Source: Fragilaria crotonensis
Lineage: Eukaryota; Bacillariophyta; Fragilariophyceae; Fragilariales; Fragilariaceae
NCBI GenBank assembly: GCA_022925895.1
Contig: JAKSYS010000351.1
Location: 1-62,696 of the forward strand
Length of the DNA stretch: 62,696 bases
Direction of reading: 5' to 3'
Shown: positions 1 to 62,696 of the stretch, piece after piece
Layout of the letters: each line of letters starts with the position of its first letter
Position numbering within the stretch: the stretch's first letter is position 1
Notes under the pieces: generated by a model
Told to the model about the DNA's origin: nothing
The model's input: the letters and a program-made list of their open reading frames with translations, nothing else
Database searches by the model: none
Made by a program: the position numbers and the translations under genes

Positions 1-678
1 AAACGACTGGCTGTTGGATAAGTGGTTTAGCGGAGCCACCATAGAGTTGTGACAACTGAGCCATGGCAGGACCACCAGGATAGGCAACAAGCACATCAGG
101 AGTCGCCCCATATTTGAGGAGAGTGGAAGAATCAAGGTGTAGTTCTCGAGCAATATGGTATGTTGACGTGAGGACAACAATCGTTTCATCTTGTAGTCTC
201 TGTAGCACGAAGAAGGCTCCGCCGACCACGTGGCCTGCACGCTGAGCTGTAATCGATAAAGCAGGAACGCCGGTGATTGGATCGGGAATAGTGATCGTCT
301 GTGAATACTTTATGGTATGAAGAGAGGGCTGTAGCAGAATCTAGCTCTCCCAACGAAAACGGTGGTCTCGTCCCGTCCAAGCAAAGGGATGCGTGTTGAT
401 CGTACAGTGCCATCTGTCCCATCTTTACTGTTGGAAACGTGGCGAACGCTGGTATTGATGGGAATTTCTGATGATATAGCGGCAAGCCTCCCATGCATCC
501 AAGCGTCGAATCGGATAATATAAGTGCCTGATGTTCAGGAAGCCGAGGAAGTGCATCTGTCCATCCAACGTTCCAAAAGAACACTTACGCCTCCATATTC
601 TATCAATGTGCATCTAGAGGTATTCGATGGACCTCTCTCGTCTAAACGGCTGCCGTAGATGGGCGTCACTCGCAACAT
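1..678 (-). CDS. CPSF2/CPSF100-like cleavage and polyadenylation factor, N-terminal part, cut by window edge
   Basis: This is the N-terminus of a metallo-beta-lactamase/beta-CASP family protein resembling CPSF2 (CPSF100), a non-catalytic subunit of the nuclear pre-mRNA 3'-end processing complex. Family features appear in order: a GW segment after a leucine-rich strand, a LILSDSTLGCMGGLP stretch aligned to the pseudo-active HxHxDH region, the typical VKMGQMALYD segment, then AGHVVGG. The likely start is the ATG at 678-676. The reading frame needs two +1 shifts, near 571-579 (a TTTTGG run) and near 321-329 (a CCC run). Homology runs across both points, so these look like single inserted bases rather than introns. 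The gene continues off the left edge. It is divergent to the oxygenase gene at 1057. An Integrator-subunit paralogue is less likely because the KMGQM motif is typical of CPSF2. Confidence 0.72.
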
Positions 679-1056
679 CGTAGATGTAGGGTGCAGTTCG
701 AAATGCAGTTGTCGACCACCATAACACCATAACTGATGTCGCTACATCTGTACCTGGTACAAGTACTCTAGAGTAGAGCAAAGTAGGATACGAAACGTCC
801 GTACTGACCCAGACAGTAGTCGTAACAACCGTACACGCGATGTTCTACTCCCTGGTACTCCAGTACAAGTATTTACCTGGTACTCCAGTACTCCAGAGTA
901 CGGTTTTCAGGCTCGATCTAAAATCACAGTAGATTCCATCGCGGCCACAGCCATGATCGATTCTAATTTAATGCCCAGTTGGCAACACACATCGAGCTGT
1001 TCGCACAGCAAGTTGATGATTTTCTACTACTGTTAGGTCTTTGACCATCCGTTCTC
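679..1056. other. Divergent intergenic region
   Basis: A 378-bp region between two divergent genes, presumably a shared promoter. It carries a cluster of GTAC-containing elements at about 745-903, including repeated GTACTCCAGTACTCC-type words. No TATA box or other named promoter element could be assigned. Confidence 0.4.
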
Positions 1057-1921
1057 ATGGACACGTACAGTGCGAGGTACATCACATTTGCCACACTTTT
1101 CTGGCTCGTTCCAGCGTCAAATGCTTGGCTATGGCCGCCACCATTCCGGACTAATAAGCCAACTAGACTTTTTCAAACTCAATCATTGAAAACGTCAATG
1201 GGCATTCCTCTGCACTTGGATGACATGCCTGTTGCAGATGCGATTCAGCCTATGGAGAACCTCGATGTCATTGTGGAGAAGCTATCTTCCAAACCCCCTA
1301 TCTTTGTTCTCCGAAATTTCATGTCTAGCGACGAATGTCAAGTGATCATGGATTCCGCACTTGTGCTTGAGCCAGCTCAGGTTGTATCTTCAGCATCCTC
1401 TGGGCATGAACGCAAACACTCCATGGTAGGATGGCTGGAGAATGCACCTGGAACATTGCCACGAGAGTTAGCACGGAGAAGCGCACTCTATTCTATTGGC
1501 TGGACAGGTCTTTCATGGGAGCCGAGGAGTGGAGCCGTTGCAAGTTGTGCGGTATGAACAGGGCGGGGAGTACGTTTTGCATCAGGATGGGAATCAACGT
1601 TTGCTTACTGTTCTGTATTACATAAATGGAGTGGGAGAGACATGGTTCCCATTGGCAGACTCTGTTCTGGAACCACAAACGAGAGCGCAAGCACTTTTTC
1701 AGTGTCGCTCTTTGGAACCTGGGCGTGACGGTGTCCTGGTTTCTGGTGAAGGACGCGGAACTACCATTAACAAAGGCGATGCCATCGCATTTTTCAATTA
1801 CTTCACGGATGGAACTTGTGATTGGCGTGCAATTCATGCTGGTCTTCCAGTTGCTACTACCAAATGGATTTCAAATCATTGGTTCTACCATGTGCCTCTC
1901 GGTGTCGATTCAGAACCATAG
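1057..1921 (+). CDS. Prolyl 4-hydroxylase-like 2-oxoglutarate/Fe(II) oxygenase, frame broken once
   Basis: A 2-oxoglutarate- and Fe(II)-dependent dioxygenase of the prolyl 4-hydroxylase alpha-subunit type. The C-terminal half has EPLQVVRYEQGGEY, then the HxD iron ligands (HQD), and finally HAGLPV with K-W-x-x-N-x-W. This gives the second iron-binding His and the 2-oxoglutarate-binding Lys. The first residues form a hydrophobic leader, so ER entry or a membrane anchor is likely. The N-terminal part is read from 1057 in one frame and the catalytic core to the stop at 1919-1921 in the +1 frame. The change lies at about 1480-1495, and no GT-AG intron of suitable length fits. The substrate is unknown. 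The stop codon is one base from that of the convergent membrane-protein gene. Confidence 0.75.
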
Positions 1922-1922
1922 C

Positions 1923-3157
1923 CTATCGAGACGATCCTCGCCCCAATCCTCTCCCAATCGAATTTCCAGTTGCCACAGACAGATGTCGGAGCTTTTGGGC
2001 GCCTCCGGTTTCCCGTAGCCACGTCCCAAATGTTGTCAATGCCGAGAAGAAGATTCCCCATATCCCAAAATAGGCATTTGAAGGGCCTCTGATTGGGCCC
2101 TGTACTCCGGTAAAGGTTGTGCAGCCCCAAGCGGAGACGCCGATCAATGCCGCAATAAGAAGCCCTTCCAAATAGGAGTATGCCTTGTGCCAGTCCTTCC
2201 ACTTTATTTTTGCACCTACGACCAATCCCGACACGCCAACTGTAGTCCAAATGATAGCAATTGTTCGAATCCATTCGCTGTTCACGAGCACGATTGGGTT
2301 TCCATCGATGTCGTAGAAGGCGAAGTACTCTCGGTTGATGTAAATGTCAGTAATGGCCGCAGCAGCAACCACGCAGAAAATGAAGGCATAAAACCAGTTG
2401 TACAGCTGTTCATGAACGAGTTCCTGCGTTAGGTCTGGCAACTCTGCTTGCGAGTAGCACTCAGAACGACACTTACGGTGGTTTTTCGCCGGCGGGCCAC
2501 GAACCCAGAAACATTCGATAAATTCGCACTCACTCTCCACATATCAAAGTTGAGAGCTGATGCAATAAATGCTATCCATGTTGTGAAGTAAACGTTTGCT
2601 TGAGTAGCACCAATCGAGAAGCTGCTGGTACAGATATGAACTCCTGCCGCCCAAAAAATCCCATTCAGTATCAGCAGATTGCGCTCCCATATGCTTCCGT
2701 CCCGAAAGACTTTTCTCCAAAATCGTGGAAAGCAAAATGTATCGAAGTGCACCAGCAGGATGACCGATGAGGATGTGATCCCCACGCAAGCAACAACGAA
2801 CGCTCCAATAAATTTCCAAACGAACACCCGAGTGCCATCAATCAATACAAACTTATCTTTCTTGAGATAACCGTATTTATCAAAGAACGCCTTTTGCACA
2901 TCATCATTCTTGTAGAACTGCGCCACTGACGCCACCATGACAATACTGGCAATCAGTATATACAGATAGCCCGCGAGTCGAGGCGAAGCACGAATATCCA
3001 TCGCACTGGTGTAAATCGCCGCTTCCTGGTTTGGCTCCGGATCTACCACGGATCTCATCAGTGACGACCGGAAGGAAGCATGACGCTGCCAGTTGTTCTG
3101 CGATGGTTCTCGTTGCATGGCAGAAGGAGACTCATCCAACACTACACGGGTGGGCAT
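1923..3157 (-). CDS. Multi-pass membrane protein of unknown function, two coding blocks
   Basis: An integral membrane protein I cannot assign to a family. The first block (3157 to about 2490) has a polar, Ser/Arg-rich N-terminus of about 55 residues and then four or more hydrophobic helices. The second block (about 2455 to 1923) has four more, ending in a basic tail. About eight transmembrane segments in total suggest a transporter-, channel- or receptor-like fold. The blocks are in different frames. The junction contains GTAAGT, and excising a 35-nt GT-AG segment (2456-2490) would restore the frame. A single-base indel is the alternative. The gene is convergent with the P4H-like gene, with stop codons one base apart. 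Confidence 0.6.
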
Positions 3158-3616
3158 GATCGAACAATCACGCTGTGTCTCTTGTCAAGGTTTTTGCAAG
3201 TGGATCAAATGATTGCTACTTATTAGTAACAGTTAGTAGAATGCTGTGTTGAGATCGGTTGACAAGTGGCAAGTCAGGTACTAGTATCACAGTTAACCAT
3301 CTCCGAACGAGTGCAAAGGAGATATGCCTCTGATGAATATTGAATCATGTTGTTGTACTGGAGTACTCCAGTACGTTGTATGGCATACCGGCATACCGAA
3401 TGTGTATGCATATGTGAAATTTGTAGGTCTACAAGTATCATACATGTTTACATGTATCATAACAGCGGGGCGTTGGGCCTCGTATTTTGTTCAAGGTACG
3501 CGTACAAGTACTACCTGGTACCGGTAGTACAGGAAGGTCGGCGGAAGTGATGCCGGAGGACTTCGTACGTTCATACTGTCGCCCTTCCCTTCGATAAAAC
3601 CCTTATTGGTGTACTG
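3158..3616. other. Intergenic region with GTAC-rich repeats
   Basis: Separates two divergently transcribed genes. Several GTAC words lie between 3357 and 3535, for example CTGGAGTACTCCAGTACG at 3358-3375. No RNA gene or clear promoter element was found. Confidence 0.35.
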
Positions 3617-4315
3617 ATGTACTCGGAGTATGCACGGAGGGAAACAACAACAAACGACAGCAAGGAAGAATTTCATACTTCAGTTCCTGATTCTCTCGAA
3701 CACTCAGCAAACGGTTCTATTGTACGACGATCACACCTGCTGACACTCAGACATTGTTTCAACAGGGCGATTCATGATTTGGTCATGTCAGTTGCTTCAT
3801 CGACCGCGTCGGATGATGACTCGCTAATGAAAGCAATCAACAATTTGCTTGAGCCTGAACTACGCGCAGTCCTGCAACACATTTCTCTTGTTCATCCTGA
3901 AGTCGTTCATGCTGCTCTTAAACACCAGCAATTCCCTGGCGGCATTGATGACATGCATTCCGTCATTACCGTACCGGCATCCAACACAAGCAAAAGCCGC
4001 TCGGATGAATCACCTCCTCCGGTTCGAGGAGATATCCATGGCATCACACATCCGTCAAAATTCAGTTCTACCGATACCGATGACGATCCAATGGAGTCAC
4101 ATCCACCAAAGGGAGGTTCCTTCTTGCGGCAACGAGCCGACTTAAATGGTGGGAACCATCAGGCGCCGTTCATTCCACTGCGGAGGGTTGCGTCGCCGCC
4201 GCAGCTTCATGACGAATCACCGTCTCGCGCCCCGGCACCGCCCAGGAAACGTGTATCTCCTGCACCTCCACCTTGTGAGGTCCCGCAATTAGAATCGAGC
4301 CATCCACGGAATTGA
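3617..4315 (+). CDS. Hypothetical low-complexity protein
   Basis: An uninterrupted 232-codon open frame. The first half is moderately helical, with a run rich in Leu, His and Ala. The second half is Pro/Ser/Asp-rich and ends in basic and proline-rich repeats (PAPPRKRVSPAPPP). No domain is recognised. The first ATG overlaps a GTACTCGGAGTA intergenic motif, so the internal ATG at about 3785 is a plausible alternative start. Coding status rests on frame length and composition only. Confidence 0.45.
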   Translation: MYSEYARRETTTNDSKEEFHTSVPDSLEHSANGSIVRRSHLLTLRHCFNRAIHDLVMSVASSTASDDDSLMKAINNLLEPELRAVLQHISLVHPEVVHAALKHQQFPGGIDDMHSVITVPASNTSKSRSDESPPPVRGDIHGITHPSKFSSTDTDDDPMESHPPKGGSFLRQRADLNGGNHQAPFIPLRRVASPPQLHDESPSRAPAPPRKRVSPAPPPCEVPQLESSHPRN

Positions 4316-5290
4316 GTTGAGACTGCAGGCATCTATAGTGTGATGTTGAAGTTGATCATAACTCCGTCGTACTTGGAGTTTTATACTATCCACCTGACGT
4401 CCTCAAGCATCTTTGACATCCGTACATTTGCGATTGTCGAGCCGATTTTTAAGAAAGTGCAGGTATCTGTCAAAGCGAATAACAAGGCGCTAGCAGAGAA
4501 AGATTGCTGTCGGAAGGCAACTATTATCATCTCAACGCTCTATGCGAACTACCAACACGATCCATTTTGCAAGGCCTTCGCAGAGTACTGTACTCGAGTA
4601 CAAGTACTCGGAGTACTCCGTAAATGATACTACTTGTACTGCACCGGCATTAGTGGGCGACTTTGTAGAGTACTGGAGTACCAGTTGCGATAGTACTGTA
4701 GGCCACTATCCACTACTACAGTACTCCTCGAATACTCTACTACATGTAGCTAGTACCGGTACTCGACTGGTACAGTGTACAGTGTACGATATTGTGTCCT
4801 GTTCTCCGACCGTATGTACGTATGTACGACATATTGGTTTCATGCATTTAAATATACATGAAGGATATATATAATACATATGTCTCATGGCGGATCTCAT
4901 GATAGAGTAGAGAACATATCACATATCACATATCACATATATGATTGATGGTTGCCGAATGTAGTGAAATTCCTGATTCCCACCCGCAGCATTGGTTTTG
5001 GTTGTTGGGATCGAAGTCTCAATCGGGGGATCGGGGGGGAGGCGCAAGTGCGGGGCTCGGGTTTTTTAAGAGGTTCGCATTCCATGCAAGATCAACGAGC
5101 ATTGAGCTTACCAACGTAAAGGCATACGGCACAGTCGCTAAAACGTATTAGGAGTCTGTCCCCTCTACTCTAGAAACTGCGTTGTGCCCGAAGTCCGAAC
5201 CCTGTTTGCACACCGGTTGCAACTGTATTCAACGCAGAGAAAAGTTATCGCATCCCTCGTTCGGAAACGTTTCCTTCACCTGCTATCACA
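4316..5290. other. Intergenic region with GTAC palindromes and a short tandem repeat
   Basis: Nearly 1 kb without a convincing gene. It contains a dense cluster of GTAC palindromes at about 4580-4800, including a perfect 12-bp palindrome GTACTCGAGTAC at 4590-4601. A short tandem array of the unit CATATCA lies at about 4914-4940. The last 300 bases should contain the promoter of the TMEM45-like gene. Confidence 0.4.
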
Positions 5291-6193
5291 ATGGCACTGA
5301 GCATGACGATGACTCGTATCCTCCATGGCGATGATGGTTCGAGTATGAGCGGAATGGAAGGTGGATTTTCGGGATCAGTAGGAGGTCACGTCTTTCCTGG
5401 TTCGTTCTTCATTGGTGTTAGCATCTTCTTCTTAATCTTGACGACTCAGCGCCTTTTCAAGTGTGATTCGATCGAGGATTTCTGTGCCACGCACATTCCG
5501 GAACGAAATCCCAAGGTCTTGAGGCGTGTCGGTTTAGTAGCCGTGATTGGCACTCTACTTGGAATCTGCGTGGAGGGAGTGGGCGGTGAACTTTTCTTGG
5601 GCGAAGCACCTCATCCTTTTTTCCAGAATTTACAGCATATTACGTTGTATACTCTGTTCTTCTTTTCGGGAGTGGTCGGTATATTGGAGTCGGTGGACTT
5701 GTTGCCTCAGGAGTCCTTTCGTGCTGCAACCGCTACAGCATTCTTGGCCGAAGCCATCATTTGGAACGAACATGCTCAAATGAAAATGAATCTCGTTGAT
5801 CAACGCATTCATGTTCTGGTTGCCATGACTTGTTTGGGGTCCTCCGTTATGATGATCATATCTTTGTACAAGCCAAATCACATGTTGCCGTTCGTTGGAG
5901 GTTTCTTGTTCATGCTGTGGCAAGGATTGTGGCTTTTTGCTGCTGCTTACAACATTCGGCATGTTCCACACTTTGATTTGGAGGAAATGACCAGTTACTT
6001 TATCCTTGAAGGTGTCGCGTTAGGACTCTGTGTATTGGTGGTGAGCGTATGTTGGCATCGCAAATGTGCGTCGCAAGGACTCGTCAAGGACGATGCCTAT
6101 GCGCGAGTGCACCTTTCACAGGTTGACGACGATGACGATGACGACGATGCAGTCGTTCGGAAGAATGGGACCGACAACCTACATGTTGTTTGA
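5291..6193 (+). CDS. TMEM45/DUF716-family membrane protein
   Basis: A 300-residue single-exon protein of the TMEM45 (DUF716) family of multi-pass membrane proteins, whose biochemical role is poorly defined. Visible family features are the N-terminal GGHVFPGSFF segment, a central helix pair around QHITLYTLFFFSGVVGI, and conserved acidic/His positions in the AEAIIWNEHAQ and QRIHVL segments, which lie in membrane helices in this family. About seven hydrophobic helices are present. The C-terminus is cytosolic-looking, with an Asp-rich stretch encoded by a GAC/GAT repeat at about 6123-6150. The length fits the family and the frame is intact. Confidence 0.8.
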   Translation: MALSMTMTRILHGDDGSSMSGMEGGFSGSVGGHVFPGSFFIGVSIFFLILTTQRLFKCDSIEDFCATHIPERNPKVLRRVGLVAVIGTLLGICVEGVGGELFLGEAPHPFFQNLQHITLYTLFFFSGVVGILESVDLLPQESFRAATATAFLAEAIIWNEHAQMKMNLVDQRIHVLVAMTCLGSSVMMIISLYKPNHMLPFVGGFLFMLWQGLWLFAAAYNIRHVPHFDLEEMTSYFILEGVALGLCVLVVSVCWHRKCASQGLVKDDAYARVHLSQVDDDDDDDDAVVRKNGTDNLHVV

Positions 6194-6414
6194 ACAATTC
6201 CTAAGGTATCACTATCAACACTCAGGCGTGTTGCAAGAATATTTACCCTCACCTTTGAGCATCCTTTAAATCGTCAACCTCAGTATTTTAAGAATCTACC
6301 TAGTCCGTACAACATTATCTAAAAGCTTGGTCTCACAATAAAGAGATCCATAAGCACACGCATTCTTCCTTTCGTCTCTTACATTTCATTTGTACCTGAA
6401 ATCAATCACAACTT

Positions 6415-7857
6415 TCAATGAGCGAATGAGGCCCGGCCATATGGATGGTACACGGGCTGAAGAGGAGGCGCCTCCTTAGGAGAGGTCCCATAAACAACCA
6501 ACATGCTTCCATGGGAAGCTTGGTTTACATTTGCTCTCATGACCTCACGCGCGGGAGTAGCACGCTGAGTAGTAGCCTTGATGGCGGCAAGAGGAGCTTG
6601 AGAACCAACGTTCCAGGATGTTACTGGTGGGATGGGACGACTTTTGCCATCGCTCATCTTCTTCGAATCCTTTTCTTGCTTCATTGTCAGCTTCAACGGG
6701 CACAAGGCGGGTTCTCCGATGTCATCCAAGTTGACTAGGTTGCCCATCGCCTTCTCAAGCTCACTGAGCTGGCGAACCGAGGTTGGAGAATCGTGTGTAC
6801 CAACCTGGGAGAATTCCTCGATGGGAGATTGGAAGAAGGTGCCTGTGGGGCTGGTGGTGCCAGATGTGACACTGCCAGAAGACGCAAAGTACATGGTCTG
6901 GTGAGGAGCGACTGAGTGGGTCTGCGAAGCAAGTATTTGCTGTTGCGGAGCAGCTGGAACGCGGTATGTGTGTGGCTCGTACGCCAACGCAAGCAGAGCT
7001 GGAGCTTTTGGAGCTGGACCGTACGCGTTGAGAATCTGATTCGCAACATCGTTATAGGTTGCCGGAGCGGGTTGGACTGGCGCAAACTGGTCGACAACAG
7101 GGGCACTCGCAGAAAACAGTGGCTGTTCCATCAAACCGGCAGATTGGGTTGGCGAAAGAAGGTCATGCACAGCAACTGGCTGTGGCACCGGTCCCAGAGG
7201 AACTGACTGTGCACGTTGTGGTGCTGGGCGTGTTTGTCGACGGTGTTGAAACTCATCCGAATGGACACCGTTTTCAATTTTGTCGCCGTGTTGATACTGT
7301 CTTCCTGCAGAATACCGGTGGTTGTCGCTTTCGGGGAGATAACCGCGTTCCAATGCTTGCGGTGCGGCAAATGCCATCCTAGCCTTCGCACCGCGATTCA
7401 GAATTTCTTTGCTTGAAACAACGCCTAGCTCAAAGATCTTGGGCATGCTGAAGAAGCTCAACCCATCAAGGAACAGATCAAACTGGCGAAAGGTTGGGTC
7501 GTCAGCACGACCAAATCGAGTGGCGTGCGCGACAAGCTTCATGACATGGTTGCCCGCAGTGGTCCAAGAACATTCAAACCTCATCTCAGTCCTCTTTCCG
7601 CGCGAAAAGTGCACTTCCGCTCCATCAGCAGTCACGACGCGCTTTCCAGAGGTCAAACTCCAGATAAGGTTAACTTCATGTTCCTCGCCCCGACAATGGA
7701 TTCCTTTGAGGCCCTGAGCAAGGGCCTCAGCATTGGAAAATCCATAGCTGAAGCGAACTTTGCGCTTCGAGAGAGAAAAACGCTTGCCTTTGGTAGAGGC
7801 GGAGAAGTCTACTTGGTAGACGGGGTTAATGCGCATATCATACTTGGCAGAGCTCAT
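6415..7857 (-). CDS. FAIM-like beta-domain protein with long disordered tail
   Basis: A 480-residue single-exon protein. Residues about 60-145 resemble the FAIM (Fas apoptotic inhibitory molecule) beta-sandwich: WSLTSGKRVVTADGAEVHFS is followed by regularly spaced beta-strand patterns ending in FDLFLDGLSFF. FAIM proteins act in cell survival and protein-aggregation control in animals; the role in algae is unknown. From about residue 190 the protein is Pro/Gln/Ala/Ser-rich and probably disordered, with a QPAPATYND-type linker and a basic motif. It is convergent with the TMEM45-like gene, with 221 bp between stops. The FAIM relation is by motif only. Confidence 0.6.
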   Translation of the reverse strand: MSSAKYDMRINPVYQVDFSASTKGKRFSLSKRKVRFSYGFSNAEALAQGLKGIHCRGEEHEVNLIWSLTSGKRVVTADGAEVHFSRGKRTEMRFECSWTTAGNHVMKLVAHATRFGRADDPTFRQFDLFLDGLSFFSMPKIFELGVVSSKEILNRGAKARMAFAAPQALERGYLPESDNHRYSAGRQYQHGDKIENGVHSDEFQHRRQTRPAPQRAQSVPLGPVPQPVAVHDLLSPTQSAGLMEQPLFSASAPVVDQFAPVQPAPATYNDVANQILNAYGPAPKAPALLALAYEPHTYRVPAAPQQQILASQTHSVAPHQTMYFASSGSVTSGTTSPTGTFFQSPIEEFSQVGTHDSPTSVRQLSELEKAMGNLVNLDDIGEPALCPLKLTMKQEKDSKKMSDGKSRPIPPVTSWNVGSQAPLAAIKATTQRATPAREVMRANVNQASHGSMLVVYGTSPKEAPPLQPVYHPYGRASFAH

Positions 7858-8933
7858 CTTTGTTGCAGAGGCAATTCTTCCTCGGAGTTTACGGTTTTGT
7901 GGTTTTCACACGTTTTTGTTTTGTGTGTCAGCTAATCAAGAAAGGTGAAAGAAACGCAACGCAAAACGTGAGACTTGCGAGACTGAACACGGGTAAGTCT
8001 TACTTTGTCCATAGTGCAATCCCACGTTCGACGGTGTACCACGATGCCCGTGAACACATGATTTAAGTTCAAATTTCTTACGACTCCGTGATGACTGAAA
8101 ATCCGACCAAGGCATAAATCTCCCCATTGGCATTCTTGTTGATACCGGTCGGTGTAATGAGACGTATAAAATTATGGACAGAGGGTCCTAAGGGGAGTAA
8201 CACGTATTCTACGGTTTCAAAACCTGATTCTCTACAAGAGCGAACTGTCACGCTGGTTCGTGTCACGTTTGAAGGACACAGACCTAACGGTAGACCGAGA
8301 GCCCATACGGCTAAACTAAAAATGTGGCTACAAGTACAATCTACTCCTACGCCATACCGTAAGCTGAAAAACTCAGAAGGTGAAGTACTACTTTTACCGG
8401 TAGTATGGTAGTGGTGAAGGTACTGTAAAATGTACTGGTACGTGTCGTTAAGATGCGTTTATGATATGCATACAATAGCAAACTGTACTGTAGTACTCTG
8501 CGGAATACTACAAGTACTGTCTAGCGACCAGGTAGTACACCTCCAAAGAGTACTTTCCCGCATCTCCCAGTACTTGTACGACATACGAATACCATTTTTC
8601 CTTGGGAGGACGGAGTAGACTACGATGGAGTGGGTTGTTGCTTGTTGCACTCCAGCCGGCGGTTGAGGTACCTGTAGCTAGTAGTAGTAGTCATAGTAAC
8701 ATGACGACTACGGTAGAAAAAGTAAAAAGTGAACTGTTAAACAAGATCGCCTCGGCCCAACGAACTACCGGTAGGTGATATTCTGTTTCAGATCTAACTG
8801 AAATCATGCCAGTCGTGGCATCCGCAACACCGCAACACCGCAACATCCCCGAAGAGTAGTACCTCAAACATCGTGAATGCAAAAAGCGCGTGCATTACAC
8901 TTCATTACAGTAAGCATTCGGTGGCTTCAAGAA
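7858..8933. other. Intergenic region
   Basis: About 1.1 kb with no supported gene. GTAC-rich words occur at 8330-8620. A microrepeat of the unit CAACACCG lies at 8823-8844. The segment next to 7858 should contain the FAIM-like gene promoter, and the right part the 3' end of the BUD23 transcript. Confidence 0.35.
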
Positions 8934-9903
8934 TTAAAATTTTCCAGGTCGCCGTCGCGCAGTATACTTCGAATCTGGGCGAACATCCTTGCCCTTTGTT
9001 CGCTGAGTCTCCTTCTTTTGGACGATCCATTCCTTGGTCTTGATCCCTCCCTTCTTCTTTCGCACTGGTCGCTTCCTGTCTCCTTTCTCTTCCCGATCTA
9101 CACGAACTTGATGAAGCGAACCATCGGTGAGTGCCTGTGGGGTCTTCGCATTGCGATCAAAGCTGAGAACGAGATAATGCTTCTTTGCCTTCGCAGAGTT
9201 CGGGTAATCCACAACAATCCCTCCAGCAAAACCAACTTTGGCTGCACATTCTGATATCAAAATAGCCTGTTCTGCCGTCTCGGGATAAAACTGCAAGACC
9301 GCACGCCCCCCTCGTCGAAGAACCGTGTAGAGAGATGAAAAGAACCGCGTCAAGCGCTTTTTGGGGTTTTGATTCTTTGAATTGGAATAACAGAGCCATT
9401 GAAGTGCTGAAATCGAAATGCAGGCATCAAAGGTGGCTGGACGAAAAGGTAGCCCAGTTCCCATATCCTGTGCCTGAATGTCAGTTGATACTCGTGGATG
9501 TGCATTGAGGAAATTCATCGCAACTTACATGGTGCATTAAATCTCCAGTCGACGGGCTCTCCTCTCCATCATCATCCTCCTCATCTTCGTCGTCGTTCAT
9601 GCGATCAGAAGCGATCTCCCGCGATCTTCCGATACGCTCGTTCGCCACATTCAACATATCTCGCGAGACGTCGCAACCGACCCACACGTGGCCATTTTCT
9701 TCTAAAACTTGACCAGAGAGTCCAGAACCGCAACCGATGTCCAAAATGAAGGAAGGCTTGTCGGCTGGCAGCCGCAAAAGTTCGATGGCACGCTCTGTGA
9801 TTTCTCGTTGCACGCCAATCATGCGACTTGAGCTATCATATTTTTTCGCCTCCTTGGCATTGTAGAATAAGGAGGCGTGTCCTGTCAGTTCGGGTCTTGA
9901 CAT
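8934..9903 (-). CDS. BUD23: 18S rRNA (guanine-N7)-methyltransferase BUD23/WBSCR22
   Basis: An S-adenosylmethionine-dependent methyltransferase that methylates a guanine of 18S rRNA during small-subunit biogenesis, acting with TRM112 in nucleus and cytoplasm. Exon 1 is 9903-9529, exon 2 is 9473-8934, with a 55-nt GTAAGT...CAG intron between them. The product is about 304 residues. It starts with the conserved MSRPE, has SAM motif I LDIGCGSGLSG, then DMGTGLPFRPATFDACISIS (motif IV region), QNPKKRL, VDYPNSAKAKK and the basic tail ending RRRPGKF, all diagnostic of the family. An acidic insert precedes the intron. Upstream ATGs exist, but MSRPE is the family start. Confidence 0.93.
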
Positions 9904-10838
9904 TATTGCAGTGTGATGGCTTGCAAGAGGTTTGAGAAACTGGCACAATCGGCTCTGACTGAAACGCAAGTAAAACACACTTCGCTTTGCTCTGTTGCAC
10001 TGTTGCTGCGAAACAGAAGGTTTCGCGATGATTTAAATGGAGGTCTTATGGCACCAATTGAATAGTGTCCTCGTTACGCTCATTACCTGTTTTTGACTGC
10101 GCGGAATCACGTATGACGTATGACTCCCCCTACTCTTGTCCTTTTACTGAATATGAATTGTACTCATTAATATACATATATCTTTAATATCTTGCGTGCA
10201 GAATTCAACCCTACTCTCCATACCGGTATTCTCTCTATGATATTTCATACTCTAGTAGAGAGCTCTATTGTAGTAGTAGTAGAGAACTGACATACTATGA
10301 CATAGTAGAGAGAGTCTCTCTCAACTCTCAAGTATTTGTCCTTCGTACCGGTACATTAGAGAACATTTGTACTCCGAGTACTCGGAGTACATCATGTGCA
10401 GATCTGACACATTGCATCACCTCATGGTGCATGATAGCGAGGAATTGCGTCGAATGGACATGGTTGACGACTACGAGATCTATTCTGTGCGTTTAGAACT
10501 GGAATGCGAAAAACCTTTCTGACTTTCTTCCTTACATTACCGTCAAAATCATACTCCTCTGCAAAATGGTTGGCACGAGTGCTGGCATCTCACCACCTCC
10601 TTAAAAGAATGCTGATTTACCTATTTGAGGGTACACATCAGGCATCGCCCGAAAAATCCAAGTCTCAATGTTAGACAAGAACAGGAATTCGTCGAATCAT
10701 GCTATTTTTGGTTAATGAAACCATAAGCAATAGCTTGAACTCCAATAATTGCAAGCGACCCTTGTATGTTAGTGATGACGCTCGGAAACAACGATGCCAC
10801 CAAGAAGTGTCGCATCGTCATGAGGCAACTGGGGCTGG
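9904..10838. other. Intergenic region with a 22-bp perfect GTAC palindrome
   Basis: No supported gene. AT-rich stretches and TAGTAG/AGAG repeats lie at 10240-10330. A perfect 22-bp palindrome built from GTACTCCGAGT and its complement occupies 10369-10390. The upstream region of BUD23 is at the left end. Confidence 0.4.
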
Positions 10839-11936
10839 TCAGTCTAAATACTCGGAAAGCGTAGCGTCGTCAAATAGTTCCAAATTATCAACATCGCCAT
10901 CATGTTGGAAGCTGGGGAGTTGTCCAGTCATATTGGGATGGCTGACGTATCCTAGGCGCTCGGGGAACGCTTGCGAGTTTGGTGCATCGCCAATCACAAT
11001 CTCTCTGAAGTGACTACCACTGCACATGTTGAGAGCACGAGGAAGGTTGTTGTTTGGTGGTTTAGATAACATTTCATCGCGCATGTCAGACTTAATCGCT
11101 CTTTGCATTCGATTGTCCTCTCGGAACCCTGACAAAGATGATTTAGTGCTGCGACTGGAATGATCCCGCAAAGTTTGTTCCGCCTGTAGTGATGTCTTCA
11201 TGCTTGCAACCAATGTGGTCGATTCGGAATGGTCCGCGCATACTGAGCCTAGTTTTTGGGAATGACGATGCGTGACGGAGATGAGATTGTCGCTCAGACA
11301 CCCTCCCACCAAAGCAACATTAGTAGACTCTCTGCACTCTCGATTTCCTTGTTCAACATTGTTAAGTTGAAATCTACAATCAAGTGCTGAAGTCTGTTCC
11401 GAGTTGACATCCGACGATGCAATATCCCCGGATAGGGAAGGAGGCAATATTGGAGAGTTTATGGAACCAAGAGGTGGTGGATTAGATGGTGATACATTCA
11501 TGCTGTTTTCGGCATCGAGGTTTTTCTGTCGGCGCTGTCGGAGAAAGTGACCGATCTTGTCTCTTCCAACCTTTTGGTCCGCGACATACCAATATTGATA
11601 GATTGGATGCTTCTTGAGAAATCTCACTCCTGCCATGGTGACTTCGTCGTACGCTGCTTTGGAAACACGCATCTTCTCTTTCTTGGAAGCTGCTTGAGAA
11701 TATTGGTCAACGTATTTCAGCATTGCACTCAAAAAGGCTTCATTCCCAGGTTGGTGGAATCTCTCCATGCCAGCTCCGCACAAGACGTCCAAAGCTGTGG
11801 GAGTTGTTGGAACGCTTTGGGAAGTAGTCATTACATTCGAGCTCGCAGTGACCGTTCGCTGTATTTGCGTCCAGGAGAATGTGGTCGTCACCTGTTTTGT
11901 GACCTGCTGCCAGTGCTGGTCCTGCGGAAAAATCAC
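10839..11936 (-). CDS. DUF6824-domain protein
   Basis: A 365-residue single-exon protein. Residues about 49-140 match the DUF6824 domain common in diatoms: DVLCGAGMERFHQPGN, then a helix with SKKEKMRVSKAAYDEV, then RFLKKHP and a final segment VGRDKIGHFLRQRRQ. The domain's function is not established; its basic, helical character has suggested nucleic-acid or regulatory roles. The remainder is Ser/Asn-rich and probably disordered, with an acidic C-terminus (LELFDDATLSEYLD) resembling an activation-type tail. A short Gln/Thr-rich N-terminus precedes the domain. The neighbours give no functional clue. Confidence 0.82.
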   Translation of the reverse strand: MIFPQDQHWQQVTKQVTTTFSWTQIQRTVTASSNVMTTSQSVPTTPTALDVLCGAGMERFHQPGNEAFLSAMLKYVDQYSQAASKKEKMRVSKAAYDEVTMAGVRFLKKHPIYQYWYVADQKVGRDKIGHFLRQRRQKNLDAENSMNVSPSNPPPLGSINSPILPPSLSGDIASSDVNSEQTSALDCRFQLNNVEQGNRECRESTNVALVGGCLSDNLISVTHRHSQKLGSVCADHSESTTLVASMKTSLQAEQTLRDHSSRSTKSSLSGFREDNRMQRAIKSDMRDEMLSKPPNNNLPRALNMCSGSHFREIVIGDAPNSQAFPERLGYVSHPNMTGQLPSFQHDGDVDNLELFDDATLSEYLD

Positions 11937-12859
11937 TCTGGTTGCAATACTTGCCTATTGTGCATGAGTGCTGGTACTCTAACCGATAGCATGTTCCGTG
12001 CAGTCTTCTCAATTCAGCTGTGATTGCCCCGCAATACCGAGTATCCACGTTCCATCATTGAACTTTAACTCAAATCTGCGTCTTGCTGTGATGATGACGT
12101 CGAAGTAGCAATCTAATATCCAGAGTGGCGGCGAATGAAGCAATTTGATCAAAATATGTCTTGGGAATGTCGGTTGAATGAGAACTGATGCGAAGATCGG
12201 TCGTTTGAGAACTGAAGATTTAAGAACTGAATGTCCGTTGTGAGTTACTTGTAGTACTCCACAAGCAATTCGTCGGACCGCTCTCGTTTCTCGACACTCG
12301 ACAAAACATTTTGAGGGAGTTTACCAGGGTACTAGTAACATATATAGTGCAGTAGCATGTTCTTTCATTGAACTTCCCTTTCGATTCATCGTAATTTGAT
12401 TGAGTTGTTGAACTTCAAGTCAATAAGCCCCATATTTTCACTAGTACACGCGTCGCAGTACAAGTATGCAGCAACTCAAGTACCAGTTCAACCTACTCTA
12501 CTAGTAGAACTGATGAAAACAAACGACGATGATAACTTATTATGCATAGGCCTTCGAATGTTTCTACTTCCGAAATTGTAGTACTCCGAGTACTGTACCA
12601 GGTTCTCGATCACGGTCGTGGTTTCCGTCGAAGCAAATGATGTCTTCAAGGATACAACCTTACTTTTGCCTGATAGTAGTCGTAGAGGTCAGCGTAGTGT
12701 TTGCATACATCGGCGAACGACGACGGATGGCGCCATGAATGCAAGCTCCAAATCCGCTCGAAGTTCTCGTACCCGAGAATAGTCTACACTTTTTGAGGGC
12801 ACTGTCGGGCAGACATTAGCGGGGCTACAGCTTGCAAAGTATGCTTGCATCCACATCTG
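11937..12859. other. Intergenic region with a coding-like fragment at the transposon border
   Basis: No complete gene. Between about 12670 and 12859 the minus strand has two overlapping open stretches that read like protein, including YADLYDYYQAK followed by a GTAAGG donor-like site. They join with a one-base shift near 12775. The stretch stops exactly at the left terminal repeat of the large transposon, so it may be a remnant of an interrupted gene. GTAC motifs lie at 12580-12600. Confidence 0.35.
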
Positions 12860-12889
12860 ATCATCTAAGGGGGCACATCTGAGGTTTAA
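12860..12889 (+). repeat. Left terminal inverted repeat
   Basis: Reads ATCATCTAAGGGGGCA, one variable base (C), then ATCTGAGGTTTAA. It matches the reverse complement of 24426-24455 with a single mismatch. Similarity stops sharply on both sides. Confidence 0.85.
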
Positions 12890-13375
12890 TAATAGTTCTG
12901 ATAACATTTTCTCATATGCAGGCAAAACTATTGCTATTTATTTATGCTTTAGTACTGAATACTGGGTGTTTTGATGTTTTCGTTGTTTTTATGGGTTTTC
13001 GGAGTTTTGTGATTGACAGATGCCCTACCCGGATAATTACGTAAAAGTCAGCCGACTTCTGAAAACTTTGTTTTGGTGTACAGATATATGTAGCAAACCT
13101 TCATACAAAAATGCCACTTCATCATTTATGCTAGGTCGTATTTCTGTATCTCTTTTTCTGATAGCCTGCATTCTTTAACACGGAATTGTTTCTTTGCACA
13201 AGGGAAAAAGACGTTGTTATGCTCGTTTGACTGTGCCCTTTCTTCCTCCACAATTTGACGTCCATCCGTTGTTTATTTTGGTAAAAGAATCAAAGTTTTT
13301 TGTCTGCGCCTTATTACTCACAACTCACCAAGCAGCCAATCTAATCACAAACAACAAGCATATCCAATTATCGTG

Positions 13376-16287
13376 ATGTCGGCTTCAAGATATGTGTGTC
13401 ACAATCCTGACTGTGGAAGTCGACGCCAATCCTTTTCCAATGAAAAAGGATACACGATGCATTTTGCACTTTCCCATCCTGTCTGTCGTTCATTGATCAA
13501 TCCTCTTCTGGTGGTGACACAAGACACCAACCAATTGCAGATGACGTGGTGTTTGTCTCCACCATACCTTCATCTCTGATGAGACGTGACGTGATAAACC
13601 CAACAATGCCAACATGCATAATACACAAACGTGGTCGGCATCGATGCTCGACGATGAGGCGACAAACACAACTGACGCGCCTTCTGATGATGACTTTGCC
13701 GCGAATGATGAAGGCTACGCATGGGAAGTAAATGCAACCCTGCCCCTTGTTGTTGATTCCAATGAAGAAGAGCCATGGCTGTACACTGATGATCAAAAGT
13801 GGACGGTTGCGTTGTTAAAATTATTGGACGATATGAATGCTCCAGACTACGCATTTGCTTCTGTGCTTAGATGGGCCAGAGGTGCCAATGCCGCAAGGTA
13901 TTCATTTTATCCTGATGGTGGTTTATCGCGTTCGCGAAGCATTGATCTGTTGTTTTCGGGTATGAAAAATGCAACGCAATTCTTGCCATCGGTTGTAAAC
14001 GTTACCACTCCTCATGGTCCTCCTCGTGATGTTATTGTGTTTGACTTTGTGCCTCAACTCTTGCGGTTGTTGCAGAACCCAAAACTGATGACAGCTGACA
14101 ACTTGTTAATTGACCCCGTTAATCCCTTGCTGCCATACGCATCACCACAAGGTGAACTTGGTGATGCCATCTCTGGTCAAGTGTATCGTGATGCATATAA
14201 ACGGATGATCACCAATCCTGATCGTCAATTCTTTGTGCCAATTATCCAATGGATTGACCGCACATCTGTCACAGGCAATGATCGCTTTTCTTTAAAAGCC
14301 ATACATGTTTACGCCAGCAATTTTTAAAGAACCCTTTCGTCGCAAAATTCAGGCCTGGGGTTATCATGGATTTTTGCCAAAACAAAAGACATCGTCGGCT
14401 CAAAACCAAACCCAAATTCAAGGAAACAATATTCGCAATTACCATGCGGAACTTTATGCTGTATTGCACTCCTTCACTACTTCGGAACCCCGCCTTCGCA
14501 ATGTTATACTTCCTCTTGGTCCCAGAGGTGCAATCTGCGTTGACGTCATTTGTTGCATACTCTTTGTGATACAAGACATGCAAGAAGGCGATGCACTCTG
14601 TGGTCGTTTTGGCTCACACACAACCGGGATACAACGCCATTGTCGTGCGTGCAACGTCACAGCAGCGGAATTGGATAATCCACATGCTACGTGTTCCTTT
14701 TTGTTGCTGCAGACATGGCACGCATCTCCAGCAACCCCGATCAAAAGTGCGTACGCCGTGGTCGCAACATTATCTTAATAATGCGTTTGATTACGTGCCC
14801 ATGGCTGATCCAGTGCGCGGCATTTTGGCGCTACTCCGGTGGAAACTCTCCATGCGTTTCGAAAAGGTTTAATTGAAAGGTCACATTTCTGGTTCTTAAA
14901 ATGTACCAACTCGCCGACGTGCTGCCTTGGACGCGTTGGCCGTTCATTTTCACAGATCGCACCGCCAAACATATCGCAAAGTGTATCCTGCAACCGATTT
15001 CAGCAACGGCATTACCAACCTAACAAAGATATCTGCTGCCGAGCGTGTGGGATTGGTATTCTTGTTCGTCATACTTGCCCAATATGATGAAGGGTGGATC
15101 ATTTTATCCAAAGCGCTGCAACAAAAAGATCGCACCAGTTTACGAAAGGTTATCAATGTGTTTGAAGCACTGTTGTGCTTTGACCAGTGGCTCAATCAAC
15201 CTACCTATTGGACAGCTGAACATCATGACGAATCCGTTTTACAAGTCTCAGATGCGATTACAAAACTGATGGAGATGTGCAAGAAGGATATTCCCTTGTT
15301 TAAAAAAAAGACATGGAAATTTCCAAAATTTCATGAATTGAAGCACATTCTTAACGACATGGAACGTTTCGGTGCCCCATAAATTATTGCGCACAACGCC
15401 CGGAGTCATTGTTGATTCCTGTGGCAAAACAGCCAGGTCGCAGAGCTCAAAAACGACATACAGGTGCTTTGTACGAATTGCAGGCAGCTCAACGTTTATC
15501 GTATTCGTTAATGATTGCTGAGGTTCATTCACGAATCTGGGGGGACGCCAACACGGCGGTAAGTGTCCCGTCTGTGGACGCAGCATCTATTTTTGAATCA
15601 ACTGGCAATGCAACATTTGGAGTTTTGTTTCGGAATACCAATATGATGTTAAACGTTCAGTGGGCAACCAAGACCGATGTGCGGTTGATGCATTTGCCAA
15701 CACCATTGATGGAATTTATGTGGACCACATTTGGCCCACACGTCCGTTTCTGTACCGAATATGTGCGTGACCAATATACGTTTCGTTGCCATCCTGCGTA
15801 TCAATCCGACAATCCGATTAACGATTGGATGAATGTCTTGTTCGAGGTGATGGATACCAAAACCAACACGTACATCAAAACGGCGTTTCCCTGCCGTCTG
15901 GCTGCTGTTGTGATCTGTGCCGTGGATGCTCTCAATGCAGAACCATATCATTTGGTAGTCCAAAGCACTACCGAACGGACCGGTGTTCAATCAGTGCTAT
16001 TGACGGAATGGTGTTGGTCCTCTGAATACCTTGTCATTCTACCATCCAATATTGTGGGCCCATGTTTTGTTATTTCGATTAAGCCCGACATGTCAAAAGT
16101 TCTAGAAGCCTTGCCATTGGACAGTTGGGCTTCCGAGTTCACGAAACCGGTTGATGAATATTCATCCTCTTCTGACGACGACGATGACGAGGAAATGCAT
16201 ACGGATAGTTCGGACGAAGAGAAATCAATTGACTTCGATGACAATGTTGAAGAAGAGGAGGAGGAGGAAGAAGATGGCGATTACTGA
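13376..16287 (+). pseudogene. Transposase with N-terminal zinc-finger-like motif, multiple frame breaks
   Basis: The transposase block of the large element. It opens with a C2H2-like motif (CHNPDCGSRR...GYTMHF...SHPVC). Later segments match the order expected of Plavaka/CACTA-like DDE transposases: DFVPQLL, then PIIQWIDRT with a candidate first catalytic Asp, FVIQDMQEGDALCGR with a candidate second Asp, a CRAC motif, a helical block ending KFHELKHI, and PGRRAQKRHTGALYE near the end. The C-terminus is strongly acidic. Open segments are 13376-13579, 13614-14327, 14305-14778, about 14800-14925, 14927-15382 and 15409-16287. Adjacent segments are joined only by single-base shifts, one in a CCCC run at about 15378. 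Either a decayed gene or indel-affected sequence. Confidence 0.68.
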
Positions 16288-16424
16288 ATAATTATTTATA
16301 TAAATTTATCCTTACATTCTGATAAGGATATCGTCATGCATACTTTCCCCATTGTTTCCTTCAACTGATGGGTTTTGTAACGCTTGCTGCGTTATTCAAT
16401 GAAATCAAGGGCATGATGCATATT

Positions 16425-17206
16425 TTATGCAGGCAGCCTCATTTTGGAACGTCTCAATGGTCTCTTACCTTCATAAAAGAACCGGAAGCCAAGTTTGAAA
16501 GCAACAAATTTACTTTGCACCGTTTCGGAGGAAGTGCAATAATCCAATGCCTCATCGCACAGACGTAGAGCAATTGTCTCATTTGCATCATAGATAAAAT
16601 CCCCATGGATGGTAACTGCATGAGAACAACTGTCGTCAGAGGCTTGCAAGACGCCAAGCACAACCTCATCCTCTTTTAAATCAACTTTCCAATCGAATGA
16701 ACTTGGAAGTTTTTAATCACAATCCAAGTTGGAAGTAAAGTTCTTGCATGCTTAACCACCCTCCGCAATGCATCAACAACTGCGCCTTTCAAGATTTCCT
16801 CGCCGAATGCGTCAATCTTTGATGCATCATCGTGCCATCCCAATGCAAAGAAGGCCGATGCAAGAGACTTACTCACACACAAATCCTTTCCTTCAGATTG
16901 GACGAATTGAATTGCAGGTGCGCCAATCACCTTTAACTCAGGATGCTGGTTCAAGCGAGATTGCTTAAAATCACCAACGGGGATGTCAACCCAGCCTCGT
17001 TTAGATTGTTTCAATTCATCAGTGAAGCAATCGCCAAAGGTTTTGCGGACGTAATCTTCTTCCAGTGTTGGCGTTTTACCATCCGATGTCTTTCCAAGCC
17101 ATTTGCCTTCAACTGTAATTGTCTTTCGTGGAGGAGGGTCTTTCAAAGCCTTCAAATTCTTCAACTGAGAATCCCACCAGTCATCATCCTCATCTGTGGC
17201 ATCCAA
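16425..17206 (-). pseudogene. Papain-fold-like cysteine peptidase segment of the transposon polyprotein
   Basis: The last part of the minus-strand block, read from 17206 to 16676 and, after a one-base shift near 16675-16690, to 16425. An acidic start is followed by KDLCVSKSLASAFFALGW, with a Cys at the start of a helix as in papain- and OTU-like folds. Then comes SHAVTIHGDFIYDAN, a His-hydrophobic-strand-Asp/Asn pattern typical of their second and third active-site positions. I infer a cysteine peptidase or inactive relative, different from the Ulp1-like segment upstream. No family name can be assigned. Its stop faces the transposase stop at 16287, so the two genes are convergent. Confidence 0.5.
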
Positions 17207-17226
17207 ACCTTTGAGGACATCCTTAT

Positions 17227-18659
17227 TCAGAGAAGAACGCAGAGCCTCTGTTCTGATATAACCGCTTTCGCGGGTTTATCAGTAATGCCTTTCTCTGATC
17301 TTCCTTTGCGTTTTTCCTGAGAGGATTTGCGTCGTTCCATTTCAATTTCTTCAATTTCCTTCTCAATTCTTTTATCCAATTCAGCAGTGTCAACAATTCT
17401 GCGCTTTTTTTCTGGGCAATATCGAATTCGGATGATCTTTTTCTTACCAATAAAGACTTCCACATCTCGCGGAACCTGAGTCCAGTTGGATTCCTCCTGG
17501 CGCATATTTATGATTTGATCAAACATGGGTTGGAATTCAGATTTGACCCATTCTTCCTCCACATCGATTTCTTCTTCTTGCCGAATGTAATCATAATGCG
17601 ATGCTTTCTGTGGAGTCTTTTGCTTTTGGTTGTTGGTTTGAGGTGGAAAGACCGGAACCTCCTCTGTCCAAACCAATTTCGCTCGGAATGAATTCGTTGC
17701 TTTATCAAACCTCACACTCTGTACCAATGTTTTCTGAGTGCACTTAAATTCGTTGGCAAAGAATTTTCGGAATTTTGCTCGCTCGTCTTGCAAGGCTTTG
17801 ATCATCATGTCAATGTCACGAATGGTCTCCTTGGAAATACCATTAATATTTTTCTTCCTTGCCCAGCGATCAAGCTCAGCTTGATGCTGAGCCTTTGTAT
17901 GCCATTTCCAAGCCTTGAAGCTTTGCTCGATGTACTCTTCAATTTCCGCTTCATAGTCCGATCGTTTCATAATGGTCGGTGTAGGTAGTCCAGTAACTCC
18001 GTATTCTGTAGCAAGCTTCTCACACAGTGCCTTTGATTGCGTACAGAACTTTGGTGTTGGATCTGGGAAAGGAATAATAGCCTTTTCCAGTTTCTTTGCA
18101 TCGAGGGATCTTTGATTCGAATCTTCTTAAGAAACGCCTCCGCCATATCTTCAACTGCATCCGTTTTGCGCTTCAAAGGAACAACGAGCGGTTTTGGTTC
18201 GAATGTTTTCGTATCGGATGCCAAGGTTTGACTTTGTGTGATGTTTGCGCTTGCCTCTGTCTGCACGTCAGCATTTAATACAGCCCTTTCCATTGATGCA
18301 CCAGCTGCGCTTTCGGGAACATCCATATTCGCACTTCCTTTTTCTGGCGTTAGCAACAAAACATTGGCTCCTTCAATACGATTGTTGTCGTTTGTTGCCA
18401 CATGGTCAGATTGCGTCAAAACATTGGCTTCGTCGGAGTGATTAATGTTCACTCTTGCCGCTTCGTCGTTTGTTGGCTTTGATGCTTCGGTCTGCTCATG
18501 AATTGCAGATAACGCAGTCGAATCAGATTGGATTGTTGTTCCGTCTTGAGCCGTGCCTTTGGCAAAAGCTTTCGTTGTGTCTGAGCACGGACCTTTTTCG
18601 GCGATGGCGAAGGTGCTGCCTTTGCTTCCAACAAAATGTCTTGGTTTCCAACTGGCCAT
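17227..18659 (-). pseudogene. Charged helical linker region of the transposon polyprotein
   Basis: Two open segments (18659-17967 and 17970-17227) overlap by four bases. The first is Thr/Ser/Ala/Asp-rich and probably disordered. The second is rich in Lys, Glu and Arg with long helical stretches, including an EKEIEEIEMERR run, and is likely coiled coil. No catalytic motif was seen. The segments lie head to tail with the Ulp1-like block upstream and the papain-like block downstream. I read the whole as one original gene broken by frame shifts. Confidence 0.45.
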
Positions 18660-19759
18660 TGCGAGATTAGAGGCAAGTTGTTTGTGTAAACATCAGGGAC
18701 AAGATAATCAGCAAAAACTTTCTTGGGCTCAACATCGAATTGAAGCTTTGCCAAACGGTCGAATAAGACAAACCACTGCTCTCGCTCGGGAAGAAAAGAT
18801 TCCCTCTTGATTTTGGGCAGCGATACCCAAGGTGGTTGCAAATTCTTATATGGCATGTCGCAATACATTTCGTTCTTCAATGCACACTTTTTCAACTCCA
18901 ATGCTGTCGCCGAGAATTGGTCATCGAATGTAGCATCATCAACAATCAGATCACGCAGGACCATTGCTAAAGTTGCTATGACACCAAAGGCACAATTGTA
19001 AGTGTCATCGTTGGATTGCTTCGGAAGAATGTCGGAATTCAAAGGCAAATGAAGTGCAGGAAAAGTAGGTGTGCCAAGCATATTTCCATCCAATGCTTCA
19101 CCAAAAGGTGACAGCCACTCCAACTTGCCTTCTGATGGGTCCGAATGTTTTTTTTCGTGTGCATCGTAACTCGAACATAAATTCAAGAACCACAAGATGC
19201 CTTGGGAATTCGGAACATTGCGTCGGCCATTTGTGTCCATACTGCAGTATCGAAAAAAACACGCACGCAATCCATCTTTATTCCTTTTTTCGACTTCAGA
19301 CGTGTTGTACGCAGCGTTAAAGACAAAAGTGGCACTCCAATGGCTTTCATTTTTGTTGCATGGAAAGACAATCATCCGACAATCTAAGATCCACGGGTTT
19401 GGGTGAATCACATGCTGCACCAGGTGGTTTCTCAACTTGCAATAATCGCTTGCAAGTTGAGTCACAGGAGCTTTGAATCGGTCCAGGATGGCTTGCGCAA
19501 GCTTAACAGGATCAAGATCTTGTTCCTTGCCGAGTTTGACCATCTTTAAGGCACGCTGATATTCGACGAACTTAGCAAAAGCAATTGCGATCGAATCACA
19601 GTAACAGCATGGCATGACAAAACATAAATCTTGATACCGTCCATCGCACAAAAGAATCGCCATCATCAAGTCAAGCTCTCCACTTTGCATCCATTTCACT
19701 CCATGGGCTTCTGTATGCAACAGCCGACGCTCAATACGCACTTCTCCTTTAACAAACAT
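18449..19759 (-). CDS. Ulp1/C48-like cysteine protease segment of the transposon
   Basis: A 436-codon open segment with the arrangement of an Ulp1 (peptidase C48) fold: ESHWSATF (candidate catalytic His140, followed by Trp as in Ulp1), CSMDTNG (Asp175), and Q248 followed by YNCAFG (Cys256). Glutamine eight residues before the Cys fits the oxyanion-hole position. Ulp1-type proteases process SUMO in host cells. In Plavaka, KDZ and related transposons they are common passengers whose targets are uncertain. The frame upstream of the first Met continues the GNAT-containing segment after a one-base shift near 19765, so this is probably an internal part of a larger protein. Confidence 0.65.
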   Translation of the reverse strand: MFVKGEVRIERRLLHTEAHGVKWMQSGELDLMMAILLCDGRYQDLCFVMPCCYCDSIAIAFAKFVEYQRALKMVKLGKEQDLDPVKLAQAILDRFKAPVTQLASDYCKLRNHLVQHVIHPNPWILDCRMIVFPCNKNESHWSATFVFNAAYNTSEVEKRNKDGLRACFFRYCSMDTNGRRNVPNSQGILWFLNLCSSYDAHEKKHSDPSEGKLEWLSPFGEALDGNMLGTPTFPALHLPLNSDILPKQSNDDTYNCAFGVIATLAMVLRDLIVDDATFDDQFSATALELKKCALKNEMYCDMPYKNLQPPWVSLPKIKRESFLPEREQWFVLFDRLAKLQFDVEPKKVFADYLVPDVYTNNLPLISQWPVGNQDILLEAKAAPSPSPKKVRAQTQRKLLPKARLKTEQQSNLIRLRYLQFMSRPKHQSQQTTKRQE

Positions 19760-19764
19760 GGTCG

Positions 19765-21342
19765 TCAGAGGAGGAACACTTGCATACGGAGGTGGAACAA
19801 TTGTCGCATAGTAGAGTCAGAATAGTGCAGACGTATTCCGCAAACTATGGGTGGTGGAAATTCACACCAAAGTTTCCAAGCATTGTTTGTGTCAGATGCG
19901 TCCTGTGAAACAGCTTGTGCTTCATCAGCAGGGGCAAGTTGGAAATGACGCAGGCATCCAGAACGCAAATGCATGAGTTGATAAACAACGGATTTGGGGT
20001 CATCCTTTTCATATGCATGGAAGATTGAAATTTTGAATTCCGCAGATTTGAATGCTGACAAATGATCCCTCACATGTCTCGGAAGCATTGAAAATCCATC
20101 ATCAAAATGATCGTTTATTTGCTTAAACCCAAGCATGGTGTAGAAATGAAACGCAGATGGTTTGCTCGTAGGATTGCAAAAAGATTTCCACTGTCTTGCA
20201 GGCAATGTCATTTGCATAACAATATTTGATCATTGCAATAATCAAAAATAATCCAAACCCTTGCCTGCGCCAGCCATTAATTTGCGTTGGGTGCGTTGCA
20301 TCATGCTTGGCAACAAGTAGCCAGGAAATGAATGCCGCAACATCATGTTTTCCTTTCGCGAAGGAAACGTTCGACTAAAGGTGACAGCTGCAACAACCTT
20401 CATTCCTTGATTTTTTTCTTCCCACATCGGTTTCCACGTATGGATGGGTCCTGCTTTCTTCTTCGTTACAATCATGATAGTAATCTGATTTTCCAATGCT
20501 ACCCGAATTGACGATGTTGTTGTTGACTTTGGAGCAAAGCCACTGACATAAAACTTAAGTGCCAACTCCTTGAACTTGGCAATGCGTGGCTGCAAATGTT
20601 TGTTTTTCACCAGTTTCCAATCGGGAGCAGATGGGTTTATGACAACAAGGCGAAAATACCAAGTGTGATCACCATCGCCGGGTTTGTCAATAAGCGATGC
20701 AAATCGGAGATCTTTGTACCAATGCCGGCAGCGGTAAAGATCAATCTCTCCATATCCGCCAGTTTTTGGTTGCAAATCAAATGCAGATCTCACTGCATGC
20801 CTGGCATTGCGAGCGTCGTTATCCTTCATCAGAAATTCGTCTACACCAGTGAATCCATAAACGGATTTGAGTTGATGGGGAATAATAAAAGCAACCTCGT
20901 CGTCTCGAGAGGCAAGGACATCGATATCTGGCGGAACAAGAATGGTCGCATCAACGTCAATGGGATCGTTCAACGTTGTTGGCTTTAATGGTGCTCTGGT
21001 GGATTTTGTTGCTTTGGAATCAGTAGCATCGACGTCATGAATTGTTGGTTGGTTTTCAACCCCAGAGGAAAGCATTGCGTGATCCGCCTGGTGTGTTTCA
21101 AGATTTGTGAGTGAGTCGGTCACGTTTGTTACAGGATCAAGTTTCTCAATAGCAAGAAACATGCTTTCCATTTTCGCCATCCCTATCTGGGATTTTGGGA
21201 TTTTGCTATCTGCACTTTCGTCTTTGTCCATGTCATGCGTTACATCAGTGGTGGCAATGGTCTGAATTAATGCCTCTGAGGGATCTTCATTATCCTCTGT
21301 ATTGCTGTTGCCTTCTTTGGCGGTTTCACGAGCAGCTTCCAT
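19765..21342 (-). pseudogene. GNAT-type acetyltransferase segment at the start of the transposon polyprotein
   Basis: Probable start at the ATG 21342-21340 (MEAARETAKEG). The first about 180 residues are Asp/Thr-rich and disordered-looking, followed by a mixed region. From about 20400 downward, strands leading to VVAAVTF are followed in another frame by WRRQGFGLFLI, matching the acetyl-CoA pyrophosphate-binding motif A (Q/R-x-x-G-x-G/A) of GNAT enzymes. After a second shift comes KPSAFHFYTMLGF, the usual C-terminal GNAT motif. Breaks lie near 20300-20340 and 20150-20200. The substrate is unknown. Joining the downstream Ulp1-like segment needs one more one-base shift. Confidence 0.58.
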
Positions 21343-22665
21343 GGCTCGGTTGATGATGATGCTGTGATAATCTCCAGCCAATGATCTTTGATGAAAACAG
21401 AAACCTCGAATGAATCTTGGTGACTGTTTTGTGTCAAGAAATACACGTAACCACAAGCACACGCTGCTTTGCTAGTGAATCACGACGTGGAGTCAGCAAT
21501 ACTCAATCAAGAGCAAGATTCTCGCAGGTGACTAGCCCCCACAGCTAATGTGCAATTGGTGTATGAATCCTTGCTTCAAAAATACTGGTGGGATCGTTAC
21601 AGCTGCCAGCAACAAAGAAAATGAAACAATATCAACAAAATGGTTCGTTGATCCTGCAGGAGAGAGCAAACAAGAAAGTCAGGTGAGAGCACATAGCAGT
21701 TGTTACACCAGGGTGGCGAGTCGTGTCGTTACTGCTTTGCCGTATGTGGGCTACGTAATGTGTATGTAACAGTAGTCCTACACCGTATGACAGTACAACA
21801 ATACAAAATTTTGCCGCACCACTGCACTGGTCACGTAGGAATGGTATGGCTGTACTAGTGTACAGTGCTTTACGACACTGTACATAAATACAGTGCAGTG
21901 CTGACAGCAAACGATCTTCATTCAACACATGTCACTTCTTTTGCAAAAACACAATGGTTTGACCTCTGATGCAAACAAAATCGCCACATGACATCTGTCT
22001 GATGGCAATGCTTACAATGGGTGCTCGTTTTTTTTAAAGGAGCAAAGTTTGAGAAAGGAATGATGAAGGAAGTGATGAGAGTGAATGGGGACAACAACAG
22101 TTCACTTTGTGCAAATCTCACGAGTTGAAAAAAATCGGGGAAACGTAATGTTGGAATAACGGCTTTTCAGAATATGGGTCGCGAATGTGCCTACGCACAC
22201 GGTAGTACGGGTACTGAAAATTCGTGCACTGTATCAAGTACTCCAATGCATAGCACTGCAGGTACAAGTACTGTATCCACTATTATGCATACAACTCCTA
22301 ATACAAACTATACATGCTACTAGTAATACATATTTTGTTGCATTGCAGTGTAAACATATATCATACACTTTTGCTTTTCTACTTCTAGTCTAGTAATAAT
22401 AATGTGTGTCCCGTACGCACTCGGAGAGTTGATAATGTGCTCTACTTAAATCATCAATGATACGATCTTACCCAAACTTGATTAAGTATAATTCATTTGA
22501 ATTAACTATTATTTTCAAAACAACTTTCGCGCATATTAATGCAACAAATATTTCATTCGAATGCATGTCATTTCCTTCCATCATGTCATAATCCTTAGTT
22601 GTTGCAACAATGAGCAAAAATAAAAACTTAACTTTCAAGGCCTTGGCCTTGACATTGACGACGAC
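21343..22665. other. Non-coding interior of the large transposon
   Basis: Between the divergent polyprotein and third gene of the element, so probably a bidirectional promoter region. A 73-codon open stretch at 21548-21769 is Cys-rich at its start but has no recognised domain. Homopolymer T runs and AT-rich stretches dominate 22020-22640. No TIR-like subrepeats were found. Confidence 0.35.
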
Positions 22666-24050
22666 TTGAATCGCATTACTAAATGTGATCATAAGGCCAA
22701 CGCGACTAACATGCGTGCTCCGTCAAGACAGTATCATGCATTGCCTGCCAATGATCAAATACAAGCTTTGGTCGAACCGGATACGATGCATTTGGTGCTG
22801 CCAAGTGCATGTATTTCAAACATGGAACTTCACCATGAAACCACCGACATGACCGGTAAAATGACGCCAGAAGGCAGGCGCATTTTGGTACGTAACTGCG
22901 TTAAAACGTATTGTTCCGGCGTCTCAAGTTTTTTAAAAAGGACTTACATGGGATGTACGATCAACGCGCTACTTCTGTTTGTGGCCTTGTGATAAAGAGT
23001 TGCAACCTCCCATAAAGACGCAACATTAGAATGGTGGGCTACAATGCGTAAGGTTGTCATTGCAACGCATACGGATCATCGCAATAATGTCATTAAAACA
23101 ATGCGATTGCGTTTCCGAGGTGCGTGTTGGTAACAGTATAAGCCACCGTGTCGTTTGTAAAACTTACATTATATGGCAGATGGCGTTAATGGTCGCATCC
23201 CAAACTTTAAACGCAATAGTGGCAGCGATGACGACATTCAGACATTATTGGCAATGCGCTCCAACATTGTTAATTATGTTCATATAATCGACATCAATGC
23301 GCCTTGTGTTGTCAAATCAAGCATTTGGAACCGCGACACTATCATGACACAGTACTGTGGTGACAACGCTGCCAATTTTCAGGAATACATTTTGTCGATT
23401 AGTGACGAAGCGTTTTTACTGCTTGTTTTAATCAATTACAGTGCTACGTGGATGGCGGAAATTGAAGAAGAACATCGCAAGGTACGTTAAATTCTGAATG
23501 TATGTGTGTTATGATTTCCGTATTACGCAAAGACTCACGACAGTTGCCTCGTAAACAAAGATATACACTAATCAACAGGGACACAGTTTGGACACGGCAC
23601 CCCCGTGCGCTTGTGGTACGTTTGTAATTATCAGTGTGGAAATCACCAATGCGGTGTTAATAAGATTGCCACTAACAACTGAGTTTTGATTGGTCTTAGG
23701 CGCCGAAGTACACGTTCTCGAGAAAAACAAAACGTTGCAGTGTAGCACGCAAGCCGGTTGCCGAAACATCCGGTATTGGATGGTCGGAGGCTGGTTTGGA
23801 AAGGTACAATGAATTGTATGATTTGGTGGTTGAAGACCGTGTTTCACGCGGAGGCGTTTTCAACAATGAGTTGTTGAATGTTTTTGTGGAACGCCGACGT
23901 GATCGAAAGAGTGCCAAGCAAGTGTGTGAACCAGACGCCAAAAAGCGCAGAATTGTCCCCAAGGATGACATGGGACTCTACGATACATTGTTTGAAAATG
24001 TGATTGCTACGAATGTGTCACGTGAGTTGCACCCAAGTATGCAGCTTTAA
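22666..24050 (+). pseudogene. Third transposon gene: spliced protein of unknown function
   Basis: Coding-like segments: 22666-22887 and its uncertain continuation to about 23010, about 23010-23118, about 23174-23481, and 23700-24050. The last intron is clear (23482-23699, donor GTACGT, acceptor CTTAG, phase 0). A shorter one probably joins about 23119-23173 (donor GTGCGT, acceptor ATGGCAG). Recognisable traits are EWWATMRKVV, the segment SISDEAFLLLVLINY, and after the last intron KYTFSRKT followed by GWSEAGLERYNELYDLV, then a Lys/Arg-rich C-terminal stretch. I recall similar GW...RYN-type proteins beside DNA transposons of algae, but no function is known. The middle part needs a one-base shift near 23015. 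Confidence 0.5.
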
Positions 24051-24425
24051 TATCATACACTGTGAATGAAATATAATGATTAATTAGTTTGATTATTTAT
24101 ATCGTTACAAAAAACTTCAGATACCTTATTACAACATTCAATTACATGAAGTAAATTACCATGGATAAAGACATACATGACATCAGATTTCTTTATACCA
24201 GTGTCAGATAAGATGACATGTTACATGTCACCATCGAATGTCTTTCGAAACGGATTCCTTAATAATTTTAATCCGAAATCAGAATGTTGAACTTCCGAAA
24301 TCAGAATAAAAATGACAGAATACGAACTCCGACCTCGTTCATCGAACAATATGTCGGTCTGTTTTTTAACGGATGTATCTGTTTTTATCTTCTTATATCC
24401 CAAATGCAAAAACTCCGATATAGGG

Positions 24426-24455
24426 TTAAACCTCAGATTTGCCCCCTTAGATGAT
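24426..24455 (-). repeat. Right terminal inverted repeat
   Basis: On the minus strand it reads ATCATCTAAGGGGGCA, one variable base (A), then ATCTGAGGTTTAA, i.e. 29 of 30 positions identical to the left repeat. The 370 bp between it and the last gene (24051-24425) are AT-rich and have no supported gene. Confidence 0.85.
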
Positions 24456-24912
24456 TGATAGTGCGGTAACCCCAATAACCCACGGCGGGAGTACGTGCAT
24501 TGGGGACAACTTTGCCTTCTTACTTAAAACCTTGCACGTGTGAGTGAAGCTTGATTTGACGGATGGCTGGTCAATGTACCCTTTACTGCATCGGTGTAGA
24601 CGAGACTGGTTGGAGGCGGGCAGCGGGGGACGCTGCAGGAACATCATGACTGGTGGTAGTTAACCATTTTCTTGGCTGGTGCCCGGAGTATGCTGTGTAC
24701 TCGGAGGACGCGTACTTCGCATCGAAATGACTATCCAGTTGCTGATAATATCTTGGAGGCCCGATGTCAGTGATAGAGAAGAATAGCCGATTCTCCTCGA
24801 GGAACATGGAGATGGCGGCAAAAGGAAGTTCTGGTCTAAACATAGTGCACAAAAAGACAGCAACCACTCCAAGATTCTGTGGAGCTAGGGTCTGTTGGGT
24901 CAAGACCAGTTT
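24456..24912. other. Region between large transposon and patatin gene
   Basis: Downstream of the patatin stop codon. The minus strand has two open stretches (24903-24583 and 24647-24447) without recognised domains. They could be 3' untranslated sequence or a remnant of a gene broken by the transposon. Nothing else was supported. Confidence 0.3.
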
Positions 24913-26001
24913 CTATACCTTGGGAATGCAATCAAATTCACCGCACTCGTCCATTTCCTTGGCGTACGATTTACCCCTCTCCAACAGGTGAAAGATTCTG
25001 TCTGGAGATGCAGTTTTGATGAAGTCGAAAATGGAAAGGTTCGCCATGGAAGGATCCCTGTGAAAACTAGGCATGATGATGTGATCCTTCGAAGCGACAC
25101 CGAAGTCACTCAGCTTGCTCAGAAAGCTGCCATCGATGTGTGGTGAATTCCGAAAGCTAGCTGTTAGTTTCCCGTCAAGGAACCAGGGCTGTATTTCACG
25201 CAATTCATCAGCGGGAGTTGGATTCCATCAGGGCATAAGGATATCTCGTGCTTACGAGGTGTACACTTGCCATGTTACAATCAATGAGGTCGTGTTTACT
25301 TTGAAAACTGTCAACTCGTTTCTTCTTCATGCCTGGGATTTCAGTGACGAGCAGGCATAACTGAATGGTGGATGCAGTGTGTGGCATAAGCAACAAGGAA
25401 TCGGAGCACATTGCAAACCGATGCAACAAACGTACTTTTCCATTAACTGTCTTGACAACATCATCTGGGAGCAATGTGTGAAGCCAGTGTTCAATCAGAG
25501 GTCCCCAAATCCCCTGAAGGCCATTGGCTCGATCCCAAACACCGGCTTCTGCAGCCAAACGAAGAGCCAGCTCAGTGGCGTCGTAGAAATCAACTTTCGC
25601 TGCAGTTAGTGTGGCAGTCAATGCGCCGGCCGAGGCACCCCCCACTCGAACTCCATTCAAATTGTAGCCCTGCTCGCGTAAATAAGTCACCACACCAGCC
25701 TGCCAGTAGAAGAACAGCCTACAAGCGCACATAAATTTGTGAATAAGAGGTATGGAACTTCTGTGTATTCAAGGAAAGGTACGTACCCTCCGCCAGGAAA
25801 GAGAAGGTAGGGGGACTTTGAGTTCGGCGAATCGTCGGTCGTCAAGTCTCGACGAACAGAGAACTCTGCATGTGCACCATTCGATGGTCTAACGACATGT
25901 CGATGCAGCGTAAGCGAAGGTGTACTCGCAAATGCATCAACACCATCTTGAAGTACAAGAACATACAACAGAAGCAGCAATGCTTGAAGTACCGAAGACA
26001 T
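24913..26001 (-). CDS. Plastid-targeted patatin-like phospholipase
   Basis: A patatin-family acyl hydrolase, probably acting on membrane or storage lipids. Exons are 26001-25787, 25718-25256 and 25188-24913, giving 317 residues. Introns are 68 nt (GTACGT...TAG) and 67 nt (GTAAGC...CAG). Family features: FPGGG (oxyanion hole) exactly across intron 1, WQAGVVTYLREQG, the nucleophile elbow GGASAGAL, then NMASVHL joined to PWFLDG, and HIDGSF containing the dyad Asp. The usual DGG/DGA is DGS here. The N-terminus has a hydrophobic leader followed by VDAFASTP, resembling the diatom ASAFAP signal-transit motif, so plastid import is inferred. The start ATG at 26001 gives the cleanest leader. Confidence 0.83.
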
Positions 26002-26804
26002 GATACAAGCACCTGCAAATTGCAAATGATTCGAGCATTACTTAGTTCATTTCCGGGTTGAGTCTGAGGTGTAACGTTTGCGGAACAGAAAATCCGATCA
26101 TCCTTATGAAACGTCTTAGTAGCTAGTAGTATAGTCTACAGGTAATCTACGACGGCACACACACATAATTTTTACTCGCGTTCAGCATACCTGAGCGGAG
26201 TACTGATGAACAAGTATGTGAAGTGATAAATCATAAATCTGTGTAATGTGTAATGTGTAACTCCCTCCTCAGTGACATGCTGGATAGCAATGTGGATACA
26301 TGATTCACTATCCCATTAATCTAAAAGAGTTGTTCTCCTTGAGTTCTGACAAGATCCACCAAAAATGGTTCTCAGATATTGCTGTCAGTGATATTCGTCA
26401 TCACAAGATGATATACCTGCTTGGTGAATCACTTGAAGATTGCATTGATCCAACGCTGCCACGAATTATGAGCACGACCTCTACTAGTGGGTCTAAGGAT
26501 TCACGATGGTGGGGACTGAAAGAAGGAATGGAAGGAGGAACTGGGTGAAGCTCGACCGTTTGTAGTTAATGCACATGAGTGGTGGTACAGGCATATTTGC
26601 AAGGCAATAGGCTGGTAGGCTACTCCAAGTACCTGGTACACTGTAACAAAGAGTCAGTTGCTGCTGAAAAGATCCACGTATCGTCAGGCTTGGAAGATGG
26701 GGCCCAGGTAAGCATTCAAGTAAGCAACATTAGCTACCATTGACAAAGCAGTCTGAATTTTGAATAAGAGCATCATTGCTTTGTGATGATATAAGATATT
26801 AAGT
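26002..26804. other. Region between patatin gene and Copia element
   Basis: Contains the patatin promoter at its left end. An 82-codon open stretch at 26300-26548 (+) has no recognised domain and I do not support it as a gene. Nothing else was seen. Confidence 0.3.
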
Positions 26805-27204
26805 TGAAACTGACGACTATGACGACTGTACTGTGCTGCCCCACAGCGTACGTCATCGTACTGTAAGGTCATACATGTGAAACAGAACAATGCACGATTC
26901 TAAATGTGGACGGTATAATTAGCTACTTGTCAAGACCGACAAGATATGAAATGGTGCTTATCTTACCTCATCCAATGAGGTGAATTCAATTTGATATGAT
27001 CTACCTGACATATCTCTGGAGCTATTTCAAAGCTCACTTTATCTGCTACATTTTAGTTTATAATTTTAGGACCTACTATTTGTGAAAGGCTCTCCCAAGC
27101 ACTTACTGTTAGTGTAGAGAAACTCTCACGAATTCATCGTCCTACGATACGGTACCGAATACCAGTAGCTACGATTAGAGTACAGCCTCCGGCAGCGACT
27201 CTCA
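26805..27204 (+). repeat. 5' LTR
   Basis: 400 bp, begins TGAAACTGACGA and ends GCGACTCTCA. Differs from the 3' LTR at two positions (C versus G in CGACTAT; T versus C in TATAATT). The sequence directly after it, AGTGGTTGTTTTGCCC, occupies the primer-binding position but was not matched to a tRNA. Confidence 0.92.
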
Positions 27205-27490
27205 AGTGGTTGTTTTGCCCAAATTTATAGGCTAACACCCTAACGCTTCTTCAAGCCAACTCCTTCCCAAGGACTACCAGAGCTTTACCAAAGCTCCCAC
27301 CGATCTCCGATCTAACGAAGTACTCGACAGTACTCGTCGCTCTTCGCTGCAGCTCAGTCAACACCGTTCGACTGTCCACCCAGTCTCCGACTACTCCACT
27401 ACCGTCGATCTAGCGAAGTACGTTCCCCAACGTCAACACTCCGTGTTCATTGCTCCCAGCACCCTAAGACACGCTCCGCGTTAATCCAAG

Positions 27491-29383
27491 ATGGCGTCTC
27501 CAACTCCTACTGGTGACCCCGTCACCACCACGTCCCCAACACCTGTCAGTGACCCCGTCACCTCCAACAGACCCGTAAAGCCCATCATGGGCAACGTCGT
27601 CTCGCTCTCCAAGGACGACTCGTCCGCCTGGACCGGAGGGAAGCCGCTCGCCGGTTGGATCGGTCTCGATCCAAGCGCCAGCGACGAACATACTTCCCCG
27701 AATCAACTCCGACCCGTCCACGCTGGTGCTTCGCAAAAAGGTTACAACTACCGCCGCACTGGCCTGCCTTGGGATCATCTCACCGACTGCGGGATGGATA
27801 GCATCGCTTACCTCCCTGACCCCGAAAACGAACTGCTGACGACGAACGTCGTCAAAAGCCACTCTCGTTATACGATCCAAACCGCCAAGACTCTTAGCGC
27901 CAAACAACTCATGCTGTACGACAAGAGTAATGACCGCGCCGCCGTCAAGTTTGTGCTCTCGTCGCTTGTGCCTGCTCTCATGAGCAAAATCAAGGAGAAG
28001 ACCGAGGACTCCGATTCGTTCCACATTGTTTGGTTGCAACTCTTCAAGACCATTCAATCAACGTCCATCGAATGTTTTGAAGACTTGAAGGCTGCGATTA
28101 AGGCTCGCCATCCAACGCAGTACACCGGAGAGAATCTTGAGCTTCTCGCATCTGATTTCCGCAAGGACGCTCGTGAGTTGACAACAGCTGGTCAATACGA
28201 CCACAACTTGACACTTACGATGTTGAAGACATTCCTGCTTGCCGGTGGATCAGGCAACGAAGACTTCCGCTTTTGCTATGTGCAACGAAACAGAAGCTCG
28301 ACCAGGCTCTGCTTGATATCGGGTACAAGGAGAAGTCAGCAGCGCAAGCACACATGGTGAGCGAAAAATTGACTTACCAAGATGTTTGTCGACAAGCTGA
28401 AGACGCATATCGCCTCCAGTACGACAGGAAGGAATGGCCACCAGCCAGTCATGCCACCTTTTGGGAATGTTGCTCTGCCAGAAGGTTCTGCAATCACGCG
28501 AGCTGAAGTTCTAAATCTGATCCAATCTCAGACGCCTAGCCAGGACACGCCAAAGAAGGGCAATTGTCACAACTGTGGCAAACCAGGTCATTGGTCCAAC
28601 AAGTGTCCGGAAAAGAATAAAAACGGTCGCAAGAATGTCTCTGGAAACGGGACTCCAAACAACGCAACTGGAGCCCACAAAACTCAATCTTGGCGCACGA
28701 TACCTCCACCTCCTGGAACTGCGACGTCCAAAAAGGTCAAGGACAAGGCATTCAATTGGTGTGAGAAATACAGTCGTTGGACAACGACGCACACGACCGC
28801 TACCGACACAGGACAACGTCGCAACGACGCATCTGCTCCCGCGCCATCAGCTCAAGCTAATCTCTCAGCGTTTTCCATCGCTGACCCTTCGGGGTGGATG
28901 TTTGACTTCGACGACCATGCGAGAAGACTTCAGTCTACGACAAGGAAATCAATCTACGCGTTCTTATTCTCAAAAACAACGATTCTATTGGTTTATTCAG
29001 TGATGTTCTGTCTCGTCGTGCCAAAGTTCGCAAACTTGGCAACCCAAGTGCTACGATCAACTCCATGGATGTCGCTCTCGACGTGGGTCGCCGACTCACT
29101 TTGTCAAGTGCTCCGCGAGCAACCAACGTTGCTCCTTGCCCCTGCTCTTTGGCTCGCACTCCTGGCTGCCCCCTTTTGGAAGCCAGAAGCTTGCCAACAA
29201 GAAACGAACACAACCACAAGCACTTCGTTCACTCGCAAGCAACGCAGACGTTTCGCGAAGCTCTTGAAGACGTCACTCGCCAAGCCCCAACACGAAATGC
29301 GACGCCGCAAGGCTGTGGCTCCTCTTCCCTATCGCCTTCGCAAACGACGTCATCAAAACGCATCCAACGCACCGTCCCTTTGA
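27491..29383 (+). pseudogene. Copia Gag-like region with CCHC zinc knuckle
   Basis: Begins with MASPTPTGDP at 27491. A helical capsid-like region runs to about residue 260. The nucleocapsid-type knuckle CHNCGKPGHWSNKC is at about 28568-28610. Two compensating one-base shifts occur: one base missing in a TTTT run near 28272 and one extra near 28440. The knuckle is therefore in the starting frame but the segment between is not. Downstream of the knuckle several frames are open and the connection to the protease region is unclear. Confidence 0.75.
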
Positions 29384-29428
29384 ATGCAGACAAGCCTTTG
29401 AGACCTCGACGAACTGAAGACACGAACG

Positions 29429-31336
29429 TTGTTACTCCAGCGTCAGACGCAACGCCTTCGCACGCCTCGCTCTCCATATGCAACGAATGCGCTCAACAAG
29501 GGAGGAACTGGAACTTTGGATCGCCGCACGCACACTCAACGTAAGAAGCCAGCACGCCGACCGAAATACCATCCTGTTCCCGCCGACGGAGCCCCTGATG
29601 CGTTTGTCCCTGCACCATGGACGACACAGCAACACAACACTGCCCACAAGATCATCTCCCACGTCAACCTCGCTTGCACTGCCACGCTCCGAATGGCATT
29701 GCAAGCGCCAGCACGCATGCGAAACGCTCTCGGAAGTGCGACGAACAGTGCTCCCATCATATGGGACTCTGGCGCGAGCATCTCCAGTTCGCCCGATCCT
29801 GAAGACTTTCAAGGCACGATGCGAAGCCCCGGCACTATCACCCAACTAAAGGGAATAGCCCGCGGACTTCAAATCAAGGGTCAAGGCGAAGTTACTTGGG
29901 CAGTTCACGACACGAACGGCAACCTGCGAATGATCAAGGTTCCCGCTTTCTACGTACCCGGCATCAAAGTTTGTCTCCTCTCGACCACGAGTCTCTTGCA
30001 AACCTATCAAGGCGAGACGATTAAAGTCGAATCGAATCGACTCACCTTGAGCGGCGTTCCTGGCGACTCAAGTCGAGGAGCGGTAATGGTGCTCGTGAAT
30101 CCGAAGAACAACCTGCCAACGTCCGACGCCTTCAATGGTCAGGATCCTTTCAAGGCCGCTGACGCACTCGTCGCAATGATCACCGAGGTTCACGAGACGA
30201 ATCACAACGTCAGCGAAGCCGAAAAGGAACTCATGCGATGGCATTATCGCCTCGGACACATTGGATTCAAGAAGATCCAGTTCTTGTTAAGAACCGGAGT
30301 CTTGAGTCAAACAGAAGCAAGTCGCCGACTCCATTCTGCAGCCTGCAAGCTGATGAACCTTACAAAGTGTGCAGCCTGCCAGTATGGCAAGCAGCATCGA
30401 CGTCCTATCCCTGGTTCGACGCCGTCAACTATCATCCGCGACCGAACGAACATCCTCAAGGCCGACAACGTTATTCCCGGACATCGAGTTTCCATCAACC
30501 ACTTCATTTGCAGCACGCGAGGACGGCTTCTCACTTCCGCCGGCAAGACCAAAAATGACGAGATGTACACGGGAGGATGTATCTTTGTGGACCACGCCTC
30601 CGGTTTCGTTCACGTCGAGCTTCAAGTAAATCTCAACACGCACGAGACTCTCAAAGCAAAGGAGAAGTTTAAACTTACCTGTCGTCAATACGGAGTCGTG
30701 CCGCAGGAATACCTGGCGGATAACTCCAAGATTTTCACCTCCGCCGAGTTCACCAAGAACCTGTCGACGTTTGCTCAAATCATGAGGTTTGCAGGCATTG
30801 GTGCCCATCACCACAATGGCATTGCCGAGAGGAACATTCGAACAATCATGGCGATCGCGCGCACGATGATGCTTCATGCAGCAATTCATTGGCCATCGAT
30901 CGCGGACGCAACGCTTTGGCCGTTGGCCGTCAACCATGCAGTCTTTCTGGTCAACCACGTCCCCGATCCGAGAACTGGTTTATGTCCCTCTGACCTGTTT
31001 ACCAAAACGAGATGGGAACAACGCAAGCTCAACAATCTCCACGTTTGGGGATGCCCTGTCTTTGTGTTCGACAAGATGATCTCCGATGGCAAGAAGCTGC
31101 CTTGCTGGACTCCGCGGTCAACTCGAACGATCAACATGGGCTTCTCGGCGAAGCATGCCATCACGGTTCCAATCGTTCTCAACCCCCAAACTGGTTATAC
31201 TACGCCGCAATTCCACGTCGTCTTCGACGATTGGTTTGCGACTGCTCCTGCCTCCGTCGACGACCTTCCGAACTTTAACGCCGACAGTTGGAAGCGAGCG
31301 AATGTTTCGCGACTCGACCTACCAATACATTCTTGA
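29429..31336 (+). CDS. Copia protease-integrase region
   Basis: A 635-codon open segment. The aspartic protease active site is IIWDSGAS (DSG) at about 29755-29780. A GAG-pre-integrase segment with WHYRLGH and CAACQYGK supplies the HHCC zinc-binding residues. The integrase catalytic residues are D in IFVDHASGF, D in LADNSKIF and E in GIAERNIR, with the typical spacing. The C-terminal segment LHVWGCPVFVFD follows. The frame breaks near 31298 by one extra base, just before the region joining integrase and reverse transcriptase. Confidence 0.9.
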   Translation: MLLQRQTQRLRTPRSPYATNALNKGGTGTLDRRTHTQRKKPARRPKYHPVPADGAPDAFVPAPWTTQQHNTAHKIISHVNLACTATLRMALQAPARMRNALGSATNSAPIIWDSGASISSSPDPEDFQGTMRSPGTITQLKGIARGLQIKGQGEVTWAVHDTNGNLRMIKVPAFYVPGIKVCLLSTTSLLQTYQGETIKVESNRLTLSGVPGDSSRGAVMVLVNPKNNLPTSDAFNGQDPFKAADALVAMITEVHETNHNVSEAEKELMRWHYRLGHIGFKKIQFLLRTGVLSQTEASRRLHSAACKLMNLTKCAACQYGKQHRRPIPGSTPSTIIRDRTNILKADNVIPGHRVSINHFICSTRGRLLTSAGKTKNDEMYTGGCIFVDHASGFVHVELQVNLNTHETLKAKEKFKLTCRQYGVVPQEYLADNSKIFTSAEFTKNLSTFAQIMRFAGIGAHHHNGIAERNIRTIMAIARTMMLHAAIHWPSIADATLWPLAVNHAVFLVNHVPDPRTGLCPSDLFTKTRWEQRKLNNLHVWGCPVFVFDKMISDGKKLPCWTPRSTRTINMGFSAKHAITVPIVLNPQTGYTTPQFHVVFDDWFATAPASVDDLPNFNADSWKRANVSRLDLPIHS

Positions 31337-33519
31337 CGACGAGGACCAAGAGCGGTTGATTGTTGAGACCGAGAATTTTGAGAAGGAACAAGATGTACTC
31401 TCGCAACAACAACGCATCGCGACCGCCATCGACGACGCAACTCCACCGTCAGCGCTACCCGTCGAACCTCCTCCGACAAGAACCCCTGTCAACGCAACAC
31501 AACGACAGCTCCCACCAGTCAACGAGACGACGACGCAACCTCCGGTTCCCTCGACACCATTGTTGATTCCAAGGGAGAGTCCACCTCCATCAACTCCAAC
31601 GGTGTCGTCTCCGCCTCATTTGATTCAGGATCCTCAGCCCCAGACACCGACGCAACTGTTCCAGTCTCCACTTCGTCCTGCACCTCATGACATCCCACCA
31701 TCTCCTGCTTCAAACGAAACGAACGATGAGACTGAAACTGTCATGAAGCAGGTACCTGACAAACAGCAAAGGCACTCACCTCGTCGCTCCACTCGCACTC
31801 GCAAAGCTCCCGATCGTCTCGGATACGACGGCCAACAAGGGAGAGGTTACTTGTTTACAATGGATGACATCATCTTCGATTGGCTCCTCACCGAAGCCAT
31901 TGAAGACAGCAGCGCCATGTCACAAGCAAACAAGGCAAGCGTGAGCGACCCCGACACTTTGAGCTTCGAAGAAGCCATGTCGGACGTCGAGAACATCCAA
32001 AACTGGATGAGAGCTGCAGAAGCCGAAATCAAGTCGTTGGAGAAAAATGGGACTTGGAAAGAAGTGCCAACTGCTGATGCGAAGTCACGAATCCTGCCAG
32101 GTACTTGGGTCTTTCGGCGTAAACGCACGCCTGACGGTGCCATAAGCAAGTACAAGGCATGCTACTGTGTACGAGGCGACTTGCAGGAAACTGAGCAAGA
32201 AACGTTTGCCCCAGTCGTGGCTTGGAGTACGGTACGGTTGTTTCTGGTACTGTCACTTACATTGGCTTGGCAAACTTGCACTATCAATTTCAGCAGTGCA
32301 TTTGTACAGGCCCCACTCACTGATCCAGTATGGATTCACTTGCCTTGAGGCTTTCATTCCGAATGTGGGTCTTCTACGTGCCTGCAACTCTTGAAAAGTC
32401 TCTACGGTTTGAGTGTCGCACCGCGACTCTGGTATGAACATCTGTCCGATGCACTACGCGATGAAGGGTTCAAGAGCTGTGCAAATGACCCTTGCCTTCT
32501 TTGCAAGGATACTATTATGGTTGTCATCTACGTTGACGATTTGGGCATCGCTTTTTCAACTCAACGCGACTTCTTTGACGAATTATTTGCAAATCTTGAT
32601 GCCAAAGGTTTCAGCTTCACGAAGGAAGGAACCTTCACTGACTTCTTGGGAATCAACTTCGTGAAGGATCCCAAGAATGGCACTCTGACGCTCACACAGA
32701 AAGGCCCAATTCAGAAGATTCAAGAGGCGACAGGCATGAAGATGAGCAACAGCAATTGGACTCCCGCTGGACAAGCCGCTTTGGGAATCGACCCCGACGG
32801 TCCTCCGATGCGAGAGTCTTGGAGCTATCGCTCCGTGGTTGGGATGCTCCTCTACCTTTCGACGAATACTCGCCCAGATATCGCGTTTGCAGTCAGCCAG
32901 GTTGCACGATTCTCGCACAATCCGAAGAAGAGTCACGCTTCCGCAATCAAGACAATTGTTCGTTACCTCCAGAGGACGTACGATAAGGGTATGATCGTCA
33001 AGCCAACCGGCGAACTGCTATGTGGACGCTGACTTCGCAGGATTGCATCGTCGCGACCCGGACTCCTCGCCAAGCTCCGCAAAGTCGAGGACAGGATACA
33101 TCATAACTCTCGGAGGGTGCCCAATCCTTTGGAAATTGCATCTTCAATCCGAAATATCTTTGTCGACGCTCGAGGCTGAGTACTCCGCCCTCAGCTCTGC
33201 CATGCGAACGCTCCTTCCTTTGCGCGCCATGCTCCTTGAACTCATTGACGGCTTGCAACTTCCTGATACTCTTACATCTACCGTTTAGTGTCGTGTGTTC
33301 GAAGACAACAACGGCGCACTTCTTTTGGCGACCAACCAACAAATTACCAATCGGACGAAGTACTTCCAAGTCAAATGGCATTTCTTTTGGTCTCACGTTC
33401 GCGACGGCACCATCGCAATCATCAAGGTTGATACTCAGGAACAATGGGCCGACATGCTCACCAAAGGCCTGAATCGCGAAAGCTTCGAACGAGTTCGCCG
33501 ACTTGTTCAAGGATGGTGA
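31298..33519 (+). pseudogene. Copia reverse transcriptase and RNase H, with two nonsense codons and a frameshift
   Basis: After a Pro/Thr-rich linker come the RT motifs: GTWKEVP, TWVFRRKRTPDG, LKSLYGLSVAPRLWYEHL, and the catalytic YVDD in VVIYVDDLGIAF at about 32520-32555. RNase H follows with YVDADFAG, SLSTLEAEYSAL and VFEDNNGALLLA, ending with KWHFFWSHV and a Trp codon before the stop at 33519. Breaks: in-frame TGA at 32346-32348 where relatives have Arg (CGA to TGA would be a CpG transition), one extra base near 33010, and in-frame TAG at 33286-33288. Confidence 0.9.
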
Positions 33520-33610
33520 TCCACCCTCCAAACCCGTGTTCTTGTTTGGACTGTATCCTTTGTCCAACTCGTATTTATTGCATATTAACCATTGTCTGCT
33601 TCCATGAATG

Positions 33611-33621
33611 AAAGGGAGAGT
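33611..33621 (+). other. Polypurine tract
   Basis: AAAGGGAGAG followed by T lies directly before the 3' LTR, at the position where plus-strand DNA synthesis of LTR elements is primed. Confidence 0.7.
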
Positions 33622-34021
33622 TGAAACTGACGAGTATGACGACTGTACTGTGCTGCCCCACAGCGTACGTCATCGTACTGTAAGGTCATACATGTGAAAC
33701 AGAACAATGCACGATTCTAAATGTGGACGGTATAACTAGCTACTTGTCAAGACCGACAAGATATGAAATGGTGCTTATCTTACCTCATCCAATGAGGTGA
33801 ATTCAATTTGATATGATCTACCTGACATATCTCTGGAGCTATTTCAAAGCTCACTTTATCTGCTACATTTTAGTTTATAATTTTAGGACCTACTATTTGT
33901 GAAAGGCTCTCCCAAGCACTTACTGTTAGTGTAGAGAAACTCTCACGAATTCATCGTCCTACGATACGGTACCGAATACCAGTAGCTACGATTAGAGTAC
34001 AGCCTCCGGCAGCGACTCTCA
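33622..34021 (+). repeat. 3' LTR
   Basis: 400 bp, 398 identical to the 5' LTR. It ends 22 bp short of the stop codon of the convergent aminotransferase gene. Confidence 0.92.
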
Positions 34022-34043
34022 AGTAGACGGCATCACGTTGGAA

Positions 34044-36550
34044 CTAGGTTTTAACATGGAACAGTTTTGTCGAGGTGCCGCTAGTCTCGGTGCCCCTTTC
34101 AACTTTCCGCACTGACTTTGTCTTAGGGTCCAACTCGTATATAGCATTCTGGTCCTTGAAGACAAGGAACCACTTCGGCTTTATTGCCGCGTACTGGTAG
34201 AAATCCATCAAATCGGTGATTGGGTCCGTCCAAATCTTCAGTTGCCATGAGAGTCCTCGCAGCAAACCATACTGATGCACAATTTCCAGAAAGTGAACCA
34301 GAATCGTCATGGACGCCACCAAGATCACGTACTGTTCAGTGTTCAAAGTCAGATGAAGCTTGTGCGTATGGAATGTTTCCGTTACTATGGCTCGATAGTA
34401 ATACCCAACACCCGCAAAAATTAAGCCACCGGCTGCAAGTTTCTTGCTGCCATCCTTGTGGCCGAACTTGAGTTTCTCGATGTCTCGGTCTTGGTGTTCG
34501 TAGAAGAAATGGCCCGATTGTCGAATAACGTGAGCGGCAAGGAACACAATTCCGGCCTTCAATGTCTGGCCAGAGAGCATGTACGGATAAGCGAAAGATA
34601 GCATCATGACGCTGCTCCAGAAGTGAACAAACTATTATTCAACTCATTCCGTTAGAAACGTTCTGATAGTATCTGATAGCAATCGCGTTCTCACTTACCT
34701 TGTTAACAGGATGGTTGTGGCTCACTTGAATGTCGATATCTTTATCCTCCATAATCCTTTGAAAGAAGATCCGTGTGTAGTTCAGTAAGAATCGAAGCGC
34801 AAGTCCAAGGAGTAGCACAACCTTGGAACGGGCACCTCGCGTGAAATAACCATGCTCATACATCTTTTCAGCTGCAGCGACAAATTTGTCTCGTATCTCA
34901 TCCAAGTCAGCCGGAGTTGTGTCGTCATTCATGTTCCACTTTCCAGTTGAATAGTTTCCAAGGAAGATTCCCTCCGCAAGAAGGTACTGCGGAAAGCGGG
35001 AGTTGTAGATCGAGTCACTCAGGTAGTTGACGCTGAACGTATTGGAGAAGTTTCGAACTCGAATCGGCAAGGCTTTTGACTCCAAGAGCTCATTCAGCTC
35101 TGCAGAAAACTTGTCGAATTTGCAGATCATTTTCTTCAGTTGCTCCTTCGGATTGATCTTGATCGTCTTCAGTGTCCCGTTCCACGCCTCAAGAAAGACA
35201 TTGGACGCGACAAGTCCACCATACCATGCAGCGAGAGTACCAACGCTCTTATTGATTTGCAACAGATACTTCTTGTCATACGAGAGCAGAAACCCTCTTC
35301 TGCCGAGAACCATGGAAACAGGGTAGCCAGCGGCGACTCCCTTGGCAACTAGCATGACGTCGGGTTTCAGCTTCTCACCCGTCTCAGGATGCAGGAAGTA
35401 ATGACTGGAGAAGGCATCTGGAGTACGAAATGCAAAATAGATATCATCGATCACAAAAGCAACCTTGGTCAAGTACTTAGTGCAGTAGTTGCACTTTGCC
35501 TGAATGGCATGTAGCCATTTTGCGTACTCATCTTTCGACACAGCGGTTCGATCTCGTTTCCCCAAGTTCAACTTTTCACCAGCAGGACTGGGTTTGTTTA
35601 TGCCTGTAAAATGCTGCATAGGATTGACTATTACAGCAGCAATGCGATAGTGAAACTTTTCGATGAGCTCCAATGAGCTGGTAGCACCCTCCTTCAAGAA
35701 AATGTGGTTGTCGCAATTGAGAAAGTCGACACCGGAAACGTGACCATGGTAAGCCGAACGAAACCTCACAATCGCTTTCTTCCCTCGACAAGAGGCCATA
35801 ATATCTTTAAGGGCACAGTCCATTGCTTCTGATCCGCTCAAGGAGTACCGGATCTGTTTTGGGAAACGGGGTGAGCAAGATAAAAGCAACGACAGTGTTG
35901 GTCCTAACAGGGTATACATGAATTCTTACCTGATCCATTCCTGTCATATCGAGCATCATCTCAGTGTTTTTCTTCAACTCGGGATTAAGCGATGTTGGGG
36001 CAAAACGCAGCATGGACTCTGAAGAAGCCATGCGTTTGTTGATCTCCGCTTGAACTGGCTTGAAAAAGGACTCATAGCCAAAGGTATGCACCGCATCACC
36101 TCCAAGGTAGGGCACAATTTGACCATTTTCCAATTCTACACGGTGCATGCCGCTGTTTGCGTGTACCTTCCTTATGTAGTTTCGGTCTTTGGCAGAGAAT
36201 TCGAGCTCTCGTAACAGCGGCATGATGACCTTGTGCAATGAGAACCGACAATCGACAATCTTCTTCCCAAGATTCTCACCCTCGGACTCAGTCAAAGAAA
36301 CGGAATCGATTTTACCCTTCAAGTAAATTTGACCTCGCAAGCGTTTTGCATACAGCTCGGAAGATGGCTTGTCCAACTTTAGAGTGGCGTCCACTCCTAT
36401 GTCCCTGCCGTAGTGAATGAAACCTGCCAAGGCGTCTAGAAATTTGTACTTGAAGTTCGAATGCAAGAAGAAGACCATCCTTTCGTACAGCCACTTGTAC
36501 ACCAACAAGGAAAACGCGAAGACCCCTAGCAGGGTCACGACATCATTCAT
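34044..36550 (-). CDS. Class III aminotransferase fused to a C-terminal membrane domain
   Basis: Exons are 36550-35930, 35853-34699 and 34631-34044, giving 787 residues. Introns of 76 and 67 nt are both GTAAG...AG, phase 0. A hydrophobic N-terminal helix is followed by a PLP-dependent aminotransferase class III domain: RYSLSGSEA (phosphate binding, residues 213-217), AYHGH, FVIDD (cofactor-binding Asp about 343) and the Schiff-base Lys in VAKGVAAGYPVS (Lys about 378). After residue about 560 come several hydrophobic helices with His-rich turns (IRQSGHFFYEHQD, FGHKDGSKK), somewhat like membrane metal-dependent hydroxylase or Mpo1-type proteins. Substrate unknown; membrane localisation is inferred. 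A Copia LTR begins 22 bp after the stop codon. Confidence 0.85.
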
Positions 36551-37242
36551 GATGTTGTCGACAATGCTTGATGAGGTCCACTGTTACGAACAACAAATGA
36601 GGGTATACTTGTGAGGTACTCCATGTCCCTTGCATTTACCGGGTACGTAATTGTCGTAAGGCCCGTGCTGTGGAGAGTGTATACTGTACATACAGAGTAC
36701 GCGTGCAACACTCATCGGTTGGTTACTCCGAGTCTTCGATCCCATGCTTGTGCTGTCTGCAGTCTACCGTAGTGGAGTACTCTGAGACTCTGAGTACCCT
36801 GTACAAGTACGGTGTATTACAAAGTGCCACTCTGCAGTATCATTTCGGTACTACAATGACATAGTTTAGTCTCCCTTGTATGACGTGTTAGCAAATTCAA
36901 CGGTAGCAATGTTATGATAGCGCAGCTACCGGTAGAAAGCTTGCAGGTGGCAGGCCGGTTTAAATAGAGAGGACTTCGCTTAAATCGGGGTTGTCTCACC
37001 CAATCAACTTCCTTTTTCGTTGACTATTTCTCCCCATATTATATGTCATATTATACATGTGTTTATATGATACGTATATGTGTATATCTGTTCTTGTCCC
37101 CCAAAAAAAAGATTGGAGTGACGTTGTTCTGCATACCCTGTAGTCGTCGACAGTATGCACTTGCCAGTAGTCCGTACTCCGATTCTGTACTCCAGTATCC
37201 AGTACCATACCACTTGTACGGGGGTATATGGGTATCTCTGGG
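36551..37242. other. Intergenic region, GTAC-rich
   Basis: Upstream of the aminotransferase fusion gene. GTAC words are concentrated at 36660-36850 and 37150-37215. No supported gene. Confidence 0.35.
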
Positions 37243-37665
37243 TACCACATAAAAAGCGCCTGGAGCCGTTACTTTCACCCTTTTGTGGACTAAAGATATC
37301 TTGCTCAAAAATGCTTTGATTTCATTTCTGTTGCCTACTAATTCTGTTCAATGTTCTTGACTATCCAGAACATAAATCATTCTTGTACTGAAGCAAGAAT
37401 TGACAAAGTTGTTGCTGAACTTGTGATGCTCATTATAGCATTTATCAGCTCCAGGCAGTTCATTTAAAAAGACATTTTTTAGGCATTGGTTGAGATTTTT
37501 CACCCCATTTGACTATGATTTTTTGTACTTGTTTTCTACTGCTACAGAGTTTCTCCCTATTGGTGGTGCGCGGTCAATGGGGTGAAAACCCGAAGGGGTG
37601 AAAAATTGCAAGCCCTCAACTTCCAGTGATGTTTACAACACCAGTTTACTAATCGGTTTGTTCAC
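37243..37665 (+). repeat. Dispersed repeat copy A (inverted partner at 41544-41979)
   Basis: About 423 bp that align over their full length with the reverse complement of 41544-41979, by eye at roughly 85-90% identity with small gaps. The copy starts near TACCACATAAAAAG and ends near GTTTGTTCAC. It has several stops in the frame that is open in copy B. A short third fragment with the same GGCTCCAGGCACTTTTT word lies at 37785-37825. Confidence 0.85.
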
Positions 37666-38337
37666 CTCTCCAGTAGACTTTGTTGTATTGCATATCAGAG
37701 ATCAAAACAGCCATAGCAAGTGCCATTGATTTCTTGAAATTGAGTGACTTCTTCGTAGGAGGAGTTGAAAAAACCCCGTTTAGCGGCTCCAGCGGTTGAA
37801 ACGGCTCCAGGCACTTTTTAGGTGGCAGTATCAGTCAAAACTCAAAACGTTGAAACATGTTCCTTGAACCCCGGTAGCAGCAGAACTACGGTAGTGTTAC
37901 ATGCATCATACGGATTACTTGAATATGACGATAGCTATAATACTACATGACGTCAAGCCGAACCAATCAAATGATCTCCCTCTGTTACCGTCTTACTGGA
38001 GTACTGCATGATTGTAGGTATTACAGTACGTGAAGGGTCACTCCTATGTCCTGTGACGTAATGCTTGACGTCATTTGCTTGCATTCTACCAGGATCCACG
38101 TACTGTACGCATATCATATACACTTGTAGCTCCAAGTTTCAGTGACTCCCTCTACTAGTCTACGTATTACGAAGTAGTAGTATGAAGTATGACTTTATGA
38201 CTGCTATGACTGAGAAGCACCATACGCCTGAGTCGGGTGCATTTTTGTGTGCTTTGTTGGATTTCGTTTGCTGTGACACTTTACCAGCAACCATCGTTGT
38301 TGTTAAGCACTCGTGTGTATCCTTCACCCGTAAACCC
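37666..38337. other. Intergenic region before the SGNH hydrolase gene
   Basis: Contains the small repeat fragment at 37785-37825 and AT-rich sequence. An alternative in-frame start for the hydrolase lies at 38182, with a hydrophobic stretch after it. No other gene is supported. Confidence 0.35.
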
Positions 38338-39600
38338 ATGAACGGCCATTACCATCCTGACGACGAGGAGGACGACAATCAGGAGATGATGGGACTCTTG
38401 TCCAAATCCGATTACGTCGTTCCGTGTACTGATCCACAGAAGGAAAAACCACGGAAAAAGAGATGCGCAGACATGAAGCCGTTGGAGGTTATGCACATGT
38501 CGACTCGGCGTCGTTTCGCGAGCAAATCATCAACTGTGGCGTGCCAAGTAGGTGCTGTCATTGCGTGTGTTTCAGTGTTGGCGGGTGTATGGGTTTGGTC
38601 GGGTCGAACGGTGCAGAAGAACACCAGCATCCTAAGCTGGAACACTTTGAATCTAGGCGATATACAATATCGGTGTCTGGATGTAAGCCATTAATTGCCC
38701 GCGTGTCTTTGATAGCATTGCGATCTTTCATTTGTGCACTGACTTTGAACGTCTCGTTGTTTGAAGAAATCGAACAATTGTGTCTGTCCGAATCCCTTTG
38801 TTCCCCAACATCGGATTGGACACAAAACGTGGCAAGAAGGTCACGACGGCAATGTTAGAGATGCCAGAACGACGAAAAGTGTCGATGTTGTCATGTTGGG
38901 AGATAGCATTGTTGAGGGGTGGCGAGGTATGTCTCTTGGTCAACCAAATCCGATAAAGAAACCCAATATCGGAGTGTACGACTCTCTATTCAGCGTACAG
39001 CACGGAGCTGCGGTTCAAGGTTTGGCGTTGGGGTTGTCGGGAGATAAAACCTTTAACTTGTTATGGAGAATTCAAAATGGTGAGGTTCCACCAGAACTTG
39101 AACCTTCCGTTTGGTGGATAGCAATTGGAACCAATGACTTCGGAATAGCTCTGCCGCATTGCTCGCCAGATTTGGTTCTAGTTGGAATCAAACGAGTCGT
39201 CGAAGAAATACGGAAACTTCGGCCGGGATCCAAAATTGTTGTCAACTCGTTGTTGCCACGATCCGAGAAGGACCTCCCTGGGCGGCTTGTTGATGCCCAA
39301 AATCCGAATCGTATAACGGTCTGGCAGGGAATCATGGAGGTGAATCGAGGATTGCGAGAGTATTGTTCCAAAGTGGAACATGTGACGTACTTTGATGCGA
39401 CAAGCATATTCCTGCGACAAGATACTGGAACGAAGGGCATCGATGGAATGTACATTCCAGAAGAACTCATGTATGATTTCCTTCACCCGACAGCTGAAGG
39501 ATACACGAGATGGGGAAACGAAATCGTTTCAATAGTCCGTGATCTTATGGACGCTAGTCAATCTGGAACTGGTCGCCGTCCATTGCCCCCAGCCTCATAG
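38338..39600 (+). CDS. SGNH/PAF-acetylhydrolase Ib-like esterase with N-terminal membrane anchor
   Basis: Exon 1 is 38338-38682, exon 2 is 38767-39600, with an 84-nt GTAAGC...AAG intron in phase 0. The N-terminal acidic and basic segments precede a hydrophobic helix (VGAVIACVSVLAGVWVW), suggesting a type II membrane protein with a lumenal or extracellular catalytic domain. The catalytic domain follows the SGNH pattern of PAF-acetylhydrolase Ib beta/gamma: VVMLGDSIVEGW (Ser), LGLSGDKT (Gly), IAIGTNDFG (Asn) and YDFLHPTAEGY (Asp and His). Probable substrates are acyl or acetyl esters. A 5'-extended start at 38182 cannot be excluded. The gene sits between two inverted copies of a dispersed repeat. 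Confidence 0.87.
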
Positions 39601-41543
39601 AAATGAAAAGGGACAAGTTGCAGTGGAGTGGGGACTCGTGAATTGGTTTGAAAGCGCGATCTTATTTGGTTACGTTGGACATACATGAGTTGGTGGAGTC
39701 GGAAATACTGCAATCCGGTTGACCCGGTAATCTCATAATCGACGTCGTCCAAACACGTATCAGCGCGCAAGCCATTCAATAACTGCCTTTGAATTCATAT
39801 CTTTAAAATTGATTGGTTTGACCGGCAAATGCTTGTGGTCTGCGCTGGATCGTCATGACATTGCATGGAGTAACATGGAAGAGTTCGGTAGGGTTGCAAA
39901 AGAATATTTAGGCTGTCCTATCACTAGTTCCCTCCTCTCCCAGCTCTGACGATAATCAGGTCGCTGAATCGATGTACTGGATACAACAGTACCAAGGTGT
40001 TGTGTTCTCGTATTCCAGCGATTCATCTCATGGATCAGGATGAGGTCTAAGGCAATCAGGTGCTGAATGGTTTCGCTTCGCAACTTGTCCCCTGCTGATT
40101 TTGTTAGGTGTGGAATTGAACATTCGAGAAAGGTGTTCTCGCTGCCTTGGTACGGAGCTCCGTGGTTGCAGCGCAGCGAGCAAGTCCTCTCGACTTGATT
40201 TTCTTGCTTGCTTCGGCTGAACCTTAAACATGAAATCTATCCTTTCCTCAGTTGAATATGGCCTCTTCTCGTAAAGAAAGGCCCCAGTATCGATGGATTG
40301 TCGACCGAAGATGTACGTCGATTTTCTGTCTGACAATGAAGAAGATTGATCACAGCGATCCTTATCGGTATTTGCGAAGGTTGCATTAGGGAAGCCATTT
40401 AATCTCTCGAACGAAGTATCCGTTTCGTAGCTTGGGTTTCGGTTTTGGTGTAGTCAATAAATTGGATTCTCTGCTTCTTAGGCAACGAATCTCCAACAGA
40501 GGGGGTGATTGGAGGGGAAACAGATGGCTCACATCTTTTCATGCTGTACCTTAAGGATAACGAGTTTCCGGTGTGATATGAAGTTGAACGGCCAGTGCCT
40601 TCCTCATGTCTTTGACAATTAATGTTCATCTGCAACGGTTGGCTTCCCTCGTCCTCTGCTTGAGGAACCACCACCGGCACATCTAAGTTGTAATCGTTCA
40701 TGAAGATTTAGATGGTGGATGTGGTTGTTTCTATGCTTTTGGTTGAAGTGTTCTTGGTTGATAGCAGATCCAACGGTTTCAATTTTTTTTGCGAAAATGT
40801 AAGTTTCGGAGGTGAGCATGATCAGTGCGCCTTGTGCGTTTAATTGCTGAAGCTTTTCCCGAAGCCGCCTTGGGTCGCAAAGATGTCCGAAGAACTCCTG
40901 TAGGATTCAAGTACCTGATACTGAAAGTAAGACATAGAAACTTCGGAATTGAAAGACTTCCTACTTTGAGCAGGACCTGCCGACATCGGCTAAATCCGAT
41001 CAGTGCACTTCAACTTCAGCATGGTACACTTCGTTTATGAAGAAGGCCAGCTATGTCGGATGCACAAATTACTTCAAGGCACTCACTGGATGAGTAGATG
41101 GTGCTTCTGTAGTCTGTACCTGGTTTCTTCCGTGGTACTCCGTACTCTGTACAATTCCTTCTCATTTCCCACGTCATCAGTGTTTTCGAAGAAGCCTTCT
41201 TCTTGTCGTCTCCCTCGAGAAAGAGATATCGATCGTTAGAAACGACAATCCGAAGTCATGTTCATACGTAAAAAGACGAGTATTTATTCGAAGGACAATT
41301 CTGCTTCGCATATCCAACTTTTGTCTCGGTGCTTGTCATTGATGATTACAAATTCGCCTTCTGTGCAATGTGCACTCGACTGCCGTAGCGAAATTGTGCC
41401 TGGAACCTGGAATCATCGAAGTCGCCGATTTGTTGCACTTCCACTATTTATGTCCTACTCTGGAGTCCATGTTACATGTACCAGGTACAAGTACATGGCC
41501 GTTTTGATCTCTGATATGCAGTTTAACTATGTCTACTGGAGTG
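39601..41543. other. Region with two weak minus-strand open frames
   Basis: About 1.9 kb without a recognised gene. Minus-strand frames at 40701-40399 (100 codons) and 40336-40028 (102 codons) are Ser/Arg-rich, lack domains, and could be exons of one small unknown gene; I do not assert this. GTAC words occur at 41110-41160 and 41470-41500. The long inverted repeat copy B follows. Confidence 0.3.
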
Positions 41544-41979
41544 GTGAACAAACCAATTAGTAAACTGGTGTTTTAAACATCACTGGAAGTTGAGGGCTCG
41601 CAATCTTCACCCCTTCGGGTTTCACCCCATTGATTTTGTACCACCAATAGAGAAAAACTCTGTAGCACTAGAAAATAAGTACAAAAAATCATAGTCGAAT
41701 GGGGTGAAAAATCTCAACCGATGCCTAAAAAATGTCTTCAGGTACGGATGCATTAAAATGAAGTGCCTGGAGCCGATAAGTGCAAAAATGAGCTTCGCAA
41801 GTTCAGCAGCAACTTCGTCAATTCTTGCTTCAGTACAAGAATGATTAATGCACTGGATAGACAAGAACATTGTACAGTATTTGTACGCAAACAGAATTGA
41901 AATCAAAGCATTTTTGAGCAAGAAATCTTTAGTCCACAATGGCATTAAAATAACGGCTCCAGGCACTTTTTATGTGGTA
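41544..41979 (-). repeat. Dispersed repeat copy B with a 114-codon open frame
   Basis: Inverted partner of 37243-37665. On the minus strand, 41966-41622 is an open frame containing ARIDEVAAELAKLI and RFFTPFDYDFLYLF. Copy A has lost this frame through deletions and stops. No protein family is recognised. Confidence 0.8.
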
Positions 41980-42715
41980 GCTTCATGGGAAGTGCAAGAA
42001 CTTAGGAAGACTGAACGGACAAATGGACAACAAGAAGGACAGGCAGGAAAGAGTAGCCTCACATTGAGAATCCGACCAAGATGATGGCACCAAGCAAGCA
42101 AAACTAGATAGATAAATTCCCAAGGGAATACAGTGGAGAGTGGAGGGAGAGAAAGAGAGAGATCACTATGGCTGGGTGCATCGCAATGCTCGGAATAGTA
42201 GGATGACATAGAATTTGGTATAGAAAAAATTATGTATACACATTTTCAAAGTATGACATCAGCAAATCTTTGTGATCAAAGAACGATTGCCAGATGTGCG
42301 TATGCATATGCCACAAAAAAAAATCTTTCCATTGTTCTTGTTGTTTTGCTCTTTGCAATGATGGTTGCTTCTCCTTCGCTTCTATTCTTCATTCATTAAG
42401 TCTATGAACGTTGCCTTGCAGAAGCTGTGGTCAAAATCGAGGGCACAATGATGTGTTTTGAAGCGTTTGACAAGGTTCTCCGTCTTGTTGATGGGATCTG
42501 TTGTGAGCGCACTTTTGTTTGTTCTGGCACTTTCTCTCCCCTGTCGTTCGCACCAAATCATGTACTCGTCTTGAAAAAAGTCTGATTCGCTCCGTCACTA
42601 ACACCCCGCCCTTCTCCCTCGACAGACACTCTCTGACAACGGATTCAAAGTTGTCTTTGCCTCGCTTCTGTTTCAAGGACACACGGCGGTAACTGTTTTT
42701 GGCACACCCCCAGGA
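41980..42715. other. Region downstream of IS630-like transposase
   Basis: No supported gene. Purine-rich GAGA repeats lie at 42130-42165. The left end of the transposase-bearing element is probably here, but I found no terminal inverted repeat matching the sequence right of 45611. Confidence 0.3.
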
Positions 42716-44257
42716 CTACTTGATTCCCTCTCCTGCAAGCTCGCAGTGGCATTTGGGTGTCCGATCAACAAGAACACCCATCTCCCTTCCCATTGACTGA
42801 AGAAGTGTCTCCTCCTCCTTGAAATCAAAGCAGCTGGCCATCAAAGACTTCAAGGCAAAGGTTTTGTCATCAACACCGTATCCATTTTGCCTTCCATTGA
42901 TCGTGAACTCTGAAAGTCTTGTTTCATCGACAATTCCGCGTTCCCAAAGAACCTGCTGTAGGAGGCCTTTTGGTTTTCCCTCCCACCCCTCAACAACTAT
43001 CTGTGATGTCTCCCGAATTGGTAAGCCATGCTCTTGTGCAATGGCTTGTATTGCTACTTTCTTGCCTTTGGCACTGCAGACTCGTTCCTTCTTCAGTACT
43101 TTAAGCAGCTCGTCCTTCGTGAACTCTCGCGTTTTTTCCTCCTCAAGAATTCGATCATGGCGAGTTTCTTCCCGTTGCACCTCTGTCATCCAAAAAGGAC
43201 CGGCTTCCAATGGACTGAACACCATTGATTGCGTGTCTCCAATTTGCAGTTTTGGTGAGTGTGGACCGAGATATCCTTGACTTTGCTTTATCGTTGTCTC
43301 GCGCATTTTTCTCTGCGCTTGTCCTCCGAAGATTCTCGCTATCTTCTCCACATTCAACCCGTCCTCTCGTTGTCGATCGTGACCACAGGAGTGGTCGAAT
43401 AAGAATAGGAAGTCGTACTGTGGATACTTGACATTGAGGATGTCCACGCAATCCTCAAGCTGCAGCACCATGTGCTGATACGTCCAGTAGCCGTCAGCAT
43501 TTTGTCCGTACTTGAATTCCCGAATGAAAGGAGAAGTCGTAAGTGGTTCCTTGTATTCCGTTTTTCTTGTGTCACAATACTTAACCCCTTGTCGACATCT
43601 GCTGTTCACTTCTGATAGGTCTGACTCCGTCGTATCAAGACCAAAACCAAATTCCCTGGATTGAAAAGCCGAAATCATTATCCCAAGACCATCATCCTTT
43701 GGACGAATGAAAGTTTCTCTGTTGGGGCCATACCATTGTTTGGACGGCATCAGAAACTGTTTGAATATGCATTCGTCATGCCCGAAGATTATTAATGGCT
43801 TCAACGATGAATCGAAGCGGACGGAGAGGTTACCACCAAAGTCAGTTGTCACTAGTTGCTGTAAGAGGGCCTTACTCTTTTCGGGTTCAAAGCTGTCGAC
43901 ATGGTATTCTCTCATTCGATCCCCGCTGCTGTTAAGGTAAGAGTAGCCGCTTCCTTTCGGTAGCATTTCATCTGTCTCAAGTTGTGCCGCCACAGGTTCT
44001 GTTACTTGCACGCAGCAATGCATCCTTCTTTCGTATGATAAGTAGCGTTGACAAAAATCCCATCTATATTGTACCGTGGCAGGTCGTTCGTGACCATCGA
44101 CATAATATCCTTTGCGAGTTGGCTCATAGCGGAAGCCAAGGCGGACCATCCAACGGTAGACAGTTGAGGAACTTATGCAGGTAAGACCGTATTGCTTGAG
44201 GATAATCCTCAATTGCTTGTTGTATTGCTCTTTGTTGTTTGCCATCATCACTCTCAC
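42716..44257 (-). CDS. IS630/Tc1-like DDE transposase, catalytic part
   Basis: A 513-codon open frame. It starts in a helix-turn-helix region (SSTVYRWMVRLGFRYEPTRK), followed by GYYVDGHERPATVQYR, typical of eukaryotic IS630/Tc1-like transposases. Candidate catalytic residues are the Asp of FGHDECIF and the Asp in FLFLFDHSCGHDR. WYGPNR and GLGIMISAF lie between them, as in the family. The C-terminal about 150 residues have a helical segment and a Cys-containing tail. The frame opens upstream after a one-base shift, so the N-terminus lies in the next entry. Confidence 0.82.
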   Translation of the reverse strand: MRVMMANNKEQYNKQLRIILKQYGLTCISSSTVYRWMVRLGFRYEPTRKGYYVDGHERPATVQYRWDFCQRYLSYERRMHCCVQVTEPVAAQLETDEMLPKGSGYSYLNSSGDRMREYHVDSFEPEKSKALLQQLVTTDFGGNLSVRFDSSLKPLIIFGHDECIFKQFLMPSKQWYGPNRETFIRPKDDGLGIMISAFQSREFGFGLDTTESDLSEVNSRCRQGVKYCDTRKTEYKEPLTTSPFIREFKYGQNADGYWTYQHMVLQLEDCVDILNVKYPQYDFLFLFDHSCGHDRQREDGLNVEKIARIFGGQAQRKMRETTIKQSQGYLGPHSPKLQIGDTQSMVFSPLEAGPFWMTEVQREETRHDRILEEEKTREFTKDELLKVLKKERVCSAKGKKVAIQAIAQEHGLPIRETSQIVVEGWEGKPKGLLQQVLWERGIVDETRLSEFTINGRQNGYGVDDKTFALKSLMASCFDFKEEETLLQSMGREMGVLVDRTPKCHCELAGEGIK

Positions 44258-44320
44258 ACTTTTCTCGGTCGAATCAAAAGGTCCATCACTAGGATTGGTA
44301 AGACTTTGTCGTGGATAAAG

Positions 44321-45007
44321 TCACTCAGCATTTTGATGCTGAGTGTGTCGAGGTTTCCCCTTGCATATTTTTATATTCGTACAGATGTCTGGATTTTGAT
44401 GGAGAAATGGCGGAAGGTTCTTCTTTGCTGGTTGCGGAATGACGAAGGTACGAGTCTCGCGGAAGCTACGGTACCACTTGGATACGGTCTCATGGCGAGT
44501 GGCAAGTGTCAATCCTTGCCTTTGTAATTCACCAATCGTTTTCTCACAACATTTTTGCCACGTCCACCCGTTCATGTTCTCCCTTGCCAGGTGGAGTGCA
44601 AGGGCGAGATATTGTGCTTTTTGTTGTATAACCCATTTTTGATGTTCCGTGACGTCGTCTTCGTTTAGCTCGTCAAGATTTCCGGCGACGGTGAGGAAAG
44701 CATTTGAACTTTTGTTGACGTCGCGAAGGGCTTTGATCTGGTTATCAATGGCATCAAGAGCAGTTGACTCTGAGGCGAGCGGTCGGAAAAGTAATTTGGC
44801 TTCGGGAGAGTCCCAATACGTTTCGAGAAAAGGACGACACGGAGATGCCAGCGATGAAGCAGTGTCTTCGCTACTTCCTATCATTGTGGCGACCTCATTT
44901 GTCATACATTCTGAGGCTTCTTCTCCTCCTTGTTCTTCAGATGGCGATGAAGTGGCGTCATCACTTGAGGATGATGATGGCGCCATGGAGCTTGCCCCCC
45001 TCCCCAT
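44321..45007 (-). pseudogene. N-terminal DNA-binding part of the IS630/Tc1-like transposase
   Basis: A 228-codon segment. A Ser/Asp/Glu-rich start is followed by helices with WTWQKCCEKTIGELQRQ and ATRHETVSKWYRSFRE, resembling a helix-turn-helix. The frame continues with one-base shifts near 44340-44360 and again near 44270-44290 into the catalytic part. By eye the join keeps a continuous protein-like sequence. Probably the same gene as 42716-44257, broken by single-base indels. Confidence 0.65.
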
Positions 45008-45611
45008 TCAACAATCTTCCGTGTTGGTTGCAAAGTCGTCGTGTCCTCTTTGCTGCTATGCTGCTGGTGCTGAAAGTGCTAGGAGGACTAGTACTACAAC
45101 AAGGAGAGGATGGCGATAGTTGTCGTTTTCTACTATCGTGCTGGTGAGGATTGCTGACTAGTTCTATGTCGACAAGTTCAGACCGTTGTCGGGTTGCGGG
45201 AGGGAGCAGCCGATTGACAGCAATTGCTGCTTCCCAAGCTGATGTATTGCCTGCCGTAGGAAGAGCTGGCGCCGCTCCAGTCTTAGTTATGTAAAAGTAG
45301 TAGGACGTCTTTGTCTCGCCTTGTCGTCGTTGATGCTGGATGTACATGTCTAGCTTTGTTCCGTTGTAAACCTCGATGTAGTTAGCATTATATGAGCTGT
45401 TTTGGTATGCCTTGTTTATGCATCTCATCATGGCAACCAGGGTAAATTGAAGTCCATTGGAGCAGTACCGTTGATGTATGTATTCATGCAAAACGATGGC
45501 ATTCAACCATTTCTTGTGGAGCGAGGTTTCGCTGATGGCTGCATGAAAGGAAGTGAGAATAAAATGACTCATTCCTCGCCTCTCGATGTACTTAGGCAAT
45601 ATCTCGCTCAT
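44961..45611 (-). CDS. Unknown N-terminal extension or separate small gene next to the transposase
   Basis: A 216-codon open frame, overlapping the next segment by 47 bases in another frame. The N-terminal about 100 residues are structured-looking, with His, Tyr and Trp. The C-terminal half is Ser/Pro/Arg-rich. It may be a 5' extension of the transposase protein joined by a one-base shift, or a separate gene. No domain is recognised. Confidence 0.45.
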   Translation of the reverse strand: MSEILPKYIERRGMSHFILTSFHAAISETSLHKKWLNAIVLHEYIHQRYCSNGLQFTLVAMMRCINKAYQNSSYNANYIEVYNGTKLDMYIQHQRRQGETKTSYYFYITKTGAAPALPTAGNTSAWEAAIAVNRLLPPATRQRSELVDIELVSNPHQHDSRKRQLSPSSPCCSTSPPSTFSTSSIAAKRTRRLCNQHGRLLNGEGGKLHGAIIILK

Positions 45612-46055
45612 ACTGTTGATTGATGAGCTATAACCGGTCGAGGTACGTCGAGCTGCATCAATCCTGTGGAGATATGGACGATCATCGTCGGACCATCAAG
45701 GCACGAGAAAGTGCGCCATTTTTTGATCTCATACATGAATTAAAAGATAAGGTTGAGGTTTTGATGACGTTTTGTACCAGATCTACGTATTTTGGCCCGC
45801 GCACAGCCATCGGGCTGATCCTGATGACAACTTCGGATTTCCTACTATGTCATAGCGTAGACTTCAGTAGATGGAAAGGAGCCGGTTTGAACGAACAGGA
45901 CTCGATCGTACATCTATGGCTCTGTATACATCTCGGTGTCGTCTTTACGGAGACGAAACCGTTTTTGTATTTATGCTTTAACGTACCATAACAGCCTTTA
46001 TGTAAGTAAAATACTTCAAGATTTTTAACCGCTTTTCTCGTCGACCAGCCACGTC
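45612..46055. other. Intergenic region between two mobile-element gene sets
   Basis: No supported gene. A 123-codon plus-strand frame at 45620-45991 has no recognisable features. No inverted repeat with the 50.6-51.2 kb region was found by eye. Confidence 0.3.
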
Positions 46056-47540
46056 GTGCTATTCACACTGAATAGCTCTGACATAACTTTCAACAATCAC
46101 TCCCTCAACCAAGCCATTCGATTCGATTGCGTTGTTCTGATGGTCAATTCGGCATTTTGGGAAGGTGTTGAGCCACATTGGGATGAAGGGCCTCCATTTT
46201 TTGCCTGTTATTCCAAACAACTGAAGGCTGATCTACTCCCAGGTACATTTGTGCTTCTCGCACCCGACGTGACTGGCACATCAGGAAGCAATGTGCATAA
46301 TGGTGTGGTTGCAAGGATTGTTGGCATCGTAGCCACAAGCAACACCATGCCAACAAGACCTTTGACCGTTCAAGTGAATGTCTTCAAGCGGTTAGCAGAA
46401 TTCGAATCGATGGATGGTATTTTGTATCCTAAGTTGCTGGATGACAACCATCTGCGACATCTACCTGAGATTGTCCAGATGGCGGAGCTTCGGGTTATTT
46501 CATGCAATGATATCGTGAACTTGGCCTTCGTCTTCAGCCATGTTGTCCTCAAAGATGCCTGCAATTTGTTCTACACCTGTCAAGGTATGGCAATCGCCTT
46601 CATCGTAAGATACAGGTTCCAACAGGGGACAGAGAAATCGATGCTGATTGATGTGCCCGATGGACACTGTCTTCCCTTCCCGTCAAGCTACACATGCTCA
46701 AGGTACCATGATTGCTTTCCGAGTCGCATTTGGAACAGTGTGATATGCATCAAACTGGAGATGTCGAAGCTTCTAGGTCGATATTCGCATCTGCAGGGCC
46801 TCTACGGAAAAGAAAGTTGCAGGGTGTCTAATTTCACAGCCGAGACGTGGGGATTTCTCCGATGGCAATTTCATGATTTATTTAATAATGCTGCTAGCGG
46901 AACATCAACAAGAATTCGCCGTCATCGAGTTACCGAGAGTGGGTTGGTGGTAAAGGCTGCTCAAGTAAGCAAGAACTGCACAATTCTCAGGTTTGAAACA
47001 AAGGCTCATCTACGAAGACTGTGCTATGTGTTCGGAGAATCAGTGACTGCAGGGCAACGATGTCGCTTGCCCAAGATATCAGCACCGAAGGGTCTGTGGC
47101 AGAACGACATCATTAATGTCGTTTGTGGTTCTGATGCTCAAGAACCTGTATTCAACTCCAAGACTGTTCGCGATGGGATTGATCTTGAATTTGATGGCTG
47201 CAGCGAACTATTTGTCACCATCCGATACAGGAGATATACTTATTCTGCAAATCATCTTGTTGTTGCAGAATGTGACCCACTGCTGTTCGCGTTGATTTGT
47301 CGACGCGATCCCTTTGCTGTCGGTGAACTCCAATCATCAGAGGATGATTGCTCGATGATCATACAGGGGAGTGAGTTTGAGGACAGTGATGGTTGTCTTT
47401 ATCGAGTGGTTAATGTAGATGCAACTCAGGTTCGGTCTCGGTGCTTCTATCCACAACGTAACAACACCATGTTTGGTTTAGAGAAGTCTTTCGACCTTCA
47501 AACAGCGAAGGAGTTAATTGAACTAAGACTTCATGGATGA
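46056..47540 (+). CDS. Unknown 494-residue protein, probably mobile-element associated
   Basis: A long intact frame. Residues about 60-110 (GTFVLLAPDV, then NGVVARIVGIV) look like a small beta-barrel such as a BAH or SH3-like module, but this is only a pattern resemblance. The rest is mixed alpha/beta with several Cys-His pairs. An alternative start at about 46140 would remove the first 28 residues. It converges on the 47564-50594 gene with stop codons 23 bp apart. The two probably belong to one element because both neighbours are transposon genes. Confidence 0.55.
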   Translation: MLFTLNSSDITFNNHSLNQAIRFDCVVLMVNSAFWEGVEPHWDEGPPFFACYSKQLKADLLPGTFVLLAPDVTGTSGSNVHNGVVARIVGIVATSNTMPTRPLTVQVNVFKRLAEFESMDGILYPKLLDDNHLRHLPEIVQMAELRVISCNDIVNLAFVFSHVVLKDACNLFYTCQGMAIAFIVRYRFQQGTEKSMLIDVPDGHCLPFPSSYTCSRYHDCFPSRIWNSVICIKLEMSKLLGRYSHLQGLYGKESCRVSNFTAETWGFLRWQFHDLFNNAASGTSTRIRRHRVTESGLVVKAAQVSKNCTILRFETKAHLRRLCYVFGESVTAGQRCRLPKISAPKGLWQNDIINVVCGSDAQEPVFNSKTVRDGIDLEFDGCSELFVTIRYRRYTYSANHLVVAECDPLLFALICRRDPFAVGELQSSEDDCSMIIQGSEFEDSDGCLYRVVNVDATQVRSRCFYPQRNNTMFGLEKSFDLQTAKELIELRLHG

Positions 47541-47563
47541 TTTCCATCGTACTCTTATTTCTA

Positions 47564-50500
47564 TTACTCGTAGACGTCATCGTCTCGCAATAATGCTTGT
47601 GTTCGGAAACCGTCTGGCATCGGATGATCGGCTATGTACCGACAAATCGTTTCTTCATCTATGCGACACAGAAACACCATTCGTCGTTGCAGCCACCGAG
47701 CGATGGGAATCAGTCGAGACTTTTTGCTTGCTCCCCTAACCCCGCCACCATGGTTTGTTCTTCTAAAGAAGAAAGTCTTGATTAGCGAGTTCATCGCTTC
47801 CCAGCCTTGTTGTGAGAACCGATATAGGTTTTTCCACTTATAAAGATAATCGGCAACGTGACCAGATCCTATCATGTGAAAATAGTTCGTAATCCCTTCC
47901 TTCTGCCATAAGCGAACCCACGCCTGGAAGAATTTATCAGCATGACACTGATAGGATGCAATTGTTTCGTTTGTGAAGTCGTCCTTCTGTCGAAGGAGGA
48001 CCATTGATATCCTGTAGTTGTTAAGGGCTGTCATCCATAACTGTTTGCGAGCATCGTCAGTGACAAACGCATCCACAATAACATCAAGAGCATCAACAAC
48101 ACGCCGTGTTCTAACGTTATCCATCGTGATTGGACCAATCTCTTTTTTCTTGAAGTCAAACGGGCACATCCATTGGCAAGGATCTTCGCAAGTTCCGAGG
48201 ATTGACCTATTGATAAGATTTTCTATATCAGATACGAAACGAGAAACTCTCTTGCCCTCGGCTTTCACCTTGATGTACAGCAACTTTTTCTTTGCGTTTG
48301 ACAGGCCTTCAATCAACAACATAGTAAGGATTTTGATACCGTTGCGATTCTCCATGTGCAGGACGCAGGGGAGCGTGTTCATCAAGAGAAAGTATGCACC
48401 TTCCTTAACTTCGCCATGCGAGATCTCTTTTGAGAGTCTTGCAATTGTAGCTTCATCTCGAAGAGCTAGATGCAAACGCCCTCGTCTCGTTTCCAAGGTG
48501 CCATTGATATTAAGCTCTCTCAGTATCAACTCGTTCGTAAGCAAATGTGCATATGATTGGCTCTGGCTTAAATTCTGAGGACAAAAGTGTATCGAGGTGG
48601 TATCATTCCTTGAACTTTCTGCTGGAGTATCTGTTTCTACATCACTGCGAGTCATTCGGGACTCCCCAAGTATCTCTACAAGGGCCGTCTCTAATGTAGA
48701 GACCAGCTCTGTTACCTCCGCCCGCATTGTTTCAACTCTCTCTGGGTTGCCATTTGCTGTGAAAGCACATCCAATCGGGATCTGTTGAATGATCCATGCA
48801 CCATCGAGTGCAAGGACTTGCATTTGGAGTGGCCAGATAGTCAGACTCGGTGGCGCATCCAGGGCAAGGCAGTGTATGTACTTTTGCGGCACCACCCTTG
48901 CATAAGCCCTTCCACTGTGCTGACAAGTCGCAATTAGTCATACACGTGAATGGAATGAATCCTGTCATCTCGGTTGGAAGTGTCGCCTCATCTGCGATAT
49001 CATCCACAAACTTGAATAGAGAACCAAATTCAGTGAAGGTTTCCTTAGTCTCTCGCCCCATCATGATCTTCAATGGAATGCACAGATTACGGGATTGAGC
49101 ACTCATTGTAGTCGGGTTGTCAAGAAGTGGTCTGTTTGTGATTGGGCATCGAGCTGCTCGGTCAGTTACTTTTATACCACCTGCAATTATAGAGAGATTC
49201 TTGGAAAGGGATGCCCCATCAATCGAGGAAGCAACTGACAAGCTCCGTGATTTTCCAATCTCATCCAAATGGAATGCTTGTGCAATGCACATCATCGATT
49301 TTGGATAGTTGAACTCCACTGACTCACCTGTTGACGTCTGTTGTGATTGGAATGGACACTGTTCTCGTGCATACCATTCCACTGCACCAGCCATTCGTTT
49401 CAACTCTGACTTTGATGGGATCATAGAACCCCGGAATCGCTTGACTCCACCTGTCTCCACACGTCTCAAGATGTCGATTCCTTCGTAGGACAGAGTACCT
49501 CCAGCAAGGTCCATCTCTCGAAGAATGTTATAGGGTGTGAATATATTATCTCTGAAGTGCTTGCGGGCTTTCCGAAGCAAATGTGGAAGAAACTTGTCTT
49601 GACTCCAAACTACTTTTGCTACAAGCTGGCCCACTCGATTGTCACCCCAGCGTCGGTACCTACCTAAGACACCATTCACTGCTTCCAGAACATCCTTCGT
49701 AAATAATTCATTACGACTGGAGGTGGAGGCATGGTGGTTATTGTTGGACCTGCTTGACGTATCATTCCGCTCCTTCAATCTTGCATCATTTCTTAGTTTC
49801 TTATTCTCGATGAGGAGTCGACGATTCCGTTCCTTGAGCAATGCCAGCTTCCCTTTAAGTTGCTCCACCAGAGCTCGAAGAAGCAGTGGGGATCTAGTAT
49901 CATCGGGATCAGAGCATGTCACAGACCCGGGAATGATGAAATTGTCAGCCACTCCAGAACCATCGTCCATCAGTGGTTGATTGTTGTTAGTACTAGTGCT
50001 GATCTCGTCCACATCATTGTCATGACAGCCATTTCTTAGTACATCAGAACTTCTAGTAGGAGTAGTAGCACTTGATGAACAATTCGATTCCTCTGACTCA
50101 ATTGCATCATCGAGAAGCATGTTGTCTACTACTATAGTAGGACATACATGTGTTGAGGAGGGTGCGGGGGCCAACACTGCTGTCCTCTTTCGCCGGATGT
50201 AACAGTCTTCGTTTCGGAGTGCTGTTGGGTGTGAAAAGTACTTGTGATTTGCCTTACAACCAAACATGAGCGAGTCCATCGAAACTTTCTTGTTGGTATC
50301 AGCAGGAAGAGCATCCCATAAATCACATGAGCTACAAAAGAAATACCCTTGCCCCTGGAAGGCAAAACGCCTCGCCGTTCCAAAATCTGTACACCTCGGT
50401 TTCCTCATCGCAGTCGTAGCTCGTAGAAGTTGATCGGTCTTGGGTGATGGGGTAGGTCCAGCCCTGATTGAAGCACTTGGTGGAGTTGCCAGCAGTAATG

Positions 50501-50594
50501 ATTCGTCTTCATCCATTTGAGATGTTGCTTGTCTTGTCAGTACCCCATCGGTGTTGTCAAGCCGCAAGATGTAGTTGTTTTGTTCTCGGCACAT
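47564..50594 (-). pseudogene. Large putative DNA-transposon protein of unknown family, one frame break
   Basis: Two open segments (50594-48732 and 48895-47564) that appear to be one protein of about 1000 residues, joined by a one-base shift in the GAGAGAG run near 48740-48755. The first part has a Cys-rich zinc-binding-like segment (FFCSSCDLWDALP), a Ser/Asn-rich coiled-coil linker, and a core with SVASSIDGASLSKNLSIIAG and CMTNCDLSAQWKGLCKGG, then CPGC. These could supply Asp residues of an RNase H-like fold. The second part ends with IGSGHVADYLYKW and SQQGWEAMNSLIKTFF. I recall similar proteins in algal and metazoan mobile DNA, but cannot name the superfamily. Confidence 0.6.
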
Positions 50595-51563
50595 CCAGTC
50601 TTCCTCTTCTTTCGTTGCCGTGCTGACTCGGTCCTTGCTGCACGACCGTATGATGCTTCCGAATGGAAGACTTCATTCCCGGATCGCGTTCGAACCATTC
50701 CTGTTTCGTCTGCCGATTGCTGAGAAGTCAGGATGGAATTATAATAGGCGCAGGATGCGAGTGGGAGGAGATCACACACTTCAAATTCAATGACCTCGTC
50801 CGAGGGATGATGCGGAAGCGACGAGATCTTTTACTCCAACCGTGAAAATTGGAATGACCTTCACGTTGATTGCACGACTCTATCAGGTTTTGAGCCGGAC
50901 ATTTTCGTCGGAATATTATGACCTAACCACTTGAAGCCTAAAACCTACTTATGCACCCAGACAAGTTGACTACCTCAAAATTTAGGTGGGGGATCCTTAC
51001 CAATCAAGGATGCACCATGTAAATTCTCAGGTGATCAACTCATCTAGTGCAAACCATTCGCAAGTCTAGTTACATACAATCTTTTTTACTTAGAGGTGTT
51101 CGCGACCGTTACAGAGCGCGCAATTCTACAAAAACCGCCTCTGGTCGCTATTGCCCCCACCTATTACCCGTTGCCCACGCTAAAAATTTCCTGGTCTACC
51201 ACACAACACGCTAGCACAGTACGCACTCCGCGTACTATAGCACGCTTCTACTAGAGAAGTCACTACAGTACAAGGTACTGGAGCACTCTATAGCTACTAG
51301 CTACAGTATACTCGGAGTACTGGAGTGCAATGGTCGATTCGTGTGGGAAGGTTGGACCACCCATTTTCCCACCCACGCTTTGTGCAGTCGACCTCAGACC
51401 ACCCATACCCACCCACCACTGGTTGGGCGTGCCCATACCCACCCATTATCCATGGGTATGGGTGGGTACTGGGTATGGGTACCCAGTGCAGGACTCTGGT
51501 GTTGAGTGAGCAACACATTCATAAACATCATATCTTGTACTCGAGTACATGTAATCAATCACG
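50595..51563. other. Promoter-side region of GT92 gene with C-rich/G-rich repeats
   Basis: Contains GTAC words at 51200-51325, a C-rich minisatellite built on CCCATACCCACCCA at 51350-51445, a G-rich tract at 51454-51479, and the palindrome GTACTCGAGTAC at 51537-51548, which ends 15 bases before the start codon. Confidence 0.45.
51454..51479 (+). promoter_or_regulatory. Potential G-quadruplex with opposing C-rich repeat
   Basis: Five GGG tracts at 51454-56, 51460-62, 51464-66, 51471-73 and 51477-79, with loops of 3, 1, 4 and 3 bases. The preceding about 100 bases carry C-rich near-complements, so hairpin and quadruplex forms compete. It lies about 85 bp upstream of the GT92 start codon. A regulatory role is inferred from position only. 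Confidence 0.55.
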
Positions 51564-53459
51564 ATGGACCGCACGTCATTATATGTCCTTGCCGCTTTTG
51601 TCCTTGCGGCTAGTGAAATCTACACGTCACTGAGTTCATGGAATGGATCGACATTGCAAGGCGATCGCGAAAATGATCTCGATCGTCTTCATCTGACTCC
51701 CGCAAATACTGGTCCAATGACACGAGGAACAGTTACAAGTGCCAAGCAGGTTGTTCATTTTAGAGACTTTACCGGCAATCCCAAGCATCACAACAGCACT
51801 GTGACAGGAGAAGCCATTCCTGGTGCTTTTTTCAATGACCAGTTATTCTTGCTGGGAGCTCGGCTCACAACGTCCTTCCTTCCCCATGATACTCAGGTTC
51901 ATGTCGACGTTTTCGGATTTCCTGGAGATCGCCTTATTGTCAAACCTAACAGCAATTTGTATTGCGACCCAAAGAATGTCACTGAAACATGGAGAATACG
52001 GACTCATGCCACACTCTACTGTCAATTGGAATGTAAGCATGATGATTCCAAAGAACCTAAGGACTGTGGCGAACCAATCCGAATGACATGGATTCAATCC
52101 ATATCAGGCGATTACAATCAAGATGGATTGGCACTTATCTGGCGATGCAATGTCTCCAAATATTTGACCAAATCCGATCTGATCCATCAGACGGCCGCTG
52201 CTGCTGCCGTAGATGGTGGTGGTGGTGGTGGTGGTGGACAATCGTCAGTTCGGGTACGACTATTCCTGAAACGGGCTCGGCACGACACGGGACCTCTGCA
52301 CATGGCCGTGACTCAATTTGATATACCGCTCCACACGGCAGTGATTGGATACGGTGGTCCTACCATTCGACACAACCAACACGGGTACTTTTCATTACAT
52401 CAACAACAAGTGACATCAAGGAATGTTGGTCTTTGTCTCACAGCCTACGGAATGGATTCTCAGCGCTACCTTTTGGAATTTGTACACCATCATTTGAATG
52501 TTGGAATTGCACACATTGTCATTGGAATCATCACATATGTGGATTCCAAAGAAATTCACCTTGCCGAGGAATTGCTTCGACCATTTATCGACAATGGATT
52601 TGTTTCGATACAAGCGATAGGGTTGGACTATTTTATGACATGTTTCAGCGATGTACCGAGAGTGCACTTTTATCACCAATGCCTTTATCATTTCAAGGGC
52701 CTGTACGAATATTCTGCCGCGTGGGATTTGGATGAATACTGGATGCCTCCCGTCCGATTGGAAGTGAGTGGCACAAGCACATTTGCACATGAGCACTTTG
52801 GTGTTAAGACTGAGGATGACGTTCTTGGCAACAACCACAAATTCCACAACGTCACCACGGAAGCACATATTCAACAACGATTCATTGAACGCTCCGAGAT
52901 TTCCACATTCTCGCAACTCGCTACCAGCGATCCTCTCTGGCAAGAAAGCAACTACTCCAAGTCAATAAGTGTATTGGATGTCGTCCAGGCCGTCGAACAG
53001 TACCACGCCATGAATCATGATTGTGCTGAGAAATGGTGTTATGTTCTGTTTCCTTCCATAACGGCCTACCGCACGAGGAATGCGGAACGCACGCATCGAC
53101 TCGTTGACGACTTTGATGTCCGAGATGCATTCTCCACAGTCTATTGGAAAAAGTCCATTGCGCGAACGCAAACTGCCATGACGGGTGGCATCCATTTGCC
53201 TGGATCCTGTCAGTATCCCAATGATCCAGAATTTTACAGATTTGGAAAAAATGAGGAATGCTATCCTCATTTATGGGAAAACGGAGAATTCGGATCTATG
53301 CACCATTTCAAGTCTTTATTTGTTGATCGAGATCCAGGGAAAGCAGGGGCTGATGTGACGGCAGATGAATACGTTCTTTCGTTCGGTCATACAGTTTCGA
53401 AACAACTTGACAGACTCCACGAAAGCAACGGTTTGGCTGCCACATTGGTAGGGCCTTAA
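51564..53459 (+). CDS. GT92-family (DUF23) glycosyltransferase, type II membrane protein
   Basis: A 631-residue intact single-exon protein. Residues 1-20 form a hydrophobic signal anchor. A variable stem contains a poly-Gly stretch encoded by a GGT repeat at about 52214-52237. The GT92 domain begins near residue 290: NVGLCLTAYG, then LEFVHHHLNVGIAHIVIG, the expected helix-strand pair, and YHQCLYHFKGLYEYSAAWDLDEYWMPP. In the last stretch, DLDEY matches the DxD-type metal/nucleotide-sugar site of the family. GT92 enzymes add sugars (for example galactose on N-glycans) in the Golgi. The acceptor here is unknown. Confidence 0.85.
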   Translation: MDRTSLYVLAAFVLAASEIYTSLSSWNGSTLQGDRENDLDRLHLTPANTGPMTRGTVTSAKQVVHFRDFTGNPKHHNSTVTGEAIPGAFFNDQLFLLGARLTTSFLPHDTQVHVDVFGFPGDRLIVKPNSNLYCDPKNVTETWRIRTHATLYCQLECKHDDSKEPKDCGEPIRMTWIQSISGDYNQDGLALIWRCNVSKYLTKSDLIHQTAAAAAVDGGGGGGGGQSSVRVRLFLKRARHDTGPLHMAVTQFDIPLHTAVIGYGGPTIRHNQHGYFSLHQQQVTSRNVGLCLTAYGMDSQRYLLEFVHHHLNVGIAHIVIGIITYVDSKEIHLAEELLRPFIDNGFVSIQAIGLDYFMTCFSDVPRVHFYHQCLYHFKGLYEYSAAWDLDEYWMPPVRLEVSGTSTFAHEHFGVKTEDDVLGNNHKFHNVTTEAHIQQRFIERSEISTFSQLATSDPLWQESNYSKSISVLDVVQAVEQYHAMNHDCAEKWCYVLFPSITAYRTRNAERTHRLVDDFDVRDAFSTVYWKKSIARTQTAMTGGIHLPGSCQYPNDPEFYRFGKNEECYPHLWENGEFGSMHHFKSLFVDRDPGKAGADVTADEYVLSFGHTVSKQLDRLHESNGLAATLVGP

Positions 53460-53933
53460 CTGCAAACTCATGTTGGGATGTCGTATTTGGGCTAGTAGTG
53501 GCATCTCGCAACCTGCTATGCTACCGTCGAAGTAGCCTGCTTCCAGTAGTTAGTCGTCCAATAGACTTGTACAGCAGGCGTACAGTATGATATGAGTACT
53601 AGGAATCTTCGATTCAGTATATTAGAGGGTAGTACAGTAGTACCAGTACAAGTGCTACCGTTCGCAGCGATTCTTTTCACAACGCTTCAAAGCTGTGTGT
53701 ACAGTATCATACAATTATGCAATTATGTAGAGGGTACAGTACAATACAAGAGACAAGAGACAAGAGACTATAACATGCCGGATGGAAGCTACTGGTACCA
53801 GGTACCGGAAAACATACATGTATATCCTACTATCCTACCCTATATCCTGCTACTCCTTTTTAAATTTGCTTTGTGCGTGCGTGTGTGTGTGTGTGCGTGT
53901 GTGCGTGTGTGTGTTACGGAGTATGACCACTCT

Positions 53934-54117
53934 GGGGTACTGTTGCACTGTTACGTGGATTACATGTACTACAGGTCTACAGTACATAAATGGACGGTAA
54001 TTTATGTTGAAACGACAGTGTGTTACGTTACTGAACTACAATACTGTACGAATTCAACGTTACTGGATGGAATACTCATTGAATTTGCTGTGAACAGGTT
54101 GCTTGACAAATGCTACT
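53934..54117 (+). repeat. 184-bp direct repeat, copy 1
   Basis: Begins GGGGTACTGTTGCACTG and aligns without gaps to 56802-56985, with about seven substitutions by eye (about 96% identity). It follows a GT microsatellite. Confidence 0.85.
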
Positions 54118-54780
54118 GCAAAACACCAGTATGTATCATACTCCGATCAGTTGTGAGGAACCCACTAGTTATAAATTAATTGTGTGTGTGCGTGCGTCTG
54201 TTACGGAGTATGACCACTCTGGGGTACAGGATCAAATGAATACTATCAGAATTTTTTCACTGTGCGCAATACGCAGTACAGTGGTCTCATACTCGGAGTA
54301 TATGTCATACAGTGGGCTCATGCCTGGTGATAGTGGAAGCAATAAGCTTTCAAGCTACGTGATATGTACAGAGATTTTCTCGGTACAACGCAGCCGGCAA
54401 CCAATCACATCGTAGAAAAGCTTATTGCTCCATTGCCGTCGACCAATCATATCGTCGTAAAAGCTTATTGAGTCCGCCGTAGCCCAGCGTGCAAAATGTA
54501 CTCGAGTACTGCTTTAGCAGCACAAAAACTCAGTACATAGTCCGAGTACTCCGGTCTACGCAGTATGTAATATGTACGCGCCATTCGGAAACTCGGAATA
54601 GACCATAGACCGTACTCCAGTACGACGCAATACTGTAGTGTTCAGTTCGTACTGTTGGTGGTACGTGGAGATGCCCGAGAGGAATAAAAATCATCAACAC
54701 CACTCTGCGAAGGCTCACAAATTATTAACACCAATCTGCTCAGTCTCACTATTGTGCCATTTCCATCCTGCTGTGGATGT

Positions 54781-56220
54781 ATGTTTCAGCTTCAAACTTC
54801 CTGACATTTCACTATACTAGTAACAAGATGCAAGCAAGGAGCAGATGGGCAAGCACCAAGGAGCAAACATGCCATGCATGTTTGATGAATGTGATTGTGA
54901 TGGGCAAGCTACTGACAAAACATTCAGAAACATCATGATGGGAAATTGCAGTGAGACCTTAGTGAATAATGAACTAGAATAACAGAATCTGCTCCTGGCC
55001 TTCTTGCTCATTTTGAGGTAAACTTGAGTCTTGTAGTGAGTCTGCAGTGTGAAGAAACCAGGAGCCCTGATGCTTTACCAGAAGTCCCAAAATTGTTAAA
55101 GATTGTCCACATTACCTCTTTAATCAAATGCATTCCTGTATTTGTACTATTGCGTATCACCTAGCTAGGTGTTTCAAATTTGCAAACTTTAAACCACTGA
55201 ATCCTACTTCTTTAATGTGATGCATTTCTGACAGTAGGATGATGCATGTTGCTCTAGACAAGTGATGCTATCCATTCATTTTTTATCATCAATCATGGCA
55301 CCAAGCTTCAACTTCTGAAGAGCAAAAGTTGAATGAAATTTCAAATCTAGACCTGTGCAAATGAAGGACTTACAGGTTTTTATGTCAAGAACAAGTCTCG
55401 CTTGCAAGACAACAGCAAGGTCCATTCAGCACTATTGGTTAAGACATTTATACTGTGTCAAGGATCACAACACAGCCAGTGGATTGCTGATTGCCAACTC
55501 CAGCACAGTATTTTGCTGAAACTCATCTTAATACTATGTCAATGAGATCCTTGCAAACAGCTGTAATTTGATTTGCTGGGCACAGGAAGAACAAGAAAAT
55601 ACTTTATTGCTGTTGCATTTTGCTCATGCTAAGATTTCTTCCAACATTAAAATTAAAAGGCCTTTGTGGAGGCATTCTGTCTAAAAGCATAATGAAGGCA
55701 TTAAATGCTTCCTTGGTTAAATCCTATTGGCAATTGGATGTGGCACCCCAGCCAAACACATTGCATTCATTTTTATTTCCTTGAAGGGTGACTGTGAGGC
55801 ATGTCTCATTCTGTCATGATTTAATCCAAGTTACCAAGATGAATCCGACACATAATCAATGGCGGATCAATGCTCATATGGCATTGCATTTGCACCAACT
55901 TCAATGTGAGGTAGAGTCCTAGGCATTGTGCATCAGAATGAGCAAGATACATGCCCTAAGCAAGTCAAATTATATGGACCTGTTGCTGCAGATTTGTGAT
56001 TGCAGCAGAGTTTTTCTCTCTTGCTGTGACTTGTCTCACAATTCCTGCCATTTGAAGAGAGATAGAATTTACAATTGTCTCTGCTATTGGACAACTTCAA
56101 AAGCATTTCCATTTTACATTTCTAGCTACACACACTACAAAATACTACTCCTGATAAATTCATCCACATCCACATGCTCCTCACTGAGGTGATGACCACA
56201 TTTACAAAGTCATGCTAGAT
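54781..56220. other. CpG-depleted block, probable methylated and decayed mobile DNA
   Basis: By direct reading only four CG dinucleotides occur in 1440 bp (in lines 55141, 55381, 55801 and 55861), while TG and CA are abundant. Neighbouring sequence has ordinary CG frequency. The pattern is what long-term cytosine methylation and deamination leaves. The ancestral element was not identified. Confidence 0.7.
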
Positions 56221-56801
56221 CATAACAAAAGGATTAATGCTTGTAGTAGTCTAGTATTTGGTAACCTTTGCACCGTTGTCATGGCAATGCACAACACCAG
56301 ATAGTGTGCGACGGAGTAGCAGTAGTACATGGCTCCTAGTATCCGGTCCACAGTACAATTTTTCTCTCCTTTTTCCCCCTTCTTCCCCGCTTTTTTTATA
56401 ATTACCTCCACTAACACCATACATAAGCCATACAGTGCAGGACAATTATAAACGACACAAATTTGTTAAGAAACATCTCCCCTACCCTGGATGAAGATAA
56501 AAATATTAATCTGACAATGTCCTTCTTGATCAGATTGTTGAGTGTTTCCTCGGATTACTTTTTTATATTTTTGAGAATTGAAAGTTTTATTACGCTCCGA
56601 AGGTGCAACATTTTTTCGCAATGGTCACTTTTTATTACATTTCTGGACGATTCAGAGAAATCTAAAATTTGGATCAAGAATTTGAAACACATTTTTTCGA
56701 AAATACTGAAGCCTACAAATCACCCAAACTCGATCATTGTGTAGATTCTACAGAGGTCTCAGTATAATACTACTGGAAGATCTACTGTATCGTACAGTAC
56801 T

Positions 56802-56985
56802 GGGGTACTGTTGCACTGTTACGTGGATTACATGTACTACTGGTCTACAGTACATAAACGGACGGTTATTCATGTTGAAACGACAGTGTGTTACGTTACT
56901 GAAGTACAATACTGTACGACTTCAACGTTACTGGATGGAATACTCATTGAATTTGCTGTGAACAGGTTGCTTGACAAATGCTACC
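56802..56985 (+). repeat. 184-bp direct repeat, copy 2
   Basis: Partner of 53934-54117, in the same orientation, 2.7 kb downstream. The pair flanks the CpG-poor block. Confidence 0.85.
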
Positions 56986-57251
56986 TGGTACTGTAAAATA
57001 TACCGTGCGATGGATTTTTCAATACCAAAATACTTGGCAGTGCAACAGCACAATACCATTCTATCTACTGGAGGACTGTAATACCAGATTCAACGTGGGA
57101 CAGTATTATTTTTCCAATCCCTATTCATACCCACTAGTAGTAGTATCATATAATATCATATGCGTCTGATGGACAAGTGCCAATCCAATATTAGAGATGT
57201 GTTCATTGCACCATTTTTTCCTCAACCTGCCGTGTTTATACCACCCACGAA

Positions 57252-58176
57252 ATGCTCGGTCGATTCCTTCTCCTCCTCATCTCCCTCTCGGTCGCATCTG
57301 CGAGAGACAAGAGTCGTGGCTGTTATGATGTAAGTTACTACTGGAAGTTGAGTTCGATGCGCATAGGAATACACGGCAAGCACCTGTCGTTCGTTACTTT
57401 GAGCCAGTAGGAAGAACCCTTTTTAGTCACGAGTCGCAATATTGTGTACAGTGATGTGAGGTGTAGTATATGACGTACCGATACGAAATCTGACACTAAC
57501 GTATTTTCTGTCTCGTGCATCTCTTTCTCATCGACATGCCATGGAAACCTAAAACCGACTACTGTTGTACATTGATTAAAGTGGTCTGAACTGGGAGAAT
57601 GTGAAAAGAATCCCACGTACATGCTGTCAGAATGTGAGGACAGTTGTGCACGTCGCAAGGCCATGTTGGAGGAACAGAATGCTCGTTTGAATGGTATTAC
57701 ATCCTTCTTTGATCTTGAGGCGAATGATTTAGATGGCCATTTGTATTCCTTCTCACAATTAAAAGGCAAGGTGACAGTTGTAGCGAATGTGGCATCAGAA
57801 TGTGCCTTTGCCAATTCGGCATACAAGGGGTTGGTCCAACTGTGGTCGAGTGTGTCGCACGATAGTGTTGAAATTCTGGCCTTCCCCCTGCAATCAATTT
57901 GGTGACAGTGAACCGGGAAGTCGTGACGAGATTCGGGATTATGTCAAGTCCAAAGGTGTTGAATTTAAAATGATGGAAAAGATTGATGTTAATGGTCCCA
58001 ACACATCTCCCGTCTATCTGTTTCTCAAGAAACAGACGGATATGCCAGTGATTGCTTGGAATTTCGGAACGTACTTTGTGGTGGGACCCGATGGGACGGT
58101 GACGGAATACACGGGGGTGGCACCATTTCATTTGAAACCATATATTGACGAATTGCTGGGAAAGGAAGAACTGTAA
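57252..58176 (+). CDS. Secreted glutathione peroxidase with N-terminal ShKT-like module, frame broken once
   Basis: Exon 1 is 57252-57329 and encodes a 20-residue hydrophobic signal peptide. After a 252-nt intron (GTAAGT...AAAG) exon 2 starts at 57582. The first mature segment has Cys spacing like an ShKT module (CYD, then ELGECEKNPTYMLSECEDSC). The glutathione peroxidase domain follows: NVASECAF with a Cys rather than selenocysteine at the active site, and FPCNQFG containing the Gln of the catalytic tetrad in the next frame. WNFGTYFVVGPDG carries the conserved Trp/Asn, as WNF, and LLGKEEL is the C-terminus. The frame shift is one extra C in the five-C run 57884-57888. It is probably a thiol peroxidase reducing hydroperoxides in the secretory pathway or outside the cell. 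Confidence 0.83.
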
Positions 58177-58456
58177 TGCAATGTTTTATTCACAGGAAAC
58201 CAACGAGCAAACAGGCAGGCAGGCATGCAAAACGTGCCCCTGAATAGAACTTTGACCGCTATCAGATTGTATAAAGTATTGTAAAGAGTAGTAGAGTAAC
58301 ATTGAGCTAAAAATAATACTAGGCCCGTTCCAACCGCAATGAACAAACAACAATAACAACAACAGCATTTACTTGCATTCCGCCAAGCGTCGTGAGAACA
58401 ATTCATTGGCAAAGTCATACAATTCCATATCAAAGCGACATGCATGTTTCAATTTG

Positions 58457-59620
58457 TCACGCGATTTGGGATCGGACAGGTACCGCGTGGTAGTTGGGTC
58501 CAATGGACTTTCTTTTCGACGGGGTGGTAAAACTGTCGGTGGTGCAGGCAGATAGGAGGGTAGGATTCGCGATGCCAGTTGGAGGGGATTCTTCGAATCG
58601 TTCGGTTATTCCGACAACTGCCAAATGGTCGACCAGCGTTTGTTTGGCGAATTCCAATGCCAATTCCGAATCTCCTCGATCGCAGTCAGTTCCACACAAG
58701 AGTTGAGTTTGGAGGTTGCACCATTTTGAAAAATCATTGACAATGGGACAAGTTTCCGATTGCCAACATTCATCCCAAGTCAAATTGCCTCGCTGTTTCA
58801 CAAAGTCACGTCTCCACGGTTCTTGACGTGCGGCATACCGATCATAATGATACATGCTGGCCAATCGTTCTTCGGGATGTCGAATCATGGTAAATTGTGC
58901 AATCCGCAACGGTGCTTGTGGGTATTTGCGATTGTACAAATCTAGAATCCAATCGGGTAGGATCGACCTCCCGGTTGTTGTCGTCGTCGATGATGTGGTG
59001 TTTGGATAAAAGCGAGGTGCCAAAGTTTCAAAATCAAAGTATCCCATGTGTCCCTCAAATAATGTTTTGGTGTGGGGTGTGTATAGAACATGGTGCGAAG
59101 CGCGTTTGTAATAGTCATGAAATCGCTGACGGCGCAGAGTGGGATCATGATATCCTTGAAGCATATTTTTTCCTCCTGGTCCTGCTATTGTACCTGTAAT
59201 TGGCAAGGATGATACCACATCTTCCAATTCACCAACGTCCACCACAGTAGTATATGGTCTAAAGACTTCCAAGAGACTGGTGGAAGCTGTCTTGGGGATT
59301 CTCAAAAATACCAGTCGATCAACATTGATGCAGCAACTGCTTGCATCGGAATCAGCGCAGTGGTCAATCCCAGTGATGACATCGTTATTCCGTCTCCAGT
59401 ATGCGATCCATTTGGGCATTGTGATTGGATTGAATAGTGTCAGAATGGGAAAGTATACAAGCAATGCTCCAACCATGAGGAGAAGTCGGTTCTTTTCTGC
59501 GCCCTTGGCATTGACCTTGGCATTCGTTTTGACATTTGTCTTTTGGTCGCGACTTGTAGGAGTGAGCGACGGCGACTTGTCCTTCTGTTTGCGTTGCCGT
59601 AGCTGTTGTGATTGGGCCAT
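58457..59620 (-). CDS. Golgi-type carbohydrate sulfotransferase
   Basis: A 387-residue intact single-exon type II membrane protein: a basic N-terminal tail, a transmembrane helix at about residues 44-63, then a lumenal Sulfotransfer_2-like domain. LVFLRIPKTASTSL (Lys110 and Thr/Ser) is the 5'-phosphosulfate loop that binds PAPS. QFTMIRHPEERLASMYHYDRY is the 3'-phosphate-binding segment with Arg and Ser, and EGHMGYFDF and TWDECW resemble uronyl/heparan 2-O-sulfotransferases. It likely sulfates cell-surface or extracellular polysaccharide. It is convergent with the peroxidase gene; 280 bp separate the stops. The acceptor is unknown. Confidence 0.82.
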   Translation of the reverse strand: MAQSQQLRQRKQKDKSPSLTPTSRDQKTNVKTNAKVNAKGAEKNRLLLMVGALLVYFPILTLFNPITMPKWIAYWRRNNDVITGIDHCADSDASSCCINVDRLVFLRIPKTASTSLLEVFRPYTTVVDVGELEDVVSSLPITGTIAGPGGKNMLQGYHDPTLRRQRFHDYYKRASHHVLYTPHTKTLFEGHMGYFDFETLAPRFYPNTTSSTTTTTGRSILPDWILDLYNRKYPQAPLRIAQFTMIRHPEERLASMYHYDRYAARQEPWRRDFVKQRGNLTWDECWQSETCPIVNDFSKWCNLQTQLLCGTDCDRGDSELALEFAKQTLVDHLAVVGITERFEESPPTGIANPTLLSACTTDSFTTPSKRKSIGPNYHAVPVRSQIA

Positions 59621-60499
59621 GGTAGGTTGATCCGTTTTAATTTGCAGATGTGAGTGTCTTTGGTTTCCGTGTTGTACTCAACAGAACGTCCTGTTTTGTC
59701 CTGTTGCACCTGTTTCACAAACTGAACTGAAGTATGCTACAGCTCGAGCACTCTCACAAGTGCAAAAACACCTTGAAAGGATGTGAGGTTCGGAGGGATC
59801 CAAGGTTCAGTGGCAGGATGTATCACAATCACAACAATGCACAATTCACAAGTGTGGTGGCAGTGAGACATGATACGATTTCCGTCGACCCGGCGGTTTC
59901 AATTGGGTATTCTGGGCGACGTGCTGGCGGCTGGCGGATCACTGAGCATGGCGAGTACAGTAGTACAACCTTGTACTACAGTACTCGTTAAGATACTTAG
60001 GCTGTTGGGAGTTAAAGTACTATGGCGAATAAGAGAAGTTTGGATTATACGCCGTGCATAGTTAAATACGGATAGTAATATAAACTCATGTATCATGTGT
60101 ATCTTGGTTGCACAGTACTGGAGTGTTCAGTACTTTTCCTTGTAGGAGTGCGCTGTACTTAGAACGCAGAGTTAGTCGACCGTTATCATGATGCGATGAA
60201 TGAACAGAAACGAATTCAGTTCTATGTGTACGTCCTTCAGGACTCCTATGATAGTATGTAGCCATAATAAGCATGTACATGATTTTTACCGGTTCGGTCT
60301 CTCCTGCACGACAACGACAAAAACTCATAGGGTGGAGGGTTGCACATACGCGTATGAATACAAGAGATGAACTCCATTTATCAATCTGCGTGCTGGCCGC
60401 TTCGTACTACATACCTCACCATTTTGATTCTGCCAAAAACAAGAACGTACTTCAAAGCGAACGCTATTGCTGTTCGTCATATAATCAGATATACAAAGA
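59621..60499. other. Divergent intergenic region
   Basis: Between the sulfotransferase and potassium-channel genes, which are transcribed away from each other. It contains GTAC words at 59965-59990 and 60110-60150 and no supported gene. Confidence 0.35.
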
Positions 60500-62696
60500 A
60501 TGATGGTTGCACAGAATGAAACTTCTTCCAATGATGATGATCCACATTGGAAAGGCAACAGCAGTCCTCATCGTAGAATAAAGAATGCTGAACGTGATTC
60601 TAGTCCTTCCGTAGAAATGGTACCAAGTCGTACTACAACGCCGGGACAGGAGTCACGAATCCCACACGATGAAGCATGTGGTGGGTCAGGCTCGGTCAGT
60701 CGGAAGCGACACAATCAACGACAACCAATACAATAACAACATCACCAATCACGACGGAACAGCAACAACAACGAACGTCTCGTAAATTGAAAGCGAAACT
60801 GGAACGAAAACGTTCACCGTATTGGTCATCGGAAGAAGAGTCATCATCCGCGGCATCAAGGCCTGACACTGGATCGAGTTCGTCGGATGATACGAATGAA
60901 CAACAAACGAAACAACAACTGCATCAGCATCACATGCACAAGGGTAACTCTCGCAATGGTCGTTACAATCGCGTTTCAGTCCGAGCCCCGCCACGATTCA
61001 ATCCTCCCATTGGACAAGAAATATTCAACGATGATGATGATTCTTCTTCAGTCCTCGAGGACGACAACAGCGACCGCAAGTTACCCAAATTGCCCGACCT
61101 ATTCTTCTCCCAAAAGAAAAAGGTGGTGAGAAACCCACTACCGCCTTGCCACTGTCCTCCGCCGATATTGAAATATGTCAACGATTGGATTTGGAATATG
61201 AGCGGGCACTGGAAGAACGAGAAATCGGATACAATGCTCGTTACCAATCAGTCCGACAATCAGCAGCGTTCATTATGATATTCATGGTGTTTTACCTAGC
61301 CTGTGGAACGGCATTTTTCACACAACAAGCCGGATGGGACTTTCACGATGCACTGTTTTTCTGCATTTATACCATGACCACGGTGGGATACGGTCTCAAC
61401 GACAATATTCCGAATCGGGATGTTTTTCTCGTCTTCATCATGGCTTTTATTTTTACTGGCATTGCCACCCTCACCATTATGGTGGCGCAAGTCTATCAAT
61501 GCATCGCTCTTGAGGCAACGAGAGCACAGCATGCGAGAGATCGGGCAGAAATGTCGCGGAAAGGACGCGTTGTCATCTCTCGCCGAATTGAGCGTGCTTC
61601 ATCCAGTTCGATCATGATGCAGCAACTGGATGCCGCATCCCAAGAGAAATTTTGGGATTCTGGAGTTCGATTATTGGAGCGCACTAAGGTGTACTTTCGG
61701 GATTCCGAAATCGGCAGGGGTCTGTCAATTATGTTTCCGTTCGCTGGATTGATTGTTATTGGTGCAGCTGTCGTAGGTCCAATGGAAGGATGGACCGTGA
61801 TTGAGAGTTTATATTTCGCTTGTGTATCGCTGACTACAGTTGGATACGGTCTCTATGTTCCAAAAAATCCAATCGCAATCTACTTTTGCATAATATGGTT
61901 GCCCTTTTCCGTTGGTTTCATGTCGTTGTACCTCAGCAACGTCGCATCTTTTTACATCCGTTTAAGTGATCGTAACATTCGTCGCCTCGAAAAACAAATG
62001 CGGCGTCGTATTAAGCGCGCCAAACAAGAGGCAGAGATGAGCCGAATGCGATCCAAGAGCGCTCAAATGGGAAGCAACGACTCCCCAGATAAACCTCCGA
62101 GCCATCAGAAGCAAGGGAAGGGATTCGAAATCTTATCCGCCGATGATAATGAGGCACAGCTCGTTGGAACATCTGCAGCAGAGTTGGGCGAGATGCGACG
62201 CAGTCAAATACTGTCAAATAGCACCTTGTCATTCAAGGATGGTGATCGCATCCCTGGAGGGCACACGATGCAAACCATGCGCGATATCATCCGAACGGTG
62301 AAGCACAATCTGGACGTGAATCCGCTGGACCATGCGAGTGCTCTGGGGGAGAGCACCAATCAATCTCGCCTTTCACGCGAATCAGAATTCATGTCCATTC
62401 ATTCATCTGTGGAATTCGCCACACTGTCTCCGCACAAAAGCGATGTTGTGCAACACAAACCAACATTTGCCCTCCGAGTTTTGGTTCAAGAGAGATTTGC
62501 AGAAATCATCGCCACTGATATTGCTGGATTCCAGTCACACATTGAAATCAAGGAGAATACACTCAGTGTCACAATCAATACGCTCAAGGACGCCGCTGAC
62601 AAGTGGATGGTGCCTCGACGTGCTCGGAAAGCATTTCGATCCGTGGCTTTTGAAGCGCTCTATTTTGTTGGCGAACATGGCTTGATTACAAGAGGG
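60500..62696 (+). CDS. Two-pore-domain potassium channel, 3' end cut by window edge, two frame breaks
   Basis: A disordered, Ser/Gln/Asp-rich cytosolic N-terminus is followed by two 2TM-pore units. TM1 is about 61265-61325. Pore 1 contains MTTVGYGLND at about 61373-61405, followed by TM2. Pore 2 contains LTTVGYGLYVP at about 61830-61862, followed by TM4. Two TVGYG filters indicate K+ selectivity. The C-terminus is long, basic then acidic, and runs off the window. The frame changes near 60700-60740 and at the AAAAA run 61117-61121, each equivalent to one missing base. No EF-hand is visible in the part seen. The channel probably sets membrane potential at the plasma or vacuolar membrane. Confidence 0.84.

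Follow-up and report, generated by a model that had tools for sequence, protein, structure and literature searches.

A Plavaka-type transposon family in the diatom Fragilaria crotonensis with a putative acetyltransferase and two cysteine-peptidase-like segments encoded opposite the transposase

The question raised by this locus is whether two distant inverted repeats in a diatom genome delimit a single mobile element, and what the genes between them would do. The sequence analysed was a 62,696-nt stretch of Fragilaria crotonensis (assembly GCA_022925895.1, contig JAKSYS010000351.1), referred to as the window, in which an earlier note had described 30-bp terminal inverted repeats with one mismatch, enclosing three gene blocks, at 12860-24455. 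The arms (12860-12889 and 24426-24455) are complementary at 29 of 30 positions, and their local alignment score of 55 compares with a maximum of 28 among up to 200 random pairs of 400-bp segments of the window, pairs less than 1 kb apart being left out. The pairing was borne out, but not the length: the outermost two bases vary from copy to copy, and in four of six copies they are the same at both ends of the element, which places the true ends at 12862 and 24453 and leaves a repeat of 28 bp (27/28 identical, 5'-CATCT..AGATG-3'), flanked on both sides by a 2-bp AT target-site duplication. The three gene blocks do lie within the repeats, with a transposase on the plus strand at about 13.2-16.3 kb, a passenger gene on the minus strand at 16.4-21.5 kb and a third gene on the plus strand at 22.6-24.05 kb, as follows.

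12860-12861, no strand: left 2-bp target-site duplication (AT on both sides; bases variable among copies)
12862-12889, plus strand: left terminal inverted repeat, 28 bp, CATCTAAGGGGGCA... (arm comparison, genome copies)
13259-16287, plus strand: gene 1, Plavaka-type transposase by profile, several broken frames in the window copy
16428-17251, minus strand: gene 2, candidate C-terminal papain-like domain by motif (Gln..Cys, His, Asp/Asn), frame-broken in the window
17230-18575, minus strand: gene 2, linker between the Ulp1-like and papain-like domains
18539-19813, minus strand: gene 2, putative Ulp1/C48-like domain segment (His-Trp, Gln..Asp..Cys)
19792-21471, minus strand: gene 2, N-terminal part with predicted GNAT acetyltransferase domain (RRxGxG, FYxxxGF at about 20159-20359), frame-broken in the window
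22621-24050, plus strand: gene 3, conserved protein in three pieces
24426-24453, minus strand: right terminal inverted repeat, 28 bp (arm comparison, genome copies)
24454-24455, no strand: right 2-bp target-site duplication (AT on both sides)

Copies elsewhere in the genome bear directly on whether this is one element. With up to three mismatches allowed, the repeat was found 15 times, against no matches for the reversed control, and 12 of the 15 form six facing pairs, comprising the window element and five other copies that end at the same bases. Chance inverted repeats are rejected by these pairs and by the alignment score. The window element and four of the five others align end to end at 95-99.7% identity, and the full-length copies carry the same three genes, so that the first outcome named in the earlier note as fatal to its proposal (copies ending elsewhere or holding only the transposase) was not observed; one copy (C869) has an internal deletion. 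The copies give a duplication of 2 bp, matching at both flanks in four of the six, with no matching duplication at C214 or C869. No empty site was found, the left-flank search returning only the window's own copy. A 763-bp extra stretch has inverted ends and is a nested insertion, and a 94-bp extra stretch in C214 was rejected as an intron, being a local tandem duplication.

Numerous small indels break up the copy in the window. Some may stem from misassembly; unless that explains the breaks, this copy has probably decayed and can move only if other copies assist. This broken state is the one point in favour of a chance juxtaposition, in which a transposase-only element and host genes would lie between unrelated inverted repeats. 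That explanation deserves almost no credence: it is refuted by full-length copies with identical ends, together with the gene clusters described below, and the gene set is found again in divergent elements, each of which has ends and duplications of its own. The window holds a real Plavaka-type DNA transposon of about 11.6 kb, a member of a diatom family.

The transposase points to the class. A window piece (14296-14778) gives a weak, sub-threshold match to the Plavaka profile (16.7 bits, E 0.0044), and the homologous open frame in copy C728 reaches 36.0 bits against Plavaka (PF18759), above the cut-off of 26.3. Other sub-threshold Pfam matches, including a weak one to Poxvirus A6, are unrelated and were taken as chance. 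The ends and 2-bp duplications fit the CMCT clade, described in the available part of PMC12730594 as having mostly CA..TG termini and target duplications of 2-5 bp (2-3 bp in Plavaka). PlavakaB termini in that account, 5'-CATCA..TGATG-3', share the initial CATC; the fifth base here is T rather than A (CATCT..AGATG), and the element is therefore not filed as PlavakaB. CMCT transposases have C(2)C and H(3-4)H motifs lying between the second Asp and the last Glu. Motifs assigned by eye show CxxC at the C(2)C position in C728, C140, C872 and C87 and Ser for the first Cys in C131 and C106, and at the H(3-4)H position a conserved FHxxHRQ reads as H(2)H, followed by a conserved Glu. The 8-bp target duplications of KDZ (Zisupton) elements are not seen, only 2 bp being duplicated. 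Of the carriers of Ulp1-like proteases named in the earlier note, Plavaka thus fits by its transposase and KDZ does not; the element is best placed with the former.

The passenger gene was found in all ten related loci retrieved (about four groups), with the papain-like domain in nine, and is opposite in orientation to the transposase in all ten. These loci were picked by passenger matches, so that only the linkage to the transposase is informative. The gene also occurs at a differently ordered locus (C361) that the genome-wide passenger search missed; the genome searches scored the best candidates only (the best 33 of 225 in the passenger search), and counts are lower bounds. At least 25 GNAT-Ulp1 clusters are present, 24 of the 25 compatible with the window gene order and seven being window-family copies, and in 41 clusters that match the Plavaka profile the search detected no passenger. 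The cluster count took in 80 of 80 transposase, 40 of 51 GNAT-Ulp1, 73 of 107 papain-like and 84 of 107 third-gene matches; most of the remainder were pieces of places already listed or weak matches to the third gene, so that single-gene cluster counts are rough. Two related elements (C106 and C131) both have ends CATCTAA.. with TA/TA duplications, at which their mutual homology stops. Their ends were placed by homology and by the word CATCTAA, which is nearly all that the two ends share, and a de novo inverted-repeat search performed no better than shuffled controls (31 vs 31 and 23 vs 33). Possible relatives among viral contigs (A3, A2) and contigs of prokaryotic genomes (A3) were pattern matches, and tblastn confirmed none of them.

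Values of dN/dS range from 0.07 to 0.30, with synonymous sites often near saturation: 0.087 for the transposase (the only pair not saturated), 0.14-0.30 for GNAT-Ulp1 (six pairs) and 0.067-0.08 for the papain-like domain (three pairs), where constraint is about equal to that on the transposase. These values point to purifying selection, and to strong constraint on the passenger gene. Transposase and papain-like identities are correlated (r = 0.87; 21 non-independent pairs, seven loci). In none of the copies examined does one open frame run unbroken through all three passenger domains; overlapping frames suggest their fusion into one gene.

A GNAT acetyltransferase domain in gene 2 is a well-supported prediction. 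Acetyltransf_10 (Pfam) matches profiles built from relatives in four of five families (best E 1.4e-5), the window-family member scoring 17.6 bits, below the cut-off of 23.6, and among solved structures NAA50 chains match at E 3.4e-5, over only 56 positions. The acetyl-CoA motif of GNAT enzymes is R/Q-x-x-G-x-G/A, and RRxGxG is invariant across the aligned domains. Profile searches thus upheld the GNAT call of the earlier note.

The Ulp1/C48-like domain has weak profile support. Peptidase C48 matches two of five families (best E 0.0059), the window-family member being without a match, and a profile search found no matching PDB chains. An hhalign comparison with four diatom C48 proteins (four of eight retrieved loci, the others being partial or near-duplicate) gave E 0.0033 with a probability of only 9.7 over 34 columns, against E 0.13-0.69 for five control pairs. 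An AlphaFold2 model of the window's own stretch, made with no alignment, had a pLDDT of 35.7 and was not used. C48 (Ulp1) peptidases carry His-Asp-Gln-Cys; here His, Gln and Cys are invariant in five aligned families but Asp is not conserved. For the papain-like segment the call is one of motif only: against the Gln-Cys-His-Asn/Asp of papain-like peptidases, all five aligned families keep Cys, His and Asp/Asn without variation. No Pfam match was obtained in any of the five, and the only row of a PDB profile search was a nanobody (E 1), so that profiles neither confirm nor reject it; a rejection of the GNAT and papain-like calls by profile searches, the other outcome that the earlier note named as fatal, was thus not seen.

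One or both protease-like domains might be pseudoenzymes that bind SUMO/ubiquitin-like proteins, leaving GNAT alone catalytic, as substitution of the Ulp1 Asp in several families and a Gln-Cys spacing that is two residues longer in the window family would allow. The invariance of the remaining Ulp1-like and papain-like residues in five families, and the persistence of the papain-like Cys, His and Asp/Asn in three relatives of about 30% identity (two near-identical to each other), make this distinctly improbable. The third gene is conserved in related elements, where it co-occurs with transposase and passenger; the pieces scanned gave no Pfam match above curated cut-off, and as a guess it is perhaps an end-binding accessory factor.

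We consider it likely that these elements form a Plavaka-type diatom lineage with a transposase, an antisense GNAT/Ulp1-like/papain-like gene and a third gene, the passenger possibly serving to counter silencing. From family knowledge, a DDE transposase would cut at CATCT..AGATG and insert with a 2-bp stagger. The passenger would, in its most likely role, alter protein acetylation and strip chromatin or repair factors of SUMO/ubiquitin-like modifiers, so as to ease the element's expression or integration. Alternatively, the passenger could act in transposition itself, its protease-like domains processing or de-modifying the transposase and GNAT acetylating it (e.g. at the N-terminus), with no anti-silencing role. 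The antisense position and strong constraint agree with this, as do the short best matches to NAA50, an N-terminal acetyltransferase, and the suggestion, in the available part of PMC2836005, of a possible part for Ulp1 and OTU domains in transposition or the associated repair; Plavaka-profile loci with no detected passenger speak against it, and we regard it as rather unlikely. The earlier note had raised the possibility of a new family whose protein modifies and cleaves host targets: the family is real, and modification and cleavage of such targets are predicted activities of the protein.

Ulp1-like domains in CACTA and other transposons are already known; GNAT with two peptidase-like domains in a Plavaka element was not found in the literature searched. 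In the available parts of the sources, fungal Plavaka (PlavakaA/B, CMCT clade; PMC12730594) share the transposase profile and the 2-bp duplications, and some have a passenger enzyme gene, which there encodes a TET/JBP dioxygenase rather than GNAT/Ulp1-like/papain-like domains. CACTA-ULP elements of grapevine (five families) and rice, CACTA-type transposons from the wider clade that Plavaka is assigned to, also have a Ulp1-like region but a Tnp2-type transposase, and the part available mentions neither GNAT nor a second peptidase-like domain (PMC2528002). Ginger1 and Mutator-like elements carry a Ulp1-family cysteine peptidase; in Ginger1 the domain is C-terminal on the transposase and is Ulp1 or OTU, never both, whereas in the diatom element GNAT and two cysteine-peptidase-like domains are encoded together by a gene of their own, antisense to the transposase (PMC2836005). 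CryptonS and CryptonF of oomycetes are likewise stramenopile transposons with a C48-related protein, but are tyrosine recombinase elements with no GNAT mentioned in the part available (PMC3212892). The Plavaka-flanked giant repeats of Amoebidium also join a Plavaka transposase to extra genes in a protist, as tandem gene clusters of up to 50 kb in which many genes are tyrosine recombinases (PMC11244446).

It is conceivable, though on balance doubtful, that in a stramenopile Plavaka lineage an acetyltransferase and two cysteine peptidases were joined in a single dedicated effector, which both rewrites and removes protein modifications of the host at the element; such an effector would be the protein-level counterpart of the TET dioxygenases of fungal Plavaka. 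Protein-modifying enzymes borne by transposons reveal the host pathways that limit transposons. A conserved acetyltransferase with two peptidase-like domains would implicate acetylation and SUMO/ubiquitin-type marks as diatom controls on transposons, and the several recent, nearly identical copies in this genome provide material for testing such controls.

The earlier note had described 30-bp terminal inverted repeats with one mismatch. The two arms (12860-12889 and 24426-24455) are complementary at 29 of 30 positions, and their alignment score of 55 compares with a maximum of 28 among up to 200 random pairs. Used as a query, the repeat gave 15 matches in the genome (62.1 Mb, 881 contigs) and its reversed control none; twelve of these form six facing pairs, on the window's own contig (C282) and on contigs C686, C869, C214, C449 and C728, and lone, unpaired ends lie on C252, C522 and C78. 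The outermost two bases vary between copies and, read on one strand, agree on both sides in four of the six (AT, AA, GA, CA), matching 2-bp flanks being absent from C214 and C869. The arms are therefore genuine, but the repeat proper is 28 bp, beginning CATCTAAGGGGGCA, and the outer 2 bp are a target duplication, giving the following limits:

12862-24453, window element, with 2-bp target duplications outside

Between the repeats lie the three gene blocks that had been proposed: a transposase (gene 1, forward), gene 2 (reverse) and gene 3 (forward). End-to-end alignment of the C282, C686, C728, C449 and C214 copies gave 95.3-99.7% identity (gaps not counted), with 0.34% divergence between C686 and C728; the C869 copy is internally deleted (7.3 kb). 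The C214 copy contains a nested 763-bp insertion with inverted ends (locus L021), probably a non-autonomous transposon. Relative to the other copies, that of the window has many small indels and genes split across several frames; some of these may reflect assembly errors, as one-base indels occur in all five aligned copies. The sequence flanking the window element on the left occurs only once in the genome and thus revealed no empty site. The genome is that of a diatom: the silicon-transporter family, a marker of diatoms, has 19 matches in it, 18 above cut-off (best E 4e-193), and of 14 control genomes one matched, below cut-off. A DUF6824 gene (11535-11789; at least 150 DUF6824 matches in the genome) adjoins the element, and frames at 27485-32345 with a CCHC zinc knuckle, GAG-pre-integrase and RVT_2 probably represent a Copia-type retrotransposon beside it.

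A stop-to-stop frame of 1038 residues in the C728 copy scores 36.0 bits against the Plavaka transposase profile, above the cut-off of 26.3, and the window's own gene 1 fragment falls below cut-off (E 0.0044). The profile has 80 matches at E <=0.001 in the genome and none in the 14 control genomes. The aligned transposase relatives have in common WIDRTxVTGN, QDMQEGDxLCG, a later conserved Glu and a His pair spaced H(2)H; most also have CxxC, which is missing from C131 and C106. According to PMC12730594, PlavakaB elements end in CATCA..TGATG and make 2-3 bp duplications, and CMCT termini are mostly CA..TG; the window element has CATCT..AGATG and 2-bp duplications. By the sequence of its transposase, the element is assigned to Plavaka; it is not filed as PlavakaB.

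Gene 2 is clearest in the C449 copy, where a 1414-residue frame holds the GNAT and Ulp1-like parts and an overlapping 339-residue frame the papain-like domain. In C686, C2 and C131 this last domain shares a single frame with the preceding linker, so that the pieces tile, by overlapping frames, into what would be one gene; an uninterrupted gene 2 was found in none of the copies examined. Across five families (the window family and relatives), the GNAT call is upheld by the common motifs WRRxGxG and FYxxxGF, by Pfam Acetyltransf_10 in four families (best E 1.4e-5) and by NAA50 chains in PDB (E 3.4e-5, 56 positions), the weaker PDB rows including unrelated farnesyltransferases (E >=0.1). In the Ulp1-like part, a PxQ..DGxNCG-type motif keeps its His-Trp, Gln, Asp and Cys with little or no variation, Pfam C48 is matched in two of the five families (best E 0.0059), and hhalign with four diatom C48 proteins gave E 0.0033 (probability 9.7) against 0.13 to 0.69 for five control pairs, but the Asp expected after His is not conserved in the five families and no PDB chain matches the profile. 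In the papain-like part, Gln83, Cys90, His176, Asp187 and Asn189 are invariant in the five families, and Cys, His and Asp/Asn are kept in three relatives of ~30% identity, but no Pfam or PDB profile match was obtained from the five families.

Genome searches with the first (GNAT-Ulp1) and second parts of gene 2 gave at least 51 and at least 107 rows, respectively, down to ~30% identity. Ten related loci, picked from matches to the first part, fall by eye into about four groups of similar sequence (C872/C140, C106/C131/C874, C454/C2/C87/C664 and C347); each of the ten carries transposase-like frames running opposite to gene 2, and the papain-like domain is matched in all except C874. Gene 3, which follows gene 2 in three pieces, is also conserved among related elements (at least 107 rows with its first piece). 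None of its scanned pieces has a Pfam match above cut-off; its product might, as a guess, be an accessory factor that binds DNA.

Clustering used 80 of 80 transposase, 40 of 51 GNAT-Ulp1, 73 of 107 papain-like and 84 of 107 third-gene rows, those dropped being mostly fragments of listed places and weak third-gene matches. The GNAT-Ulp1 part occurs in at least 25 clusters, of which seven are copies of the window family. Among the 25 listed, 22 have the papain-like part, 23 gene 3 and 15 a Pfam-level transposase, and the window gene order is compatible with 24, the exception being C347, with gene 3 on the other side. The same arrangement relative to the transposase is seen at C361:123000-132999 (L045), which has GNAT, Ulp1-like and papain-like segments, the first two missed by the genome search. 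Single-gene clusters, with rough counts among the matches listed of 41 (Plavaka profile), 34 (gene 3) and 18 (papain-like), speak against a fixed gene set. Many of the 41 match only profile positions ~39-168 and are perhaps a second Plavaka clade. Two related elements could be delimited.

Related elements (lengths by arithmetic)
C106, 62807-75012, 12206 bp, all three genes enclosed
C131, 207770-219443, 11674 bp, all three genes enclosed

Both have the ends CATCTAAGGGCC/CATCTAAAAAGC with TA on both sides, where their homology stops; the two ends have only about seven bases in common and were not above shuffles in a de novo inverted-repeat search of C106 and C131. Frames of a second Plavaka-type transposase begin at about C106:75230 (L042:3430-5700), just past the C106 element, apparently placing two elements next to each other. 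Values of dN/dS were 0.087 for the transposase (a single pair, another being saturated), 0.14-0.30 for GNAT-Ulp1 (six pairs) and 0.067-0.08 for the papain-like part (three pairs, frames including linker), ratios that are rough because synonymous differences exceed 0.6 per site in most pairs. Transposase and papain-like identities are correlated (r = 0.87; 21 non-independent pairs from seven loci).

Ulp1 is already known from Ginger and Mutator transposons (PMC2836005), Cryptons of oomycetes (PMC3212892) and CACTA of grapevine and rice (PMC2528002), and EnSpm-Plavaka elements are reported from a green alga. In the literature searched (Repbase and subscription papers left out), no diatom transposon with Ulp1 and acetyltransferase was found, nor a GNAT passenger of a transposon or an EnSpm element with acetyltransferase and protease domains. 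A direct search for diatom DNA transposons found nothing, matches for acetyltransferase, Ulp1 and transposase in a transposon concern other subjects, and no title on diatoms is among the matches listed for literature naming Plavaka. Among those listed from a broader search, one diatom-transposon paper has CACTA only in its references, as far as its accessible text goes. The parts are of known kinds, and the GNAT/Ulp1-like/papain-like combination appears new within the literature searched.

What the sequences show directly is a set of dispersed, nearly identical copies together with their ends, duplications, gene set and constraint. The DDE transposase would move the element by cut-and-paste. 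Less certainly, gene 2 may act in trans on modified host proteins, through acetylation and removal of SUMO/ubiquitin-like groups. Comparable roles have been proposed for the TET enzymes of fungal transposons (PMC12730594) and the Ulp1/OTU domains of transposons (PMC2836005), and such action might keep the element expressed or help its integration.
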